Part shown: positions 1-64,000 of the stretch, piece by piece
Position numbering within the stretch: the stretch's first letter is position 1
Layout of the letters: each line of letters begins with the position of its first letter
NCBI RefSeq assembly: GCF_000955805.1
Contig: NZ_JYOA01000011.1
Location: forward strand, 91,527 to 155,526
Direction of reading: 5' to 3'
DNA length: 64,000 bases
Source: Pseudomonas sp. 21
GTDB lineage: Bacteria > Pseudomonadota > Gammaproteobacteria > Pseudomonadales > Pseudomonadaceae
Position numbers and translations under genes: made by a program
The notes under the pieces: model-generated
The model's database searches: none
Seen by the model: the letters and a program-made list of their open reading frames with translations, nothing else
What the model was told of the DNA's origin: nothing

Positions 1-40
1 GCATGGCGCGCTCCTACAAGGTGTTCATGCGGAGCAAGCG

Positions 41-937
41 TTACAGCGTCTGCGCCTTGAAGGTATCGCACTTGCCCGGCGCGCCGCTTTCGAAGCCGAT
101 CTTGAACCAGCGCACGCGTTGTGCGGACGAGCCGTGGGTGAAGGAGTCGGGCATTACCGTGCCGCGTGCCTGGCGCTGCAGGTGGTCGTCGCCGATGGCG
201 TTGGCGGCATTCAGCGCCTCTTCCACGTCGCCTGGCTCCAGCCAGTTCAGGCGCTGCTGGGCGTGGTTGGCCCAGACGCCGGCGAAGCAGTCGGCCTGCA
301 ATTCCTGGCGCACCGAAAGGCCGTTGGCGCCCTCCATGCGCGCGCCGCGCTGGCGGGCGGCGTTGATCTTGGCGGAGATGCCCAGCAGGTTCTGCACATG
401 GTGGCCGACTTCGTGGGCGATCACGTAGGCCTGGGCGAAGTCCCCGGCGGCGGAGAACTTCTGTTCCATCTCGCGGAAGAATCCGAGGTCGAGGTACACA
501 CGGTGGTCGCCCGGGCAGTAGAACGGGCCGACCGCCGAGGAGGCGAAGCCGCACGCGGAATTCACCCCGCCGTTGAACAGGATCAGCTTGGGCTGTTCGT
601 ACTGCTGGTTGCTGCGGGCGAAGATCTCGCCCCAGGTGTCCTCGGTGTCGCCGAGGATCGACTGGACGAACTCCACTTGCGGATCGTTGCCGGTGGCCGG
701 CTTGCCTTGCGTCGGCCGGCTGGGCGCCTGCTGCGAAACATCCATCTGGCCGAGCAGCGAGCCGAGGATGGTCATCGGGTCCTGCCCGGAGAGCAGGCCG
801 ATCACCACCACGATGGCCACGCCGCCCAGGCTCAGGCCGCGGCCGCCGATGCGCATGCCTCCGCCGCCGCCCGCCCCGCCGGAGTCATCGCGGGCATCCA
901 CTACGTTGTCGCTGCGTCGTCCTTTGCGCCATTGCAT
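41..937 (-). CDS. Neutral zinc metallopeptidase, YpfJ/KPN_02809 family
   Basis: A 298-residue membrane-anchored metalloprotease-like protein. A basic, Gly-rich N-terminus is followed by one membrane segment at about residues 38-50, and the large C-terminal domain should lie outside the cytoplasm. The zinc-binding HEVGH motif is at residues 175-179, followed by a conserved helix (VQNLLG), and a further Glu in QELQADCFAGVWA supplies the likely third ligand. The length and the DNVVDARDD start are typical of the family. The substrate is unknown. It is transcribed leftwards and ends 40 bases inside the window; its downstream neighbour is not visible. Confidence 0.9.
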   Translation of the reverse strand: MQWRKGRRSDNVVDARDDSGGAGGGGGMRIGGRGLSLGGVAIVVVIGLLSGQDPMTILGSLLGQMDVSQQAPSRPTQGKPATGNDPQVEFVQSILGDTEDTWGEIFARSNQQYEQPKLILFNGGVNSACGFASSAVGPFYCPGDHRVYLDLGFFREMEQKFSAAGDFAQAYVIAHEVGHHVQNLLGISAKINAARQRGARMEGANGLSVRQELQADCFAGVWANHAQQRLNWLEPGDVEEALNAANAIGDDHLQRQARGTVMPDSFTHGSSAQRVRWFKIGFESGAPGKCDTFKAQTL

Positions 938-1004
938 GGCGGCATCTCCATCTGACAGGTGGATTCAGTGTTGTCGCGGGTGGGGCTGACCGCCAGCCCG
1001 GTCG

Positions 1005-1865
1005 TCAGGCGAAACGGTGCAGCAGTTCGGCGCGGGCGAGCAGTTGTACGTCGCCGCCAACGCGGACCTCATCGTCCTGGCCGACTTGCACGTCCAGCCG
1101 ACTGGGGCGGCCGACGAAGCGGCCCTGGGCCAATTGGAACAGCTCGCCGCGGCGTGCCTTGCCCAGTTCCACCAGGTAGGCGGCAACGGGGCCGGCGGCG
1201 CTGCCGGTGGCAACGTCCTCGATGATCCCGGCGCTGTCCCAGGTGCGGCCCTCGCGATTATCCACATCCAGAACGAAAACGAAGGCGGCGTTGAGTTTGG
1301 CCAGCTCGGCTGCCAGATCCGTGCGCTGGCGCACGCGGCCCAGAGCCTCGCTGCGTACCGGCAGCAGCAGGTAGGGAAGGCCGGTGCTGACCACGGCGGC
1401 GGGGTAGTCGGCCAGATCGCTGGCGCTCAGCGAAAAGGCTTCGGCGAACCAGCGGCGCGCATCATCGTCGAGCACGCTGCCGAAGTCGGCGGCGCCCTGG
1501 TTCATCTCCGCGTGGAAGCCGGTGCCGCGCCGGCGGGTGGCGACTTTCACCGCCTTGGCCGGCAGCTCCAGCGTCCAGTATTCCTCTTCGCCGCGCTGGT
1601 GCAGGTGGTGCAGTAGCGCCGCCGCGCCCAGCACCGGGTGACCGGCGAAGGGCAGTTCCTCGTCGACGGTGAAGATGCGCGCCGAGTAGGTGTCCAGCGT
1701 GGCGGACGGGAACAGGAAGATCGACTCGAACTGGCGCAGCTCCTGGGTCAGCGCCAGCAGGGTCTGGGCGGGGATGCCGCGGGCGTCGGGAAATACCGCC
1801 AGGCCATTGCCGGTGAGCGGTTGGTCGGCGAAGACGTCGAGCTGCCAGTACTGTTGCGCGGACAT
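1005..1865 (-). CDS. PhzF family protein (isomerase/epimerase fold)
   Basis: A 286-residue member of the PhzF/diaminopimelate-epimerase-fold family. Seen in the sequence are the N-terminal YWQLDVFAD...TGNGLAVF block, the likely catalytic Glu at about residue 47 (RQFESIF), the [15 protein letters not shown] motif near residue 70-85, and a second-half [13 protein letters not shown] motif matching the C-terminal lobe. No phenazine genes are nearby, so a role in phenazine synthesis is not supported; most members outside phz operons have unknown substrates. It is divergent from alaC and about 67 bases from the upstream metallopeptidase gene. Confidence 0.88.
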
Positions 1866-2037
1866 GGGCCTCCAGATGCCGCCCTTGAGCGGCGCAAAGA
1901 AAAACTCGACAGCCAGCCTAGCGAGCTATATGTTCGCCGACAAGAAAGCGCCGGTCACAGCACCGTGCTTTCCAGGCCACCGCAGTGGCCGGCGTCGCTC
2001 GGACGGTTCCGGGCGCCTACGTTCATCAGAGGACACC

Positions 2038-3255
2038 ATGACTGAACCCCGTTCAGCTCGTCGCTTTGCGCGCATCGATCGCCTGCCCCCCTACGTTTTC
2101 AACATCACTGCCGAGCTGAAGATGGCCGCCCGCCGCCGTGGCGAGGACATCATCGACCTGTCCATGGGCAACCCGGACGGGGCCACGCCGCCGCACATCG
2201 TCGAGAAACTCTGCCAGGTCGCCCAGCGCGAAGACACCCACGGCTACTCCACCTCCCGTGGCATTCCGCGCCTGCGCCGCGCCATCTCGCACTGGTACCG
2301 CGACCGCTACGCGGTCGAGATCGACCCGGAATCCGAGGCCATCGTGACCATCGGTTCCAAGGAAGGCCTGGCGCACCTGATGCTGGCCACCCTGGACCAC
2401 GGCGACACCATCCTGGTGCCCAATCCCAGCTACCCGATCCACATCTATGGCGCGGTGATCGCCGGCGCGCAGGTGCGCTCGGTGCCGCTGGTGCCGGGGA
2501 TCGATTTCTTCAACGAGCTGGAGCGGGCGATTCGCGAGTCGATTCCCAAGCCGAAGATGATGATCCTCGGCTTCCCCTCCAACCCGACCGCGCAGTGCGT
2601 GGAGCTGGACTTCTTCGAGCGCGTGGTGGACCTCGCCAAGCGCTATGACGTGCTGGTGGTGCACGACCTGGCCTACGCGGACATCACCTTCGACGGCTGG
2701 AAAGCCCCGTCGATCATGCAGGTGCCCGGCGCCAAGGACATCGCGGTGGAGTTCTTCACCCTGTCCAAGAGCTACAACATGGCCGGCTGGCGCATCGGCT
2801 TCATGGTCGGCAACCCGGAGCTGGTCTCGGCCCTGGCGCGGATCAAGAGCTATCACGACTACGGCACCTTCACCCCGCTGCAGGTAGCGGCCATCGCCGC
2901 GCTGGAAGGCGACCAGCAGTGCGTGCGCGACATCGCCGAGCAGTACCAGAAGCGCCGCGACGTGCTGGTGAAGGGCCTGCACGAGGCGGGCTGGATGGTG
3001 GAGAACCCCAAGGCCTCCATGTACATCTGGGCGAAGATTCCCGAGCCCTATGCTCACCTGGGCTCGCTGGAGTTCGCCAAGAAGCTGCTCCAGGACGCCA
3101 AGGTCTCGGTGTCGCCGGGCATCGGCTTCGGCGACTACGGCGACGACCACGTGCGCTTCGCCCTGATCGAGAACCGCGACCGCCTGCGCCAGGCTGTGCG
3201 CGGGATCAAGGCGATGTTCCGCGCCGACGGCCTGTTGCCGGCCAAGGCCGAATAA
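2038..3255 (+). CDS. alaC: Alanine transaminase AlaC-type (class I/II aminotransferase)
   Basis: A 405-residue PLP-dependent aminotransferase that converts pyruvate plus glutamate to alanine plus 2-oxoglutarate. The chosen ATG gives the family start ([21 protein letters not shown]); the longer open frame upstream overlaps the divergent PhzF gene's leader and is not expected to be translated. The PLP lysine is K244 in [19 protein letters not shown] near residue 42, NPSYP near 129 and the HDLAYAD aspartate near 210 are standard fold-type I landmarks. A strong terminator follows 14 bases after the stop, so it appears monocistronic. Confidence 0.93.
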
Positions 3256-3268
3256 AAGCCGCCGGCAT

Positions 3269-3299
3269 GAAAAGGGCGACCCGATGGTCGCCCTTTTCG
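3269..3299 (+). terminator. Intrinsic terminator after alaC
   Basis: The hairpin AAAAGGGCGACC / GGTCGCCCTTTT has a four-base loop and ends in a T run. It lies directly after alaC and could also work on the opposite strand for the DUF411 gene. Confidence 0.85.
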
Positions 3300-3306
3300 T
3301 GTGGAG

Positions 3307-3412
3307 TCCCTCACCCCATCCGGCTCGCGGAGCATTGCCGCGCGGGAACCTGGAGAGTGCCCCGCGCGTCGGAAGCCCCATCCCACCTCCACCAGCGTTC
3401 AGGGGTGAGGGA
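3307..3412. repeat. Inverted repeat flanking a 95-bp spacer
   Basis: TCCCTCACCCC at 3307-3317 is repeated as its exact reverse complement GGGGTGAGGGA at 3402-3412, close to the stop of the DUF411 gene. The intervening DNA is GC-rich with no ORF of note. This is a common form of intergenic element in pseudomonads; its function is unknown. Confidence 0.5.
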
Positions 3413-3428
3413 GTGCCTCGGTGCAAGG

Positions 3429-3863
3429 TCAGTGCGCGGGGTAGTCCGCCAGCACTTCACGCTGGCCGGTCTTGCTCAGGCCGACTACCTGGTAGGCATC
3501 GTGCCGGTCGCCCATTTCCATGCCCGGCGAGCCCATCGGCATGCCCGGTACGGCGGCGCCGACCAGATCGGCACGCTCGCGCAGCTTGAGGACGTCGGCC
3601 GCCGGCACGTGGCCTTCGACGAACTTGCCGTCGATCACGCCGGTGTGGCACGAGCCCATGCTGTAAGGCACGCCAAGTTTGGTCTTCACTGCACTCATGT
3701 CCGCCTCGACGTGGTCGTTGACGGTGAAACCGTTGCTTTCCAGGTGCTTGATCCAGTCCTTGCAGCAGCCGCAGTTGGCATCGCGGTGCACGTCGATGGT
3801 CAGCGGCTCGGCGGCCTGGGCGGCGCCGGCGACAAGGGCGGTGAGCAGAAGCAGGGTGCGCAT
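3429..3863 (-). CDS. Periplasmic DUF411 metal-binding protein
   Basis: A 144-residue protein. The start is placed at MRTLLLLTALVAGAAQA, a clean Sec signal peptide cut near residue 18, not at the longer open frame. The mature part carries the family signature DANCGCCKDW, then GSCHTGVIDGKFVEGHVP and a Met-rich GMPMGSPGMEMG stretch. Together these suggest copper or other soft-metal binding in the periplasm. DUF411 proteins often sit near copper-resistance genes, but no such genes are adjacent here. The exact role is inferred, not shown. Confidence 0.88.
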   Translation of the reverse strand: MRTLLLLTALVAGAAQAAEPLTIDVHRDANCGCCKDWIKHLESNGFTVNDHVEADMSAVKTKLGVPYSMGSCHTGVIDGKFVEGHVPAADVLKLRERADLVGAAVPGMPMGSPGMEMGDRHDAYQVVGLSKTGQREVLADYPAH

Positions 3864-4064
3864 GGTTGGAACCTCGAAATACGAACGCGACCGAGCATAC
3901 TCCCGAGCGTCTTCAGCCCCCACCCGGTGTTTGTTTCCCCATATGACGCGCTTGCCCGAACTTGCCGCGCCGTGCGGGGTCTTTAGCTGATCGGTGGTGC
4001 GTCCGCGACTCCCGGTCGCAGGTCAGGACGCTCGGCAATGGCTGCATGGCCAAGGAGAAATCGG

Positions 4065-4523
4065 ATGCTCTTCGCCCGTCTCGTCCTGCTGGTCCAGGCT
4101 CTGGTCTGGGGTGGCCTGGGACTGCTCTACTGGATCCGCCCCTATGAGATGGCCAACCTCAGCGGCATGCTGCTGATGGAGCCGTCGTCGGTGAGCGACG
4201 CTCGCGTCTTCTATGGCGGCCACCAGTTCGCCCTCGCGCTGTTCCTCGTCTTTGCCCTGCGTCGTCGCCTGCTGGTGCGGCCGGCGCTGATCCTGGTGAT
4301 CCTGGTGCAGCTGACCCTGACGCTGTCGCGCCTGCTGATTGCCTGGACCGAAGGCGGCATGGAGTGGGACGCGCAACTGGCCGGCGTGGTCTACCGCGGG
4401 GTGATCTCGGCGCTGGCGATCTTCGCCCTCTACTGGCTGGAGCGGCAGTCGCGCAATCGCGCGGTGGTGGTGCGCGAACCGGAGGAGCCGGAGGAGCGCA
4501 AGGCAGACTTCGAAGGGTTGTGA
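4065..4523 (+). CDS. DUF4345-like integral membrane protein
   Basis: A 152-residue protein with four predicted membrane segments (about residues 4-22, 47-65, 70-90 and 108-128). The start ATG at 4065 was chosen because AAGGAGA lies 6 bases upstream; an upstream in-frame ATG has no such site. GGHQFALALFL in the second segment is the family's most recognisable stretch. The C-terminus is charged (EPEEPEERK) and probably cytoplasmic. No function is known for the family. The gene stands alone between divergent and co-directional small genes. Confidence 0.75.
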   Translation: MLFARLVLLVQALVWGGLGLLYWIRPYEMANLSGMLLMEPSSVSDARVFYGGHQFALALFLVFALRRRLLVRPALILVILVQLTLTLSRLLIAWTEGGMEWDAQLAGVVYRGVISALAIFALYWLERQSRNRAVVVREPEEPEERKADFEGL

Positions 4524-4624
4524 GCTTCGGATAGGCGGCGCGGCCTGCCGGCGGCAGCGCTGCCGGGTTACCCCCGCTCCGTGCTATCGTATTGATTTCG
4601 CGGTAGAAGCAAGGCGGAGCCAGC

Positions 4625-4927
4625 ATGAAGTTCGTACATCAACGTGAGCACCTCAACGAAGGCGACCTGGTCGTCATCGAATGCTCCATGACCTGCAACA
4701 TCCGCCTGATGACCGATGCCGCCTTCCGCAGCTTCAAGAATGGCGGCCGCCACGTCTACCACGGCGGCGCGTTCGACCGGTTCCCGGCCAAGATCAAGGT
4801 GCCCAGCACCGGCAACTGGAACATCACCATCGACACTGTCACCCGCCGCGCCATCAGCGTCACGCGCAAGGCCGACTTCAAGTACAGCATCAAGTTCGTG
4901 CGCAAGTCGCCGTCGAACTACAGCTGA
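4625..4927 (+). CDS. DUF1883 domain-containing protein
   Basis: A 100-residue soluble protein that is nearly all one DUF1883 domain: MKFVHQREHLNEGDLVVIECSM at the start and GNWNITIDT...FKYSIKFVRK near the end. No signal peptide or catalytic motif is visible. In other bacteria the domain can be fused to TIR-like or other signalling domains, but here it is alone. It converges on the lipoprotein gene at 4931 with only three bases between stops. Function unknown. Confidence 0.8.
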   Translation: MKFVHQREHLNEGDLVVIECSMTCNIRLMTDAAFRSFKNGGRHVYHGGAFDRFPAKIKVPSTGNWNITIDTVTRRAISVTRKADFKYSIKFVRKSPSNYS

Positions 4928-4930
4928 TCC

Positions 4931-5428
4931 TCATTGCCCCGCATGGGCGGGGAAATCCTTCAGCAGGCGGGCGATGCCTTCGTCCACGGCCTGCTGGGTG
5001 ATCTTCGGATCGTGCAGCTGGCGCGCCACCTGCGCCTGATAGAGCACCTGTCCGCTCGCCTCGTCGAGAATCTGCAGCGCCAGGCGCGCCTGTTCCTGGT
5101 CGGTGATCTGCGTCTGGGTCATCACGCCCGCGCCGGTCACCACCGGGCGCTGCACGATGCCGGTCTGGCTATCCAGGCCGACGGCATAGATCACCCGTAG
5201 CTCCCCTGACTTTTCCTGATAGCGGTAGCCCTTGGCTTCCAGCGCGCGGCGCACGGCGAGATCGAAGCGATCTTCCAGGTCCTCGCGGTGGCCCTGTGCG
5301 CGTACCGCCTGGATGAAGAAGGTGCTTTGCCGGCCGTTGGCGGCGGGGGAGACGCTGATGCTGGCGGGGTCGGTGCCGGCGCAGGCGGCCAGCAGCAGGC
5401 AGAGCAGGGGAAGGATCAGGCGGGACAT
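4931..5428 (-). CDS. DUF4136-type lipoprotein
   Basis: A 165-residue predicted lipoprotein. The start MSRLILPLLCLLLAAC gives a short signal with lipobox LAAC, so lipidation would be on Cys16; the longer open frame would bury this signal and was rejected. The mature domain (AVRRALEAKGYRY...SGELRVIYAVGLDSQ...LALQILDEASGQVLYQAQVARQL...AVDEGIARLLKDFP) has the layout of DUF4136. Asp+2 is not present (Ala follows Cys), so outer-membrane sorting is likely. Role unknown. Confidence 0.8.
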   Translation of the reverse strand: MSRLILPLLCLLLAACAGTDPASISVSPAANGRQSTFFIQAVRAQGHREDLEDRFDLAVRRALEAKGYRYQEKSGELRVIYAVGLDSQTGIVQRPVVTGAGVMTQTQITDQEQARLALQILDEASGQVLYQAQVARQLHDPKITQQAVDEGIARLLKDFPAHAGQ

Positions 5429-5525
5429 GGACGTGCCTCTTGTCATTGTCCCGCAAGCGTAGCCGCCTCGCGGTGGCGCGCCGCCCAACCCTTGGTTGGG
5501 CGGCATGCGGTTGAGCGACCGGGCC

Positions 5526-6611
5526 TCAGCGGCGGGTCAGCAGCACGCCGGCTTCCATGTGGTGCGTGTAGGGGAACTGGTCGAACAGGGCGCAGCGGCT
5601 GACCTGGTGGGTCTCGTGCAGCTGGGCGATGTTCTGTGCCAGGGTCTCCGGGTTGCAGGAGATGTACAGGATGTTGTCGAAGCGCCGGGTCAGCTCGCAG
5701 GTGTCCGGGTCCATGCCGGCGCGCGGCGGGTCGACGAAGACGCTGCCGAACGCGTAGGACTTCAGGTCGACATCGGCCAGGCGGCGGAACGGGCGCACCT
5801 CATTCAGCGCCTGGGTCAGCTCCTCGGCGGAGAGGCGCACCAGGGTGACATTGTCCACGGCGTTGTCGGAAAGGTTGGCCAGGGCGGCGTTCACCGAGGT
5901 CTTGCTGATCTCGGTGGCCAGCACCTGGCGCACGCGGGTGGCCAGCGGCAGGGTGAAGTTGCCGTTGCCGCAGTACAGCTCCAGCAGGTCGTCCTCGCGC
6001 TGGCCCAGGGCTTCGTACGCCCAGTTGAGCATCTTCTGGCAGACCTCGCCGTTGGGCTGGGTGAAGGCGCCCTCCGGCTGGCGGTAGCGGAAGGTACGGC
6101 CGGCAACGGTCAGCTCCTCGCTGACGTAGTCACGGCCCACCACCAGGCGCTTGCCGCGCGAGCGACCGACGATGCTCACGCCCAGCTCGGCGGCCAGCTT
6201 CTCGGCGGCGGCCTGCCAGGCCGCGTCGACCGGGCGGTGGTAGCACAGGGTGATCAGCGCATCGCCCGCCAGGGTGGTGAGGAATTCCACCTGGAACAGC
6301 TTGTGGCCCAGCGTCGGCTCGGCCCAGGCGGCCTTCAGGCGTGGCATCAGTTCATTGATGCGCTGGCTGGCGATAGGGAATTCCTCGATCAGGATCGGCG
6401 TGTGCTTGTCGCCCTGCTCGAACATCGCGTAGTGACGTGCCTCGCCCTCGCGCCACAGACGGAACTCGGCGCGCAGGCGGTAATGCTCACGGGGCGAGTC
6501 GAACACCTCCGGCTCTGGCGCGGCGAAGGGCGCCAGCAGCTCGCGCAGGCGCGCGGCCTTGTCGGCCAGTTGGCTGTCGTAGTGGGACGGATCGAAACGC
6601 GGACTGCTCAT
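5526..6611 (-). CDS. trmA: tRNA (uracil-5-)-methyltransferase TrmA
   Basis: A 361-residue SAM-dependent enzyme that forms m5U54 (ribothymidine) in the T-loop of tRNA. The start at [15 protein letters not shown] matches the family length. [16 protein letters not shown] near residue 205 is the SAM-binding motif. The catalytic nucleophile is Cys319 in ISCNPETL, and the general base is Glu353 in HHMEAG. There is no TRAM domain and no Fe-S cysteine cluster, which separates it from RlmC/RlmD. It lies 73 bases downstream of the purine permease gene on the same strand. Confidence 0.95.
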
Positions 6612-6646
6612 GGGGCGGGTAACTCGTGTGGAGGCGGCGGCGTGAA

Positions 6647-6668
6647 GGGGCATCGCCGAGGATGCCCC
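6647..6668 (-). other. Hairpin between permease and trmA
   Basis: GGGGCAT and ATGCCCC pair around an 8-base loop. No clear T run follows on the minus strand, so it may be a weak terminator or an mRNA 3'-end stabiliser for the permease message. Confidence 0.4.
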
Positions 6669-6684
6669 TGCCGCGGGAAAACGA

Positions 6685-7980
6685 TCAGGCGTTGAACCAG
6701 CCCAGCTTGATCACGAAAAGAATCGACAGGATGACCAGTGCCGGGTTCAGCTCGCGGAAGCGGCCGGACAGCAGCTTGCAGGCGGTCCAGGTGATGAAGC
6801 CGAAGGCGATGCCGTTGGCGATGGAGAAGGTCAGCGGCATGGCCAGGGCGGTCACGACCACGGGGGCGGCGACGGTCAGGTCGTCCCAGTCGATCTCGGC
6901 CAGGCCCGAGGCCATCAGCACGGCGACGAAGAACAGCGCGGGCGCGGTGGCGAAGGCCGGCACGTTGCCCGCCAGCGGGGCGAAGAACAGCGCCAGCAGG
7001 AACAGCACGGCGACCACGATGGCGGTCAGACCGGTGCGGCCACCGGCGGAAACGCCCGCCGCCGACTCGATGTAGCTGGTGGTGGTAGAGGTGCCCAGCA
7101 GCGAGCCGACCATGGCGGCGGAGCTGTCGGCGATCAGCGCGCGGCCCATCTTCGGCATGTGCCCGTCCTTGCCCATCAGGCCGGCGCGCTTGGCTACGCC
7201 GATCAGGGTGCCGGAGTTGTCGAACAGGTCGACGAAGAGGAAGGCGAAGATCACGCTGAACAGGCCGATGTCCAGCGCGCCCTTGATATCCAGCTGCAGG
7301 AAGGTCGGCGCCAGCGACGGCGGCATCGATACCACGCCGCCGAACTGGGAGACGCCGATGGCGATGGAGATGAAGGTTACCACCAGGATGCCGATCATCA
7401 CCGCGCCGGTCACGCGGCGGGCCTCCAGGGCGACGATCAGGATGAAGCCGAGGATCGCCAGCAGCGGCGCCGGCTTGGCCAGGTCACCCATGCCTACCAG
7501 GGTGGCCTGGTTGGCGACGACGATGCCCGATTCCTTCAGCGCGATCAGTGCGAGGAACAGGCCGATGCCGGCGGCAATGGCCGAGCGTAGCGCCAGCGGG
7601 ATGCTGTTGATGATCCATTCGCGGATGCGGAAGATCGAGATGACGAAGAACATGCACGCGGAGAGGAACACCGCACCGAGCGCCACCTGCCAGGTGTGGC
7701 CCATGTGCAGGACCACGGTGTAGGTGAAGAAGGCGTTCAGGCCCATGCCGGGAGCCAGGGCGATCGGGTAGTTGGCGATCAGGCCCATCACCGCCGAGCC
7801 GATGGCGGCGGCCAGGCAGGTCGCCACGAAGATCGCGCCCTTGTCCATGCCCGTCTCGCCGAGGATGCTCGGGTTGACGAAAAGGATGTAGGCCATGGTC
7901 AGGAAGGTAGTGATACCCGCCAGGATCTCGGTGCGCACATTGGTGTTGTGCGCCTTGAGTTGGAACAGCTTTTCCAGCAT
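6685..7980 (-). CDS. NCS2 (AzgA-like) purine permease
   Basis: A 431-residue polytopic inner-membrane transporter of the AzgA-like NCS2 group, expected to import adenine, guanine or hypoxanthine with protons. The start at [22 protein letters not shown] has GGGGAG upstream; the much longer open frame begins in intergenic DNA. Visible hallmarks are [13 protein letters not shown] near residue 30, [11 protein letters not shown] near 90, the substrate-site [13 protein letters not shown] region near 255 and [25 protein letters not shown] near 290. About 12 hydrophobic segments are seen. The exact substrate cannot be set from sequence. Confidence 0.9.
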
Positions 7981-8258
7981 GTTTGGCTCCCCGTGACGCT
8001 CTTGCGCCGTTATCGTTCTGGCCGGGAAAAGCAAGGTACATGCCCAGGTGGGCCCTGCGCCTTTTCTTGTGACCGGCAAAAGGCGCGCATGATACCAGCT
8101 TGCCCTGAGCCGGAGAATTTCTGACCGGACCGCCAGCATCCGTTCGTCTGCAAGCTTAGTCGCGGGCGCCGACCAAGGGAGTGCAACTTGTGCGCTGACG
8201 GTGGTCTGATCCTTCATAACCCTGGCCCGAGCGGGCCGTTCTGTCCGATTCGCAGTCG

Positions 8259-8750
8259 ATGAAACGCTCTATTCCGATCCTCCTCGCCTCATTGTTGGGC
8301 GCCTGCGCCGGTGCGCCGCCGTCCGCGCCGCAGCACACCTTCGATGTCCACGCCTTGGCCGAGAAGCCCACGGCCAGCACCCGCACCCTGGCCGACCCGC
8401 AGGGCAAGGCAGTGCTGCTGGAGACCCATCCCGTCCTGACCCAGCGCGACGTGCAGCGGGCCGAACTGGCCAGCGTGGCCGACGGCAAGCCGGCGGTGCG
8501 CGTGCGCTTCACCCCCGAAGCCAGCCAGCGCCTGGCCAGGCTGACCGAGGAAGAGCAGGGCAAGGCCCTGGCGGTAGTCATCGACGGGCAACTGCGCCTG
8601 CTGCCGAAAGTGACGCGGGTGGTGACCGATGGTCAGGTGATGCTCAAGGGCTTTGCCACCCAGGCGGAGGCGGAGACGCTGGTGCGGCGACTCAACGACT
8701 TGCGGGATGTGCCGGTGCAGCCGGAGCAGAAATCAGGCGGGCAGCCCTAG
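8259..8750 (+). CDS. Lipoprotein with a SecD P1-head-like domain
   Basis: A 163-residue predicted lipoprotein (lipobox LGAC, Cys16). The mature part from about residue 55 matches the layout of the SecDF P1 head subdomain: VLTQRDVQRAELASV, then PAVRVRFTPEASQRLARLTEEEQGKALAVVIDGQLRLLPKV, and a terminal FATQAEAETLVRRLN. In SecD this domain is a periplasmic loop that helps pull preproteins. Here it is detached from any membrane-channel part, so a direct Sec role is not established. Start MKRSIPILLASL fits a short lipoprotein signal. Confidence 0.75.
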   Translation: MKRSIPILLASLLGACAGAPPSAPQHTFDVHALAEKPTASTRTLADPQGKAVLLETHPVLTQRDVQRAELASVADGKPAVRVRFTPEASQRLARLTEEEQGKALAVVIDGQLRLLPKVTRVVTDGQVMLKGFATQAEAETLVRRLNDLRDVPVQPEQKSGGQP

Positions 8751-8801
8751 CCCGTCCTTTTGCGGGGCGTATCCCTGTGCAGGGCGATTAACCTGGAACA
8801 G

Positions 8802-8831
8802 GTTATCCGCCGGCGGCCCGAGGCGGATAAC
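8802..8831. repeat. Intergenic palindrome
   Basis: GTTATCCGCC and GGCGGATAAC form a perfect 10-bp inverted repeat around a 10-base centre, about 50 bases after the SecD-like gene. No T run follows. It may be an mRNA 3' hairpin or a dispersed palindromic element. Confidence 0.5.
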
Positions 8832-8892
8832 GCTGGCGCGTCATGCGCCCTGCGAAACTTTATTGGTGTTACCGGCGCGCAGTGGGTTTTTC

Positions 8893-8984
8893 GTAGGAGC
8901 GAGCCTGCTCGCGATCCGCCTATCACGGACGCCCGGCTGGAATCTGTTCGCGAGCAATAACGATGGCGTCCCCCTCGCTCCTAC
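8893..8984. repeat. REP-type element pair
   Basis: Two REP units in inverted orientation: GTAGGAGCGAGCCTGCTCGC at 8893-8912 and the opposing unit TCGCGAGCA...CTCGCTCCTAC ending at 8984. The same family recurs at 18832-18923 and 38764-38834. The stretch 8751-9070 contains only this, the palindrome at 8802 and the glyA terminator. Confidence 0.8.
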
Positions 8985-9018
8985 AGGTTCAGCCTGAGTT
9001 CTGTGAGCGACAGACATG

Positions 9019-9046
9019 AAAAAGCCCGGCATCTGCCGGGCTTTTT
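9019..9046 (-). terminator. Intrinsic terminator after glyA
   Basis: AAAAAGCCCGGCA / TGCCGGGCTTTTT is a near-perfect stem with a tiny loop. It lies 25 bases after the glyA stop on the minus strand and is symmetric enough to act in both directions. Confidence 0.88.
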
Positions 9047-9070
9047 CGTTTCGCGGTTCGCGGTTCGGGC

Positions 9071-10324
9071 TTAGGCGCCGTAGACCGGGAACTTGGCGCA
9101 GATGGCCTTGACCTTCTCGCGCACGCCGTCCACCACGGACTCGTCGCCCATGTTGGTGAGGATGTCGCAGATCCAGCCGGCCAGCTCGCGACACTCGGCT
9201 TCCTTGAAGCCGCGGGTGGTCACGGCCGGGGTGCCGATACGCAGGCCGGAGGTGACGAACGGGGAGCGCGGGTCGTTCGGTACGCTGTTCTTGTTCACGG
9301 TGATGAAGGCGCGACCCAGGGCGGCGTCGGCGTCCTTACCGGTGATGTCCTGCTTGATCAGGGACAGCAGGAACAGGTGGTTCTGGGTACCGCCGGAAAC
9401 CACGTCGAAGCCGCGCTCGATGAACACGCTGGCCATGGTCTGGGCGTTCTTCAGGACCTGCTGCTGGTAGGCCTTGAACTCGGGCTGCAGGGCTTCCTTG
9501 AAGCACACGGCCTTGGCGGCGATCACGTGCTCCAGCGGGCCACCCTGGGCACCCGGGAAGACAGCGGAGTTCAGCTTCTTCTCGATCTCTTCGTTCTTGC
9601 GAGCGAGGATCAGGCCGCCGCGCGGGCCGCGCAGGGTCTTGTGGGTGGTGGTGGTGACCACGTCGGCGAACGGCACCGGGTTCGGGTAGACGCCCGCGGC
9701 GACCAGACCGGCCACGTGGGCCATGTCGACGAACAGGTAGGCGCCGACCTTGTCCGCGATGGCGCGGAAGCGGGCGAAGTCCAGGACCTGGGAGTAGGCG
9801 GAGAAGCCGGCGACGATCATCTTCGGCTTGTGCTCGACGGCCAGGCGCTCGACTTCGTCGTAGTCGATCAGGCCGGCGTCGGTGATGCCGTACTGCACGG
9901 CGTTGTACAGCTTGCCGGAGGAGGAAACGCTGGCGCCGTGGGTCAGGTGACCGCCGTGGGCCAGGCTCATGCCCAGGATGGTGTCACCGGCCGACAGCAG
10001 GGCCAGGTAGACGGCGGCGTTGGCCTGGGAGCCAGCGTGCGGCTGGACGTTGGCGTAGTCGGCGCCGAACAGTTCCTTGGCGCGGTCGATGGCCAGTTGC
10101 TCGACGACGTCGACGTACTCGCAACCACCGTAGTAGCGCTTGCCCGGGTAGCCTTCGGCGTACTTGTTGGTCAGCACCGAACCCTGGGCTTCCATCACCG
10201 CCGGGCTGGTGTAGTTCTCGGAGGCGATGAGCTCGATGTGCTCTTCCTGGCGCTGGGCTTCCTGCTCCATCGCGGCGAAGAGTTCGGCATCGTAGCGGGC
10301 GAGGGTCAAATCACGGCTGAACAT
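9071..10324 (-). CDS. glyA: Serine hydroxymethyltransferase
   Basis: A 417-residue PLP enzyme that interconverts serine and glycine while charging tetrahydrofolate with a one-carbon unit. The start [12 protein letters not shown] gives the family's standard length. The PLP lysine is K229 in [16 protein letters not shown]; other landmarks are [11 protein letters not shown] near 34, [13 protein letters not shown] near 55 and the cofactor-site [19 protein letters not shown] near 198. It lies next to morA with a REP element between them. P. aeruginosa has several glyA copies, so this need not be the only one. Confidence 0.96.
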
Positions 10325-10491
10325 GGCGGTCCTCTTAAGGATCGGGTGCTGGGGGAAAGGCGCGCATTCTAACCCAAGGCGCCGGTGCTGGCACATGAAA
10401 GGCGGTCATGTGGCTGACAAGCGGGGTTCAAGGCGGCGGATCGGTGGATTTGCGAGCAGCTTGGCGCTTGCGGAGGCGGTGCGGCGTGTGT

Positions 10492-10568
10492 GGGAGCGGA
10501 CTCCGTCCGCGATCGATCCCCGGCGGCTCCGAGCTGGCCGGTGGCACATCGCGGACGGAGCCCGCTCC
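10492..10568. repeat. REP-type inverted repeat (variant family)
   Basis: GGGAGCGGACTCCGTCCGCGAT at 10492-10513 faces ATCGCGGACGGAGCCCGCTCC at 10548-10568. The arms match except for one position. The core differs from the GAGCGAGC(T/C)TGCTCGC REPs elsewhere in the window. It sits between glyA and the 3' end of morA. Confidence 0.7.
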
Positions 10569-10597
10569 TACGCAAAGCCGAACATCGAGCCGATGGG

Positions 10598-13500
10598 TCA
10601 GCCCAGCAGGAACAACGCGTTGCTGGCGAACAGCGCGGCGAACTGGTCCGCCGGCACCGGGCGGCCGAAGAGGAAGCCCTGCACCTCGTCGCAACCATGC
10701 TCGCGCAGGAAGTCCAGCTGTTCGTGGCTCTCCACGCCCTCGGCGATCACCATCAGGTTCAGGCTATGGGCCATGGCGATGATGGCGCGGGCGATCTGCG
10801 CGTCCTGCTCGCCATGGGGCAGGCCGTCGACGAAGCTGCGGTCGATCTTCAGTACGTCGATGGGGAACTGCTTCAAGTAGTTGAGCGAGGAATAGCCGGT
10901 GCCGAAGTCGTCCACCGCAATCGCCAGGCCCAGGCGCTTCAGGCCCTGAAGTATCTGCATGGCCTGGGACACGTCGCTCATCAGGATGCTTTCGGTCAGC
11001 TCCAGCTCCAGGCACGCCGGGGCGATCCCGGTGTCCTCGAGGATGCCGGCGATGCGCTCGCCCAACTGGCCGTCGGCGAACTGCCGGGCCGAGAGGTTCA
11101 CGGAAATCTTCGGCACCCGCACCTTGTCGCGGTGCCAGGCGCGCAGTTGCAGGCAGGCCTGCTCCAGCAGCCAGTCGCCGACCTGGGCGACCAGACCGAG
11201 CTCTTCCAGTACCGGGATGAACTCCGCCGGCGGGATCAGACCGCGCTTGGGATGCTGCCAGCGCAGCAGCGCCTCGGCACCGGTCAGGCGACGGCCATCG
11301 CCGGTGAACTGCGGCTGGTAGTGCAGGACGAACTCGTGCAGCTCGATGGCGCGGCGCAGGTCGCTTTCCAGCTCCAGGCGTTCCAGGGCGCGGGCGTTCA
11401 TCTCGGCCTGGTAGAACTGGAAGTTGTTCTTGCCCATTTCCTTGGCGTGGTACATCGCCGTGTCGGCGTTCTTCATCAACTGGCTGAGCTCGGCGCCGTC
11501 CTGCGGCGAGAGCGCCACGCCGATGCTGGCGGTGACGAAGAATTCGCGCCCTTCCAGGGTGAAGGGGCGGGCGAGGCTGGAGAGAATCTGCTCGGCGACC
11601 TGGATCGCCTGCCGCAGCGCCTTCTCGCGGTCCTTCTGGCCGGGCAGCAGCAGGGTGAACTCGTCGCCGCCCATGCGCGCCACGGTGTCGTCGTCGCTGA
11701 CGCAATGGCTCAGGCGCTCGGCCACTTCCTTGAGCATGCGGTCGCCCGCGGCGTGGCCGAGGGAGTCGTTGATCGGCTTGAAGCGGTCGAGGTCGAGGAA
11801 CATCAGCACGACCCACTGCTGGTGCCGCTCGGCCTGCAGCAGGGCGGTGTGCAGGCGGTCCTGGAACAGCGTGCGGTTGGGCAGGTGGGTCAGGGCGTCG
11901 TAGTAGGCCAGGCGGTGGATGCGCCGCTCGCTGGCCTTGCGTTCGCTGATGTCGCTGAAGAAGCAGACGAAGCTGACCAGGTCGCCTTCCTCGTCGTGGA
12001 CCGCGGTGATGCCGACCCAGCTCGGGTACAGCTCGCCGCTCTTGCGCTTCTGCAGGATCTCGCCTTCCCAGCTGCCGCTCTTGCGCAGGCTTTCGAGCAC
12101 GTGCTTGAGCTGGTTGGCTTCCTGGCGGTCGGCGGTGAGCAGGCGCGGCAGCTGGTCCAGCACTTCCTCGGCGGAATAGCCGGTGAGGCGGCTGAAGGAG
12201 TCGTTGATCTGCACGATGTAGCCGGCCGGATCGGTGACCATGATCGCCGCCGTGGAGTGCTCGAATACCGTCGCCGCCATGCGCATCTCACGCTCGGCGC
12301 GACGCTGCTGGCTCACGTCGCGGGCGACGCCGAGCAGGCCTTCGAAGCGGCCGTGGTCGTCCCACATCAGGGCGATGCGCAGCTCCACGGGAATCTTGTG
12401 GCCGTCGGCGTGCAGGCAGTCGAGGCTGAACAGCTGCGGCTCGGCGCTCTCGCGCAGTTCGGCCAGGCGCTTGGGCTCGCCGATGGCGCCCTGCACGCGG
12501 TTCAGCAGTTCATCCAGGCGCTCCAGCTGAGCCGGGTTGGCGGCCACCTGCTGGAAACCGTTGGCCAGCACCCACTCGGGGCTGTAGCCGAGCACCTGGT
12601 GGATCGACGGGCTGATGTAGTTGAGCTTGACCTGGGCGTCGGTGGAGAGGATCACGTCGCTGATGCTCTCGGCGAGCATGCGGTAGCGACGGCCGCTCTC
12701 GCGCAGGGAGTTGTGTGCCTCGACGGTGTCGGTGATGTCCTTGGCCACGCCGATCAGCCGCGCCACGCGGCCGGAAGCGTCGCGGGTGAAGGCCTGCTCG
12801 CGGATATCGAACCAGTGCCAGCTGCCGTCGCGGTGGCGCCAGCGCAACTGGCTGTCCAGCAAAAGGCCGTCGCCCACCACCTGCTGCAGGTTGCGCACGC
12901 GCCAGTAGTACTCGACGTCGTCCGGGTGCAGCACCTTCTCCCAGAAGCGCTCGCCCATCTCGCGCAGTTCGTCGCCGCTGTAGCCGAGCTGGTGGCCGAG
13001 GTTGTGGTTGCTGAAGATCACCCGGCGCGCGGCGATGTCGTGGATGTAGAGGGTGTCGGGCACCGCGCGCACCGCGTCGGACCAGAACTTCTCGCGCTCG
13101 ATCAGCGACAGTTCGACCTGCTTGCGGCTGGTGATGTCCGACAGGCTCAGGGTGACGGCGTGGAAGTCCTGGATCATCTCCGGCACGCGCAATTGCAGCC
13201 ACAGGTGGCGCTGTTCGCCCTGGCGGGTATGGATGCAGGCTTCCAGCTCGACCATGCCCTGGCCGTGCAGCACGGCTTCGAGCACCTTGCTGCGCACGCC
13301 GTCCGGGCGCATGCCGGCGCCGCCGATGAGAATCTGCCAGGCCTGCTCGGTGGTGCCCACGCCCATCAGGCGCTTGGCGACATTGTTGATCTCGGTGATG
13401 CGCACCTGGCGCAGCAGCCAGGGCAGACGCTCGGGCTGTGAGGTGATCCACTCGCGCAGGTCGCTCTGCCGGCGCAGGTTGAGGTCCACCAGGGCCTGGC

Positions 13501-14851
13501 GCAGGGCAGAGAGGTCGAGCACGCAGAGGGCGACGCCGACACCGTCGAAGATGTCCTGGTAGCGCCGGCGGGTCTCTTCGAGGATGTGCAGCGCCTGCTG
13601 TTCCTCGGTGACGTCGCGCAGCACCCAGACCTGCCCGCCCTGGGGCAGGTTGCCGCGCAGCACCCAGGTCTGCTCCGGCGACAGCGGGCTGTCGTCCAGG
13701 GAATGCTGGCTGACGGCGAACAGCCGGGCCTGGCCGGTATCGTTGACGCGTACCAGCTCGGAGCCGTTGTCCGCCGCGGCATCGCCGCCCTGCAGCAGGC
13801 CACCCAGGCCGGGCAGCAGCTCCAGCAGGTGATGTTCGCCGGCCTTGTCGGCGGTGATGCCGAATAGCTGCTCGGCCTGTGGGTTGAGGTAGGCGAGGCG
13901 ACCGTCGGTGCGGGTCACCAGCACCCGCTCGTCGATGGCGCCCAGGGCTTGCGCGGCCTGACGCAGGTTCTGCTGCGACTCCACGGTCAGCGCGCGCAGG
14001 TTCTGCTGTTCGCGTTGCAGGCGCAGCAGGGCGGCGCCGGCGATGCCCGCCAGAACCAGCAGCAGCGCCAGCTCGCCGCCCAGGCGCGGCAACAGGGTGG
14101 CGCGGATCTGCCGGTCGTCGAATTGCGGGTGCAACTGCCAGTCGGTGTTCTGGATGTCCAGGCCGTCCAGGCTCCGTGCCTGTTCCAGTGGCGAGGCGGC
14201 GGACAGCGGGCCGGGACGATAGCCGCTGGAGCGGCCGAGGACCTTCTGCTGGACGTCGTCGACCAGGATCCAGTCCGGTGACTCGGGGCGGATCTGCGCC
14301 GCCCAGCCACGCCGGGCGACCTTTTCGTCGAGGCGGATGACGCTGTCGCCTTCGCCCGGCTCGGTGGCCTTCAGCCAGACATAGAAGTGGCCGCCGTTCT
14401 CCTCGCTGAAGGCATAGTGATAGGCCTGTTGCGTGCTGCGCTGGCGCAAGGCCTCGATGAAGGCGACGTCCTTGATGCCGCTGGCGGAGTCGCGCACGGG
14501 CGCGCCGCTGGCGTCCAGCCGGACCAGGCTGTGGAAGGACGGGTAGATGTGCTTCAGGCCGGCGATCAGCGGTGCGTGGACATCGCCGTGCTCGCGGTCC
14601 TGTTCCTGCTGCAGCAGGGCCTGTGCCGCCACGGCCTTGAGTTCCAGGGTCAGGGAGATCCGCTGGGCCATCTGTTCGCCGTGCAGCACCACCCGCTCAC
14701 GCTCGAAGCGCTCCTGGCTGCGGAACTCCTGGTGCAGCTGCCAGACCAGCAGGCCGAGCATGAACAGCACCAGCAGCACCAGCGCGGTCCGGGTCGCCAC
14801 GCGGCCAGGCCTGGCCAGGGCGTCCGGAGGAGTACGGGGGAAAATAGACAA
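10598..14851 (-). CDS. morA: MorA-like PAS/GGDEF/EAL c-di-GMP signalling protein
   Basis: A 1417-residue inner-membrane protein. Two membrane helices (about 22-41 and 258-275) bracket a periplasmic sensor region, followed by several PAS domains (about 300-970), a GGDEF domain and an EAL domain. GGDEF is intact at residues 1061-1065 and EAL at 1193-1195, so both synthesis and breakdown of c-di-GMP are possible. The I-site position reads SDDD instead of RxxD, so product inhibition at that site is probably lost. Length and the neighbouring glyA match P. aeruginosa MorA, a regulator of motility and biofilm. The first possible start is TTG with a weak ribosome site; a later GTG near residue 19 cannot be excluded. 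Confidence 0.9.
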
Positions 14852-15193
14852 GGACTTAGGGACCTGGGGCGATACGGCTGAATTCGGCGCAGGCTAGGAT
14901 GCCCGGAAAGGCGGCGAAGTGCCAGTATGGCCGACGAGCGTCGTTTGCCCTTCCCGGTTCATTCCGGTAGCTTTGCCGCACGCGCGCGTGATGTGCAGCG
15001 AAAAGTTCGACGCATAAAGTACATCCCCGCAGAGTCCCGCGCGAAGGGCCGTCCATCGGCCGTTCACGCCCGCCGGCAGCCCGCTCGCGAGAGTTCGAGC
15101 GCTGCCGCTCCGGCCAGTGAGCCGGCGTCCCGGAACCTGCCATCGTGCGTTCCGGCCATCCCGATCACAATTCATCCCAGAAGTCAGGTATCC
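14852..15193. other. Intergenic region between morA and ettA
   Basis: A 342-base divergent spacer. An open frame continuous with ettA runs back to 14927, but it is Arg/Ala-rich without a conserved look and is best read as non-coding. I see no convincing promoter, repeat or RNA structure in it, though promoters for both genes should lie here. Confidence 0.5.
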
Positions 15194-16858
<1,665 letters not shown>

Positions 16859-16870
16859 GCCGCTTCCGAT

Positions 16871-16900
16871 TGAAAACGGGGCCTTCGGGCCCCGTTTTCA
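16871..16900 (+). terminator. Intrinsic terminator after ettA
   Basis: TGAAAACGGGGCC / GGCCCCGTTTTCA form a perfect stem with a TTCG tetraloop, followed by TTTCT. Symmetric, so it can also stop the converging small gene at 16915. Confidence 0.9.
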
Positions 16901-16914
16901 TTTCTGTGTCTTAT

Positions 16915-17211
16915 TCAGCGGCTGCGCTTGAGGTCGTCCAGGGTGCGGCGCTGATCTTCCAGCTGGCGCTGCAGTGTGTCGATTTGCCGCGCCTGCTCTT
17001 GCAGCGTGCGTTGCTGCTCTTCCAATTGCCGGGTCATGCGCTGCAGGTCGTCGGTGCTGAAGTTCGACTTGTGGATCACTTCGCTGCTGAAGGTGTCGGC
17101 CACGACCAGCGCGCCGGACTCGGTGAAATCGCCCATTTTCATGGCGCCGAAGGCGGGCAGGGCGAGGGTGCAGGTGAGGGCGGCGAGAAGCGCGAGCGGG
17201 CGTGCGAGCAT
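16915..17211 (-). CDS. Small periplasmic coiled-coil protein, unknown function
   Basis: A 98-residue protein with a Sec signal peptide (MLARPLALLAALTCTLALPAFGA, cut near 23) and a mature part ending in a long heptad-like helix from about residue 55 (LEEQQRTLQEQARQIDTLQRQLEDQRRTLDDL). The start at 17211 is preferred because it begins the signal peptide; an upstream start 12 codons earlier would disrupt it. I do not recognise a named family. It converges on ettA and diverges from gdhA. Confidence 0.7.
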   Translation of the reverse strand: MLARPLALLAALTCTLALPAFGAMKMGDFTESGALVVADTFSSEVIHKSNFSTDDLQRMTRQLEEQQRTLQEQARQIDTLQRQLEDQRRTLDDLKRSR

Positions 17212-17258
17212 CGTGGGCGTCCTGGTTGGATAAATTGTTGAGTGCAACTACCTATTGA

Positions 17259-18761
<1,503 letters not shown>

Positions 18762-18777
18762 TCGCTCCGCCAACATG

Positions 18778-18805
18778 AAGAACGGGCCCGATGGGCCCGT
18801 TTTTC
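18778..18805 (+). terminator. Intrinsic terminator after gdhA
   Basis: GAACGGGCCC / GGGCCCGTTTTTC form a stem around GAT with a following T run, just after gdhA. Confidence 0.88.
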
Positions 18806-18831
18806 ATTTCAGCCGTTGTATCGGCTGCCCT

Positions 18832-18923
18832 TGTAGGAGCGAGCTTGCTCGCGAACCTCTCGAAGCTGGCGCGTACCTCTCACTGCTGTCGCGGAGCTGT
18901 TCGCGAGCAAGCTCGCTCCTACA
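18832..18923. repeat. REP-type element pair
   Basis: TGTAGGAGCGAGCTTGCTCG at 18832-18851 begins a 23-bp unit repeated as an exact reverse complement ending at 18923, with a 46-base spacer. It lies between the 3' ends of gdhA and ccpA. Confidence 0.88.
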
Positions 18924-18941
18924 GGCTCGGCGTCGATCCGC

Positions 18942-19973
18942 TCAATCCACCGGTTTGGGCGTAGTCGCCGTGCTTGGCGGCAGCAGCGGGTATTCCACCT
19001 TCGGCTGTTTGCCGGTGGCGGTCTTGAGGAAGGCGACGATATCGCTGACTTCCTCGGCGTTGAGCTGCTTGCCCAGCTGCGCGGTGCCCATGATCGCCAC
19101 CGCTTCCTCGAGGTCCCAGACCTGTCCGCTGTGGAAGTACGGCGCGGTCAGCGCGATGTTGCGCAGGGGCGCGGCGCGGAACACGTACTGATCGTTCTGT
19201 GTCTTGGTCACCTCGAAGCGGCCCTTGTCGCCCGTGGGCAGGATCTTGCCGTCCGGTTTCTTCACCAGCCCGAACGGGAAATACGCCTGGCCACCCAGGT
19301 TCACGCCGTTGTGGCAGCTGATGCAGCCCGAGCTCATGAAGGTCTGCAGGCCCTTTTTCTCCTTGGCGTCGAGGGCATTGTCGTCACCCTTGAGGTAGAG
19401 GTCGAAGCGCGAGTCCGGGGTGATCAGGGTCGACTCGAAGGCCTGCAGCGCACGGGCCATGTTGTCGAAGCTGACCGCCTGCTTGTCGGCGGGGAAAGCC
19501 TTTTCGAAGGCGGCCACATACTCCGGCATGCTGCGCAGCGTCGCCTCGACGTTCTTCGGCGTGTTGTGCATCTCCACCGGGTTCTGCACCGGGCCCTTGG
19601 CCTGTTCCTCCAGGTCCTTGGCGCGGCCATCCCAGAACTGCGCGATGTTGAACACGGCATTGAATACGGTGGGCGAGTTGCGCGCGCCTTTCTGCCAGGC
19701 ATGGCCGCTGGAGGCGGGCACGTTGTCGGCGCCGCCGGTACCGATGTTGTGGCAGGTGTTGCAGCTGATCACGTGGCTGGCGGACAGGCGTGGCTCGAAG
19801 AACAGCTGCCGGCCGAGTTCGATCTGGTTGGGGTCGAGCTTGTCGCTGGCCTGCTCGGGGATGGGCTTGAAGATGTTGTTGGCGTTGTCGCGCAGGACGT
19901 CGGCGTTCGCTTGCGCCGCCGCCGTGCTCACGGCCAGCAGCAGGCTGCCCAGGGCCAGTTTGATGGGCTGCAT
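18942..19973 (-). CDS. ccpA: Periplasmic di-heme cytochrome c peroxidase
   Basis: A 343-residue exported enzyme reducing hydrogen peroxide to water with electrons from cytochrome c551 or azurin (also called ccpR). The signal peptide MQPIKLALGSLLLAVSTAAAQANA is cut near residue 24. There are two c-type heme sites, CNTCH at 71-75 (low-potential peroxidatic heme) and CISCH at 217-221 (electron-accepting heme). The pair QFWDGRAKDLEEQA and PVEMHNTP is typical of the family. An ANR-like box lies about 71-84 bases upstream of the ATG, which suits the known oxygen-limited expression of this gene in P. aeruginosa. Confidence 0.95.
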   Translation of the reverse strand: MQPIKLALGSLLLAVSTAAAQANADVLRDNANNIFKPIPEQASDKLDPNQIELGRQLFFEPRLSASHVISCNTCHNIGTGGADNVPASSGHAWQKGARNSPTVFNAVFNIAQFWDGRAKDLEEQAKGPVQNPVEMHNTPKNVEATLRSMPEYVAAFEKAFPADKQAVSFDNMARALQAFESTLITPDSRFDLYLKGDDNALDAKEKKGLQTFMSSGCISCHNGVNLGGQAYFPFGLVKKPDGKILPTGDKGRFEVTKTQNDQYVFRAAPLRNIALTAPYFHSGQVWDLEEAVAIMGTAQLGKQLNAEEVSDIVAFLKTATGKQPKVEYPLLPPSTATTPKPVD

Positions 19974-20043
19974 GTGGAGTCTCCTTGTCTCAGGCTTTGG
20001 TTTCTTCTGAGTTCAAGGAGAGGCGATGGGACGAAGGGCCGGC

Positions 20044-20057
20044 TTGACCGAAATCAA
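20044..20057 (-). promoter_or_regulatory. ANR/FNR-type box upstream of ccpA
   Basis: TTGACCGAAATCAA fits the consensus TTGAT-N4-ATCAA with one mismatch. It is centred about 77 bases upstream of the ccpA start codon, in the gap between ccpA and the next gene, a position compatible with activation of transcription. Confidence 0.7.
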
Positions 20058-20097
20058 GCGCGCGGCCGCGGGCAGGTGCGGATGGTTGCCGCAGCGG

Positions 20098-20457
20098 TCA
20101 GTTGCCGCGCAGGGCGTGGGACAGCGCGCGGTCCTTCTGCTGTTCCCAGTCACGGTCCCGATCGCTGTTGCGCTGTTCTTCGTACTGCTGGCGTTCCTGG
20201 CTCACGCGCATGGCCTGGCATTGCTGGAAGCCGTCGTTCCAGCCCAGGGCGTACTTTGCCTCACCCAGGTAGCGCGGCACGTCCTTGCGGAATTCGCCGG
20301 TGATGGCGCCGGCCGCCTGGCGACCGCTGCCGCAACCGTCGTCGTAGCCATCGGCATAGGCCGGCGGATAGCCCTGGGCGATGAGGGTTTCGTGGGTGGT
20401 TTCACAGCCGGCGAGCAGCGCGGCGCAGAGCAGGACGAGGGCGGCGCGTGGCGCCAT
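20098..20457 (-). CDS. Small lipoprotein, unknown function
   Basis: A 119-residue predicted lipoprotein; signal MAPRAALVLLCAALLAGC with lipobox LAGC (Cys18). The mature part has YPPAYADGYDDGCGSGRQAAG, a motif also seen in other small proteobacterial lipoproteins, and a hydrophilic Gln/Arg/Glu-rich C-terminal helix. The start is the Met that opens the signal rather than an in-frame Met 20 codons earlier. It lies between rtcA and ccpA on the same strand. By position it resembles PAO1 PA4586. Role unknown. Confidence 0.72.
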   Translation of the reverse strand: MAPRAALVLLCAALLAGCETTHETLIAQGYPPAYADGYDDGCGSGRQAAGAITGEFRKDVPRYLGEAKYALGWNDGFQQCQAMRVSQERQQYEEQRNSDRDRDWEQQKDRALSHALRGN

Positions 20458-20544
20458 GGAGACTCCCGTGTGCCGGGGAGGCGGGCACACGCGCCGGGTA
20501 GGGTTATGGGACGGCACTCTATCCGGCGTATGGTGAGAAAAGCG

Positions 20545-21570
20545 TCAAGCAGGCGTGATACGGATGTGCTGGCCGGTTGTTGCCCATGGCGCGCAGTCGA
20601 TGCGCACCGGCAGGAAGGCTTCGACCACTGTGCGGTTGCTCAGCAGATGATCGCTCGATACTGGCGTGGTGAAGCTGCCGCCGCCGGCCAGCGCCATGGG
20701 GAGCAGCAACTGGTCGGCGAGGTGCTCCTCGACGCTGGTACCGCTGCGGCGCCAGTCATCGGCCTGGCGCAGCGCCTGGCTGGCAACGCGTTCGGCGCTG
20801 ACCCCGGACTGCCCGAAGGCGCAGAACACCAGGGTCAACTGCTCGCACTCCACCTGCAGCAGCAAGGCGTTACCCGGCCCCTGGTCTTCCGGCAGGCGGA
20901 CGACCTGGGCAGATGCGGCGTGCCAATCCTGATGCCGCTTCACCTTCTCCAATTCGCGATCCCCTACATGACCGGGAATGGCCGCCAGCAGGGCGCGAGC
21001 CGAACGCGAAAGCACGGCACCGGCTTCCGGCAGATGCAGCGGCTGCAACTCGCCGGGTGCCACTCGTACCCGCAGTTCGCCACCGCCGGCCGGCATGAAG
21101 CCATGGGGCAGCAGCTCGAAGTCCACCTTCGCACCCATACGCCGCAGCAGCGGCAACCAGCTGCGCTCGATGAAATCCGCCGGCGGCGCCAGCGGGTTGT
21201 GCGTGCCGCCGCTGATCGCCAGGCTGCTCGGTCCATCGGCGTACAGCAGCGCCGGCAGCAACGTCTGCAGCACCAGCACGGCGCTGCCCGCGCTGCCGAT
21301 GGCGAAGCGGTAGTCGCCGCCGCGAATCGCGCCGGGGCGGAAGGTCAGGCTGCGCGAGCCCAGCTCGTCGCCTTCCACCGCCGCGCCGCAGATTTCCACT
21401 GCAGCGCGCACGGCCGTCAGGTGCTGGCGCAGCAGCCCCGGCCGCGACCGCCGGCCACGGATATTGACGATGCGCAGCGCCTTGCCGGTGATCATCGACA
21501 GGCTCAGCGCACTGCGCAGAATCTGCCCGCCGCCTTCGGCGCCGTCGAGTTCGATCAGGTCCCTTTTCAT
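20545..21570 (-). CDS. rtcA: RNA 3'-terminal phosphate cyclase RtcA
   Basis: A 341-residue enzyme that uses ATP to turn RNA 3'-phosphate ends into 2',3'-cyclic phosphates (and can adenylate 5'-phosphates). The start MKRDLIELDGAEGGGQILRSAL is the family signature; GGGQILR is the ATP/RNA site. The adenylated histidine is H308 in SSDHLLSNRTVVEAFLP, aligned with E. coli H309. The first four bases overlap the stop of the nucleotidyltransferase gene (ATGA), so translation is probably coupled. It is the last gene of the sigma-54-type RNA-repair operon, 87 bases before the next gene. Confidence 0.95.
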   Translation of the reverse strand: MKRDLIELDGAEGGGQILRSALSLSMITGKALRIVNIRGRRSRPGLLRQHLTAVRAAVEICGAAVEGDELGSRSLTFRPGAIRGGDYRFAIGSAGSAVLVLQTLLPALLYADGPSSLAISGGTHNPLAPPADFIERSWLPLLRRMGAKVDFELLPHGFMPAGGGELRVRVAPGELQPLHLPEAGAVLSRSARALLAAIPGHVGDRELEKVKRHQDWHAASAQVVRLPEDQGPGNALLLQVECEQLTLVFCAFGQSGVSAERVASQALRQADDWRRSGTSVEEHLADQLLLPMALAGGGSFTTPVSSDHLLSNRTVVEAFLPVRIDCAPWATTGQHIRITPA

Positions 21571-22367
21571 CTTTCGTGTTTCCTCACTTGCTCGCGCAGG
21601 AAGCGATCCAGGCGCTCCGTGTCGTGGCAACCGCCGCGGGGTGCGCCAAGGTTTTCCGCGCGTTGCAGCTCTTGCTCGATCAGCCGGTGCAGGGCCGGGC
21701 GTGCCGGGCCGTATTCGGCCTCGACCGCCTGGCGCTTGAGCACCAGCAGTTCCTCGACTTCGGCGCGCTGCGCGGCATCGTCGAGCGTTGCTTGCATCAG
21801 TGTCTCGAAGACCATCGGCGGCATGCCCAGGCCCTGGTCGATCCAGCGCACTGCCAGCAGCGGGCGCAACACGTAGAGGTACTTCTTGTAGCGAACCTCC
21901 TCGCCCTGCAGGTAGCCACGGAAGTTCTTCTTCGCCATCGACAGGTAGTGCGCCCGTGCGGCAGCGGGCGAGTAGAAGTCCCGTGCGAGTTGGCGCAGGC
22001 CTTGGGTTGCCGTGGATTCGCTGCGATACACCAGCGGCGAGTCCAGCCACTCCAGCAGCGTCGGGTTGGATTTGCGCAGCAGGCGCAGCGCCTTGCGCAA
22101 TTCCCAACCGCTGAGGTCCAACTCGTCGGTCAGCGGGCGCTCCAGCACGTCGCGCGGTTCGTCCACGCGCAGGTACCAGTCCGGTTGCTGCACATAGACG
22201 AAGCGTACGTCGTAGTCGCTGTCCGGAGAGGCGAAGCCCCAGGCGCGGCTGCCCGATTCGCAGGCGTAGAGCACGGTGACGTTGCGCTCCTGCTCCAGCC
22301 TTGTCAGTTCCTCCAGTACTCGCTCGCGCATGGCGTCGGGGAGTGGGTGGCGCTCTTCCTTGTTCAT
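21567..22367 (-). CDS. RNA-repair-associated polymerase-beta-type nucleotidyltransferase
   Basis: A 266-residue protein. The active-site block is at residues 39-53: GSRAWGFASPDSDYDVR, with metal-binding acidic residues at D49/D51 and D53 in the usual GS-x-DxD layout. This family (YcgL/RlaP-like) recurs in rtc operons of many bacteria and is predicted to add nucleotides to RNA ends, but its substrate is not known. AAGGAA lies before the ATG; a long upstream open frame was rejected because it crosses the neighbouring gene. It overlaps rtcA by ATGA. Confidence 0.85.
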   Translation of the reverse strand: MNKEERHPLPDAMRERVLEELTRLEQERNVTVLYACESGSRAWGFASPDSDYDVRFVYVQQPDWYLRVDEPRDVLERPLTDELDLSGWELRKALRLLRKSNPTLLEWLDSPLVYRSESTATQGLRQLARDFYSPAAARAHYLSMAKKNFRGYLQGEEVRYKKYLYVLRPLLAVRWIDQGLGMPPMVFETLMQATLDDAAQRAEVEELLVLKRQAVEAEYGPARPALHRLIEQELQRAENLGAPRGGCHDTERLDRFLREQVRKHER

Positions 22368-22389
22368 GAATTCGATTCCTTGGTCTTGC

Positions 22390-22968
22390 TCAATCCGTCG
22401 CGCTGGCGGCCAGCGCGGACAATGTTCGTCGTCGCGGGTTGTACAGGGTGAGGCACCAGATGCCCCACCATTCCTTGCCGTCGTCGAAGTAGCTGCTCCA
22501 GTGGCTGCGATGGGGTTCGGCATCGCCGTCGCCAACCCAGTCGAGGACCTGCAAGCCTTCGTCAGGGTGCAGCCGCAGTGCCTGCAGCCATTCGCGGAAG
22601 TCCGCCACCTGCAGCCGGGTGCCGTAGGGCGGATTGCGGAAGGCGCGGCACAGTGGGCCGTCGTCGAGGCCCAGCTCGCGTATCGCCTCGACGGTGAGCG
22701 CCTGCGGACGGGCCTGGTCCAGCTCCGGCGTCAGGTCCGGCCAGGGCTGCTTGGCATAGCGCGAGTCCTTTGCGATCAGCTGCAGGCGCCACAGGCGTGC
22801 GCGCTCGTTGATCGTCTCGAACAGCATCTGCAACGCCTGGCGATGTTCCACCTCGCCAGGCGTGGCGGTCGGGTCGAGCGTCAGCACGCGGAAGTCGAAG
22901 ACGCAGCCCGCCTCTTCCAGGCGGGCGCGCAGCTCCTCCGTGCGCCGGTTTTCCATGGGTTGCAGCAT
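22390..22968 (-). CDS. Unrecognised protein of the RNA-repair operon
   Basis: A 192-residue soluble protein lodged 9 bases after rtcB and 22 bases before the nucleotidyltransferase gene, with GAGGTGA as ribosome site. I do not recognise a family. Visible features: a charged N-terminal helix (RRTEELRARLEEAG), a central YAKQPWPDLTPELDQARPQALTVEAIRELGL, and a Trp/aromatic-rich C-terminus (SHWSSYFDDGKEWWGIWCLTLYNP). No signal, membrane segment, zinc cluster or nucleotide motif. Its position says it works in, or is induced with, RNA repair. By position it resembles a PAO1 hypothetical between rtcB and rtcA, but I cannot verify identity. Confidence 0.8.
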   Translation of the reverse strand: MLQPMENRRTEELRARLEEAGCVFDFRVLTLDPTATPGEVEHRQALQMLFETINERARLWRLQLIAKDSRYAKQPWPDLTPELDQARPQALTVEAIRELGLDDGPLCRAFRNPPYGTRLQVADFREWLQALRLHPDEGLQVLDWVGDGDAEPHRSHWSSYFDDGKEWWGIWCLTLYNPRRRTLSALAASATD

Positions 22969-22977
22969 GTCTTCACC

Positions 22978-24198
22978 TCATCCTTTCACGCAGACCACCT
23001 GGCGCAGGGTGTGCAGCACTTCCACCAGCTCGCGCTGGGCGTCCATCACGGCGTCGATGTCCTTGTAGGCCATGGGGATCTCATCGATCACGTCCTTGTC
23101 CTTGCGGCACTCGACATGGGCGGTGGCGCGCACCTGGTCCTCGACGCTGAACAGCTTCTTGGCCTTGGTGCGGCTCATGGTCCGCCCGGCGCCGTGGCTG
23201 CACGAGCAGAACGCCTCCTCGTTGCCCAGGCCGCGGACGATGAAGCTCTTGGCGCCCATCGACCCCGGAATGATGCCGAGCTGGCCCTTCTGCGCGGACA
23301 CCGCGCCTTTACGCGTTACCAGTACCTCTTCGCCAAAGTGGCGTTCCTTCTGCACGTAGTTGTGGTGACAGTTCACCGCCTCCAGGCTGGCTTCGAACGG
23401 CTTGCGGATCACCTGCCGCGCTGCCGCGATCACCGCGCGCATCATCAGCTCGCGGTTCTGCCGGGCGAAGTCCTGGGCCCAGCCCACGGCTTCCACGTAA
23501 TCGTCGAAGTGCTGGCTGCCTTCTTCGAAGTAGGCCAGGTCACGGTCCGGCAGGTTGGCGATGTGCTGGCGCATATCGGCCTGGGCCAGTTCGATGAACA
23601 GGTTGCCGATGGCGTTACCCACACCGCGCGATCCGCTGTGCAGCATGAACCAGACGCGGTTGGCCTCGTCGAGGCAGACCTCGATGAAATGGTTGCCGGT
23701 CCCCAGGGTTCCCAGGTGCTTGCGGTTGTTGGTCTTCTCCAGTTTCGGGTATTTGTCGGTGATCACCTTGAAACGGCCGGCCAGTGCGCGCCACGCGTCG
23801 TCGGCGTGCCCGGGCACGTCTTCCCAGGCGCCCTGGTCGCGGCGACCGAAGGTCTTGCCATGGGGCACGGCCTTCTCGATGGCGGTACGCAGGCCGTGCA
23901 GGTTATCCGGCAGGTCCGAGGCCACCAGCGAGGTGCGCGCGGCGATCATGCCGCAGCCGATATCCACACCCACGGCGGCCGGGATGATGGCGCCCTGGGT
24001 GGGAATCACGCTGCCGATGGTCGACCCCTTGCCCAGGTGCACGTCCGGCATCACGGCCAGGTGCTTGAAGATGAAGGGCATCTTCGCGGTGTTCATCAGT
24101 TGCTGCCTGGCGTCGTCTTCCACCGGCACGCCCTGGGTCCAGAGCTTGATCGGTTTGCCGTTGGCGACTTCCAGCAGCTGGAAGGTCTTGGTGTTCAT
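22978..24198 (-). CDS. rtcB: RNA-splicing ligase RtcB
   Basis: A 406-residue GTP- and Mn-dependent ligase that joins RNA 2',3'-cyclic phosphate or 3'-phosphate ends to 5'-OH ends, the products of many tRNA-cutting nucleases. Active-site residues are visible: C82 in VDIGCGM, H170 in LGTGNHF, H187 in FMLHSGSRG, and H335 in CSCSHGAGR, the residue that takes GMP (E. coli H337). The start MNTKTFQLLEVANGKPIKLW was chosen over a 47-codon extension; it overlaps the stop of the zinc-ribbon gene by ATGA. Confidence 0.96.
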   Translation of the reverse strand: MNTKTFQLLEVANGKPIKLWTQGVPVEDDARQQLMNTAKMPFIFKHLAVMPDVHLGKGSTIGSVIPTQGAIIPAAVGVDIGCGMIAARTSLVASDLPDNLHGLRTAIEKAVPHGKTFGRRDQGAWEDVPGHADDAWRALAGRFKVITDKYPKLEKTNNRKHLGTLGTGNHFIEVCLDEANRVWFMLHSGSRGVGNAIGNLFIELAQADMRQHIANLPDRDLAYFEEGSQHFDDYVEAVGWAQDFARQNRELMMRAVIAAARQVIRKPFEASLEAVNCHHNYVQKERHFGEEVLVTRKGAVSAQKGQLGIIPGSMGAKSFIVRGLGNEEAFCSCSHGAGRTMSRTKAKKLFSVEDQVRATAHVECRKDKDVIDEIPMAYKDIDAVMDAQRELVEVLHTLRQVVCVKG

Positions 24199-24593
24199 GT
24201 TTCGATTCCCTTCTGTTGCGTGGCGAGTTGGCCGGCAGCGGGCTGTGCCCGGCCATCGCGAATTCGTTTGTTCAATCGACAGGCGCGGCAGCGTATCGCC
24301 GTGGAGTACACCTGTCCCTGACAGTCTTCGTACCACCATTTTTGCTGGATGGCGGTCCAGGTCTGCTCGGCGCCGCAGTCGTGGCAGGTGAACTGCTGGT
24401 CCTCGTACCAGCCGCGGCGCACGAACAGCGGGTCGCCGTAGCTGTTGTAGGGCGCCAGGCTCGAGCGGTTGACCGGGACGCTGCCGGGCGGAGCGGCCTG
24501 GCTCGAAGGCTGCCTGACTGGCATGGCCTTCTTCGCCTTGCGTTGCTCGCGCGCCTGGCGAATTTCCCGGCGGCGTTGCTTGTTGCTCTTCAT
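24195..24593 (-). CDS. Zinc-ribbon protein of the RNA-repair operon
   Basis: A 132-residue small basic protein. The first 30 residues are Lys/Arg-rich (QRRREIRQAREQRKAKK), suited to nucleic-acid binding. A zinc ribbon follows with C70-x2-C73 and C102-x2-C105, separated by a WWYEDCQGQVYSTAIR strand region. This matches the 'probable zinc-ribbon' domain family. Its last four bases overlap the rtcB start, so it is likely co-translated with RtcB and could be an accessory RNA-binding factor; that role is inferred. Confidence 0.82.
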   Translation of the reverse strand: MKSNKQRRREIRQAREQRKAKKAMPVRQPSSQAAPPGSVPVNRSSLAPYNSYGDPLFVRRGWYEDQQFTCHDCGAEQTWTAIQQKWWYEDCQGQVYSTAIRCRACRLNKRIRDGRAQPAAGQLATQQKGIET

Positions 24594-24624
24594 GGTGCCG
24601 ACTCCTGCGCGAGGCAGGCCCTGG

Positions 24625-25767
24625 TCAGGCCTGCTTCAGCGTTACCAGTCCATTCAATACCTGATCCAGGCCGCCGAATACCGAGATGCGGTCGATTCGT
24701 TCGGCTACCCGCTCCAGGGTTTCCAACTCCTTCAGGCGCAGGGCGGTGGGGTTGTCCTCCATCACCTTGGCCGTGTTCAGCAGCGAGCGGGTCGCCGAGG
24801 TTTCTTCGCGACGACGGATCACGTTGGCTTGCGCAGCCTTCTCCGCTTCCACTACCTGGGCCAGCAGGGTCTTCATCTCGCCCGGCAGGATGATGTCGCG
24901 CACACCCAGGCCGCTGACCTCGATACCGGTGCCCGGCAGCCGCTCCTTCAGGTAGGCGCTGACCGAGTCGTCGATGAGCTGCTTGTTCTCCAGCAGCTCA
25001 TCCAGCGAGCGGGTGCCCACCGCCGCGCGCAGGCCGAACTGCAGCTCGCGGTAGAGGTGCTCCAGCGGCTTGGACAGGCTGGAAAAAGCCGTCAGCACGT
25101 CGCTGTAACGCCAGTTGGCGGCCAGGTTCAGGCGCAGGCTCACCTTGTCGCGGGTGAGGATTTCCTGGCCGCTGACTTCCAGCGCCTGGATCCGCGTATC
25201 GATCAGCTCCACGCTCACCTGGCGGTTGTAGCGCCAGAAGCCGAACTGGCCGGCCGGCAGCAACTCGACCACCGCGCCGTCGACCTTCAGCACGCCAACC
25301 TGGTAGGCCGGCACCAGGGTCACCAGCAGCGCTTCGACACCGATCACGCTGCGGCCGCGCAGGTTGCCCTGCATCTGCTGCAAAAGCGCCGGAGCCACGC
25401 GGTACTCCTGGCTCAGGTCGATGCGCTCTAGGCGCTGGTCGGTCTGGCCTTTCCAGTACAGCCGGCGGCTGCCCGGTGCGAGGATTTCCGCCAGCACGCC
25501 GTCCTCGAAGCGCAGGCCGGCCTCGTTCTCGGCCAGGTCCATGCGGGTGAAGTAGCGTTCGACCAGTGCCGGCTCCGACTGACGCAGGTAGCCGGCCAGG
25601 CGGTGCTCGAACAGCGGGGTGTTCAGGCTGAAGGTTTCCACGCTCAGGCGGTTGTACAGGTCCAGGTGGCGGTGGATGCCCGGCTCGAGGATCGCCAGGA
25701 AATCGCCCTCGGAGTACAGCAGGCCGCGTTCGTTCTTCTTCACGGTAAAGCGCTTCAGCAGTTTCAT
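24625..25767 (-). CDS. Slipin/SPFH (band 7) family protein
   Basis: A 380-residue SPFH-domain protein and the first coding gene of the RNA-repair operon. The SPFH region covers about residues 8-290 (NERGLLYSEGDFLAILEPGIHRHLDLYN ... KVSLRLNLAANWRYSD ... ERLPGTGIEVSGLGVRDIILPGEMK) and is followed by a coiled helix (VVEAEKAAQANVIRRREETSATRSLL). No N-terminal membrane hairpin is evident, which is unusual for a slipin. GGAAGAG precedes the ATG. Slipin genes recur in rtc operons of several lineages; their role in repair is unknown. A 280-base leader separates it from the tRNA-like RNAs. Confidence 0.88.
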   Translation of the reverse strand: MKLLKRFTVKKNERGLLYSEGDFLAILEPGIHRHLDLYNRLSVETFSLNTPLFEHRLAGYLRQSEPALVERYFTRMDLAENEAGLRFEDGVLAEILAPGSRRLYWKGQTDQRLERIDLSQEYRVAPALLQQMQGNLRGRSVIGVEALLVTLVPAYQVGVLKVDGAVVELLPAGQFGFWRYNRQVSVELIDTRIQALEVSGQEILTRDKVSLRLNLAANWRYSDVLTAFSSLSKPLEHLYRELQFGLRAAVGTRSLDELLENKQLIDDSVSAYLKERLPGTGIEVSGLGVRDIILPGEMKTLLAQVVEAEKAAQANVIRRREETSATRSLLNTAKVMEDNPTALRLKELETLERVAERIDRISVFGGLDQVLNGLVTLKQA

Positions 25768-26046
25768 TGCTCTCTTCCTTCTTTCTCTTGTCCTTGGGTG
25801 CCGGTGTTCGCCGGCCCGTCGGGTGGCGAGGCGGGGGCCTGCGAGAGCCAGGTGCTGCGGACATCCTGTCCATGGCGCCGAATCCATCGGCCAGCACTTG
25901 CCTTGTCGCGGGCCCGGTCCTTGTACCGGGCGGGCCGGCGGTGGCTTCGGGTCCCTGGCGTATCCGGCCTTCCTGGCCTCTCTGCGCCTGTCCCGTCGCC
26001 CACCGGCGGGGTGTTGCGTTCATGAGTAGCTGCCTTGACAGGGCAG
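25768..26046 (-). other. Long leader between tRNA-like RNAs and slipin
   Basis: 279 transcribed, apparently non-coding bases. Hairpins: CTGCC...GGCAG right after the second tRNA-like unit (26030-26046) and CCCGGT / ACCGGG at 25913-25930. An open frame starting with ATG near 26023 runs through but continues out of frame deep into slipin and looks like a GC-rich shadow. Function unclear; it could carry processing sites. Confidence 0.5.
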
Positions 26047-26047
26047 T

Positions 26048-26118
26048 GTTCGAGCGGGAGTCGAACCCGCGACAGGCCATTCCTTCGATGGCTGCTCTAC
26101 CGGACTGAGCTATCGAAC
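26048..26118 (-). ncRNA. tRNA-like RNA, unit 2
   Basis: A 71-nt cloverleaf. The acceptor stem is only 6 bp (GTTCGA/TCGAAC), then TA, D-arm GCTC/GAGC with AGTCCGGTA loop, anticodon stem GCCAT/ATGGC with a 7-base loop CGAAGGA, a 5-base variable loop, and T-arm GCGGG/CCCGC with loop TTCGACT. The loop has G rather than the near-universal U at position 33, and no CCA is encoded. It abuts unit 1 without a spacer. The D and T arms match unit 1 at most positions, with a compensated A-T to G-C change in the T stem. It is best read as a tRNA mimic in the leader of the RNA-repair operon. Confidence 0.8.
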
Positions 26119-26189
26119 GGCGCGGGCAGGATTCGAACCTGCGACGGTTCCCCTCGGGGGAGTGCTCTACCGGGCTGAGCTACCGCGCC
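26119..26189 (-). ncRNA. tRNA-like RNA, unit 1
   Basis: A 71-nt cloverleaf. Acceptor stem GGCGCGG/CCGCGCC is a perfect 7 bp; the D-arm is GCTC/GAGC with loop AGCCCGGTA; the T-arm is GCAGG/CCTGC with the canonical loop TTCGAAT. The anticodon arm is aberrant: TCCCC/GGGGA closes a loop of only 3 bases, and no 7-base loop can be formed, so it cannot decode normally. No CCA is encoded and the next unit starts at the following base. It begins about 108 bases after the predicted sigma-54 start site, inside the RNA-repair transcript. Confidence 0.8.
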
Positions 26190-26242
26190 ATCGACCGTGA
26201 CTGCTGCAGCGGCATGCACGAAGCCGACACCAGGGGTGGGCT

Positions 26243-26293
26243 CGGGCACCGGCGGGAGTGGAAGTCCCTGCCCGTGGGCTGCATCAGCGATGC
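26243..26293 (-). ncRNA. Structured 5' leader hairpins upstream of the tRNA-like units
   Basis: Two hairpins lie just after the predicted transcription start. One is GCATC-GCT-GATGC (26281-26293). The other is a longer interrupted stem at 26243-26274: CGGGCA/TGCCCG enclosing GGGA/TCCC with a CTTCCAC loop. They could protect the 5' end or be part of a small RNA. No family recognised. Confidence 0.45.
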
Positions 26294-26308
26294 GGTCAAG
26301 TGAGATAT

Positions 26309-26324
26309 AGCGAGGGGCGTGCCA
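26309..26324 (-). promoter_or_regulatory. Sigma-54 (RpoN) promoter of the RNA-repair operon
   Basis: On the minus strand TGGCACGCCCCTCGCT carries GG and GC exactly 10 bases apart, fitting TGGCAC-N5-TTGC (one mismatch in the -12 part). Transcription would begin near 26298, upstream of both tRNA-like units and slipin. The adjacent divergent gene encodes RtcR, a sigma-54 activator, which supports the call. Confidence 0.85.
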
Positions 26325-26363
26325 GGTTTGCTTCCGGTTTGTCCTCGATTCTTGTAACTGATT

Positions 26364-26460
26364 GATAAATAACAATTTAATTTTATTTGCAGTGCGACTT
26401 GTCGATGTTCTGGATTGGCCGCTAACGGTTTTTATGGATATCCTGGGATCGTTATTTATC
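26364..26460. promoter_or_regulatory. Candidate RtcR upstream sites (inverted repeat)
   Basis: GATAAATAAC at 26364-26373 is matched by its exact reverse complement GTTATTTATC at 26451-26460, 77 bases apart, in an unusually AT-rich stretch between rtcR and the sigma-54 promoter. The distance upstream of the promoter (about 40-150 bases) is that of enhancer sites for sigma-54 activators. Binding by RtcR is inferred only. Confidence 0.4.
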
Positions 26461-26474
26461 TTGATGGATAAGGA

Positions 26475-28085
26475 ATGAACGCCAAGAAAACGGTCGCCAT
26501 CGGCTTCCTCGGTTCGACCCTGGATCGCGTCGGCAAGGGCGCGGCGCGCTGGCAGAAGTGGCGGCCCACGGTTGGCCTGTGCCAGCAGCAGGACCTGCTG
26601 ATTGACCGCCTGGAACTAATCCACGGGCTGGACGCGCGGGATCTCGGGCTGGCCGAGCGCATTGCCGCCGACGTGCGGCTCGTCTCCCCGGAGACCGAGG
26701 TGCGCCTGCAGCCCATGGCGCTGCGCAACCCGTGGGACTTCGAGGAGGTCTACGGCGCGCTGCACGATTTCGTCGGTGGCTACAGCTTTGATACCGAACA
26801 CGAGGACTACCTGGTGCACATCACCACCGGGACCCACGTCGCGCAGATCTGCTGGTTCCTCCTGACCGAAGCGCGCTACCTGCCGGCGCGGCTGGTGCAG
26901 GCCTCGCCGTCGCGGCGCAAGGACGAGGCTCGGCAGCCGGAAGGGACGGTGGCCGTCATCGACCTCGACCTGTCGCGGTACGACCGCATCGCCACGCGCT
27001 TCCGCCGAGAGCAGGAAGAGAGCCTGGCCTTCCTCAAGTCCGGCATCGCCACGCGCAACGCCGAATTCAACCGCTCCATCGAACAGATCGAGCGGGTTGC
27101 CGGGCGTTCCCGTGCGCCGATGCTGCTGATCGGCCCGACCGGTGCGGGCAAGTCCTTCCTCGCCCGTCGCGTCTACGAACTCAAGCGTGCGCGGCACCAG
27201 TTCCAGGGCCGTTTCGTCGAGGTGAACTGCGCGACCTTGCGCGGTGACGGCGCCATGTCCGCGCTGTTCGGCCATATCAAGGGCGCCTTCACCGGCGCAC
27301 AGAACGCCCGCGAAGGCCTGTTGCGCGCGGCGGACGGCGGCATGCTGTTCCTCGACGAGATTGGCGAACTGGGCCTGGACGAGCAGGCCATGCTGCTCAA
27401 GGCCATCGAGGAGAAGCGTTTCTTCCCGCTGGGCTCGGACCGAGAAGTGGGCAGCGACTTCCAGCTGATCGCCGGCACCCACCGCGACCTGCGCGAGCGT
27501 GTGGCCGAGGGGCTGTTCCGCGAGGACCTGTTCGCCCGCATCAACCTCTGGACCTTCGACCTGCCGGGGCTGGCCGGGCGCCGCGAGGACATCGAGCCGA
27601 ACATCGATTTCGAGCTGGAGCGCCACGCCCGCGAGCAGGGCCGCCTGGTGCGCTTCAACCGCGAGGCGCGCACGCGCTACCTGGCTTTCGCCAACTCGGC
27701 GCAGGCCTTGTGGAGCGGCAACTTCCGCGAGCTGTCGGCGTCCATCACGCGCATGGCGACCCTGGCTGACAGCGGGCGGATCGATGAGGTACTGGTGGAG
27801 GAGGAGATCGGCCGGCTGCGCCGCTCCTGGGGCGCGACCCAGGCCCAGAGCCTGCTGGATCGTCTGCTGGGGGAGGGCGCCGAGGCGCTGGACCTGTTCG
27901 ACCGCCTGCAACTGGAAGCGGTGATCGACGTCTGCCGGCAGGCACGCAGCCTGTCCGACGCCGGCCGCCAGTTGTTCGCTGTCTCGCGTCAGGAGAAGCA
28001 GAATCCCAACGACGCCGACCGCCTGCGCAAGTACCTGGCGCGCTTCGGCCTGGATTGGCCCGGCATCACCGACGGGGTGCGCTAG
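26475..28085 (+). CDS. rtcR: RtcR, sigma-54-dependent activator of the RNA-repair operon
   Basis: A 536-residue enhancer-binding protein. Residues 1 to about 180 are the RtcR N-terminal domain of CARF type (VAIGFLGSTLDR start; VHITTGTHVAQICWFLLTEARYLPARLVQ), thought to sense RNA ends such as cyclic-phosphate tRNA pieces. The AAA+ domain has Walker A GPTGAGKS at 220-227, the sigma-54-contacting GAFTGA at 270-275 and Walker B GMLFLDEIGEL near 294. The C-terminal region (about 460-536) should bind DNA. An AAGGA abuts the ATG, so GGAT a few bases earlier may serve as the ribosome site; a stop codon just upstream in frame rules out extension. Confidence 0.95.
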   Translation: MNAKKTVAIGFLGSTLDRVGKGAARWQKWRPTVGLCQQQDLLIDRLELIHGLDARDLGLAERIAADVRLVSPETEVRLQPMALRNPWDFEEVYGALHDFVGGYSFDTEHEDYLVHITTGTHVAQICWFLLTEARYLPARLVQASPSRRKDEARQPEGTVAVIDLDLSRYDRIATRFRREQEESLAFLKSGIATRNAEFNRSIEQIERVAGRSRAPMLLIGPTGAGKSFLARRVYELKRARHQFQGRFVEVNCATLRGDGAMSALFGHIKGAFTGAQNAREGLLRAADGGMLFLDEIGELGLDEQAMLLKAIEEKRFFPLGSDREVGSDFQLIAGTHRDLRERVAEGLFREDLFARINLWTFDLPGLAGRREDIEPNIDFELERHAREQGRLVRFNREARTRYLAFANSAQALWSGNFRELSASITRMATLADSGRIDEVLVEEEIGRLRRSWGATQAQSLLDRLLGEGAEALDLFDRLQLEAVIDVCRQARSLSDAGRQLFAVSRQEKQNPNDADRLRKYLARFGLDWPGITDGVR

Positions 28086-28120
28086 AATCGGCGTTTTGCG
28101 GTCGCGGCAAGGAGCCGATC

Positions 28121-28690
28121 ATGGAAGAACCGATGAGTGTCGAGCAGCTGTGTCGACGCATCGAGGCGGGCGAAGCGTTCAAGTACGTGTACTTCTGGGG
28201 GCATCGCCCGAAGCACTCCGTGGAAGTCGACAAGAGCTGCTTCAGCCAGTGGTTCGAGGTGGACTTCGAGATCGACGGAGTGACCTACGCCAGCGCCGAG
28301 CACTACATGATGGCCGGCAAGGCCCGGCTGTTCGGTGACGAGGCGGCGCTGGCACGGATTCTCGCCGCGCGCACGCCGGCCGAGGCGAAGTCCATCGGCC
28401 GCGAGATCCGCGGCTTCGACGATGCAGCCTGGAATGCCGAGCGGCTGGCCATCGTCACCCGCGCCAACCATGCCAAGTTCGGGCAGAACCCGGCCCTGCG
28501 CGAGTTCCTGCTGGGCACCGGCGATCGCGTGCTGGTCGAGGCCAGCCCGGTGGATGCCATCTGGGGCATCGGCCTGGCGGTCGATCATCCTGACGCGGGC
28601 AACCCGGCGCGCTGGCGCGGGCTGAACCAGCTGGGTGTCGCCCTCATGAGTACGCGCGATGCGCTGCGCCGGGAGGACCAGGATGCCTGA
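28121..28690 (+). CDS. NADAR (YbiA-like) domain protein
   Basis: A 189-residue cytoplasmic protein made of one NADAR domain: YVYFWGHRPKH near 24, FSQWFEVDFEIDGVTYASAEHYMMAGKARLF at 42-72, NHAKFGQNPALREFLLGTGDRVLVEASPVDAIWGIG near 118-155. Family members are N-glycosidases acting on riboflavin intermediates or, in some cases, removing ADP-ribose from guanine in nucleic acids. The catalytic-type Glu in SAEHY and the WGIG motif are intact. It starts 35 bases after rtcR on the same strand and overlaps the next gene by 8 bases, so it likely shares the rtcR transcript. Confidence 0.9.
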   Translation: MEEPMSVEQLCRRIEAGEAFKYVYFWGHRPKHSVEVDKSCFSQWFEVDFEIDGVTYASAEHYMMAGKARLFGDEAALARILAARTPAEAKSIGREIRGFDDAAWNAERLAIVTRANHAKFGQNPALREFLLGTGDRVLVEASPVDAIWGIGLAVDHPDAGNPARWRGLNQLGVALMSTRDALRREDQDA

Positions 28691-29624
28691 GTTGACGACT
28701 GCCCAGCAGCAACTGCTGCGCGAGCACCGCCTGGCCTGGTTCGCCGGACGCCTCATCCATGACGCGCAGCCGCCGATCAGCGATGCTCAACTGGCCGAGG
28801 TCGAGCAACGCCTGGGCAGCCCGCTGCCGCCCGAACTGGTCGCCCTGTGGCGCTGCTCCTTCGGTGGTCGGCTGGATTATGAGCTGTGCGTGGACTACGA
28901 CGGCCACCTGCATCCCTATTCCTTCAATGAGCTGTTCTACCCGGACAGTGACGGCTACCGCGACCTGTGGGGCTGGTTGGAGCACGAGCAGGAGTGCGCC
29001 GAGGACGTTGCCGGCGAGAATGGCGAGGAATGGAATGGCCGCGTGGGCTTCCTGCCCATCGGTGGTTTCGAGTACCTGGAGCGGGTGTATGTCTGCGTCG
29101 AGCCGGAAGAGTTCGGCGCCATCTACGCCTGGAGTCGCGCATTGCCGCCAGCCTGGCCGCTGCGTCTGCATGAGGACGCACTGACCCGGGTGGCCGACGA
29201 CCTGTATGGCCTGTTTGCGCTGCTGGGCTTCGACGAGGACCCGTTCGCCGAGGGCGCGGATGCCGGGCAGGAGTTGCTCGAAGCACTGGATGAGCTGGCC
29301 GCCTCGGGTGCGGAAGGCGAAGCGCTGGCGCAGCTGCTGCAGAGTTCGCTGCGGCCGCTGGTACGCGACTGGCGTGCGGCACTGGAGCAGGGACGTATTG
29401 CCGGTGAGCCTGAGTTGCAACGCCTGGCCCTGACGCACGCGGTGCGCAGCGGCGATGTCGGGTTGCTGGAGCAACTGCGCGACCAGGGTTGCGACCTTGG
29501 CCGGCTGTTGACCGGCGGTGGGAATGCGCCGGTGCATGCGCGGGTGATGCAGCGCGAGGCGGTGATCCAGTGGTTTGCCGAACAAGGCGTCGCGGAATAT
29601 CAGCTTGGCGGAGACGCAGCATGA
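28683..29624 (+). CDS. SMI1/KNR4-like (SUKH) protein with repeat-like C-terminus
   Basis: A 313-residue acidic protein. The N-terminal 150 residues match the SMI1/KNR4 layout: ISDAQLAEVEQRLGSPLPPELVALWRCSFGG, then YSFNELFYPD and a WNGRVGFLPIGGFEYLERVYVCVEPEEFGAIYAW core. The C-terminal 70 residues (LALTHAVRSGDVGLLEQLRDQGCDLGRLL) resemble ankyrin-type helices. SUKH proteins are often immunity factors against nuclease toxins, but no toxin gene is adjacent. It overlaps the NADAR gene by 8 bases and the next gene by ATGA, so the three are co-translated. Confidence 0.75.
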   Translation: MPELTTAQQQLLREHRLAWFAGRLIHDAQPPISDAQLAEVEQRLGSPLPPELVALWRCSFGGRLDYELCVDYDGHLHPYSFNELFYPDSDGYRDLWGWLEHEQECAEDVAGENGEEWNGRVGFLPIGGFEYLERVYVCVEPEEFGAIYAWSRALPPAWPLRLHEDALTRVADDLYGLFALLGFDEDPFAEGADAGQELLEALDELAASGAEGEALAQLLQSSLRPLVRDWRAALEQGRIAGEPELQRLALTHAVRSGDVGLLEQLRDQGCDLGRLLTGGGNAPVHARVMQREAVIQWFAEQGVAEYQLGGDAA

Positions 29625-30676
29625 CGCTGGCGACGGGCCTTCCGGAGTCGCTGGTCGAGTTCCTGCGGCAGCCGGTGAATACGCCGGAGGATCGGGTGGA
29701 GGCGCAGGACTTCGTCCGCCGGCCCGATGTCCGCGAGCTGTACCGCGACACCCTGGGCACGCCCCGCGCGGACAAGATGCTCGCCGAGTGCGCGACGCTG
29801 TTTCCCGAGCTCGACCTCAATCGCGCGTCGCTGCTGGCGCTGTTCTGCGGCAGTTGGGTGGAAGGCGGCGCCAGCCCGCGTATTGCCTTCACCGCGGTGC
29901 TCGAGGTTCTGGGGCGTGCGCTCGCGGTGCTGCGCCCATACTGCGCTGACGAAGCGCTGGAGGACGACGAGGAAGCTCAGGCCGCTGCCCGGCAGGCCCG
30001 CGAGCGACTCGATAGCCTGACGCCCGCGCAGTCGTTGCTGGTCGATAGTGTGCATCCGGCGGTCGATCTGCTGGTGCTGCCGCTGATGACCATGCTGATG
30101 CGTTCGCGGGAAAATCACCGCGACTTCCTGGCCCATGGCGAGCTCCTGCACTCTATCGACGCCATGGTGAAATCCAACACCACGCTGCCTTTCGAGAATC
30201 TGCATTTCCTCGACCATGCGGCGGCGCTGACCTACGAAGACGAGCTGGTGGTGGTCCTGCCCGCGACGCGCAGTGGTCTGGTGGTGAGTGCGCAGGGCAT
30301 CAACTGTAATTTCCATGCGTTCTCCCTGCTTCAGCCGCTGCTGGCCGCCCACGGCGAGCGGCTCGGGTTACAGGTAGCAGCACCGGTTTTGGCAGCCGAA
30401 GTACCCAGGGAAGACAGTGCGCAGTACCTGTGGCTGCAGGCCTTCGCCTTCGAGAAGGGCGAGATGGTCAACAGCCTGGCATGGGCATGGGGCGAGGCGC
30501 CGCTGCGCAGCAATAGCCGCAAGCACGGCCGCTGCGTGCTGATTGCGCTGGATACCGCAGAGGGAGTGTCGCGCTCCTGGTCGGGCTTCGCCGACCGGCT
30601 GCATGACGCGCATCAGCCGTCGGTGGAGCTGGTGCGTTTCCTCAGCGCGGAAGAAGTGGCGGCCTATCTGCAGTGA
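29621..30676 (+). CDS. Unrecognised 351-residue protein of the rtcR cluster
   Basis: A 351-residue soluble acidic protein; its ATG overlaps the previous stop (ATGA). I do not recognise a family. An N-terminal helical half (DLNRASLLALFCGSWVEGGASPRIAFTAVLEVLGRAL) is followed by a mixed half with FENLHFLDHAAALTYEDELVVVLPATRSGLVVSAQGINCNFHAFSLLQPLL. No signal peptide, membrane segment or metal motif is evident. Codon use is like its neighbours. Close coupling to the SMI1-like gene suggests a joint role. It converges on the DUF4105 gene. Confidence 0.75.
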   Translation: MTLATGLPESLVEFLRQPVNTPEDRVEAQDFVRRPDVRELYRDTLGTPRADKMLAECATLFPELDLNRASLLALFCGSWVEGGASPRIAFTAVLEVLGRALAVLRPYCADEALEDDEEAQAAARQARERLDSLTPAQSLLVDSVHPAVDLLVLPLMTMLMRSRENHRDFLAHGELLHSIDAMVKSNTTLPFENLHFLDHAAALTYEDELVVVLPATRSGLVVSAQGINCNFHAFSLLQPLLAAHGERLGLQVAAPVLAAEVPREDSAQYLWLQAFAFEKGEMVNSLAWAWGEAPLRSNSRKHGRCVLIALDTAEGVSRSWSGFADRLHDAHQPSVELVRFLSAEEVAAYLQ

Positions 30677-30724
30677 CGCCGGCAAAGGCGCACCGTGGCA
30701 TTGGCCGCAGCGCGCCTTCCCCGG

Positions 30725-32590
30725 TCAGTAGTGGTACCAGCGCAGCTCCAGCATCACTTCGTTGCGCGGGCTGGCTTCATGGCTGAACTCGCGCTGGGCT
30801 GACAGGCGCAGGCCGAGGTTGCGGCCCAGTTCCACCTGCTGGCCGAAGCTCAGGGTGCGACGCACTTCGCCGTTGTGGAAGTAGTCGCCCTTGCCTTCCA
30901 GGCTGAGGTTGCCCAGCGGGTTGCTCCACAGTACGCCGGTATCGAAGCCCATGGCCGGGGCGATGGTGGCGGCGAAGTCCTGGTTGTTCTCGATGCGCGC
31001 GGTGCCGAGGGCGTAGGCCTGCAGGTCGTCGGTCAGCTTCCAGCTGCCGCCGGCGCCGCCATTGAGGTGGCCGACCAGGGTGTCGTGGTCGTTGTCGCTG
31101 TGCTTGCCGATCACCCGTTCCCAGCCGCCGGCGACCTGCCAGGACAGCGGCTTCAGCAGCTCGTTGCGTGGCGTCATCGAGCGGATGGTGACCAGGTCCA
31201 GTTGCTGCAGCTGCCAGCGGTTGCCTTCGTACTGGCGCAGCTTGAGCTGGCCGATCTCGATCTGCGCGCCGAGGGGGAAGCCGTAGGCGTTGTCGTCGAG
31301 GTCGTGGTAGGCCATGCGCAGGCCGTACTGGGCGAAGGCTTCGCCGTCGCGGCTGCCGGCGCCAATCTGCCAGGTGCGCGATTCGTGGCCGTTCTCCGGC
31401 TGGCCGGGGCGTTCCACCTCCAGTGCCGGCGGCGGGTTGCGGTTGATCGCCTTGAGCAGGTTGTAGCTGCGCGAGGCGGTGGACTGGTCGCGCTCCTGGC
31501 CGGTGGCGCGGTAGCGCACCAGGCGGAAGGCGGTGTCCTGCACCAGCGCCTGGCGGTCGGCGGGCAGGGCGGCGAACGCGGGGCTCTGCAGCTGGCTGTC
31601 GTCGTCGGCGATGTGGCGGGCCAGCACTTTCTCGTCGTGGCTCAGCGGTTCGCCGCGGGCCAGCAGTTCGCGCTCGCGGGAGGGGCGATAGTCCACGCGG
31701 TCGATCAGCCCGGCGTCCTTCACCGCGCGCACCGTGTCGGTGGGGATGGCGGTGATCGGGAAGTGGTCGGTGAGCTCGGTGCCGGGGCGGGCGATCTCCA
31801 GCAGTTCGAGCAGGCGGAAGGAGCAGTTCTCGTCGAAGAAGTAGTACTTGAAGCGGATCTGCTTCAGCTCCCAGACGTGCTCGACCATGCGCGCGGTTTC
31901 TTCCGGCGTGAGGTTCAGGCGGTATTCCCAGAGGTCGCGGTTCTCCAGTCGGCTGTATTCGGAGAGCTTCTCGCGGTAGGGCACCAGGGCGAACAGGCCG
32001 GGGTAGCCGCCCATCAGGCCCTTCCAGGCGTAGAGGATGCTGTTGTCCATGCCCTCGATGTAGGCGCCGAAGTTGAGCGCGTAGCTGAGCAGGGCGGTGT
32101 TGTCGGAGTCGACGTCGGCCTGGTCGATGCGCAGCAGGGTGTGGCCGAACATCGAGGACGGGCTGTTCAGGTAGGCGGCCGGGAACACCAGCACGGCGCT
32201 GTGCGGGTTGATGTCCTGGTACCAGGTGGTGAACTCCTTGCACTCCACCGTCGGCAGGTCATCGAGCTGCAACTGCTGGCGCAGCCAGCGGGTGCGCGCC
32301 GGGTAGACGCACTGGGCGTGTTTGTCGCCGAGGCTCGCCGGGGCGTAGAGGGCCTTCACGGTGGCGGCCAGTTCGGATTCCGGATGGCGGTCTCCGTCCT
32401 TGGCGAGGAAGAACTTCGGGTCGTCGACGAAGCTGCGCCAGCCACCGAGCTTGGCGTGTTCGTAGTGCCCCAGGGCCAGCCAGTAGGGCTCGTCGGCCAG
32501 GCTCTGCAAGCGTTGTGGGGCGATCGCCGGCGAAGCCAGCAGTGGGGTGCAGGCGCACAGCGCCATCCAGGGCAACAGGCGTTTGAGCAT
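30725..32590 (-). CDS. DUF4105 outer-membrane-associated protein
   Basis: A 621-residue exported protein. Signal MLKRLLPWMALCACTPLLA is cut near residue 19-20; the longer open frame was rejected. The DUF4105 region (about 95-330) contains SSMFGHTLLRIDQ, NFGAYIEGMDNSILYAWKGLMGGYPGLFALVPY and RFKYYFFDENCSFRLLELLE, with His and Cys residues in a papain-like (NlpC/lacto-N-biosidase-type) layout. The C-terminal third has alternating aromatic strands and ends in LRWYHY, as in outer-membrane beta-barrels. It is 62 bases after the DUF3015 gene and probably co-transcribed. Enzyme activity is inferred only. Confidence 0.85.
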   Translation of the reverse strand: MLKRLLPWMALCACTPLLASPAIAPQRLQSLADEPYWLALGHYEHAKLGGWRSFVDDPKFFLAKDGDRHPESELAATVKALYAPASLGDKHAQCVYPARTRWLRQQLQLDDLPTVECKEFTTWYQDINPHSAVLVFPAAYLNSPSSMFGHTLLRIDQADVDSDNTALLSYALNFGAYIEGMDNSILYAWKGLMGGYPGLFALVPYREKLSEYSRLENRDLWEYRLNLTPEETARMVEHVWELKQIRFKYYFFDENCSFRLLELLEIARPGTELTDHFPITAIPTDTVRAVKDAGLIDRVDYRPSRERELLARGEPLSHDEKVLARHIADDDSQLQSPAFAALPADRQALVQDTAFRLVRYRATGQERDQSTASRSYNLLKAINRNPPPALEVERPGQPENGHESRTWQIGAGSRDGEAFAQYGLRMAYHDLDDNAYGFPLGAQIEIGQLKLRQYEGNRWQLQQLDLVTIRSMTPRNELLKPLSWQVAGGWERVIGKHSDNDHDTLVGHLNGGAGGSWKLTDDLQAYALGTARIENNQDFAATIAPAMGFDTGVLWSNPLGNLSLEGKGDYFHNGEVRRTLSFGQQVELGRNLGLRLSAQREFSHEASPRNEVMLELRWYHY

Positions 32591-32652
32591 CGAGTGGACT
32601 TGCTGGAGGGGAAGGATGAGCCCGCCGGGAGGCGGCGGGCTCGCGTTGGCCA

Positions 32653-33141
32653 TCAGGCCTGTTCGGCGTACTTGGCCAGGGTGCTGTCCTGCTTCAGGAC
32701 GGCCTGGGTGTTGGCATAGACGTCCTCGGCGGTAACGTCGGACTTGTTGAAGATCTGCGCGAAGTGCTCGTGGGTGACCTGGGCGAAGTGCGCACGGTCC
32801 TCGGGCTTCACGCCCAGCACCACGGCGTAGGTGGTCAGCGCTTCGCCGTCACCCTTGGCCATGTCTTCGGAGAGCTCGTCCATCATGCTGCTGAGCACGA
32901 TCATCGGCTTGCCGCCGTAGGTCAGCGCGCCGTTGGTGTGGCAGCCGTTGGTGCCGGTGGTCATGCCGAAGGTGTTGTTGCCGCTGGTGCCGTTGGTGGT
33001 GGCTGCCAGAACGTGGGTGGCGGTGCCGCGCTGGCCCTTGAACAGCATGTTGCCCCAGCCGCAGCCGTCGCTGCCGGGTGCGTCGGCGAGGGCGCTCAGG
33101 GAGGCGGTGGCGAGGAGGGTACCGAGCAGAATCCTTTTCAT
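32653..33141 (-). CDS. DUF3015 periplasmic protein
   Basis: A 162-residue exported protein. Signal MKRILLGTLLATASLSALA is cut near 19; the longer open frame was rejected. The mature part begins with DAPGSDGCGWGNMLFKGQRG and has the family's TFGMTTGTNGCHTNGALTYG and MIVLSSMMDELSEDMAKGDGEAL segments. Two Cys may form a disulfide. Function unknown. It is 62 bases upstream of the DUF4105 gene, suggesting a two-gene envelope unit, a pairing worth noting since both are exported. Confidence 0.87.
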   Translation of the reverse strand: MKRILLGTLLATASLSALADAPGSDGCGWGNMLFKGQRGTATHVLAATTNGTSGNNTFGMTTGTNGCHTNGALTYGGKPMIVLSSMMDELSEDMAKGDGEALTTYAVVLGVKPEDRAHFAQVTHEHFAQIFNKSDVTAEDVYANTQAVLKQDSTLAKYAEQA

Positions 33142-33372
33142 CGTTTTTCTCTCTTTTTGAGGTCGGGGACCGTTGAACAGTCGCTGACAGCAAAACAGCG
33201 CCTGGTCAGAGCTTTTCTCCAATGCCTTGCGGGTGTCAAGGCAACCGCTGCCGCAGCCAGTATGGCCGAACCCGGCCGGGAGCGGCTGGATGACCGGCAG
33301 TTGATCGGCATCAGCGGCGGAAGTCTTGGAACCGACCACACTTCAATCAGTTCCCCTTGCGAGGAAGTAGTC

Positions 33373-33696
33373 ATGGTCGATTTCGATCCACGGCCAGCGT
33401 TGGACCAGTTGGCGGCCGAGTATTCCAAACGCGCCGAAGCTATTCGCCGCGACCTCGGTCGCAGCCATTCGCCGGACTTCGCCGAGCAGGCCCAGCAGCG
33501 GCAGAACGACGACGTGTTGCGCGCCCTGCTCGCCGAAGCGGACGCGGGCATGCGCCTGGTGGGCCTGGCGCGCCTGCGCCTGGCTGATGGCACCTACGGC
33601 GAGTGCGCGCGTTGCGGCGAGGCCATCGAGGAGCGCCGCCTGCGCGCGCTGCCGGCCGCCGAGCACTGCCTGCGTTGCGCCGATGCGGTGGACTGA
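33373..33696 (+). CDS. DksA/TraR-family C4 zinc-finger protein
   Basis: A 107-residue protein with a helical N-terminus (coiled coil about 8-60) and a C-terminal zinc finger with C78-x2-C81 and C99-x2-C102. This is the DksA/TraR/YbiI layout; such proteins enter the RNA-polymerase secondary channel or bind it nearby. The coiled coil carries DFAEQAQQRQNDDVLRAL, with acidic residues near where DksA has its tip. It is much shorter than DksA (about 150). It precedes the Lon-like gene by 96 bases on the same strand. Confidence 0.87.
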   Translation: MVDFDPRPALDQLAAEYSKRAEAIRRDLGRSHSPDFAEQAQQRQNDDVLRALLAEADAGMRLVGLARLRLADGTYGECARCGEAIEERRLRALPAAEHCLRCADAVD

Positions 33697-33792
33697 AACT
33701 GTCACCAATACTGCCTTGCCAGTGGCGCGCGGGCGGCGCGAGAATGCGGACGAATCTCCGCGGCCTCGCGCCGCCCGAAGCAAGGACCTCCA

Positions 33793-36300
33793 ATGCCCGA
33801 TTCCGTTGCTGCCGGCCTGCGCCTGGCGCCCGATGAACTGACCCGCCCCTTCACCCCCGAACAGTTTCCCTTCAAGACCACCGAAGAACTGGAGCCTTTC
33901 CTGGGCGTGCTCGGACAGGAGCGCGCGGTCGAGGCGCTGCAGTTCGGCGTGGCAATGCCGCGTCCGGGTTACAACGTGTTCGTCATGGGCGAGCCGGGCA
34001 CCGGCCGCTTCTCTTTCGTGCAGCGCTATCTGAAGGCCGAGGGCAAGCGCCTGCCGACGCCGGCCGACTGGGTCTACGTCAACAATTTCGACGATTCGCG
34101 CGAGCCGCGCGTGATCGAGCTGCCGCCGGGCAGCGCCGCCGAATTCGGCACCGATATCGACCACCTGATCGACAACCTGCTGTCCACCTTCCCCTCGGTG
34201 TTCGAGAACCCGGCCTACCAGCAGAAGAAGAGCGCCATCGACCGCGCCTTCAACCAGCGCTACGACAAGGCCCTGGACACCGTCGAGCGCCTGGCGCTGG
34301 ATAAGGAAGTCGCCCTGTACCGCGACAGCTCCAACATCGCCTTCACCCCGATGAAGGACGGCAAGGCCCTGGATGAGGCCGAGTTCGCCCAGTTGCCGGA
34401 GGAGGAGCGCGAGCGCTTCCATGCCGACATCGCCGACCTGGAGGAGCACCTCAACGAGGAGCTTTCCAGCCTGCCGCAGTGGAAGCGCGAGTCGAGCAAC
34501 CAACTGCGCCAGCTCAACGAGGAAACCATCACCCTGGCGCTGCAGCCGCTGCTGGCGCCGCTGGTGGAAAAGTACAACAACAACTCCGGGGTCAGCGCCT
34601 ACCTGCAGGCCATGCAGCTCAACCTGCTGAAGACCGTGGTCGACCAGCTGGTGGATGCCGAGCGCACCGACCCGCAGCGCAAGCAGGGCCTGGAGGAGCA
34701 GTACGCGCCGAACCAGGCAATCGGCCACCACGCCACCAGCGGCGCGCCGGTGGTGTTCGAGTCGCACCCGACCTATGACAACCTGTTCGGCCGTATCGAG
34801 TATGCCTCCGACCAGGGCGCGCTCTACACCAGCTACCGCCAGCTGCGCCCCGGTGCGCTGCACCGCGCCAACGGCGGCTTCCTGGTGCTGGAGGCGGAAA
34901 AGCTGCTGAGCGAGCCGTTCGTCTGGGACGCCCTCAAGCGCGCGCTGCAGTCGCGCCAGCTGAAGATGGAATCGCCCTTGGCCGAGCTCGGCCGGCTGAC
35001 CGCCATGAGCCTGACGCCCCAGGTGATCCCGTTGAACATCAAGGTGATCATCATCGGCTCGCGGCAGATCTACTACACGCTGCAGGACCTCGACCCGGAC
35101 TTCCAGGAGATGTTCCGCGTGCTGGTGGACTTCGACGAGGACATCCCGCTCGCCGAGGACAGCCTCGAGCAGTTCGCCCAGTTGCTCAAGACCCGCACCT
35201 CGGAAGAGGGCCTGGCGCCGCTCACCCGTGAAGCCGTGGCGCGGCTGGCGACCTACAGCGCCCGCCTGGCCGAACACCAGGGCCGTCTTTCGGCGCGCAT
35301 CGGCGACCTGTTCCAGCTGGTCAGCGAAGCGGACTTCATCCGCCAGCTGGCCGGCCAGGAAGTGACCGACCTGGGCCACATCGAGCGCGCCCTGAAGGCC
35401 AAGGAAACCCGCACCGGCCGCGTGTCGGCGCGGATTCTCGACGACATCCTCGCCGGCATCATCCTGATCGACAGCGAAGGCGCCGCGGTGGGCAAGTGCA
35501 ACGGTCTGACCGTGCTGGAAGTCGGCGACTCCGCCTTCGGCATGCCGGCGCGCATCTCCGCCACCGTCTATCCGGGCGGCAGCGGCATCGTCGACATCGA
35601 GCGCGAGGTCAACCTCGGCCAGCCGATCCACTCCAAGGGCGTGATGATCCTCACCGGCTACCTCGGCAGCCGCTACGCCCAGGAATTCCCCCTGGAGATT
35701 TCCGCGAGCATCGCCCTGGAGCAGTCCTACGGCTACGTGGACGGCGACAGCGCCTCGCTGGGCGAGGTCTGCACGCTGATCTCCGCCCTGTCGCGCACGC
35801 CGCTGCGCCAATGCTTCGCCATCACCGGGTCGATCAACCAGTTCGGCGAAGTGCAGGCGGTCGGCGGGGTCAACGAGAAGATCGAAGGCTTCTTCCGCCT
35901 CTGCGAGGCCCGTGGCCTGACGGGCGAGCAGGGGGTCATCATCCCGCGCGCCAACGTCGCCACCCTGATGCTCGACGAGCGCGTGCTGCAGGCGGTGCGC
36001 AACGGCCAGTTCCACATCTACGCCGTGCGCCAGGCCGACGAGGCGCTGAGCCTGCTGGTCGGCGAGCCGGCCGGTGCGCCGGATGCCAAGGGACACTTCC
36101 CCAAGGGCAGCGTCAACGCCCGTGTCGTCGAGCGCCTGAAGGAAATCTCCGAGCTGGGCATGGACGAGGAAGAGAAGGAAAAAATCGCCAAGGAGCCCGC
36201 AGCCGCCAAGCCCGCCAGCAAGCCGAAGGCGGAAAAGATGCCGGCGGACAAGGCTCCTGTGGAGAAAGAGCGCGCCCGCAGGAAGAAAGACGCCGACTGA
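33793..36300 (+). CDS. Lon-family ATP-dependent protease with Arg in the P-loop
   Basis: An 835-residue AAA+ protease of the LonB/YcbZ-like group. The P-loop reads GEPGTGR at residues 66-72, with Arg where Lys is usual; a large middle insertion (about 150-320) follows, and the S16 protease domain covers about 560-770. The Ser of the Ser-Lys dyad is in DGDSASLGE and the Lys is in [11 protein letters not shown]. The last 60 residues are a Lys/Ala/Glu-rich tail ([17 protein letters not shown]-like). No membrane segments are seen. The product has no substrate assigned. A hairpin follows the stop. Confidence 0.9.
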
Positions 36301-36315
36301 ACACGGTCAGGGCAA

Positions 36316-36349
36316 GGCGCCGGCCGGGGCATTCCACCGGCGCCATTTT
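36316..36349 (+). terminator. Probable terminator after the Lon-like gene
   Basis: GGCGCCGG / CCGGCGCC is an 8-bp stem with a 13-base loop, followed by ATTTTC. The T run is short, so it may be partial. Confidence 0.5.
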
Positions 36350-36446
36350 CACGCCGTTGCCCGCAAGATAGCCGGATAAATCCGCACTTTCGCGTGTCGG
36401 AACCTGGGTGTAGTCTCAATCTCAGGACAACCGCGAGGGTGCCGCC

Positions 36447-36788
36447 ATGCCGCGTAACCTCTGCCTTATCCGCCCCTGTCTGGGGCTGACCACGCGCATC
36501 GAGTGCGAGATCAGGCCGCTGGCCGGAGAGAATGGACTCTGGACCTTGCTGTGCGCTGCCGGCATGTCCGGCGCGCAGCCCACCGCCATCAAGGCGCAGG
36601 GCCCGTTCTGCGGGCCTTTCGTGGCCGAAGGCGTACTTGAGGCGATTTCCGACTGCCTGGCCCAGCAGGGCTACATCGTGGCAGACGATCCCCCCATCTG
36701 GCAGTTGCACCTGCAGGGCGAACTGCGCCGCCTGAACGGCGAGCGCTCGCGCCATGTCGGCAATTTCCAGTTCCGCCCCGAAGGTTGA
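36447..36788 (+). CDS. Conserved small protein, unknown function
   Basis: A 113-residue soluble protein with no signal or membrane segment. It contains GENGLWTLLCAAGMSGAQPTAIKAQGPFCGPFVAEGVLEAI and ends in VGNFQFRPEG. It occupies the position of PAO1 PA4575, a Pseudomonas-restricted hypothetical, between the Lon-like and UPF0114 genes. I know of no function. The start ATG at 36447 follows GAGGGTG. It is separated from UPF0114 by a 189-base spacer holding two DnaA-box-like repeats. Confidence 0.75.
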   Translation: MPRNLCLIRPCLGLTTRIECEIRPLAGENGLWTLLCAAGMSGAQPTAIKAQGPFCGPFVAEGVLEAISDCLAQQGYIVADDPPIWQLHLQGELRRLNGERSRHVGNFQFRPEG

Positions 36789-36871
36789 CGGCTGGTTGCG
36801 CAGGCCCTGCACAATCCGCTGAAGCCCGTGGGGCGCCTGGTTGCTACGGTTTCATACCGTGGCTGCCCGCC

Positions 36872-36901
36872 TATTTATCCACAGACATATTTATCCATAG
36901 A
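36872..36901 (+). repeat. Direct repeat of DnaA-box-like sequence
   Basis: TATTTATCCACAGA at 36872 and TATTTATCCATAGA at 36888 are a 14-base direct repeat, 16 bases apart, differing at one base. The first contains TTATCCACA, a perfect DnaA box; the second TTATCCATA. They lie about 77-105 bases upstream of the UPF0114 gene. Confidence 0.7.
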
Positions 36902-36977
36902 AAGCCGGGGTAACTCGCAAAAGCCATCCGCTATACTGCCGCGGCCCATTTTTCCCTGGATTTCACCTGCGAGCACC

Positions 36978-37472
36978 ATGGAACGATTCGTCGAAAACTC
37001 CCTGTACGCCGCGCGCTGGCTGCTGGCGCCGATCTACATCGGCCTGTCGCTGGCCCTGCTGGCGCTGACCATCAAATTCTTCCAGGAAATCTTCCACATC
37101 CTGCCCAGCATCTTCAGCATCGCCGAGGCGGACCTGATCCTGGTGCTGCTGTCGCTGATCGACATGGCGCTGGTCGGCGGCCTGCTGGTGATGGTGATGT
37201 TCTCCGGCTACGAGAACTTCGTGTCGCAGCTGGACATCGATGAAGGCAAGGAAAAGCTCAGCTGGCTCGGCAAGATGGACGCCAGTTCGCTGAAGAACAA
37301 GGTGGCCGCCTCCATCGTGGCGATCTCCTCGATCCACCTGCTGCGCATCTTCATGGACGCCAAGAACATCGAAGACAACAAGCTGATGTGGTACGTGATC
37401 ATGCACCTCACCTTTGTCCTCTCGGCCTTCGCCATGGGCTACCTGGACAAGGCCACGCGCCACGACCACTGA
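36978..37472 (+). CDS. UPF0114 (YqhA) family membrane protein
   Basis: A 164-residue inner-membrane protein with four hydrophobic segments (about 14-34, 54-76, 103-122, 132-153). The start [23 protein letters not shown] is the family signature, as is ENFVSQLD followed by [28 protein letters not shown]. The family's function is unknown. The ATG is preceded by TGCGAGCACC with no strong ribosome site. A GC-rich hairpin follows the stop. Confidence 0.92.
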
Positions 37473-37493
37473 GGCTTTACGGCTTCATCCTCG

Positions 37494-37532
37494 CCGCCCG
37501 GCCGTTGCAAAACGGACGGGCGGTTGCGTTTT
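37494..37532 (+). terminator. Probable terminator after UPF0114 gene
   Basis: CCGCCCGGCCGTT / AACGGACGGGCGG is an interrupted 12-bp stem around GCAA, followed by TTGCGTTTT. Confidence 0.6.
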
Positions 37533-37598
37533 CGGCTTGCGGTAGGCGCCAGCTGGTCAAGACTTTTGGCGTGGATCAATCCGCAGGAGGTGCAGCAC

Positions 37599-37895
37599 AT
37601 GAATCTGCAGGAACTGACCAGCCGTTCCGTCGCCGGCGACATCGACGAGATCAACCTGGTGTCGCTCGAAGGCGATATCTACGTGCTGGAGGCACGCATG
37701 GGCGCGCGCTTCTATCCGGTCCAGGACGAGGCCGGGCACGTCATCAGCGTGCGTTCGGTCGCCCATGCGCGGGAGGTGCTCAAGGCGCTGCCCAATGTCC
37801 CGTTCCATCTGGTGCACGCGGTGGTGCATGACGAGATGTGCGGCATGGACGACGAGCGCGACATCGGCGCCGGCGTGACCATCCCGTTGCACTGA
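37599..37895 (+). CDS. DUF6482 family protein
   Basis: A 98-residue soluble protein. The start MNLQELTSRSVAGDIDEINLVSLEG follows an AGGAGG site; an upstream in-frame extension was rejected. The block RSVAHAREVLKALPNVPFHLVHAVVHDEMCGMD matches the family. No catalytic motif is evident and the role is unknown. Position corresponds to PAO1 PA4573. Confidence 0.8.
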   Translation: MNLQELTSRSVAGDIDEINLVSLEGDIYVLEARMGARFYPVQDEAGHVISVRSVAHAREVLKALPNVPFHLVHAVVHDEMCGMDDERDIGAGVTIPLH

Positions 37896-37996
37896 GGCTG
37901 TTGCGTGGCGTGCTGCGCGAGGCTCGCGCGGTGGGGGAGGCGGTGCATCTGTGCTAGGCTGGCGGCCCTTTTTTGAACCCCCAGCGGAGCGCCGCC

Positions 37997-38614
37997 ATGA
38001 GCGAACTCAACCTTTCCACCGACGAAGCCCGCGTCAGCTACGGCATCGGCCGTCAGCTGGGTGACCAGCTGCGCGAGAACCCGGTTCCGGGCATGACCCT
38101 CGACGCCATCGTGGCCGGCCTGTCCGACGCCTACGCCGGCGCCGAAAGCCGCGTTCCGGGCGAAGCCCTGTCCGCCAGCTTCCAGGTGATCCGCGAGCGC
38201 ATGCAGGCCGAAGCCCAGGCGAAAGCCGAAGCCGCCGCCGCCGTCGGCCGCGAGTACCTGGTGGAGAACGCCAAGCGCGAAGGCGTGACTGTCCTGCCGT
38301 CCGGCCTGCAGTACGAAGTGCTGACCACCGGAGAAGGCGCCAAGCCGTCCCGCGAAGACACCGTGCGTACCCACTACCACGGCACCCTGGTCGACGGCAC
38401 TGTCTTCGACAGCTCCTACGAGCGCGGCCAGCCGGCCGAATTCCCGGTGGGCGGTGTGATCGCCGGCTGGGTCGAGGCCCTGCAACTGATGAACGCCGGC
38501 AGCAAATGGCGCCTGCACGTGCCGAGCGAGCTGGCCTATGGCGGCCAGGCCGTCGGCAGCATCCCGCCGCACAGCGTGCTGGTGTTCGACGTCGAGCTGC
38601 TGGAAATCCTCTGA
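37997..38614 (+). CDS. fklB: FKBP-type peptidyl-prolyl isomerase FklB
   Basis: A 205-residue cytoplasmic PPIase. An N-terminal dimerisation domain (about 1-95) precedes the FKBP domain (about 100-205), which carries VRTHYHGTLVDGTVFDSSYERGQPAEFPVGGVIAGWVEALQLM and ELAYGGQ...IPPHSVLVFDVELLEI, all active-site positions retained. No signal peptide is present, separating it from FkpA. The start is the ATG after GGAGCGCCGCC. In PAO1 a cytochrome c gene follows fklB; it is absent here. Confidence 0.93.
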   Translation: MSELNLSTDEARVSYGIGRQLGDQLRENPVPGMTLDAIVAGLSDAYAGAESRVPGEALSASFQVIRERMQAEAQAKAEAAAAVGREYLVENAKREGVTVLPSGLQYEVLTTGEGAKPSREDTVRTHYHGTLVDGTVFDSSYERGQPAEFPVGGVIAGWVEALQLMNAGSKWRLHVPSELAYGGQAVGSIPPHSVLVFDVELLEIL

Positions 38615-38660
38615 TTCCCGACCGTTCGCTGCGCAGTGCCATCCCTGGCGGCTGCGCAGG

Positions 38661-38688
38661 AAAAGGGGCGCTCCGGCGCCCCTTTGTG
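38661..38688 (+). terminator. Intrinsic terminator after fklB
   Basis: AAAGGGGCGC / GCGCCCCTTT is a perfect 10-bp stem with a four-base loop, then TGTG. Confidence 0.7.
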
Positions 38689-38763
38689 CATCCGCCTCCC
38701 GGGCGGCGGAGCACCGACGGCGCGTCCTGCGCCGCCGCAATCCTTGCACTGCACCCGCTTTTT

Positions 38764-38834
38764 GCAGGAGCGAGCTTGCTCGCGAACCTCTCGGCACCGC
38801 TGCAAGGGTCGTTCGCGAGCCAGCTCGCTCCTAC
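38764..38834. repeat. REP-type element pair
   Basis: GCAGGAGCGAGCTTGCTCGC at 38764 faces TTCGCGAGCCAGCTCGCTCC ending at 38831, the same family as 8893-8984 and 18832-18923. It lies between the converging fklB and the small gene at 38853. Confidence 0.85.
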
Positions 38835-38852
38835 AGCCGTGGTTGCGGTCGA

Positions 38853-39077
38853 CTAGCGCAGCGCGCGGGCGTAACAGAACAGGAACAGGTTGCGCACCAG
38901 CTCCTTGAGCACCAGCGGTTCGCTGGTATTGAGTTCGGACAGCTCCAGGCCGCCTTGTTCGCGCAACTCGTCCAGGGCCTCTTCTTCCAGCACCGCGCAG
39001 ACTTCCCCGGTGTCCCGATGCAGGATGCGCAGGTAGGGGTGCGGGCGATCCAGCCAGGCGTCGATCATGTAGGTCAT
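38853..39077 (-). CDS. Small iron-regulated-type protein (PA4570-like)
   Basis: A 74-residue acidic protein: MTYMIDAWLDRPHPYLRILHRDTGEVCAVLEEEALDELREQ. No signal or motif known. GGAGGAA precedes the ATG by 7 bases. A Fur-like operator lies about 30-48 bases upstream, so it should be made when iron is low. Its position and size resemble PAO1 PA4570, a small protein I recall as iron-starvation induced. Function unknown. Confidence 0.75.
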   Translation of the reverse strand: MTYMIDAWLDRPHPYLRILHRDTGEVCAVLEEEALDELREQGGLELSELNTSEPLVLKELVRNLFLFCYARALR

Positions 39078-39106
39078 GGCGTGTTCCTCCGTGCAGACCG
39101 TTTAAT

Positions 39107-39125
39107 GAGAATAATTCTTATTATC
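39107..39125 (-). promoter_or_regulatory. Fur-box-like operator
   Basis: GAGAATAATTCTTATTATC matches the 19-bp Fur consensus at 14 positions and is an imperfect palindrome. It sits 30-48 bases upstream of the 74-aa gene, where a core promoter would be. Confidence 0.7.
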
Positions 39126-39199
39126 TCAATAGCAAGCCTGAATTGGAAAAAATTTCGCGCGGGCGACGATCTGTTGTTCCCGATCAACGGACAGGCAAC

Positions 39200-39233
39200 A
39201 AAAAGCCCGCCGCGGCGAACCGGGGCGGGCTTT
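39200..39233 (-). terminator. Intrinsic terminator after ispB
   Basis: On the minus strand AAAGCCCGCC pairs with GGCGGGCTTT across a 12-14-base loop, followed by TTGTTGCC, 14 bases after the ispB stop. Confidence 0.8.
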
Positions 39234-39247
39234 GGCGAAACGGCGGA

Positions 39248-40216
39248 TCAGTGCGTGCGGGCGACGGCGAACTCGGCCAGCTCGATCAGCGCGGCGCGGT
39301 ATTCGTTGTCCGGCAGCGCCTTCAGGCAGTCGACGGCGCGGGCGGCGTACTCGCGGGCCAGGTTGGCGGTGTAGTCCAGCGCGCCGGCGGCTTCCACGGC
39401 GGCACGGATGCCTTCCAGGTCCTGGCTGCCGCCCTGCTGAATGGCTTTGCGCACCAGCGCAGCCTGTTCCGGGGTACCGTCGCGCATGGTGGCGATCAGC
39501 GGCAGGGTGGGCTTGCCTTCGGCGAGGTCGTCGCCGACGTTCTTGCCCAGGCTGGCGGCGTCGCCGCGGTAGTCGAGCAGGTCGTCCACCAACTGGAAGG
39601 CGATGCCCAGGGCGTCACCGAACAGGCGCAGCGCCTCGGATTGCTCCGGCTGGGCGTTGGCCAGCGCGGCAGCGCTGTGGGTGGAGGCTTCGAAGAGCAT
39701 CGCGGTCTTGCCGCGGATGACTTCCATGTAGGTTTCTTCGGTGGTGCTGGCGTCGCGGACCTTGGACAGTTGCAGCACTTCGCCTTCGGCGATCACGCGG
39801 GTGGCCTGGGAAATAATGCGCATGACCGGCATGGAGCCCAGTTCGACCATCATTTCGAAGGAGCGCGCATAGAGGAAGTCGCCCACCAGCACGCTCGGCG
39901 CGTTGCCCCACTGGGCATTGGCGGTGGCGCGGCCGCGGCGCAGGCCGGAGGCGTCGACCACGTCGTCGTGCAGCAGGGTGGAGGTGTGCAGGAATTCGAT
40001 GGTGGCGGCCAGCAGCTTCAGGTCATCGCCCGAATAGCCCAGGGCTTTGCCCGAGAGGAGCACCAGCAGCGGGCGCAGGCGCTTGCCGCCGGCGGAGATG
40101 ATGTAGTCGCCGATCTTTTCCACCAGGGGAACGCGGGAAGTGAGTTGGCGACGGATGATGCCGTCGACGGCGGTGAAGTCGTCCGCCACCACGCGATAGA
40201 AAGCCTGGGGTTGCAT
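39248..40216 (-). CDS. ispB: Octaprenyl/nonaprenyl diphosphate synthase
   Basis: A 322-residue trans-prenyl transferase that builds the long isoprenoid chain of ubiquinone from FPP and IPP. The first aspartate motif DDVVD is at 84-88 and the second DDLLD at 211-215; GGKRLRP near 43-49 binds IPP. Small residues before the first motif (HTSTLLHDD) fit long-chain products; P. aeruginosa makes UQ-9, so nonaprenyl is more likely than octaprenyl. The start is at MQPQAFYRVV; an 11-codon extension was rejected. It diverges from rplU. Confidence 0.95.
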   Translation of the reverse strand: MQPQAFYRVVADDFTAVDGIIRRQLTSRVPLVEKIGDYIISAGGKRLRPLLVLLSGKALGYSGDDLKLLAATIEFLHTSTLLHDDVVDASGLRRGRATANAQWGNAPSVLVGDFLYARSFEMMVELGSMPVMRIISQATRVIAEGEVLQLSKVRDASTTEETYMEVIRGKTAMLFEASTHSAAALANAQPEQSEALRLFGDALGIAFQLVDDLLDYRGDAASLGKNVGDDLAEGKPTLPLIATMRDGTPEQAALVRKAIQQGGSQDLEGIRAAVEAAGALDYTANLAREYAARAVDCLKALPDNEYRAALIELAEFAVARTH

Positions 40217-40295
40217 TAAAGACAGCGCTCCTCGTAGATTGCGCGGCATGCTAGGTGCCGCGGGGAAGACCTGTCAAGGCGAGGCCCCATGGGGC

Positions 40296-40324
40296 TTGAT
40301 CCGCGCCGAGTGTTTGCGTAGAAT
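40296..40324 (+). promoter_or_regulatory. Sigma-70 promoter for rplU-rpmA
   Basis: TTGATC (40296-40301), a 17-base spacer and TAGAAT (40319-40324) are a near-consensus promoter about 130 bases upstream of rplU. Confidence 0.75.
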
Positions 40325-40458
40325 CGCGGCCCCGAACTTCCCTGGCATATCCTGCCTTACGCAATTGCACGGGCGTCCTTTCCGGCCCCATGCAGCCATG
40401 CCGACCGATTCCTCTTTCTATAAAGCGTCGGGTGAGCAGGTCTAACGGAGACATCCAG

Positions 40459-40770
40459 ATGTACGCAGTAATTGTTACTGGTGGCAAGCAATACAAAGTC
40501 ACCGAAGGCGAATTCCTCAAGGTCGAAAAACTCGACGTTGCCACCGGCGAAGCGATCAACCTGGATCGCATCCTGCTGGTCGCCAACGGCGATGACGTCA
40601 AGATCGGCCTGCCGGTGGTAGAAGGCGCGAAAGTGACCGCAGAAGTGGTTTCCCACGGTCGTCACGACAAAGTGCGCATCATCAAGTTCCGCCGCCGCAA
40701 GCACCACATGAAGCGTCAGGGCCACCGCCAGTGGTTCACTGAAATCAAAATCACCGGCATCCAGGCCTAA
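40459..40770 (+). CDS. rplU: 50S ribosomal protein L21
   Basis: A 103-residue ribosomal protein: [25 protein letters not shown] start and a basic [21 protein letters not shown] segment that contacts 23S rRNA; the end FTEIKITGI is typical. Length is normal. It is 41 bases before rpmA, and the two form the usual pair. Confidence 0.98.
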
Positions 40771-40811
40771 TTCCTTTTTAGGGCTGCTTCCTGTTTTAGG
40801 AGAATTGACTC

Positions 40812-41069
40812 ATGGCACACAAAAAAGCTGGCGGTAGTACCCGCAACGGCCGCGACTCAGAAAGCAAACGCCTTGGCGTGAAGCTGTTCGGTAGCCAGGC
40901 TGTGAAAGCAGGCAACATCATCGTGCGTCAGCGCGGTACCCAGTTCCACGCTGGCTACGGCGTTGGCATGGGCAAGGATCACACCCTGTTCGCTAAAGTC
41001 GACGGCGTGATCAAGTTCGAAGTGAAAGGCGCCTTTGGCCGTCGCTATGTAAGCGTCGTCGCTGCCTAA
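40812..41069 (+). CDS. rpmA: 50S ribosomal protein L27
   Basis: An 85-residue ribosomal protein whose N-terminus reaches the peptidyl-transfer centre. [24 protein letters not shown] is canonical; there is no Firmicute-type cleavable leader. [23 protein letters not shown] is intact. TAGGAGAA precedes the ATG. A strong terminator follows 14 bases after the stop. Confidence 0.98.
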
Positions 41070-41083
41070 GCGAGCTCTCACTG

Positions 41084-42449
<1,366 letters not shown>

Positions 42450-42510
42450 TCGGGGCGGCGCCCGCCGGTCCGGATGAAACGTGTGAAGCCTGACTTCTAA
42501 GGTTGAGGGT

Positions 42511-43629
42511 ATGCGTGAGAAGGTCACTGGCGCCAAGCGCTGGGTAGTCAAGATTGGCAGTGCGTTGCTGACCGCCGATGGTCGCGGTCTGGATCGTGAT
42601 GCCATGGCGGTATGGGTCGAGCAGATGGTCGCGCTGCATTGCGCGGGCGTCGAGCTGGTGCTGGTGTCCTCGGGCGCCGTTGCGGCGGGCATGAGTCGCC
42701 TGGGTTGGGTTTCCCGACCTAGTGACATGCACGAGCTGCAGGCTGCCGCCGCGGTGGGGCAGATGGGCCTGGTGCAGGCCTGGGAGTCCAGTTTCGGCGT
42801 GCATGGCCTGCAGACCGCGCAGGTGTTGCTGACCCATGACGACCTGTCCGACCGCAAGCGCTACCTGAACGGGCGCAACACCTTGCGCACGCTGGTCGAT
42901 CTCGGCGTGATCCCGGTGATCAACGAGAACGACACCGTGGTCACCGACGAGATCCGCTTCGGCGACAACGATACCCTGGCGGCGCTGGTGGCCAACCTGG
43001 TCGAGGCTGACCTGCTGGTGATCCTCACTGATCGCGACGGCATGTTCGACGCCGATCCGCGCAACAATCCCGATGCTGAGCTGATCTTCGAGGCTCGCGC
43101 TGACGATCCTGCCCTGGATGCGGTGGCGGGCGGCACTGGTGGTGCTCTGGGTCGTGGCGGCATGCAGACCAAGCTGCGCGCGGCTCGTCTCGCTGCGCGC
43201 TCCGGTGCGCACACCGTCATCGTGGGTGGTCGTATCGAGCGCGTGCTGGACCGCCTGCGTGTGGGTGAGCGTCTCGGTACGTTGCTGACTCCCGAGCAGA
43301 GCCGCAAGGCTGCGCGCAAGCAGTGGCTGGCTGGTCATCTGCAGATGCGTGGCACCCTGGTGCTCGATGATGGCGCGGTGAAGGCGCTGTCGCAGGATCA
43401 CAAGAGCCTGCTGCCGGTCGGTGTGAAAGCCGTGCAGGGCAGCTTCCGTCGCGGTGAGATGGTGGTCTGCGTGGATCAGCAGGGTCGCGAGATCGCTCGT
43501 GGCCTGGCGAACTACAGTGCTCTCGAGGCGCAGAAGATCATCGGTCAGCCGACCGATGCCATCGAGGGTCTGCTGGGCTATGTCGATGGTCCGGAGTTGG
43601 TGCATCGCGACAACCTGGTGCTCGTCTGA
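42511..43629 (+). CDS. proB: Glutamate 5-kinase
   Basis: A 372-residue enzyme that phosphorylates glutamate in the first step of proline synthesis. The kinase domain (about 1-260) has [23 protein letters not shown], the [25 protein letters not shown] substrate loop and GTGGMQTK-type motif ([19 protein letters not shown]). A PUA domain forms about 280-372. Start [17 protein letters not shown] has a GTTGAGGG site. It lies between obgE and creA on the same strand. Confidence 0.97.
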
Positions 43630-43640
43630 GGAGACTCTTC

Positions 43641-44096
43641 ATGCGCAAGGGATTGATAGCGGCGTTGATGCTGCTGCCGGCGCTGGCGCGGGCCGACGTG
43701 GTTGGTGAGGTGTCCACTGTCTTCAAGTGGGTCGGGCCGAACGACAAGATCGTTGTCGAGGCCTTCGATGACCCGAAGGTGCAGGGCGTCAGCTGTTACC
43801 TGTCCCGCGCCAAGACTGGTGGTGTGAAGGGCGGGCTCGGGCTGGCGGAGGATCGCGCCGAGGCATCGATCTCCTGTCGTCAGGTTGGGCCGATCCGTTT
43901 CGCCGGTGAGCTCAAGGATGGCGAGGTGGTCTTCCAGCAGCGCACGTCGCTGGTGTTCAAGACCATGCAGGTGGTGCGCTTCTTCGACAAGAAGCGCAAT
44001 GCGCTGGTCTATCTGGTCTACAGCGACCGGGTGATCGAAGGCAGTCCGCAGAATGCGGTGACGGCGATTCCGATCATGCCGTGGCCTGAGAAGTAA
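43641..44096 (+). CDS. creA: CreA family exported protein
   Basis: A 151-residue periplasmic protein of unknown role. Signal [18 protein letters not shown] is cut near 18; the mature domain has [42 protein letters not shown] and [39 protein letters not shown], the CreA signature. Two Cys may pair. It is 11 bases after proB, so the two are co-transcribed, although no shared pathway is known. Confidence 0.93.
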
Positions 44097-44103
44097 AAAA
44101 GAA

Positions 44104-44130
44104 AAGGGCGGGTGACCGCCCTTTCTTTTT
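44104..44130 (+). terminator. Intrinsic terminator after creA
   Basis: AAAGGGCGG / CCGCCCTTT with a TGA loop and a CTTTTT tail. Confidence 0.88.
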
Positions 44131-44183
44131 GCCTGCAGAAAACCGCCCTGTGGATAAGTGTCAGGCAGGCAAATCGCAGGCAA

Positions 44184-44211
44184 TAAAAAACCGGCCCTGG
44201 GGCCGGTTTTT
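44184..44211 (-). terminator. Intrinsic terminator after rpsT
   Basis: On the minus strand AAAAACCGGCCCC / GGCCGGTTTTTT forms a strong stem with a T run, 14 bases after the rpsT stop. Confidence 0.9.
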
Positions 44212-44225
44212 CAAGAACGGAACGC

Positions 44226-44495
44226 TTACGCGGTGGCCAGGGCCTTCACGTGGGCGTTCAGGCGGCTCTTGTGGCGAGCGGCCTTGTTCTTGTGGATGAT
44301 GCCTTTGTCAGCCATACGGTCGATGACCGGTACAGCAGCAACCAGAGCGGCCTGGGCCTTCGGCAGGTCCTTGGCGTCGACTGCTTTGACTACGTTCTTG
44401 ATGTAGGTACGAACCATGGAACGCAGGCTGGCGTTGTGGCTGCGACGCTTCTCAGCCTGTTTGGCGCGTTTTTTGGCGGAAGGTGTGTTGGCCAC
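44226..44495 (-). CDS. rpsT: 30S ribosomal protein S20
   Basis: An 89-residue basic ribosomal protein that binds 16S r[38 protein letters not shown], with [23 protein letters not shown] at the end. The start codon is GTG, preceded by CGAGGAG; in E. coli rpsT also uses a non-ATG start (TTG) that matters for autoregulation. Monocistronic, with its own promoter and terminator, and divergent from murJ. Confidence 0.97.
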
Positions 44496-44548
44496 CGTCG
44501 AGCTCCTCGAAAAAAACTTGGGATGTTGCGAATAAATTAAGGCCGCGA

Positions 44549-44577
44549 ATAATGCCGTTGCATCAGGGCCTTGTCAA
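44549..44577 (-). promoter_or_regulatory. Sigma-70 promoter of rpsT
   Basis: On the minus strand TTGACA, a 17-base spacer and CATTAT. The -35 is perfect and the -10 is close to consensus; it lies about 54-82 bases upstream of the GTG start. Confidence 0.85.
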
Positions 44578-44748
44578 GGGTATGCACGGCCTCCGACGAG
44601 TGGTGCGACGGGCGCACGCTGTCCGGCGGATGGGGTGATTTATTCGCCCCGCGGCCCTACACTGCTGCGCTTCGCCTGGCGGTCGAGCAATCGCTCTAGG
44701 CCAGGGCTGCACCCTGCAGGGGCGGCCATTCTACCAGTTCTGGACGCT

Positions 44749-46287
44749 ATGAACCTACTCAAGTCGCTGGCCGCGGTCAGCTCGATGACCATGATCTCGC
44801 GGGTGCTCGGCTTCGTGCGCGACACGATAGTCGCTCGCATGTTCGGCGCCGGCATGGCGACCGACGCCTTCTTCGTCGCCTTCAAGCTGCCCAACCTGCT
44901 GCGCCGGATCTTTGCCGAGGGCGCGTTCTCCCAGGCTTTCGTGCCGATCCTGGCCGAGTACAAGACCCAGCAGGGCGAGGAGGCGACCCGTACCTTCATT
45001 GCCTATGTGTCCGGCCTGCTGACGTTGATCCTGGCGCTGGTCACCGCGCTGGGTATGCTCGCCGCGCCCTGGGTGATCTGGGTAACGGCGCCCGGCTTCG
45101 TCGATTCGCCGGAGAAGTTCGAACTCACCAGCTCGCTGCTGCGGGTGACCTTCCCTTATATCCTGCTGATCTCACTGGCCTCGCTGGCGGGGGCGATCCT
45201 CAATACCTGGAATCGCTTCTCGGTGCCGGCCTTCGTGCCGACCCTGCTGAACATCAGCATGATTCTCTTCGCGCTGTTCCTGACGCCGTACTTCGACCCG
45301 CCGATCATGGCGCTGGGCTGGGCGGTGCTGGCCGGCGGCCTGGCGCAGCTGCTCTACCAACTGCCGCACCTGAAGAAGATCGGCATGCTGGTGCTGCCGC
45401 GCATCAACCTGCGCGATTCCGGCGTCTGGCGCGTGCTCAAGCAGATGGGCCCGGCGATCCTCGGCGTCTCGGTCAGCCAGATTTCGCTGATCATCAACAC
45501 CATCTTCGCTTCCTTCCTGGTTGCCGGTTCGGTGTCGTGGATGTATTACGCCGACCGCCTGATGGAGCTGCCGTCCGGCGTGCTCGGCGTGGCGCTGGGC
45601 ACCATCCTGCTGCCGTCGCTGGCCAAGACCTACGCCAGCGACGACCGCCACGAGTATTCGCGGCTGATGGACTGGGGGCTGCGCCTGTGCTTCCTGCTGG
45701 TGCTGCCGTGTTCGCTGGCGCTGGCGGTGATCGCCGAGCCGCTGACGGTCGCACTGTTCCAGTACGGCAAGTTCAGCGCCCACGACGCCCTGATGACCCA
45801 GCATGCGCTGGTTGCCTACGCGGTCGGCCTGCTCGGCATCATCCTGGTGAAGGTGCTGGCGCCGGGCTTCTACGCGCGGCAGAACATCAAGACGCCGGTG
45901 AAGATCGCGCTGTTTACCCTGGTGTCCACCCAGTTGATGAACCTGGTGTTCATTGGTCCGCTCAAGCATGCGGGGTTGGCACTGGCGATCAGCCTGGCGG
46001 CCTGCCTGAACGCCGGCCTGCTGTTCTGGCAACTGCGCAAGCAGCAGTTGTTCGAGCCGCAGGCAGGCTGGGGCAAGTTCATTGCCAAATTAGTCGTATC
46101 TGTACTGGTGATGTGCGCGGTGCTGATCGGCATGATGCACTTCATGCCGGCCTGGGATCAGGGCAGCATGCCGATTCGCCTGGTGCGCCTGGGTGCGCTG
46201 GTGGTGGCCGGCGTGGTCGCCTATTTCGGTATGCTGGCGCTCCTGGGCTTCCGCCTGCGGGACTTTTCCCGCCGCGCGGTGCTGTAA
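44749..46287 (+). CDS. murJ: Lipid II flippase MurJ (MviN)
   Basis: A 512-residue inner-membrane protein with about 14 hydrophobic segments that moves the peptidoglycan precursor lipid II across the membrane. The first segment region [68 protein letters not shown] is the family signature, with the essential Arg residues ([16 protein letters not shown]). The start is chosen at MNLLKS rather than a 38-codon Arg/Pro-rich extension. ribF follows after 106 bases. Confidence 0.96.
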
Positions 46288-46393
46288 CCTTCGCCGGGCA
46301 AAGCATTGCATCCGTTTGCGGCGACGGCATTTTGCCTGTCGCATGGCAACGGGTGCAGGTATAATCGACCACTTTCTGAGCAATACGCGCGCT

Positions 46394-47332
46394 ATGCAGC
46401 TGCTTCGAGGCCTTCACAACCTGCGGCCCCTGTCCGGGGGCTGTGTCGCCACCATCGGTAATTTCGACGGCGTCCATCTCGGCCACCAGGCGATCCTGGG
46501 GCGTCTGCGTGAGCGTTCGCTGGAGCTGGGCGTGCCCAGCTGCGTGGTGATCTTCGAGCCGCAGCCGCGCGAATACTTCGCTCCCGATGCCGCCCCGGTG
46601 CGCCTGACGCGCCTTCGCGAGAAGCTCGAACTGCTGCGCCAGTACGGCGTCGATTTCGTGCTCTGCCTGGCCTTCAACCGCCGCCTGCGCGAGCTGTCGG
46701 CCGCCGAGTTCGTCCGCCAGGTGCTGGTGGAAGGCCTGCGGGTTCGCCATCTGGAAGTGGGCGACGATTTCCGCTTCGGCTGCGACCGCTCCGGCGACTT
46801 CGCCTTCCTGGTCAATGCCAGTGCGGAGCAGGGCTTTACTGTCGAAGCCGCGACCACGGTGGAAGTCGACGGCATGCGCGTGAGCAGCTCGCGTATCCGC
46901 AAGGACCTGGCCGACGGCGACCTGCACATGGTCGAGCGCCTGTTGGGTCGTCCCTACCGCCTGAGCGGCCGCGTGCTGCACGGGCAGAAGCTGGGTCGCA
47001 CGCTGGGTTCGCCCACCGCGAACATCCAGCTCAAGCGCCGCAAGGCGCCGCTCAACGGCGTTTATCTGGTCAGCACGATGGTGGCTGGTCAGCGCCGGAA
47101 CGGGGTGGCCAACATCGGCACCCGGCCGTCTGTGAATGGCGATGGCCGGCCCCACCTGGAAGTGCATCTGCTGGATTTCGCTGGCGATCTCTACGGCCAG
47201 CACCTGGATATCACGTTCCACCAGAAGCTGCGTGATGAGCAGCGTTTCGCCTCGCTCGAGGCACTCAAGGCGGCCATCCTCGCCGACATCGCCGCCGCCC
47301 GGGCCTACTGGCTGGGCCAACCGCTTGATTGA
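46394..47332 (+). CDS. ribF: Bifunctional riboflavin kinase/FAD synthetase
   Basis: A 312-residue enzyme making FMN and FAD. The N-terminal FAD synthetase (about 1-180) has GNFDGVHLGHQAIL near 22 and SSSRIRKDLADGD near 163; the riboflavin kinase (about 185-305) has GRTLGSPTANIQL and NGVYLVSTMVAG, GVANIGTRPSVNG. The start gives MQLLRGLHNLRPLSGG. It is 21 bases before ileS and heads the ribF-ileS-lspA-fkpB-ispH run. Confidence 0.96.
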   Translation: MQLLRGLHNLRPLSGGCVATIGNFDGVHLGHQAILGRLRERSLELGVPSCVVIFEPQPREYFAPDAAPVRLTRLREKLELLRQYGVDFVLCLAFNRRLRELSAAEFVRQVLVEGLRVRHLEVGDDFRFGCDRSGDFAFLVNASAEQGFTVEAATTVEVDGMRVSSSRIRKDLADGDLHMVERLLGRPYRLSGRVLHGQKLGRTLGSPTANIQLKRRKAPLNGVYLVSTMVAGQRRNGVANIGTRPSVNGDGRPHLEVHLLDFAGDLYGQHLDITFHQKLRDEQRFASLEALKAAILADIAAARAYWLGQPLD

Positions 47333-47353
47333 AGATCCTGAACAGGCCCTGAG

Positions 47354-50188
47354 ATGACCGATTACAAAGCCACTCTGAACCTTCCCGAAACCGACTTCCC
47401 GATGAAAGCCGGCCTGCCGCAGCGCGAGCCGCAGACCCTGAAGCTCTGGAACGACATTGGCCTGTACCAGAAGCTGCGGAAGATTGGCGAAGGTCGCCCG
47501 AAATTCATCCTGCACGATGGCCCGCCCTACGCCAACGGCAGCATCCATATCGGTCACGCGGTCAACAAGATCCTCAAGGACATCATCGTCCGCTCCAAGA
47601 CCCTGGCCGGCTACGACGCGCCCTATGTGCCGGGCTGGGACTGCCACGGCCTGCCGATCGAGCACAAGGTCGAGACCACCCACGGCAAGAACCTGCCGGC
47701 GGACAAGACCCGCGAGCTGTGCCGCGAGTACGCTGCCGAGCAGATCGAAGGGCAGAAGGCCGACTTTATCCGCCTGGGTGTGCTGGGTGACTGGGACAAT
47801 CCCTACAAGACCATGAACTTCTCCAACGAGGCCGGCGAAATCCGCGCACTCGCCGAGATGGTCAAGCAGGGCTTCGTGTTCAAGGGCCTGAAGCCGGTGA
47901 ACTGGTGCTTCGACTGCGGCTCGGCCCTGGCTGAAGCCGAGGTTGAATACGCCGACAAGAAGTCCGACGCCATCGACGTCGCCTTCCCGGTGGAAGACGA
48001 AGGCAAACTGGCCGCCGCCTTCGGCTTGGCCAGCCTGTCCAAGCCGGCCGCCATCGTCATCTGGACCACCACCCCCTGGACCATCCCGGCCAACCAGGCG
48101 CTGAACGTCCACCCCGAATTCACCTACGCGCTGGTCGACACCGGCGAGCGCCTGCTGGTGCTGGCCGAAGAACTGGTCGAATCCTGCCTGCAGCGTTATG
48201 GCCTGGATGGCCAGGTCATCGCGACCGCACAAGGCGAAGCGCTGGACCTGATCCGCTTCCGCCATCCGTTCTACGAGCGCCTATCGCCGGTCTACCTGGC
48301 CGAGTACGTCGAGCTGGGCGCCGGCACCGGCGTGGTTCACTCCGCCCCGGCCTACGGCGAGGACGACTTCCGTACCTGCAAGCAGTACGGCATGGTCAAC
48401 GACGACATCCTCAGCCCGGTGCAGAGCAACGGCGTCTACGTGGCCGACCTGCCGTTCTTCGGCGGTCAGTTCATCTGGAAGGCCAACCCGAATATCGTCG
48501 CCAAGCTCGACGAAGTCGGCGCGCTGCTCAAGCACGCGGCCATCAACCACAGCTACATGCACTGCTGGCGCCACAAGACCCCGCTGATCTACCGCGCCAC
48601 CGCCCAGTGGTTCGTCGGCATGGACAAGCAGCCGCAGACCGGCGCCACCCTGCGCGAGCGCGCGCTGGAAGCCATCACCCAGACCGAATTCGTCCCCAAC
48701 TGGGGCCAGGCGCGCCTGCACGGCATGATCGCCGGCCGTCCGGACTGGTGCATCTCGCGTCAGCGCAACTGGGGTGTACCGATCCCGTTCTTCCTGCACA
48801 AGGCTACTGGCGAGCTGCACCCGCGCACCGTCGAGCTGATGGAAGAAGTGGCCCTGCGCGTCGAGCAAGAAGGCATCGAAGCCTGGTTCAAGCTCGACGC
48901 CGCCGAACTGCTGGGCGATGAAGCCGCACAGTACGACAAGATCAACGACACCCTGGACGTCTGGTTCGACTCCGGCACCACCCACTGGCACGTGCTGCGC
49001 GGCTCCCACGCCGAACTGGGCCACGCCAGCGGACCGGCCGCCGACCTCTACCTGGAAGGCTCCGACCAGCACCGCGGCTGGTTCCACTCCTCGCTGCTGA
49101 CCGGCTGCGCCATCGACGGCCACGCGCCATACCGCCAGTTGCTGACCCATGGTTTCACCGTGGACGAGTCCGGCCGCAAGATGTCCAAGTCCCTGGGCAA
49201 CACCGTGGTGCCGCAGACCGTGATCGACAGCATGGGCGCCGACATCCTGCGCCTGTGGGTCGCGTCCACCGACTACTCCGGTGAGATCGCCGTTTCCCAG
49301 CAGATCCTCCAGCGCAGCGCCGACGCCTACCGTCGTATCCGCAATACCACGCGCTTCCTGCTGTCCAACCTGTCCGGCTTCGACCCGGCCAAGGACCTGC
49401 TGCCCAACGACCAGCTGCTGGCCCTGGACCGCTGGGCCATCGACCGCGCCCTGCAGTTGCAGCGCGAGCTGGAAGAGGCCTACCGCGACTACCGCTTCTG
49501 GAACGTCTACTCCAAGGTGCACAACTTCTGCGTGCAGGAGCTGGGCGGCTTCTACCTGGACATCATCAAGGACCGCCAGTACACCACCCAGGAAAACAGC
49601 GTCGCCCGCCGTTCCTGCCAGACCGCGCTGTTCCACATCGCCGAGGCCCTGGTGCGCTGGATCGCCCCGATCATGGCGTTCACCGCCGAGGAAATCTGGA
49701 GCTTCATGCCGGGTGAGCGCGCCGAATCGGTGATGCTCAGCACCTGGTATGACGGCCTCTCCGAGCTGCCGGCCGACGCCGAGCTGGATCGTGCCTACTG
49801 GGACGAAGTCATGGCTGCCAAGGCCGCCGTGAACAAGGAACTGGAGAACCTGCGCAGCGCCAAGACCATCGGCGGCAACCTGCAGGCCGAGATCACCCTC
49901 TACGCCGAAGACTCCCTGGCCAAGCGCCTGGAGAAACTGGGCAACGAACTGCGCTTCGTGCTGATCACCTCCGCCGCCACCGTCGCTCCGCTGGCCGATG
50001 CGCCGGCCGATGCGGTCGAAAGCGAACTGCCGGGCCTGAAGCTGCAGGTAGTGAAGTCCTCCCATGCCAAGTGCGGCCGTTGCTGGCACTTCCGCGCCGA
50101 CGTCGGCAGCAATGCCGCGCACCCGGAACTGTGTGGCCGTTGTGTCGAGAACATCGAAGGCGCGGGCGAGGTGCGTCACTATGCCTAA
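47354..50188 (+). CDS. ileS: Isoleucyl-tRNA synthetase
   Basis: A 944-residue class I enzyme that charges tRNA-Ile. HIGH is at residues 65-68 ([11 protein letters not shown]), KMSKS at 609-613 ([10 protein letters not shown]). The editing CP1 domain has [15 protein letters not shown] near 237-251. A C-terminal zinc finger has [12 protein letters not shown] ... CGRCVENI, typical of the proteobacterial type rather than the mupirocin-resistant IleS2. The ribosome site is weak; the stop overlaps the lspA start by 8 bases. Confidence 0.98.
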
Positions 50189-50690
50189 CGCCGATCGTTT
50201 CGGCCGCCTGCCCTGGCTGTGGATCACCGTGGTCGTGTTCGTCCTGGACCAGGTCACCAAGGCCTTCTTCCAGGCCGAACTGACCATGTACCAGCAGATC
50301 GTGGTCATTCCCGACCTGTTCAGCTGGACCCTGGCCTACAACACCGGTGCCGCGTTCAGCTTCCTGGCCGACAGCTCGGGCTGGCAGCGCTGGCTGTTCG
50401 CCCTGATCGCCATTGTGGTCAGCGTCGTGCTGGTGGTCTGGCTCAAGCGCCTCAAGCGCGGTGAGACCTGGCTGGCCATCGCCCTGGCCCTGGTGCTGGG
50501 CGGCGCGCTGGGCAACCTGTACGACCGCATGGTCCTGGGGCACGTGGTGGACTTCATCCTCGTGCACTGGCAGGACCGCTGGCGCTTCCCGGCCTTCAAC
50601 CTGGCCGACAGCGCCATCACCGTCGGCGCCATCATGCTGGCGCTGGACATGTTCAAATCGAAAAATTCCGGAGAGACCGCCAATGGTTGA
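50181..50690 (+). CDS. lspA: Lipoprotein signal peptidase II
   Basis: A 169-residue inner-membrane aspartyl protease with four membrane helices that removes signal peptides from prolipoproteins. The catalytic pair is D124 (HVVDFI) and D143 (FNLADSAI), numbered as in P. aeruginosa LspA; NTGAAFSF and GNLYDR are conserved. It overlaps ileS by 8 bases and fkpB by 8, so translation is coupled through the three genes. Confidence 0.97.
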
Positions 50691-51120
50691 TGTCCGTATT
50701 GGTGGTGATTCCCAAGTCACCCTGCATTTCGCCCTGAAGCTCGAAGACGGCAACGTCGTCGACAGCACCTTCGACAAGCAGCCGGCCACCTTCAAGGTCG
50801 GTGACGGCAACCTGCTGCCGGGCTTCGAGCAGGCGCTGTTCGGCCTCAAGGCCGGCGACAAGCGCACCCTGACCATCGAGCCGGAAAATGGCTTCGGCCA
50901 GCCGAACCCGGCCAATGTGCAAGTGATGCCGCGCGACCAGTTCCAGGACATGGAGCTGGCCGAAGGCCTGCTGGTGATCTTCAACGATGCCGCCAAGACC
51001 GAGCTGCCGGGCGTCGTCAAAGAGTTCGACGAGCAACACGTCACCATCGACTTCAACCATCCGCTGGCCGGTAAAACGCTCGCGTTCGAAGTCGATATCA
51101 TCGACGTACAACCAGCCTGA
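50683..51120 (+). CDS. fkpB: FKBP-type peptidyl-prolyl isomerase FkpB (SlpA)
   Basis: A 145-residue cytoplasmic PPIase/chaperone of the SlyD-like group. The FKBP core is interrupted by the IF chaperone insert (about 70-120). VTLHFALKLEDGNVVDSTFDKQPATFKVGDGNLLPGFEQALFGLKAGDKRTLTIEPENGFG is typical; the metal-binding His-rich SlyD tail is absent. It sits next to lspA and ispH, the standard context. Confidence 0.94.
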   Translation: MVDVRIGGDSQVTLHFALKLEDGNVVDSTFDKQPATFKVGDGNLLPGFEQALFGLKAGDKRTLTIEPENGFGQPNPANVQVMPRDQFQDMELAEGLLVIFNDAAKTELPGVVKEFDEQHVTIDFNHPLAGKTLAFEVDIIDVQPA

Positions 51121-51217
51121 CCGACTGCGCGGCCCGTCATTGGCGGGCCGTTGCGCTTGAGGCGAAGTATTCCTACCGGCCCCTCGTGGGCCGGCTTGCG
51201 TAGCACCCGAGGCCACC

Positions 51218-52162
51218 ATGCAAATCAAACTCGCCAATCCCCGCGGCTTCTGCGCCGGCGTCGACCGGGCGATCGAGATCGTCAACCGCGCCCTCGACGT
51301 CTTCGGCCCGCCGATCTACGTGCGCCATGAAGTGGTGCACAACAAGTTCGTGGTGGAAAACCTGCGCAACCGCGGCGCCGTGTTCGTCGAGGAACTCGAC
51401 CAGGTGCCGGACGACACCATCGTCATCTTCAGCGCCCATGGCGTTTCCCAGGCCGTGCGCAAGGAAGCCGAGAACCGCGGCCTGAAAGTCTTCGATGCTA
51501 CCTGCCCGCTGGTGACCAAGGTGCACCTGGAAGTCGTGCGCTACAGCCGCGACGGCCACGAATGCATCCTGATCGGCCACGAAGGCCATCCGGAAGTGGA
51601 GGGCACCATGGGGCAGTACGACGCCTCCAACGGCGGCGCCATCTACCTGGTGGAAGACGAGGACGATGTGGCCGCGCTGGAAGTGCGCAATCCTGAAGCG
51701 CTGCACTTCGTGACCCAGACCACCCTGTCGATGGACGACACCTCGAAAGTGATCGACGCCCTGCGCGCAAAGTTCCCCGCGATCATGGGGCCGCGCAAGA
51801 ACGACATCTGCTACGCCACCCAGAACCGCCAGGATGCGGTGAAGGAACTGGCCGACCAGTGCGACCTGGTACTGGTAGTCGGCAGCCCCAATAGCTCCAA
51901 CTCCAACCGCCTGCGCGAGCTGGCCGAGCGCATGGGCACCCCCGGCTATCTGATCGACGGCGCCGAGGACATGCAGAAGGAGTGGTTCGATGGCGTGCAG
52001 CGCATCGGCATCACCGCTGGCGCTTCGGCTCCGGAAGTGCTGGTGCGCGGCGTGATCCAGCAACTGCGTGACTGGGGAGCGGAGCCCGAGGTGGAGCTGG
52101 ATGGGCGCGAGGAGAACATCACTTTCTCGATGCCCAAGGAGTTGCGGGTGAAGGCGATTTGA
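51218..52162 (+). CDS. ispH: 4-hydroxy-3-methylbut-2-enyl diphosphate reductase IspH
   Basis: A 314-residue iron-sulfur enzyme of the last MEP step giving IPP and DMAPP. Cluster cysteines C12 ([10 protein letters not shown]), C96 (DATCPLVTK) and the third in [11 protein letters not shown] are present, as are catalytic-site HGV and E in TQTTLS-region. Length matches the family. It closes the ribF-to-ispH run and has a bidirectional terminator after it, against pilE on the other strand. Confidence 0.97.
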
Positions 52163-52180
52163 CCGCGCCTGCTACGCCGA

Positions 52181-52215
52181 TAATAAAAAACCCGCCAAGG
52201 CGGGTTTTTTATTAT
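52181..52215. terminator. Bidirectional terminator between ispH and pilE
   Basis: ATAATAAAAAACCCGCC / GGCGGGTTTTTTATTAT is a 17-bp perfect palindrome with an AAG-type loop; it serves ispH on plus and the pil operon on minus. Confidence 0.93.
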
Positions 52216-52226
52216 CGGTATCTGAC

Positions 52227-52655
52227 CTAGAGGCCTCGGCAACTGCCCCAGGCGCCGGCCAGGTCTCCGGAGCCTCCGCGCACACCGTTGGAGGTGAGGG
52301 TAATAGTGCCGCGACCTGCCAATACGCCGCCATTCACGGGCGTTGCGGTCAGGCCGTAGCTGGTGCCGGTGTTGTCGATGGCGACAGCGATGGTGAAGAC
52401 CGCGCCGCCGTCAACGGGGCTCTGCGCATAAGCTCCCAGCGTTGCGTTGCTGTAAGTGTTCTGTTGGGCGCGGAATCTTTCCAGCAGCCCGGCGGCGCCG
52501 GTCAGGGTGCCCTTGGCGTCTTCACATGCCGTTCGGCGCACGTAGGCCGTGTAGGAAGGAAGGGCGATGGCGGCGAGTATCCCCACCACCACGACGGCGA
52601 TCATCAGTTCCAGCAGGGTGAAGCCCTGCTGGGATTTGCTGGCCTTGATGCTCAA
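52227..52655 (-). CDS. pilE: Type IV pilus minor pilin PilE
   Basis: A 142-residue prepilin with leader MSIKASKSQQG cleaved before FTLLELMIAVVVVGILAAIALP (E5 present). The C-terminal domain has ACEDAKG ... WGSC, a likely disulfide pair. PilE links minor pilins to PilA at the pilus tip complex. It is the last gene of the fimU-pilVWXY1-E operon and its ATG overlaps the pilY1 stop (ATGA). Confidence 0.93.
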   Translation of the reverse strand: MSIKASKSQQGFTLLELMIAVVVVGILAAIALPSYTAYVRRTACEDAKGTLTGAAGLLERFRAQQNTYSNATLGAYAQSPVDGGAVFTIAVAIDNTGTSYGLTATPVNGGVLAGRGTITLTSNGVRGGSGDLAGAWGSCRGL

Positions 52656-55600
52656 AGGTTGTCCTCGTCAATCCAGTAGTACTCGTTGAGGTTCAGCTGC
52701 GGCGGCTTGCTCACCTGGGTGCCGTTGATCACGAAGCTGGTGCCGCCGATGCTGACCAGGGTCGGGTCGGGCAGCAGGCCGGTGGTCTTGACCACGTTAT
52801 AGCGGGCCGAAGGCGAGGTGGAGTTGCCCGTGGTGCTGACCGGAGTCGCATCCGCCAGGTGCACCACGTAGGAACGGTTCACGCCGACGCTGGCCTGGCA
52901 GGAGTTGGCGGCTGCCGTGGGCTCGTAGGTGTTGAAGTAGAGGTAGCCGTTCACCGTCAGGGAGCGGGTGAGGACCTTTTCCCCGCCAGCGCTGTTCATC
53001 TTGATCATCCAGCCGCCGGAGGTAGCGCTGAAGGCGGTGGTGGCATCGGCTTTCTCGGTGGCGGTGCCGGCCTGGATCAGGTTGGCGGTAGCGTCGTAGA
53101 GGCTGCTCTCGGTCAGGGTGCTCTCGCTGGTGGAAGGTTTGGTCAGCACCGGGGTGCGGAAGGAGTAGAAACGATCTTCCGTGAGCTTGTTGAGCGGGTG
53201 GCCGCGGTAGCCGGAGCCGATGTTGACTGTCAGTACCAGGGTCCCGTTGACGTTGACGATGGCCACGTCCGGTTCGTTGTAGAACCGGCGGATCTTGGCT
53301 TTGCGCTGGGCATCGGTGGTGTCGACAGTGTCGGCCGGAACCACGTTGGCGAACACGCCGTCGTTGCTGCTGCCGGCGGCAGTCACCAGGCCGGAGCCGC
53401 TGCTGCCATTGTTGATGTAGAAGCGCCAGACCTGGCCGCCCATGTCGCCGACGAAGAACTGGTCGGCCAGTTGGTTCGCATCGTTGGCCAGGGTGCCGTC
53501 GGTGTTCTGCTGCAGGTCGATGACGCGTACGGCGGACGGCATGCTGTAGTTCATCTTGCTCAGACGCAGGGTGCCGGTGGTCTTGCTGGCAGACCAGATG
53601 CGCTCACCGGTGCGAGCGTTGACGATATAGATGGCGTTGCCCATGACGTCGGCGGTCTGGGTGCTGACGTTGTCCTGGTTCGGGTCGTAGCCGCCCGCGA
53701 AGATCAGTACGTCGGTGATGGTGCCGTTGACGTTGATACGGGTCTTGATTGGCGCAGACCAGGTCTGGCCCAGTTGCTCGAAGCCCGTGGTGGTGCCGCC
53801 CTTGATCAGCCACAGCAGTTTCGGGTTGGAGCGGTCGGTAAGATCCAGCGCGTAGATATCACGGCCGCCGCGGCCCATGGTGCCGTAGGCGTAGACGAAC
53901 TCGCCGGGGTTGAGCCCGGTGAGGAGGGCCGGCGTGGCGGCACTGGGGTCGAGGCCGCCGTAGAGCACGCCGTTCTTGTTGGCGTCGTTCACCCACAGGG
54001 TCACGGTGTTATCCATGCCATAGGAGCGCGGCTTGGCACTGGTCGACTTCAGGTTGGCGGCCAGCTGCGGGACATGCGCCAGCAGGGGCTCGGGCATGAA
54101 GGCCATCTGTTCCTGGCCGTTGCTGGTGTTGAACAGGTGCAGGTAGCCCTCGTTGGTCGACATGACCACGCTCTGGTCTTCGCTGCTGCAGGTCTTGTAG
54201 GTGCTGTCGGTATAGGTGTTGCACGCGTAGGTGACCAGGCGCGGCGAGGAGTGCAGCGGGTCGCCCACGCCCTTGCGCTGTGCGCCGGCAGCGGTGAGGC
54301 CGCGGATGTAGTTGATCGCCGCGGTACGAGCTGCAGTGTCGTTGGCGTCACTGATGCCCAGCTTGGCGTTGGTGATGGTGGTGTTCGCCGTGTTGAGCAG
54401 GTAGTTGTTCTGGTTCAGGTTCACCGCCGCACTGGGCGAGGAGCCGATGAAGGTATAGAGCGAGCGGGTCGCCGCGTCCGGCAGGTTGGATGCCGCACCA
54501 CCATTGGCGGTGTTGTTGCCATCGGCGCTGGAGCTCCAGAAGCTGCGGGCGGAGCTCTTGAAGAAGCCGGTGAGCGGGTCCACGGCGGCGGTGTTGTCCG
54601 CATCGACGATCTGTGCAGTGGCGGTGTCCAGGCGATAGCGCTTCAGGTTGCCTGGCCAGGTGTCGGTCTCCTGCGGTTTGAATACCGAGAAGTAGAGCTC
54701 GTCCTTGTTGTCCTGGCGGTTGAAGGTGTTCACCGGGGCACTGGCGCTGACGAAGGTGCTGTCGGTGGCGAGGACCTGCTGGATGATGTCGTTGAACGCC
54801 TTGGACAGGTCGCCAGCGGTGGTGGCGGTATAGGTCGAGCCGCCGCCGCGCGAAGCCAGGTCGGCGAGGAATCTCTTGATATTGGCGCTATCGGTTGCAC
54901 TGCTGGCATCCAGGGCGAAGCCCACGGTGTGGGTGGTCACCTGGTTGTCGCCATCGATGCTGGAGGCCTGGTCGTTGGCAGCGATCCAGCTGGCGAGGGT
55001 GCGTGCGCACTTCTCGCCGTCGTCGCTGGCGTCGCTGGTACAGGCACCGGCCAGCGCGGCGATGCCGTTCTTGGCGGCCGTGGTGTTCTGGTTGGCCTGG
55101 CCGTCGGTCAGCAACACCATGTGGGTGGTCTGGCAGGCGCTGTTGATGGGGCTGGCATAGCCGTCCGCACCGTTACGCAGGTACTGCACGGCGTCATACA
55201 GGGTCGGTACGATGGGCGTATTGCCATTGGCCGTCATGGTTTGCGCCAGGCTGTTGAGCTGGTTGCGCACGGTGAACGGACTGGTGGTCATGCCGCCGTT
55301 GGCCAGCTTGATGCGCAGGCGCAGGGACTGCGCCGGGTTGCTCTCATAGGCCTGGGCGTTGAGGCTGGAGTTCGCGCTCTGGGTCATGAATACCGTGAGC
55401 GCATTACCGGGTGCCCAACCGCTGCGGTTGAACACCGTCTGCAGGGAAGAGGCGAGGCCGCCACAGGCGACGCTGGTGCCGGCGGTCCAGCCACCATTGG
55501 TGTTGTTGATGGTGCAACTGACCCCGGAGGTGCTGCTACGCGAACCGATGTTGCCGCTGCTCGCCTGCATGGCCGGAGAGCTGTCGGTGTTCTCGAAGCT

Positions 55601-57367
55601 GATCGAGGTGCTGACGTTCGGGCCGGCGACCGTGTTGTTCGGCGTGATGAACAGCTTGGCATCCAGCACGGTGGCGCCCTGGTTGACGGGCAGGTTCTCG
55701 TAGCGTGCGGCGATGGAGCCCGAGTTCAGCGGCAGGGTGTTGTCGCCCAGGGTCGGCGTGTAGTAGTTGCGCCCGGGGGCGGTTTCGAAGCCGTCGTTCT
55801 TGGCGTCGGTGACGCGGGTTTCGATGATCGGGTTCAGGCAGCCGCCGCTGCCGCCGGTGTAGGTCACCGTCAGTGACGGCTGCAGGCCGATACCGCCCTC
55901 GATGCTGGTGGCTGTCCGTGAACCGGAGCCGCTCTGGGGCGTAAGGATGATGGCGGCGGAGTTGTTGCCACACCATCCACCCTGGTTGACGATTTGCTGC
56001 ACCACGTTCTTGATGTCCGGGCCTTCGACTGGCACGGGCGGGTTCTGTGCCGTCCATTCGGGAGCGGCCCAGTCGAGGTAGGCTGAGGTGGAGGCGCGCG
56101 CCGGGAGGTTCTCGGTGGCAGAGAAGGTGGTGGCGTCACTCACCAGCTGACCCTTGATCCGGAAGGTCACGGGGTCGCTGTTGGAGGTGGCCGGAACGAA
56201 GGACAGCACCGCCTTGGTGACGGTCGCTCCTTGCGGAATACCCAGGTTCTGGAAGCGCAGGGCGCCGATCCGGGTCTGCGCCACAGTGGAGGTGCTGGAG
56301 TAGTTCACCACCAGCGCCGGGGCGCTGTTGCCGCAGCTACGGGCGCAGAAGGTGTAGTCAGCCGCCTGGGTCGCGCGGAAACTCATCACCACGTCACCAA
56401 TGTCACTGGTGGCGGGCGCCGTTCTCTGCAATGCCCTCAACTGGTTGGTGATGTCGACCTGGGCCGCGTTGCCGTTGATCCAGCTGGAGGCGGTGGCCGT
56501 CGCAGCGTTGAATGTCCTGGTGCCTACCGGGCTGTTGTCGTTCAGGGCTGCCGGCGTTTTCGACAGCTCCATCTTCACGTTCATCGTCGGTGGTGCGGAC
56601 CGGTTGGTGTTGGTCGGCACCAGGACCAGGTAGGCGCTCTGGATGGTCGCGTTGGCCGGGACGCCCAGCGAGCGGAAGTCGAACAGCGCCGTCTGGTAGT
56701 TGCTGTTGTTGGTCGAGTTGATGTTCAGCTCGGTCATGTTGCCGTTGGTGCAGACCGGTTTGCTCGGGCGGTTGAGGCCGGAGGTACGCATCCGGCACGC
56801 GTAGTCCGTGCCGCTCTGGGTGACGATGAAGAAGGCATCGTTCTGCACCAGCGTCGAGTTCGGCGTGCCAACCACCGTCGTGGTGGTGCTGGTGTAACCC
56901 ATGGGCAGGCTGGACTCACCGATATCGCCGGTGCTGTTGGCAATGTTCTGGGTGGCATCGTCGCTACCCTGGCCGATCTCCGGGCTGCCGGCGTACTGGG
57001 TCGCGGAGCTCGGCAGCACCGAGTCGATGTTGGTCACCGGATAAAGCAGCCGGTTGTCTCCGTTGAGCACCATCAGGCCGGCATTGATACCGCTGGTGTT
57101 CTGGATGATGTCGGAGAACGCCTGCTTGAGCAGGGTCATCCGCGATTGCTGGCCACGCGAAGGGTTGCTGTTGCTGTCGGTACGCCAGGCCATGGAGCCG
57201 GAGTTGTCCAGCACGAACAGCACGTTGGGCCGTACGTTCTGGTCGATGGACTGGCCGCCGAAGAAGATTTCGGTGTCGTCGGCGTAACTGAGGGTCGCGC
57301 AGGCTATGCCTGTGGTCAGCAGGGCACCGCTCATCAGGCTGCGGAGGAAGGAGTGTGGACGATTCAT
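52652..57367 (-). CDS. pilY1: Type IV pilus tip adhesin/assembly factor PilY1
   Basis: A 1571-residue exported protein. Signal MNRPHSFLRSLMSGALLTTGIACATLSYA; von Willebrand A domain with MIDAS DNSGSMAW at residues 54-61; a Thr/Asn/Ser-rich middle; and a C-terminal beta-propeller (about 1000-1500) with a calcium-binding loop DPNQDNVST near 1228, as in P. aeruginosa PilY1. It is longer than PAO1 PilY1 (about 1160), mainly in the middle region. AGGTG lies 6 bases before the second in-frame ATG, which is chosen over a start 9 bases upstream. Confidence 0.93.
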   Translation of the reverse strand: MNRPHSFLRSLMSGALLTTGIACATLSYADDTEIFFGGQSIDQNVRPNVLFVLDNSGSMAWRTDSNSNPSRGQQSRMTLLKQAFSDIIQNTSGINAGLMVLNGDNRLLYPVTNIDSVLPSSATQYAGSPEIGQGSDDATQNIANSTGDIGESSLPMGYTSTTTTVVGTPNSTLVQNDAFFIVTQSGTDYACRMRTSGLNRPSKPVCTNGNMTELNINSTNNSNYQTALFDFRSLGVPANATIQSAYLVLVPTNTNRSAPPTMNVKMELSKTPAALNDNSPVGTRTFNAATATASSWINGNAAQVDITNQLRALQRTAPATSDIGDVVMSFRATQAADYTFCARSCGNSAPALVVNYSSTSTVAQTRIGALRFQNLGIPQGATVTKAVLSFVPATSNSDPVTFRIKGQLVSDATTFSATENLPARASTSAYLDWAAPEWTAQNPPVPVEGPDIKNVVQQIVNQGGWCGNNSAAIILTPQSGSGSRTATSIEGGIGLQPSLTVTYTGGSGGCLNPIIETRVTDAKNDGFETAPGRNYYTPTLGDNTLPLNSGSIAARYENLPVNQGATVLDAKLFITPNNTVAGPNVSTSISFENTDSSPAMQASSGNIGSRSSTSGVSCTINNTNGGWTAGTSVACGGLASSLQTVFNRSGWAPGNALTVFMTQSANSSLNAQAYESNPAQSLRLRIKLANGGMTTSPFTVRNQLNSLAQTMTANGNTPIVPTLYDAVQYLRNGADGYASPINSACQTTHMVLLTDGQANQNTTAAKNGIAALAGACTSDASDDGEKCARTLASWIAANDQASSIDGDNQVTTHTVGFALDASSATDSANIKRFLADLASRGGGSTYTATTAGDLSKAFNDIIQQVLATDSTFVSASAPVNTFNRQDNKDELYFSVFKPQETDTWPGNLKRYRLDTATAQIVDADNTAAVDPLTGFFKSSARSFWSSSADGNNTANGGAASNLPDAATRSLYTFIGSSPSAAVNLNQNNYLLNTANTTITNAKLGISDANDTAARTAAINYIRGLTAAGAQRKGVGDPLHSSPRLVTYACNTYTDSTYKTCSSEDQSVVMSTNEGYLHLFNTSNGQEQMAFMPEPLLAHVPQLAANLKSTSAKPRSYGMDNTVTLWVNDANKNGVLYGGLDPSAATPALLTGLNPGEFVYAYGTMGRGGRDIYALDLTDRSNPKLLWLIKGGTTTGFEQLGQTWSAPIKTRINVNGTITDVLIFAGGYDPNQDNVSTQTADVMGNAIYIVNARTGERIWSASKTTGTLRLSKMNYSMPSAVRVIDLQQNTDGTLANDANQLADQFFVGDMGGQVWRFYINNGSSGSGLVTAAGSSNDGVFANVVPADTVDTTDAQRKAKIRRFYNEPDVAIVNVNGTLVLTVNIGSGYRGHPLNKLTEDRFYSFRTPVLTKPSTSESTLTESSLYDATANLIQAGTATEKADATTAFSATSGGWMIKMNSAGGEKVLTRSLTVNGYLYFNTYEPTAAANSCQASVGVNRSYVVHLADATPVSTTGNSTSPSARYNVVKTTGLLPDPTLVSIGGTSFVINGTQVSKPPQLNLNEYYWIDEDNL

Positions 57368-57385
57368 TCTATGCACCTGATGCGA

Positions 57386-57865
57386 TTAGAGGTGGGTAGC
57401 CTGGATGTAGCTGCGGCGATGCAGTGCACGCGCCTGGCCGTCCGAACTGGTGACGTTGCAGCTGTTCAGGTTCTTGCAGGCCTTGGCTTGGCTGCTCACC
57501 TGGTAGCAGGTGTAGGTCAGGGTGCCGGCAGCGACGCTCAGGCTCTGCGCCGGGATGAACTTGGCGCATTCGATGAAGCTGGCGTTCAGATTCACCTGCG
57601 CCGAACCGGAGTTGCCCGACGTTGGCTCCACCGCAAAGGAGGTGCCGTTGGTGGGGGCGACGCCGCTCTGGGCGAACCGGGTCACCCAGAACTGCAGGCC
57701 GCTTTCCGCTGCCTGGAAGGCGATGTTCTGTTGCTGGGCGTTGGCCGAGATGCGTTGCTGCAGGGTCGAATTGCTGGCCATGGCAATGGCCAGCACTGTG
57801 AGGATCAGCAGCAGCACGAGGCTGACCAGCAGCGCCATGCCGCGTTGGGTCTTGGATGAAGTCAT
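57386..57865 (-). CDS. pilX: Type IV pilus minor pilin PilX
   Basis: A 159-residue minor pilin. The leader QRG precedes MALLVSLVLLLILTVLAIAMASN; no Glu is at mature position 5, in contrast to the other pilins here. A long helix (NAQQQNIAFQAAESGLQFWVTRFAQ) follows, and four Cys lie in the C-terminal half. It overlaps pilW by ATGA and precedes pilY1 by 18 bases. Confidence 0.9.
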   Translation of the reverse strand: MTSSKTQRGMALLVSLVLLLILTVLAIAMASNSTLQQRISANAQQQNIAFQAAESGLQFWVTRFAQSGVAPTNGTSFAVEPTSGNSGSAQVNLNASFIECAKFIPAQSLSVAAGTLTYTCYQVSSQAKACKNLNSCNVTSSDGQARALHRRSYIQATHL

Positions 57866-58539
57866 AGCCGGTTCCTCAGCTCGACGGTGCCGGTAAAGTT
57901 GCGGGAAATGTTCTGCGTAGCGTCGATGGCGGTGATGCTCAACTGCACGCGATCGGCGCTCTGGGCTTCTGCGGCGCTGATGCTGCCGGCGGATTTCCAG
58001 ACGACCTTGCCTCCCGACTCGAAGCCCAGGGTGACGGCGGTGATGGTGGCGTTATCGACCACCGTCTGGTTGCCGCCACTGGTGCTGGAGTTCATGCAGA
58101 TCGAGGTGCCGTTGGCGCAGTTGCTGTAGGTGACGGAGTAGAGGTAGAGCGTCTGGTTGGTGCAGGTCTTGTTGACGCCGGGCATGGCCACCGCGGTGGT
58201 GGTGGTCGTCGCGTAGTTGAAGCTCACGCTGGTACTCACGCCGTTGGTGGTGGTGACCGCGTCGCGAGGGAACTGGACTCCATTGCTGAGGGTCACGACG
58301 CTGCTTGGCAGCTGGCAGCCCTGATAGCCTGCGCGGCGAGCATCCATGGAAACCAGGTCGAGGACGACCCGGCCGCTGTCCTGCACGCGGGTCAGCGCGC
58401 TGCTGGTCTTGTCCGATGCGGAGCTGTTGCTGAACATCTGCAGAACGCCCAGCAGCAGCAGGGTGCTGAGGAGCAGCGCCACCATCAGTTCGATCATCGA
58501 CAGGCCACGCTGCCAGTAGGAATATTGCCTGGTAGTCAT
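57862..58539 (-). CDS. pilW: Type IV pilus minor pilin PilW
   Basis: A 225-residue minor pilin with leader MTTRQYSYWQRG then LSMIELMVALLLSTLLLLGVLQMF (E5 present). The rest (SRVVLDLVSMDARRAGYQGCQLPSS region and EVQL-like terminal strands) is typical PilW. Its four-base overlaps with pilV and pilX show tight coupling. Confidence 0.92.
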   Translation of the reverse strand: MTTRQYSYWQRGLSMIELMVALLLSTLLLLGVLQMFSNSSASDKTSSALTRVQDSGRVVLDLVSMDARRAGYQGCQLPSSVVTLSNGVQFPRDAVTTTNGVSTSVSFNYATTTTTAVAMPGVNKTCTNQTLYLYSVTYSNCANGTSICMNSSTSGGNQTVVDNATITAVTLGFESGGKVVWKSAGSISAAEAQSADRVQLSITAIDATQNISRNFTGTVELRNRL

Positions 58540-59024
58540 AGGTTCACCCGCAGCGTGAAGTTCTGAGCCTGAGAGCCGGTGCTGTGTTGTTGTGCGTCGG
58601 ACTCGGTCCAGCTGATGACGACCTGGTACTCATTGGTGTTCGCTTTGGTGACGGTGACGCCGGAGCCGGGGATCGCGGCCTGCAGGTTGCCCCACCAGTC
58701 AAAGATGTCCTGGTTGGCCAGTTCCGAAGCCGTGCAACCAGCGGTCTTGGTGCGGCAGTCCGGGTTGGTCCGGGTGGCGCCGGCGGTCAGGCTGATTACA
58801 TAGGGGGAGGTGGCCAGCAGCGCTTGGGCCGAGTTGCCACGCATCCGCTCCACGTAGTCATAGGCAAGCATGCTGGCCTGGCCGCGCAGGTAGGCGCCCT
58901 GGTTGCTTTGCAGGCTGGTCATGGTCAGCGAGGCCATGCCCAGCAGGCCGATGGCCAGAACCAGAAGGGCGATGAGCACTTCGATGAGGGTGAAGCCGCC
59001 CTCGCGGCGCCGGATCATGGGCAT
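58536..59024 (-). CDS. pilV: Type IV pilus minor pilin PilV
   Basis: A 162-residue minor pilin: leader MPMIRRREGG then FTLIEVLIALLVLAIGLLGMASL (E5 present), followed by QGAYLRGQASMLAYDYVERMRGN, the PilV signature. One disulfide possible (C in NPDCRTKTAGC). It overlaps fimU by 10 bases; a second in-frame ATG two codons later is an alternative start. Confidence 0.92.
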   Translation of the reverse strand: MPMIRRREGGFTLIEVLIALLVLAIGLLGMASLTMTSLQSNQGAYLRGQASMLAYDYVERMRGNSAQALLATSPYVISLTAGATRTNPDCRTKTAGCTASELANQDIFDWWGNLQAAIPGSGVTVTKANTNEYQVVISWTESDAQQHSTGSQAQNFTLRVNL

Positions 59025-59542
59025 GTTCCATTCGCTCCGCTGGTGGCGACGCCAGCGATATTGAGAGTCACCGCGCGCGAGCTTGCCGTGCCCCGCGCGT
59101 CGCAGACCCGCAGCGTCGCTGCCGTGGTCAGGGTGCCGTTCGGATTGAAGGTCAGGGAGCCGCTGCTGCGCAGGGTCAGACCGCTGGTATTGGGCGGCAG
59201 CACGCGGATCACGGCAGCCTGCGCGACCGACGTCGTCGTGGCGTCAGGGCTGCGGAAAACGATGGCGCCGGCCTCCCAGCTGTTGCTGTTGCAGCTGTAG
59301 TTGGCCTGGTTGAGGCCTGCGTCGCTGCTGCCGCAGACGCGCACGATGCTGCGCTGGGTAATGGCTTCGCTGCGCGCCGATTGCAGCAACCCGATCACCA
59401 TATTGGTCTGGCTGGAGATCTGGTTGTTCAGCATCAAGGTGCGGAAACTGGGTATGGCGATGGTCGCCAGGATGGCGGCGATCGCCACCACGACCATCAA
59501 CTCGATCAGCGTAAACCCTGCTGATTCCCTGGGGCGCGACAT
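59015..59542 (-). CDS. fimU: Type IV pilus minor pilin FimU (GspH-type)
   Basis: A 175-residue minor pilin: leader MSRPRESAG then FTLIELMVVVAIAAILATIAIP (E5 present) and a GspH-type C-terminal domain (QSARSEAITQRSIVRVCG...ATLRVCDARGTASSRAVTLNIAG). The start is ATG at 59542, with TGAGGA 8 bases ahead, rather than the GTG five codons upstream that is part of that site. It heads the minor-pilin operon. Confidence 0.9.
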   Translation of the reverse strand: MSRPRESAGFTLIELMVVVAIAAILATIAIPSFRTLMLNNQISSQTNMVIGLLQSARSEAITQRSIVRVCGSSDAGLNQANYSCNSNSWEAGAIVFRSPDATTTSVAQAAVIRVLPPNTSGLTLRSSGSLTFNPNGTLTTAATLRVCDARGTASSRAVTLNIAGVATSGANGTCP

Positions 59543-59616
59543 AGACGCATTCCTCACATTTTCGATAGCGGCGATGTTGCCTAGTCGTGTGGGAAATGTC
59601 CTTTTTCTATAGATGA

Positions 59617-59625
59617 CCGTTCGTA
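59617..59625 (+). promoter_or_regulatory. Possible AlgR site upstream of fimU
   Basis: CCGTTCGTA matches the AlgR consensus CCGTTCGTC at 8 of 9 bases, about 75-83 bases upstream of the fimU ATG. The fimU operon is a known AlgR target in P. aeruginosa. A 9-mer match alone is weak. Confidence 0.4.
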
Positions 59626-59693
59626 TTAGGGGGACGTTCGGTCATGTCTTCCGAGGTTCTGTGAACCCCGTCGCGCAAGGCGTGAGAAGTCGG

Positions 59694-60224
59694 TCAGCGG
59701 GGGCAGTAGTCCTCGGTGTTTCCGGACTCGGTGCGGATGCGCCCGGCCTTGTTGAACACGATGTGATAACTCGTGCTGCCCGCGCCGCAGAGCGTCAGCG
59801 TGCCGGAATGGAAGGCGCCGTTGGGTTGGATAGCATTGCCGCGCGGGGTGAAGTGGAGGTAGCGCCGCGAGGTGCTGTCGGTACGGATGCTGATACCGCT
59901 CAGGGGGCCGTGGGCCGCGAGCGGAAGTTGCTGTGGGGCGCGGACGCCGCTATTGCCGGAGTCGGCGAAAACCTCCCAGCCGGAGGCCCAGTCGTCGCCG
60001 GCCGCTGCGATGCTGATCGGTTGTCCGCTGTGCGCGGCCGATTCACGGGCGAAGTCCAGGGCGTTGCGCAGGTCCTGGGTGGCCGCGCTTGCCCGCTGGT
60101 TGTGCAGCAGTTCGCTGAAGCTGGGGGCCGCGATGGAGAGTGCGATCGCGAGTATCGCGAGGGTGAACAGCAGTTCGACGAGGGTAAAGCCCGGCTCCCC
60201 GATGATGAATGGTTCCCTGGCCAT
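59694..60224 (-). CDS. fimT: Type IV pilin-like protein FimT (GspH-type)
   Basis: A 176-residue pseudopilin: leader MAREPFIIGEPG then FTLVELLFTLAILAIALSIAAP (E5 present), with a GspH domain and Cys pair in LTLCGAGSTSYH...EDYC. Start chosen at the ATG before the leader, following GGAAG; the long upstream open frame runs into thiO. In P. aeruginosa FimT is a separate gene before fimU and is dispensable for twitching; in other genera FimT binds DNA for uptake. Confidence 0.85.
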   Translation of the reverse strand: MAREPFIIGEPGFTLVELLFTLAILAIALSIAAPSFSELLHNQRASAATQDLRNALDFARESAAHSGQPISIAAAGDDWASGWEVFADSGNSGVRAPQQLPLAAHGPLSGISIRTDSTSRRYLHFTPRGNAIQPNGAFHSGTLTLCGAGSTSYHIVFNKAGRIRTESGNTEDYCPR

Positions 60225-60418
60225 GGTGTGCTTCCGGGCAGTTGAGGAGCGGGAAGTATTGGGCGCCGGCAACCCTGTGCCTGTCAGCGAGTGGCAAAGG
60301 CGCTGTAGGAGCGGTCCGATGCCGCACCGACTTCCGTCTTGCTCCGTCGACGGTCCTTGCCCGGTATAGTGTGCGGCCGGCAATGGGCCGTTGATTTTCC
60401 TGTGATGTGGGGCGTGGT

Positions 60419-61528
60419 ATGCCGGACATGATCGTGGTGGGCGGTGGAGTGGTGGGCATGCTGACTGCCTGGACTCTCGGGCAGGCGGGTGCCGAGGTGG
60501 TGCTGCTGGAAAAGGGCGAGACCGGGCGTGAAGCATCCTGGGCCGGCGGCGGCATCGTCTCGCCGCTCTATCCGTGGCGCTACAGCGCGGCGGTCGCCAA
60601 CCTGGCCCACTGGTCGCAGGACTTCTATCCGCAACTGGGCGCACGCCTGCTCGCGGATACCGGGCTCGATCCGGAAGTGCATGTCACTGGGCTCTACTGG
60701 CTGGACCTGGACGACCAGGCCGAAGCGCTGGCGTGGGCCAAGGCCCACGGCCGCCCGCTTTCGGAAGTGGAGATCGGCGCGGTGCATGAGGCTGTCCCGG
60801 TGCTGGGGCAGGGTTTCGAGCGCGCGGTCTACATGTCCGGCGTGGCCAACGTGCGCAATCCGCGCCTGGCCAAGTCGCTTCGCCAGGCGCTTGTACAGCT
60901 GCCGAATGTGAGCGTGCAGGAGCAGGTCGAGATGACCGGCTTCCTGCAGGAAGGTGAGCGCGTGAAGGGGGTCCGCACTGCTCAGGGGGATTTCACCGCC
61001 GACTCGGTGGTGCTGGCGGCCGGCGCCTGGAGCGGCGAGCTGCTGGCGAAACTGGGGCTTGAGCTACCGGTTGAGCCGGTAAAGGGACAGATGATCCTTT
61101 ACCGCTGCGCCCCGGACTTCCTCTCCAGCATGGTACTGGCCAAAGGTCGCTACGCGATTCCGCGTCGCGACGGGCACATCCTGGTGGGCAGCACGCTGGA
61201 GCATGCCGGCTTCGACAAGACGCCGTCGGAAGAAGCGCTGAAGAGTTTGCGCACCTCGGCAGAGGAGTTGATTCCCGCGCTGGCGGGGATGGAGCCGGTA
61301 AACCACTGGGCGGGGCTGCGTCCGGGCTCGCCGCAGGGTATTCCCTTTATTGGCGAGGTGCCCGGTCATCAGGGGCTGTGGCTGAACACCGGGCATTACC
61401 GCAATGGCCTGGTGCTGGCGCCGGCGTCCTGCCAGTTGCTGGCGGACCTGATGCAGAAGCGTCAGCCGATCATCCAGGCGGCGCCCTATGCGCCGGCAGG
61501 GCGCCTGGTGGCGACGCCCATCGTCTGA
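60419..61528 (+). CDS. thiO: Glycine oxidase ThiO (DadA-family FAD enzyme)
   Basis: A 369-residue FAD-dependent amine oxidase, the likely source of iminoglycine for thiazole (thiamine) synthesis. FAD motif IVVGGGVVGMLTAW at residues 4-17, then LLEKGETGREASWAGGGI, and the C-terminal NHWAGLRPGSPQGIPFIGEVPGHQGLWLNTGHYRNGLVLAP. The start at MPDMIVVGGG; GTG four codons upstream is an alternative. It is divergent from fimT and convergent with pilR. Confidence 0.9.
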   Translation: MPDMIVVGGGVVGMLTAWTLGQAGAEVVLLEKGETGREASWAGGGIVSPLYPWRYSAAVANLAHWSQDFYPQLGARLLADTGLDPEVHVTGLYWLDLDDQAEALAWAKAHGRPLSEVEIGAVHEAVPVLGQGFERAVYMSGVANVRNPRLAKSLRQALVQLPNVSVQEQVEMTGFLQEGERVKGVRTAQGDFTADSVVLAAGAWSGELLAKLGLELPVEPVKGQMILYRCAPDFLSSMVLAKGRYAIPRRDGHILVGSTLEHAGFDKTPSEEALKSLRTSAEELIPALAGMEPVNHWAGLRPGSPQGIPFIGEVPGHQGLWLNTGHYRNGLVLAPASCQLLADLMQKRQPIIQAAPYAPAGRLVATPIV

Positions 61529-61541
61529 GAACGGCCGGGGA

Positions 61542-62879
61542 TCAGTCGATCCCCAGTTTCTTCAGGCGGTAGCGCATGGAGCGGAAGGTCAGCCCCAGGC
61601 GCTGCGCCGCGGCGGTACGGTTCCAGCGCGTCTCTTCCAGCGCCTGCATGATCAGCTTGCGTTCGATGTCCTCGAGGTAATCCTCGAGGTTGTCGATCTG
61701 CGCCAGGCTCGCGTCACCACCGCCGTCCGCCGTGCCGGTTTCGGCCAGGCGCAGGTCGTGAGGCTGGATGACATCGTCCTCGCAGAGCGTGTAGGCGCGC
61801 TCCAGCATGTTTTCCAGTTCCCGCACGTTGCCGGGGAAACGGTAGCTCTTGAGCTTCTCCAGGGCGTCGGCGCTGACTGCCGCGGTAGCCAGTCCGCTGT
61901 CTCCGGCCAGGCGCTTGAGCACGCGGTCGGTCAGCAGCGGGATGTCTTCGCGGCGCTCGCGCAGCGGCGGAACGCGCAGTTCGATGACGTTCAGGCGGTA
62001 GTAGAGGTCCTGACGGAATCGGCCAGCGGCCACTTCCGCGGCCAGGTCCTTGTGAGTCGCGCAGAGGACGCGCACGTCCACCGCTACCTCCTGCTGGCCG
62101 CCTACGGCTCGTACGGCCTTTTCCTGGATGACGCGCAGCAGCTTGACCTGCATCGGCAGCGGCAGGTCGGCGACTTCGTCGAGGAACAGCGTGCCGCCAT
62201 TGGCCGCCTGGAACAGGCCGAGCTTGTCTTCCACGGCACCGGTGAAGCTGCCTTTCTTGTGACCGAAGAACTCGCTTTCCATCAGTTCGGACGGAATGGC
62301 GCCGCAGTTGACCGGCACGAAAGTCTGGGTCTCGCGCGGGCCCTGCTCGTGGATCAGCCGGGCCACCAGTTCCTTGCCGCTGCCGGATTCGCCGCTGATG
62401 TACACCGGCGCCTGGCTGCGGGCGAGCTTGGCCACCTGGTTGCGCAGTGTGCGCATGGGCGGCGAATCGCCTAGCAAGCGGCTGTCCACCGGCGCTTCCT
62501 CGGCTTCCGGCGAGCGCAGGCGCAGGGCGGAATTCACCAGTTCGCGCAGGCGGGCAAGGTCCACCGGCTTGGTCAGGAAGTCGAAGGCGCCGGCCTTGAG
62601 GGCCTGCACCGCGGTGTCGAGGCTGCCGAAGGCAGTGATCATCGCCACCGGCATCTGCGGGTGGCGCTGCTGGATGTACTGCACCAGATCCAGGCCGGTG
62701 CCATCGGGCAGGCGCATGTCGGTGAGGCAGAAGTCGAAGGGCTCGCGGGCCAGGAAGTCGCGGGCTTCCTTGACGTTGCGGGCGCTGCGGGTGTCCAGCT
62801 TCATGCGGCCGAGGGTGATCTCCAGCAGCTCGCGGATGTCGGGTTCGTCGTCGACGATCAGGGCTTTTTGACGGCTCAT
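61542..62879 (-). CDS. pilR: Type IV pilus response regulator PilR
   Basis: A 445-residue NtrC-type activator that drives pilA from a sigma-54 promoter. The receiver has D10/D11 and phosphoacceptor D54 (FCLTDMRLP); the AAA+ domain has GESGSGKE near 171-178 and GSFTGA near 221 (Ser for the usual Ala); the Fis-type HTH ends [27 protein letters not shown]. It lies 15 bases after pilS on the same strand. Confidence 0.96.
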
Positions 62880-62894
62880 GCTCTTTGCGTCTTC

Positions 62895-64000
62895 TTAGCT
62901 TTGTTTGCGCGGGTGGGCGAAGGTGAGGCGGAAGCAGCTGCCGCCTTCGTCACGCGTCTTGTAGTCCAGCCGGGCCTGGTTGCTTTCGCACAGCTCGCGG
63001 GAGATGTACAGGCCAAGGCCGGTGCCCTTGCTTTCCGTGGTGAAGAACGGCTCGAACAGCTTCCCCCGCTGATCGGCAGCGATGCCGGGACCGTCATCGA
63101 GCACTTCCAGCACGGGCAGGTCGGTCTCGCTGTCGCGGAACAGGCGCAGCCACACCTGGCCGGTGCCGTTCTTCTGAGTGCTGTACCGTAACCCATTCTG
63201 CACGAGGTTGGTCAGTACCTGCGTCAACTGATGCGGGTCCATGCGCGTCTGCACGGTGCCCTGGCCGGTTTCCACGTGGATCTGCTGGCCTTCGCGCAGG
63301 CTCTCGCGCATCTCGCCGGCGTAGCGGTGCAGCCAGTACTTCAGGTCCAGCAGTTGCGGCTCGGCCTGGCGCCGGCGCGACAGCTGGAGGACGTTCTCGA
63401 TGACCAGGTTCATGCGCCGAGACTGGTCCTGAATGATCTGTGTCAGGCGCCGGTCGGGCTTGTCCAGTTCTTCGGACTCCAGCAGCAACTGCGCTGCATG
63501 GCTGATGGCGCCCAGCGGGTTGCGGATCTCATGGGCAATGCCCGCGGTGAGTCGGCCCAGGGCGGCGAGTTTGAGCTGCTGGGCCTGCTGGGCAATCTGC
63601 GAGATGTCCTCGAGGAACATCAGGATGTGCTGTTCATTGTCGCGGCGCAGGGGAATGAAACTCGGCTGCACGGTCGGGCCGGACTCCGTGGGCTGCAGGC
63701 TCGGCGGGCGCAGGGCGGGATTCTGTTGCCACTGCTGCAGGCTGGAGACCAGCTGCAGGCTGTACTCGGCCAGTGAATGGCCGGGCAGGTCGTGGCCGCC
63801 CAGCAGGGTGGTGGCGCTCTGGTTGGCCAGCAGTACCCGGTGGCGGTCGCCCAGCACCAGGATGCCGGTGCGCATGCGCTGGAGGATCAGCGCGTTGAGC
63901 TCCTCCAGATTGGCCACAGTGGTGGCGCGCTGCTCGGCGATGTTTTCGACGATCTGCTGGCGCCGTGCCAGGGCCTGAATCAGCAGGGCCGAGGCGAAAC
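62895..64000 (-). CDS. pilS: Sensor histidine kinase PilS (5' end cut by the window)
   Basis: The 3' part, 368 codons visible; the frame stays open to the window edge, so the N-terminal membrane domain lies outside. Visible order: end of the linker (LARRQQIVENIAEQRATTVANLEELN), PAS domain (about ILQRMRTGILVLGDRHRVLLANQSATTLLG), HisKA with phosphoacceptor His in AGIAHEIRNPLGAISHAAQLL, then HATPase with N box VLTNLVQNGLRY, G1 VLDDGPGI, F LFEPFFTT and G2 GTGLGLYI. The GTG at 63917 is an internal valine, not the start. It partners PilR. Confidence 0.95.
   Translation of the reverse strand, partial: FASALLIQALARRQQIVENIAEQRATTVANLEELNALILQRMRTGILVLGDRHRVLLANQSATTLLGGHDLPGHSLAEYSLQLVSSLQQWQQNPALRPPSLQPTESGPTVQPSFIPLRRDNEQHILMFLEDISQIAQQAQQLKLAALGRLTAGIAHEIRNPLGAISHAAQLLLESEELDKPDRRLTQIIQDQSRRMNLVIENVLQLSRRRQAEPQLLDLKYWLHRYAGEMRESLREGQQIHVETGQGTVQTRMDPHQLTQVLTNLVQNGLRYSTQKNGTGQVWLRLFRDSETDLPVLEVLDDGPGIAADQRGKLFEPFFTTESKGTGLGLYISRELCESNQARLDYKTRDEGGSCFRLTFAHPRKQS

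Follow-up and report, generated by a model that had tools for sequence, protein, structure and literature searches.

Two tRNA-shaped domains in the leader of a Pseudomonas RNA-repair operon are part of a larger conserved RNA that occurs together with slipin

The eukaryotic vault particle combines MVP, which has an SPFH-like shoulder, with the TROVE protein TEP1 and a small RNA, a resemblance to the system described here that concerns the parts only. Y RNAs, the partners of Ro/TROVE proteins, act in trans. Burroughs and Aravind, in 2016, are said to have pictured SPFH/Band-7 proteins as a scaffold with "a novel tRNA-like molecule", in parallel to Ro/TROVE with Y RNA, and our locus shares with that account a tRNA-like RNA that adjoins an SPFH gene (a PF01145 slipin) in an RtcB operon. 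YrlA (RF02553) belongs to rsr-yrlBA-rtcBA operons, which are of the same type, has tRNA-like T and D arms, and alternates with slipin and the tandem RNA described below; it is built in the order T arm, closed acceptor, D arm, with an additional Ro-binding stem, whereas in each unit of our tandem the D arm precedes the T arm. The tmRNA is also a large structured RNA with a tRNA-like domain and is also named as an RtcB target in E. coli (PMC9650030). Other reports describe the rtc locus of P. aeruginosa PA14 as including an SPFH gene (PMC13086221), the rtc operon as being switched on by cut tRNAs (PMC7790460; PMC8394870), and Anabaena TrcR as a repressor of rtcB, the slipin gene alr0740 and a 26-gene tRNA operon (PMC10272220). 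As presented there, the TrcR regulon likewise unites rtcB, a slipin gene and tRNA genes under one factor, but the tRNAs are annotated ones on a megaplasmid, the genes are scattered, and no RtcR is involved.

The window analysed here, a stretch of 64,000 nucleotides from Pseudomonas sp. 21, contains the following RNA-repair genes and promoter:

26475..28085, plus strand: RtcR sigma-54 activator, divergent (PF06956, 4.5e-85)
26309..26324, minus strand: sigma-54-type promoter TGGCACGCCCCTCGCT, an exact pattern match and the single one in the window
24625..25767, minus strand: slipin (SPFH/Band_7), 380 aa (PF01145, 3.1e-26)
24195..24593, minus strand: zf_Tbcl treble-clef protein (PF13451, 1.1e-10)
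22978..24339, minus strand: RtcB RNA ligase ORF (PF01139, 2.5e-130)
22390..22968, minus strand: operon protein of 192 aa, no Pfam or NCBIfam match, homologues in several rtc operons
21567..22535, minus strand: RlaP nucleotidyltransferase ORF (PF10127, 1.2e-96)
20545..22107, minus strand: RtcA cyclase ORF (PF01137, 9.2e-76), the RtcA part at about 20545-21561 (NF003246 on 20548-21561)

Judged from aligned N termini, the slipin probably starts at 25767 and not at 25887. By sequence it matches the solved structures of stomatin, HflK and QmcA, and its model consists of beta modules and a low-confidence helical tail; the hydropathy scan reaches 1.75 at residues 141-159, where the model shows strands, so that no clear membrane helix is seen. 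An ORF with a NADAR domain (PF08719, 2.7e-53) lies directly after rtcR at 28055-28690 and, as listed, overlaps the end of that gene. Since shuffled sequences yield 2.66 sigma-54-type matches on average at up to one mismatch, the promoter assignment rests on the position of the site and on its recurrence in relatives, since those rtcR-slipin loci that gave a match have a similar site ahead of the leader; on this basis the arrangement given in the earlier note, with a sigma-54-type site upstream of the units and slipin downstream, is retained. No Ro/TROVE gene had been seen in the window, and the whole genome likewise gives no PF05731 match.

Between the promoter and slipin lie two units of 71 nt each, with a spacer of 0:

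26119..26189, minus strand: tRNA-like unit 1, with a 7-bp acceptor, a D arm, a 5-bp/3-nt hairpin at the anticodon position and a T arm
26048..26118, minus strand: tRNA-like unit 2, with a 6-bp acceptor, a D arm, a 5-bp/7-nt hairpin with G33 and a T arm

Re-reading of the sequence (unit 1 as 26189-26119, unit 2 as 26118-26048) gave the same pairings as the earlier note, namely the acceptor helices GGCGCGG/CCGCGCC (7 bp) and GTTCGA/TCGAAC (6 bp) and the T stems GCAGG/CCTGC and GCGGG/CCCGC in units 1 and 2, respectively. The two abutting cloverleaves upstream of slipin that it described also agree with the folds, as each unit folded alone forms a cloverleaf (z = -2.25 and -1.30) and both are contained in the fold of the whole 552-nt leader (z only -1.51); with z only -2.25 and -1.30, fold energy alone is weak evidence for the cloverleaves. 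Its statement that the anticodon arms are unfit for decoding is borne out by the 3-nt loop of unit 1, TCCCC(CGA)GGGGA, and by the 7-nt loop of unit 2, CGAAGGA, which has G33 in place of U33.

The interval 26048..26189 is correct for the cloverleaves but too narrow for the RNA, which continues in conserved form at both sides; that the cloverleaves are part of a larger structured RNA had been overlooked, as had its association with slipin and not with RtcR or with the leader position. The flanking elements are:

26191..26299, minus strand: outer helix P0 (TTGACCG 26299-26293 with CGGTCGA 26197-26191), which closes the 5' domain in the MFE fold
26202..26295, minus strand: conserved 5' three-way-junction domain (model R1, 73.4 bits, this locus being in the training set)
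26030..26046, minus strand: candidate hairpin CTGCC-CTGTCAA-GGCAG 3' of unit 2, read by comparison with relatives
26001..26012, minus strand: conserved ACCCCGCCGGTG element in the 3' part of the leader, read by comparison with relatives

For P0, the observed mean in an own-strand versus cross-locus permutation was reached by 6 of 5000 permutations with 24 loci and by 0 of 5000 with an 11-locus subset. The 5' three-way junction has 22 pairs, 12 of which show double-sided changes across 29 loci. Its main helix, P2, is 92.0% paired compared with 72.2% with shuffled partners (maximum 81.2 in 2000), in a test that used the best-pairing anchor of each locus, which favours pairing, and that left 3 of 51 loci without an anchor (L283, L290, L291). 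The hairpin after unit 2 takes the forms CTACC/GGTAG and CTGTCC/GGACAG in relatives, and visual inspection of 13 leaders that we call Burkholderia-type (L264-L276, a type deduced from their being nearly identical to the named records L004 and L005) suggests that conservation in the flanks equals or exceeds that in the cloverleaves. We also saw by eye a pairing of GCCCACC with GGTGGGC that would span the tandem at long range, but relatives do not keep it and it was discarded. We favour the reading that the leader encodes a composite noncoding RNA, which comprises a 5' three-way junction, a pair of tRNA-shaped domains and, on the 3' side, a hairpin/ACCCGCCG element. In the stretches scanned (E up to 1 or 0.1) the 5' domain had no match to any Rfam 15 family, we found no account of this RNA in the available portions of the literature searched, and the composite architecture appears to be new.

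In order to follow the 5' domain across genomes we used model R1, built from 29 loci, at which its matches are by construction. Among 94 loci it matched 26 at E < 1e-11, with slipin as the first gene in all of them; four further matches, at E 0.08 to 0.6, are at chance level, and L232 matched at 0.02. The genome of the window has one match. Whole-genome searches gave matches in 14 of 25 genomes of the genus (E up to 0.001), 13 of them strong, and these 13 are the genomes of the genus with slipin in the rtcR operon. The fourteenth, an isolated weak match (33.8 bits, E 7.7e-4), lies at 258572-258665 of contig 12 of G004, a genome with no RtcR match. In the class one genome of 229 matched, and in the family of genome G1010 (E up to 0.001) 14 of 200, all within the 16 slipin genomes and none among the 184 without slipin, on the assumption that the slipin tally and the R1 search used the same draw (the listed genomes coincide). 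At E up to 0.001 the domain appeared confined to slipin loci save for one weak match. Since many of the matched loci trained the model (13 of 14 in the G1010-family search and 3 of 13 in the genus search), these searches test absence elsewhere more than sensitivity. At distant slipin loci R1 matched weakly (L232/L291 at 23.0 bits, L290 at 28.4 bits) or, in L216, L260, L212, L220, L222, L133 and L135, not at all.

The tRNA-like units were compared across slipin loci, where they were gathered by searching for T arms in which 4 or 5 of the 5 stem positions pair; 89 were parsed, with a D loop GG favoured, and 72 kept. As the units were found by their T arms, the T-loop and most of the T-stem pairing figures are partly by construction; double-sided changes occur at 3 of 5 T-stem positions. 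Acceptors are paired in 76.8% of cells compared with 51.7% with shuffled partners, a value reached in 0 of 2000 shuffles, though pairing is favoured both by the removal by hand of 17 units as not clean, some with poor acceptors, and by the small weight that acceptor pairing carried in the choice of the D arm; all 7 acceptor positions show double-sided changes. The observed D-stem pairing was reached by 341 of 2000 shuffles and carries no information. A hairpin at the anticodon position can be drawn in 71 of the 72 units by a permissive search, and it is their most variable part: with a 5-bp stem the loop has 7 nt in 19 units, with U33 in 7, while the permissive search finds 4-nt loops in 27, GAAA, GCAA and TTCG being frequent. 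Burkholderia-type loci have unit 1 reduced to acceptor and T arm, without a D arm. At L216 (322-536, G436) three tandem tRNA-like units precede slipin. Leaders randomised by a first-order Markov model (8,110 kb in all) contain a 5-bp T arm with a TTCRANY loop at a rate of 0.0047 per kb. In the 405.5 kb of actual sequence, T arms with an acceptor helix number 106 in sense orientation, ordinary tRNA genes at some loci included, versus 1 in antisense. At the level of sequence, these comparisons show that the structure of the composite RNA is under selection and that decoding is not.

RtcR was matched in 53 of 298 genomes of the family, 15 of 369 of the class and 28 of 398 of the phylum, in draws that overlap and with a few matches below the cut-off. 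From these searches we read 84 RtcR operons (G597 counted twice), leaving out G335, where RtcR is cut at the contig end, and the below-cut-off G298, G419 and G741. Slipin is present in 30, TROVE in 25, rtcB only in 25 and none of these in 4; as the stretches read were 0.9 to 5.3 kb long, the last two classes may hide more distant slipin or TROVE genes. Slipin and TROVE occurred together in none of the 84 stretches. Of the 80 loci returned by a separate RtcR scan of contigs, 8 (L131-L138) have a match length that identifies them as RtcR; the remaining 72 resemble general sigma-54 activators and were dropped. In-frame TAG codons are found in the rtcR of G121 and G061, and that of G205 was matched in two pieces.

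Conserved cloverleaves in related rtcR-slipin intergenic regions, on which the earlier note had made its proposal depend, are indeed present: T arms occur at most 520 bp upstream of slipin in 25 of the 30 slipin operons. In 22 of the 25 TROVE operons the T arms, those of Y RNAs, lie within the rsr-rtcB gap, and YrlA (Rfam, E up to 0.01) was found in 11 of the 12 TROVE loci scanned, above cut-off in 6. The comparison with Y RNAs made earlier is apt. The rtcB-only operons have a T arm in their first 520 nt in 2 of 25 cases, that of G963 being a canonical tRNA-Pro and that of G932 taken as chance; the Y RNA of G024 sits just past this limit, at 555, and in G597a, one of the 4 operons with none of these genes, a T arm is accompanied by a YrlA match of 37.9 bits. 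A canonical tRNA-Pro(TGG), with encoded CCA and 65.3 bits, lies between rtcR and rtcB at L236 (4178-4252), in a stretch with no slipin. Where slipin is internal to the operon, the T arms precede slipin and are not at the promoter in 4 of 5 loci (G529, G619, G357, L135), and in the fifth, L133, a single unit precedes rtcB and slipin comes after. In addition, the T arms and the 5' domain are retained at all 8 slipin loci that have no rtcR within 1.5 kb upstream, although rtcR may lie elsewhere in those genomes, and 7 of the 8 have rtcB within 1.5 kb after slipin. In seven such loci (L278-L283, L286) the upstream 1.5 kb holds 1 to 3 ordinary tRNA genes and, from visual reading alone, an HNH-like gene, with the 5' domain and T arms still present.

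Five of the 30 slipin operons have no intact T arms (G241, G199, G292, G290, G020). The first four keep the 5' domain (66 to 78 bits), with plain hairpins replacing the cloverleaves, and G020 has a damaged unit 2. Given these operons and the reduced unit 1 of G012, the cloverleaves are not indispensable. Slipin leaders L071-L074 keep the 5' domain and have two plain hairpins where the cloverleaves would be. Within the genus three states are seen among 25 genomes: slipin with the tandem or a remnant of it in 13; TROVE with Y RNAs in G003, the sole TROVE match; and, in G024, rtcB as first gene and a single Y RNA, whose 71.1 bits exceed the Rfam cut-off, in a genome that gives no TROVE match. This last case (L088, 4665-4788) is a Y RNA without Ro. 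RtcR has no match in the other 10 genomes. As far as gene neighbourhoods can tell, these data show that the RNA occurs together with slipin, and that the association is not with RtcR or with the leader position.

The YrlA model gives a sub-threshold match of 33.4 bits at our locus (gathering score 69), located on the T arm of unit 1, the acceptor and the D arm of unit 2; score, T-before-D order and a Ro/TROVE partner all set YrlA apart from this RNA. Among the 18 slipin loci scanned, five have matches of 29.4 to 37.6 bits, again below the cut-off of 69, and one of 8 loci with ordinary tRNA genes has one too (28.6 bits), for which reason the junction match is no proof of kinship and was rejected as grounds for common descent. 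The tmRNA model has no match in the part of the window scanned; at L278 (2944-2999) it matches unit 1, which encodes ACCA there, at a sub-threshold 32.9 bits (cut-off 47). A phage origin was also considered and rejected: parts of the tandem are matched in 26 phage records, of which the 20 listed mostly do so over annotated tRNA genes, and the leader had no match in near mode.

The units could be ordinary or decaying tRNA genes. ARAGORN calls them 'Ser cga' and 'Leu aag', both exceed the Rfam tRNA cut-off of 29 bits, U33 stands in a 7-nt loop in 7 units at other loci, G020 looks decayed, and in the family of G1010 with L277 unit 1 encodes an NCCA abutting unit 2 in 9 of 17 loci (one acceptor mismatch allowed). 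A tRNA gene of P. aeruginosa, PA4581.1, is named as one of two genes raised most strongly in a late isolate (PMC8743555); its numbering places it beside PA4581, and we infer that it is this element. PA4582 is induced by peroxide (PMC1250226), which is in keeping with this. We nevertheless regard the tRNA explanation as very improbable. Neither unit has the long variable arm of Ser and Leu tRNAs, their scores of 50.8 and 45.6 bits rank 57 and 58 among the 58 tRNA-model matches of the genome, and neither encodes CCA, as had been noticed earlier, against 28 of 30 tRNA loci read in the genome (the other two, at a contig end and misplaced by the script, being left out of the count). Unit 1 has no NCCA in any of 14 Pseudomonas-type loci tested and a doubtful one among 13 Burkholderia-type loci, as scored on whichever T arm was met first at each locus, in a few cases that of unit 2. 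Score, a 7-nt loop with U33 and CCA would be expected together of a functional elongator tRNA, and both units depart from this set; across loci the loop size varies while the hairpin stays, and the units are linked to slipin. The results support the idea of tRNA mimics in an RNA-repair operon that have kept elbow and acceptor and lost decoding. Among the roles proposed for such mimics, a bait or competitive inhibitor that absorbs tRNA-cutting nucleases would agree with the tRNA shape and with the anticodon-position hairpin being the most variable part, but it is weakened as a main reading, and in our view unlikely, by the scarcity of 7-nt loops (19 of 72 with a 5-bp stem) with U33 (7), by the many GNRA or UUCG tetraloops among the 27 4-nt loops, and, in Burkholderia-type loci, by a unit 1 that lacks the D arm; no fragments of YrlA itself were detected either (PMC7790460). 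A ligand or sensor RNA for RtcR, in which cut mimics feed back on the CARF domain, is weakened likewise and seems more unlikely still, as the RNA is kept at all 8 slipin loci without an adjoining, divergent rtcR (which may be elsewhere in the genome) and 23 of the 25 rtcB-only RtcR operons lack a T arm within their first 520 nt.

In our view the composite leader RNA most likely serves slipin as its cognate RNA in the repair of tRNAs, a counterpart of the Y RNA with Ro, which would be processed, bind slipin and act in trans; we give this a probability of about one half, on account of the linkage, the replacement and the kept tRNA shape. RtcR would sense cut tRNAs (Hughes et al. 2020) and the operon would fire, producing the repair enzymes, slipin and the leader RNA; once released from the leader, this RNA would be taken as RNA partner by slipin, a relative of the ring- and cage-forming stomatin and HflK/C proteins. 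The tRNA-shaped part might then give RtcB, RtcA and RlaP a docking site or a spacer, or be a competitor of the intact tRNAs, much as the tRNA-like domain of a Y RNA acts for Ro and PNPase. The main alternative is a cis-acting leader, a structured 5' UTR that controls or matures the slipin-rtcB mRNA, by RNase P or RNase E entry, stability, or feedback on translation from a repair protein that binds tRNA. Action in cis would fit too, because the RNA (L133 apart) precedes slipin, nearly always directly, on the same strand; conserved sequence also flanks the cloverleaves on both sides, and the 5' UTR is long, with no terminator-like or sigma-70 site in 25600-26520. However, the alternative TROVE version has trans-acting Y RNAs between rsr and rtcB, and a pure regulator need not be tied to slipin over rtcB, a T arm being found in only 2 of 25 rtcB-only operons (first 520 nt), so that we consider a cis-acting leader a real but doubtful possibility. 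A bolder form of the slipin-partner reading, which we put forward tentatively, is that this RNA, several hundred nt long, forms the core of a slipin-RtcB ribonucleoprotein and acts in trans in tRNA repair, that the Y RNA/Ro and tandem/slipin modules are interchangeable answers to a single task, and that the permuted tRNA domain of Y RNA possibly arose from the T1-D2 junction of such a tandem.

For annotation, these results call for caution, as the units that ARAGORN calls, and perhaps also P. aeruginosa PA4581.1, are likely not tRNAs. Many RNA-repair operons contain slipin, and Ro and Y RNA occur in such operons too. An RNA that accompanies slipin, and that gives way to Y RNA in the presence of Ro, would turn the two into one question, that of the job of a tRNA-shaped RNA in tRNA repair.
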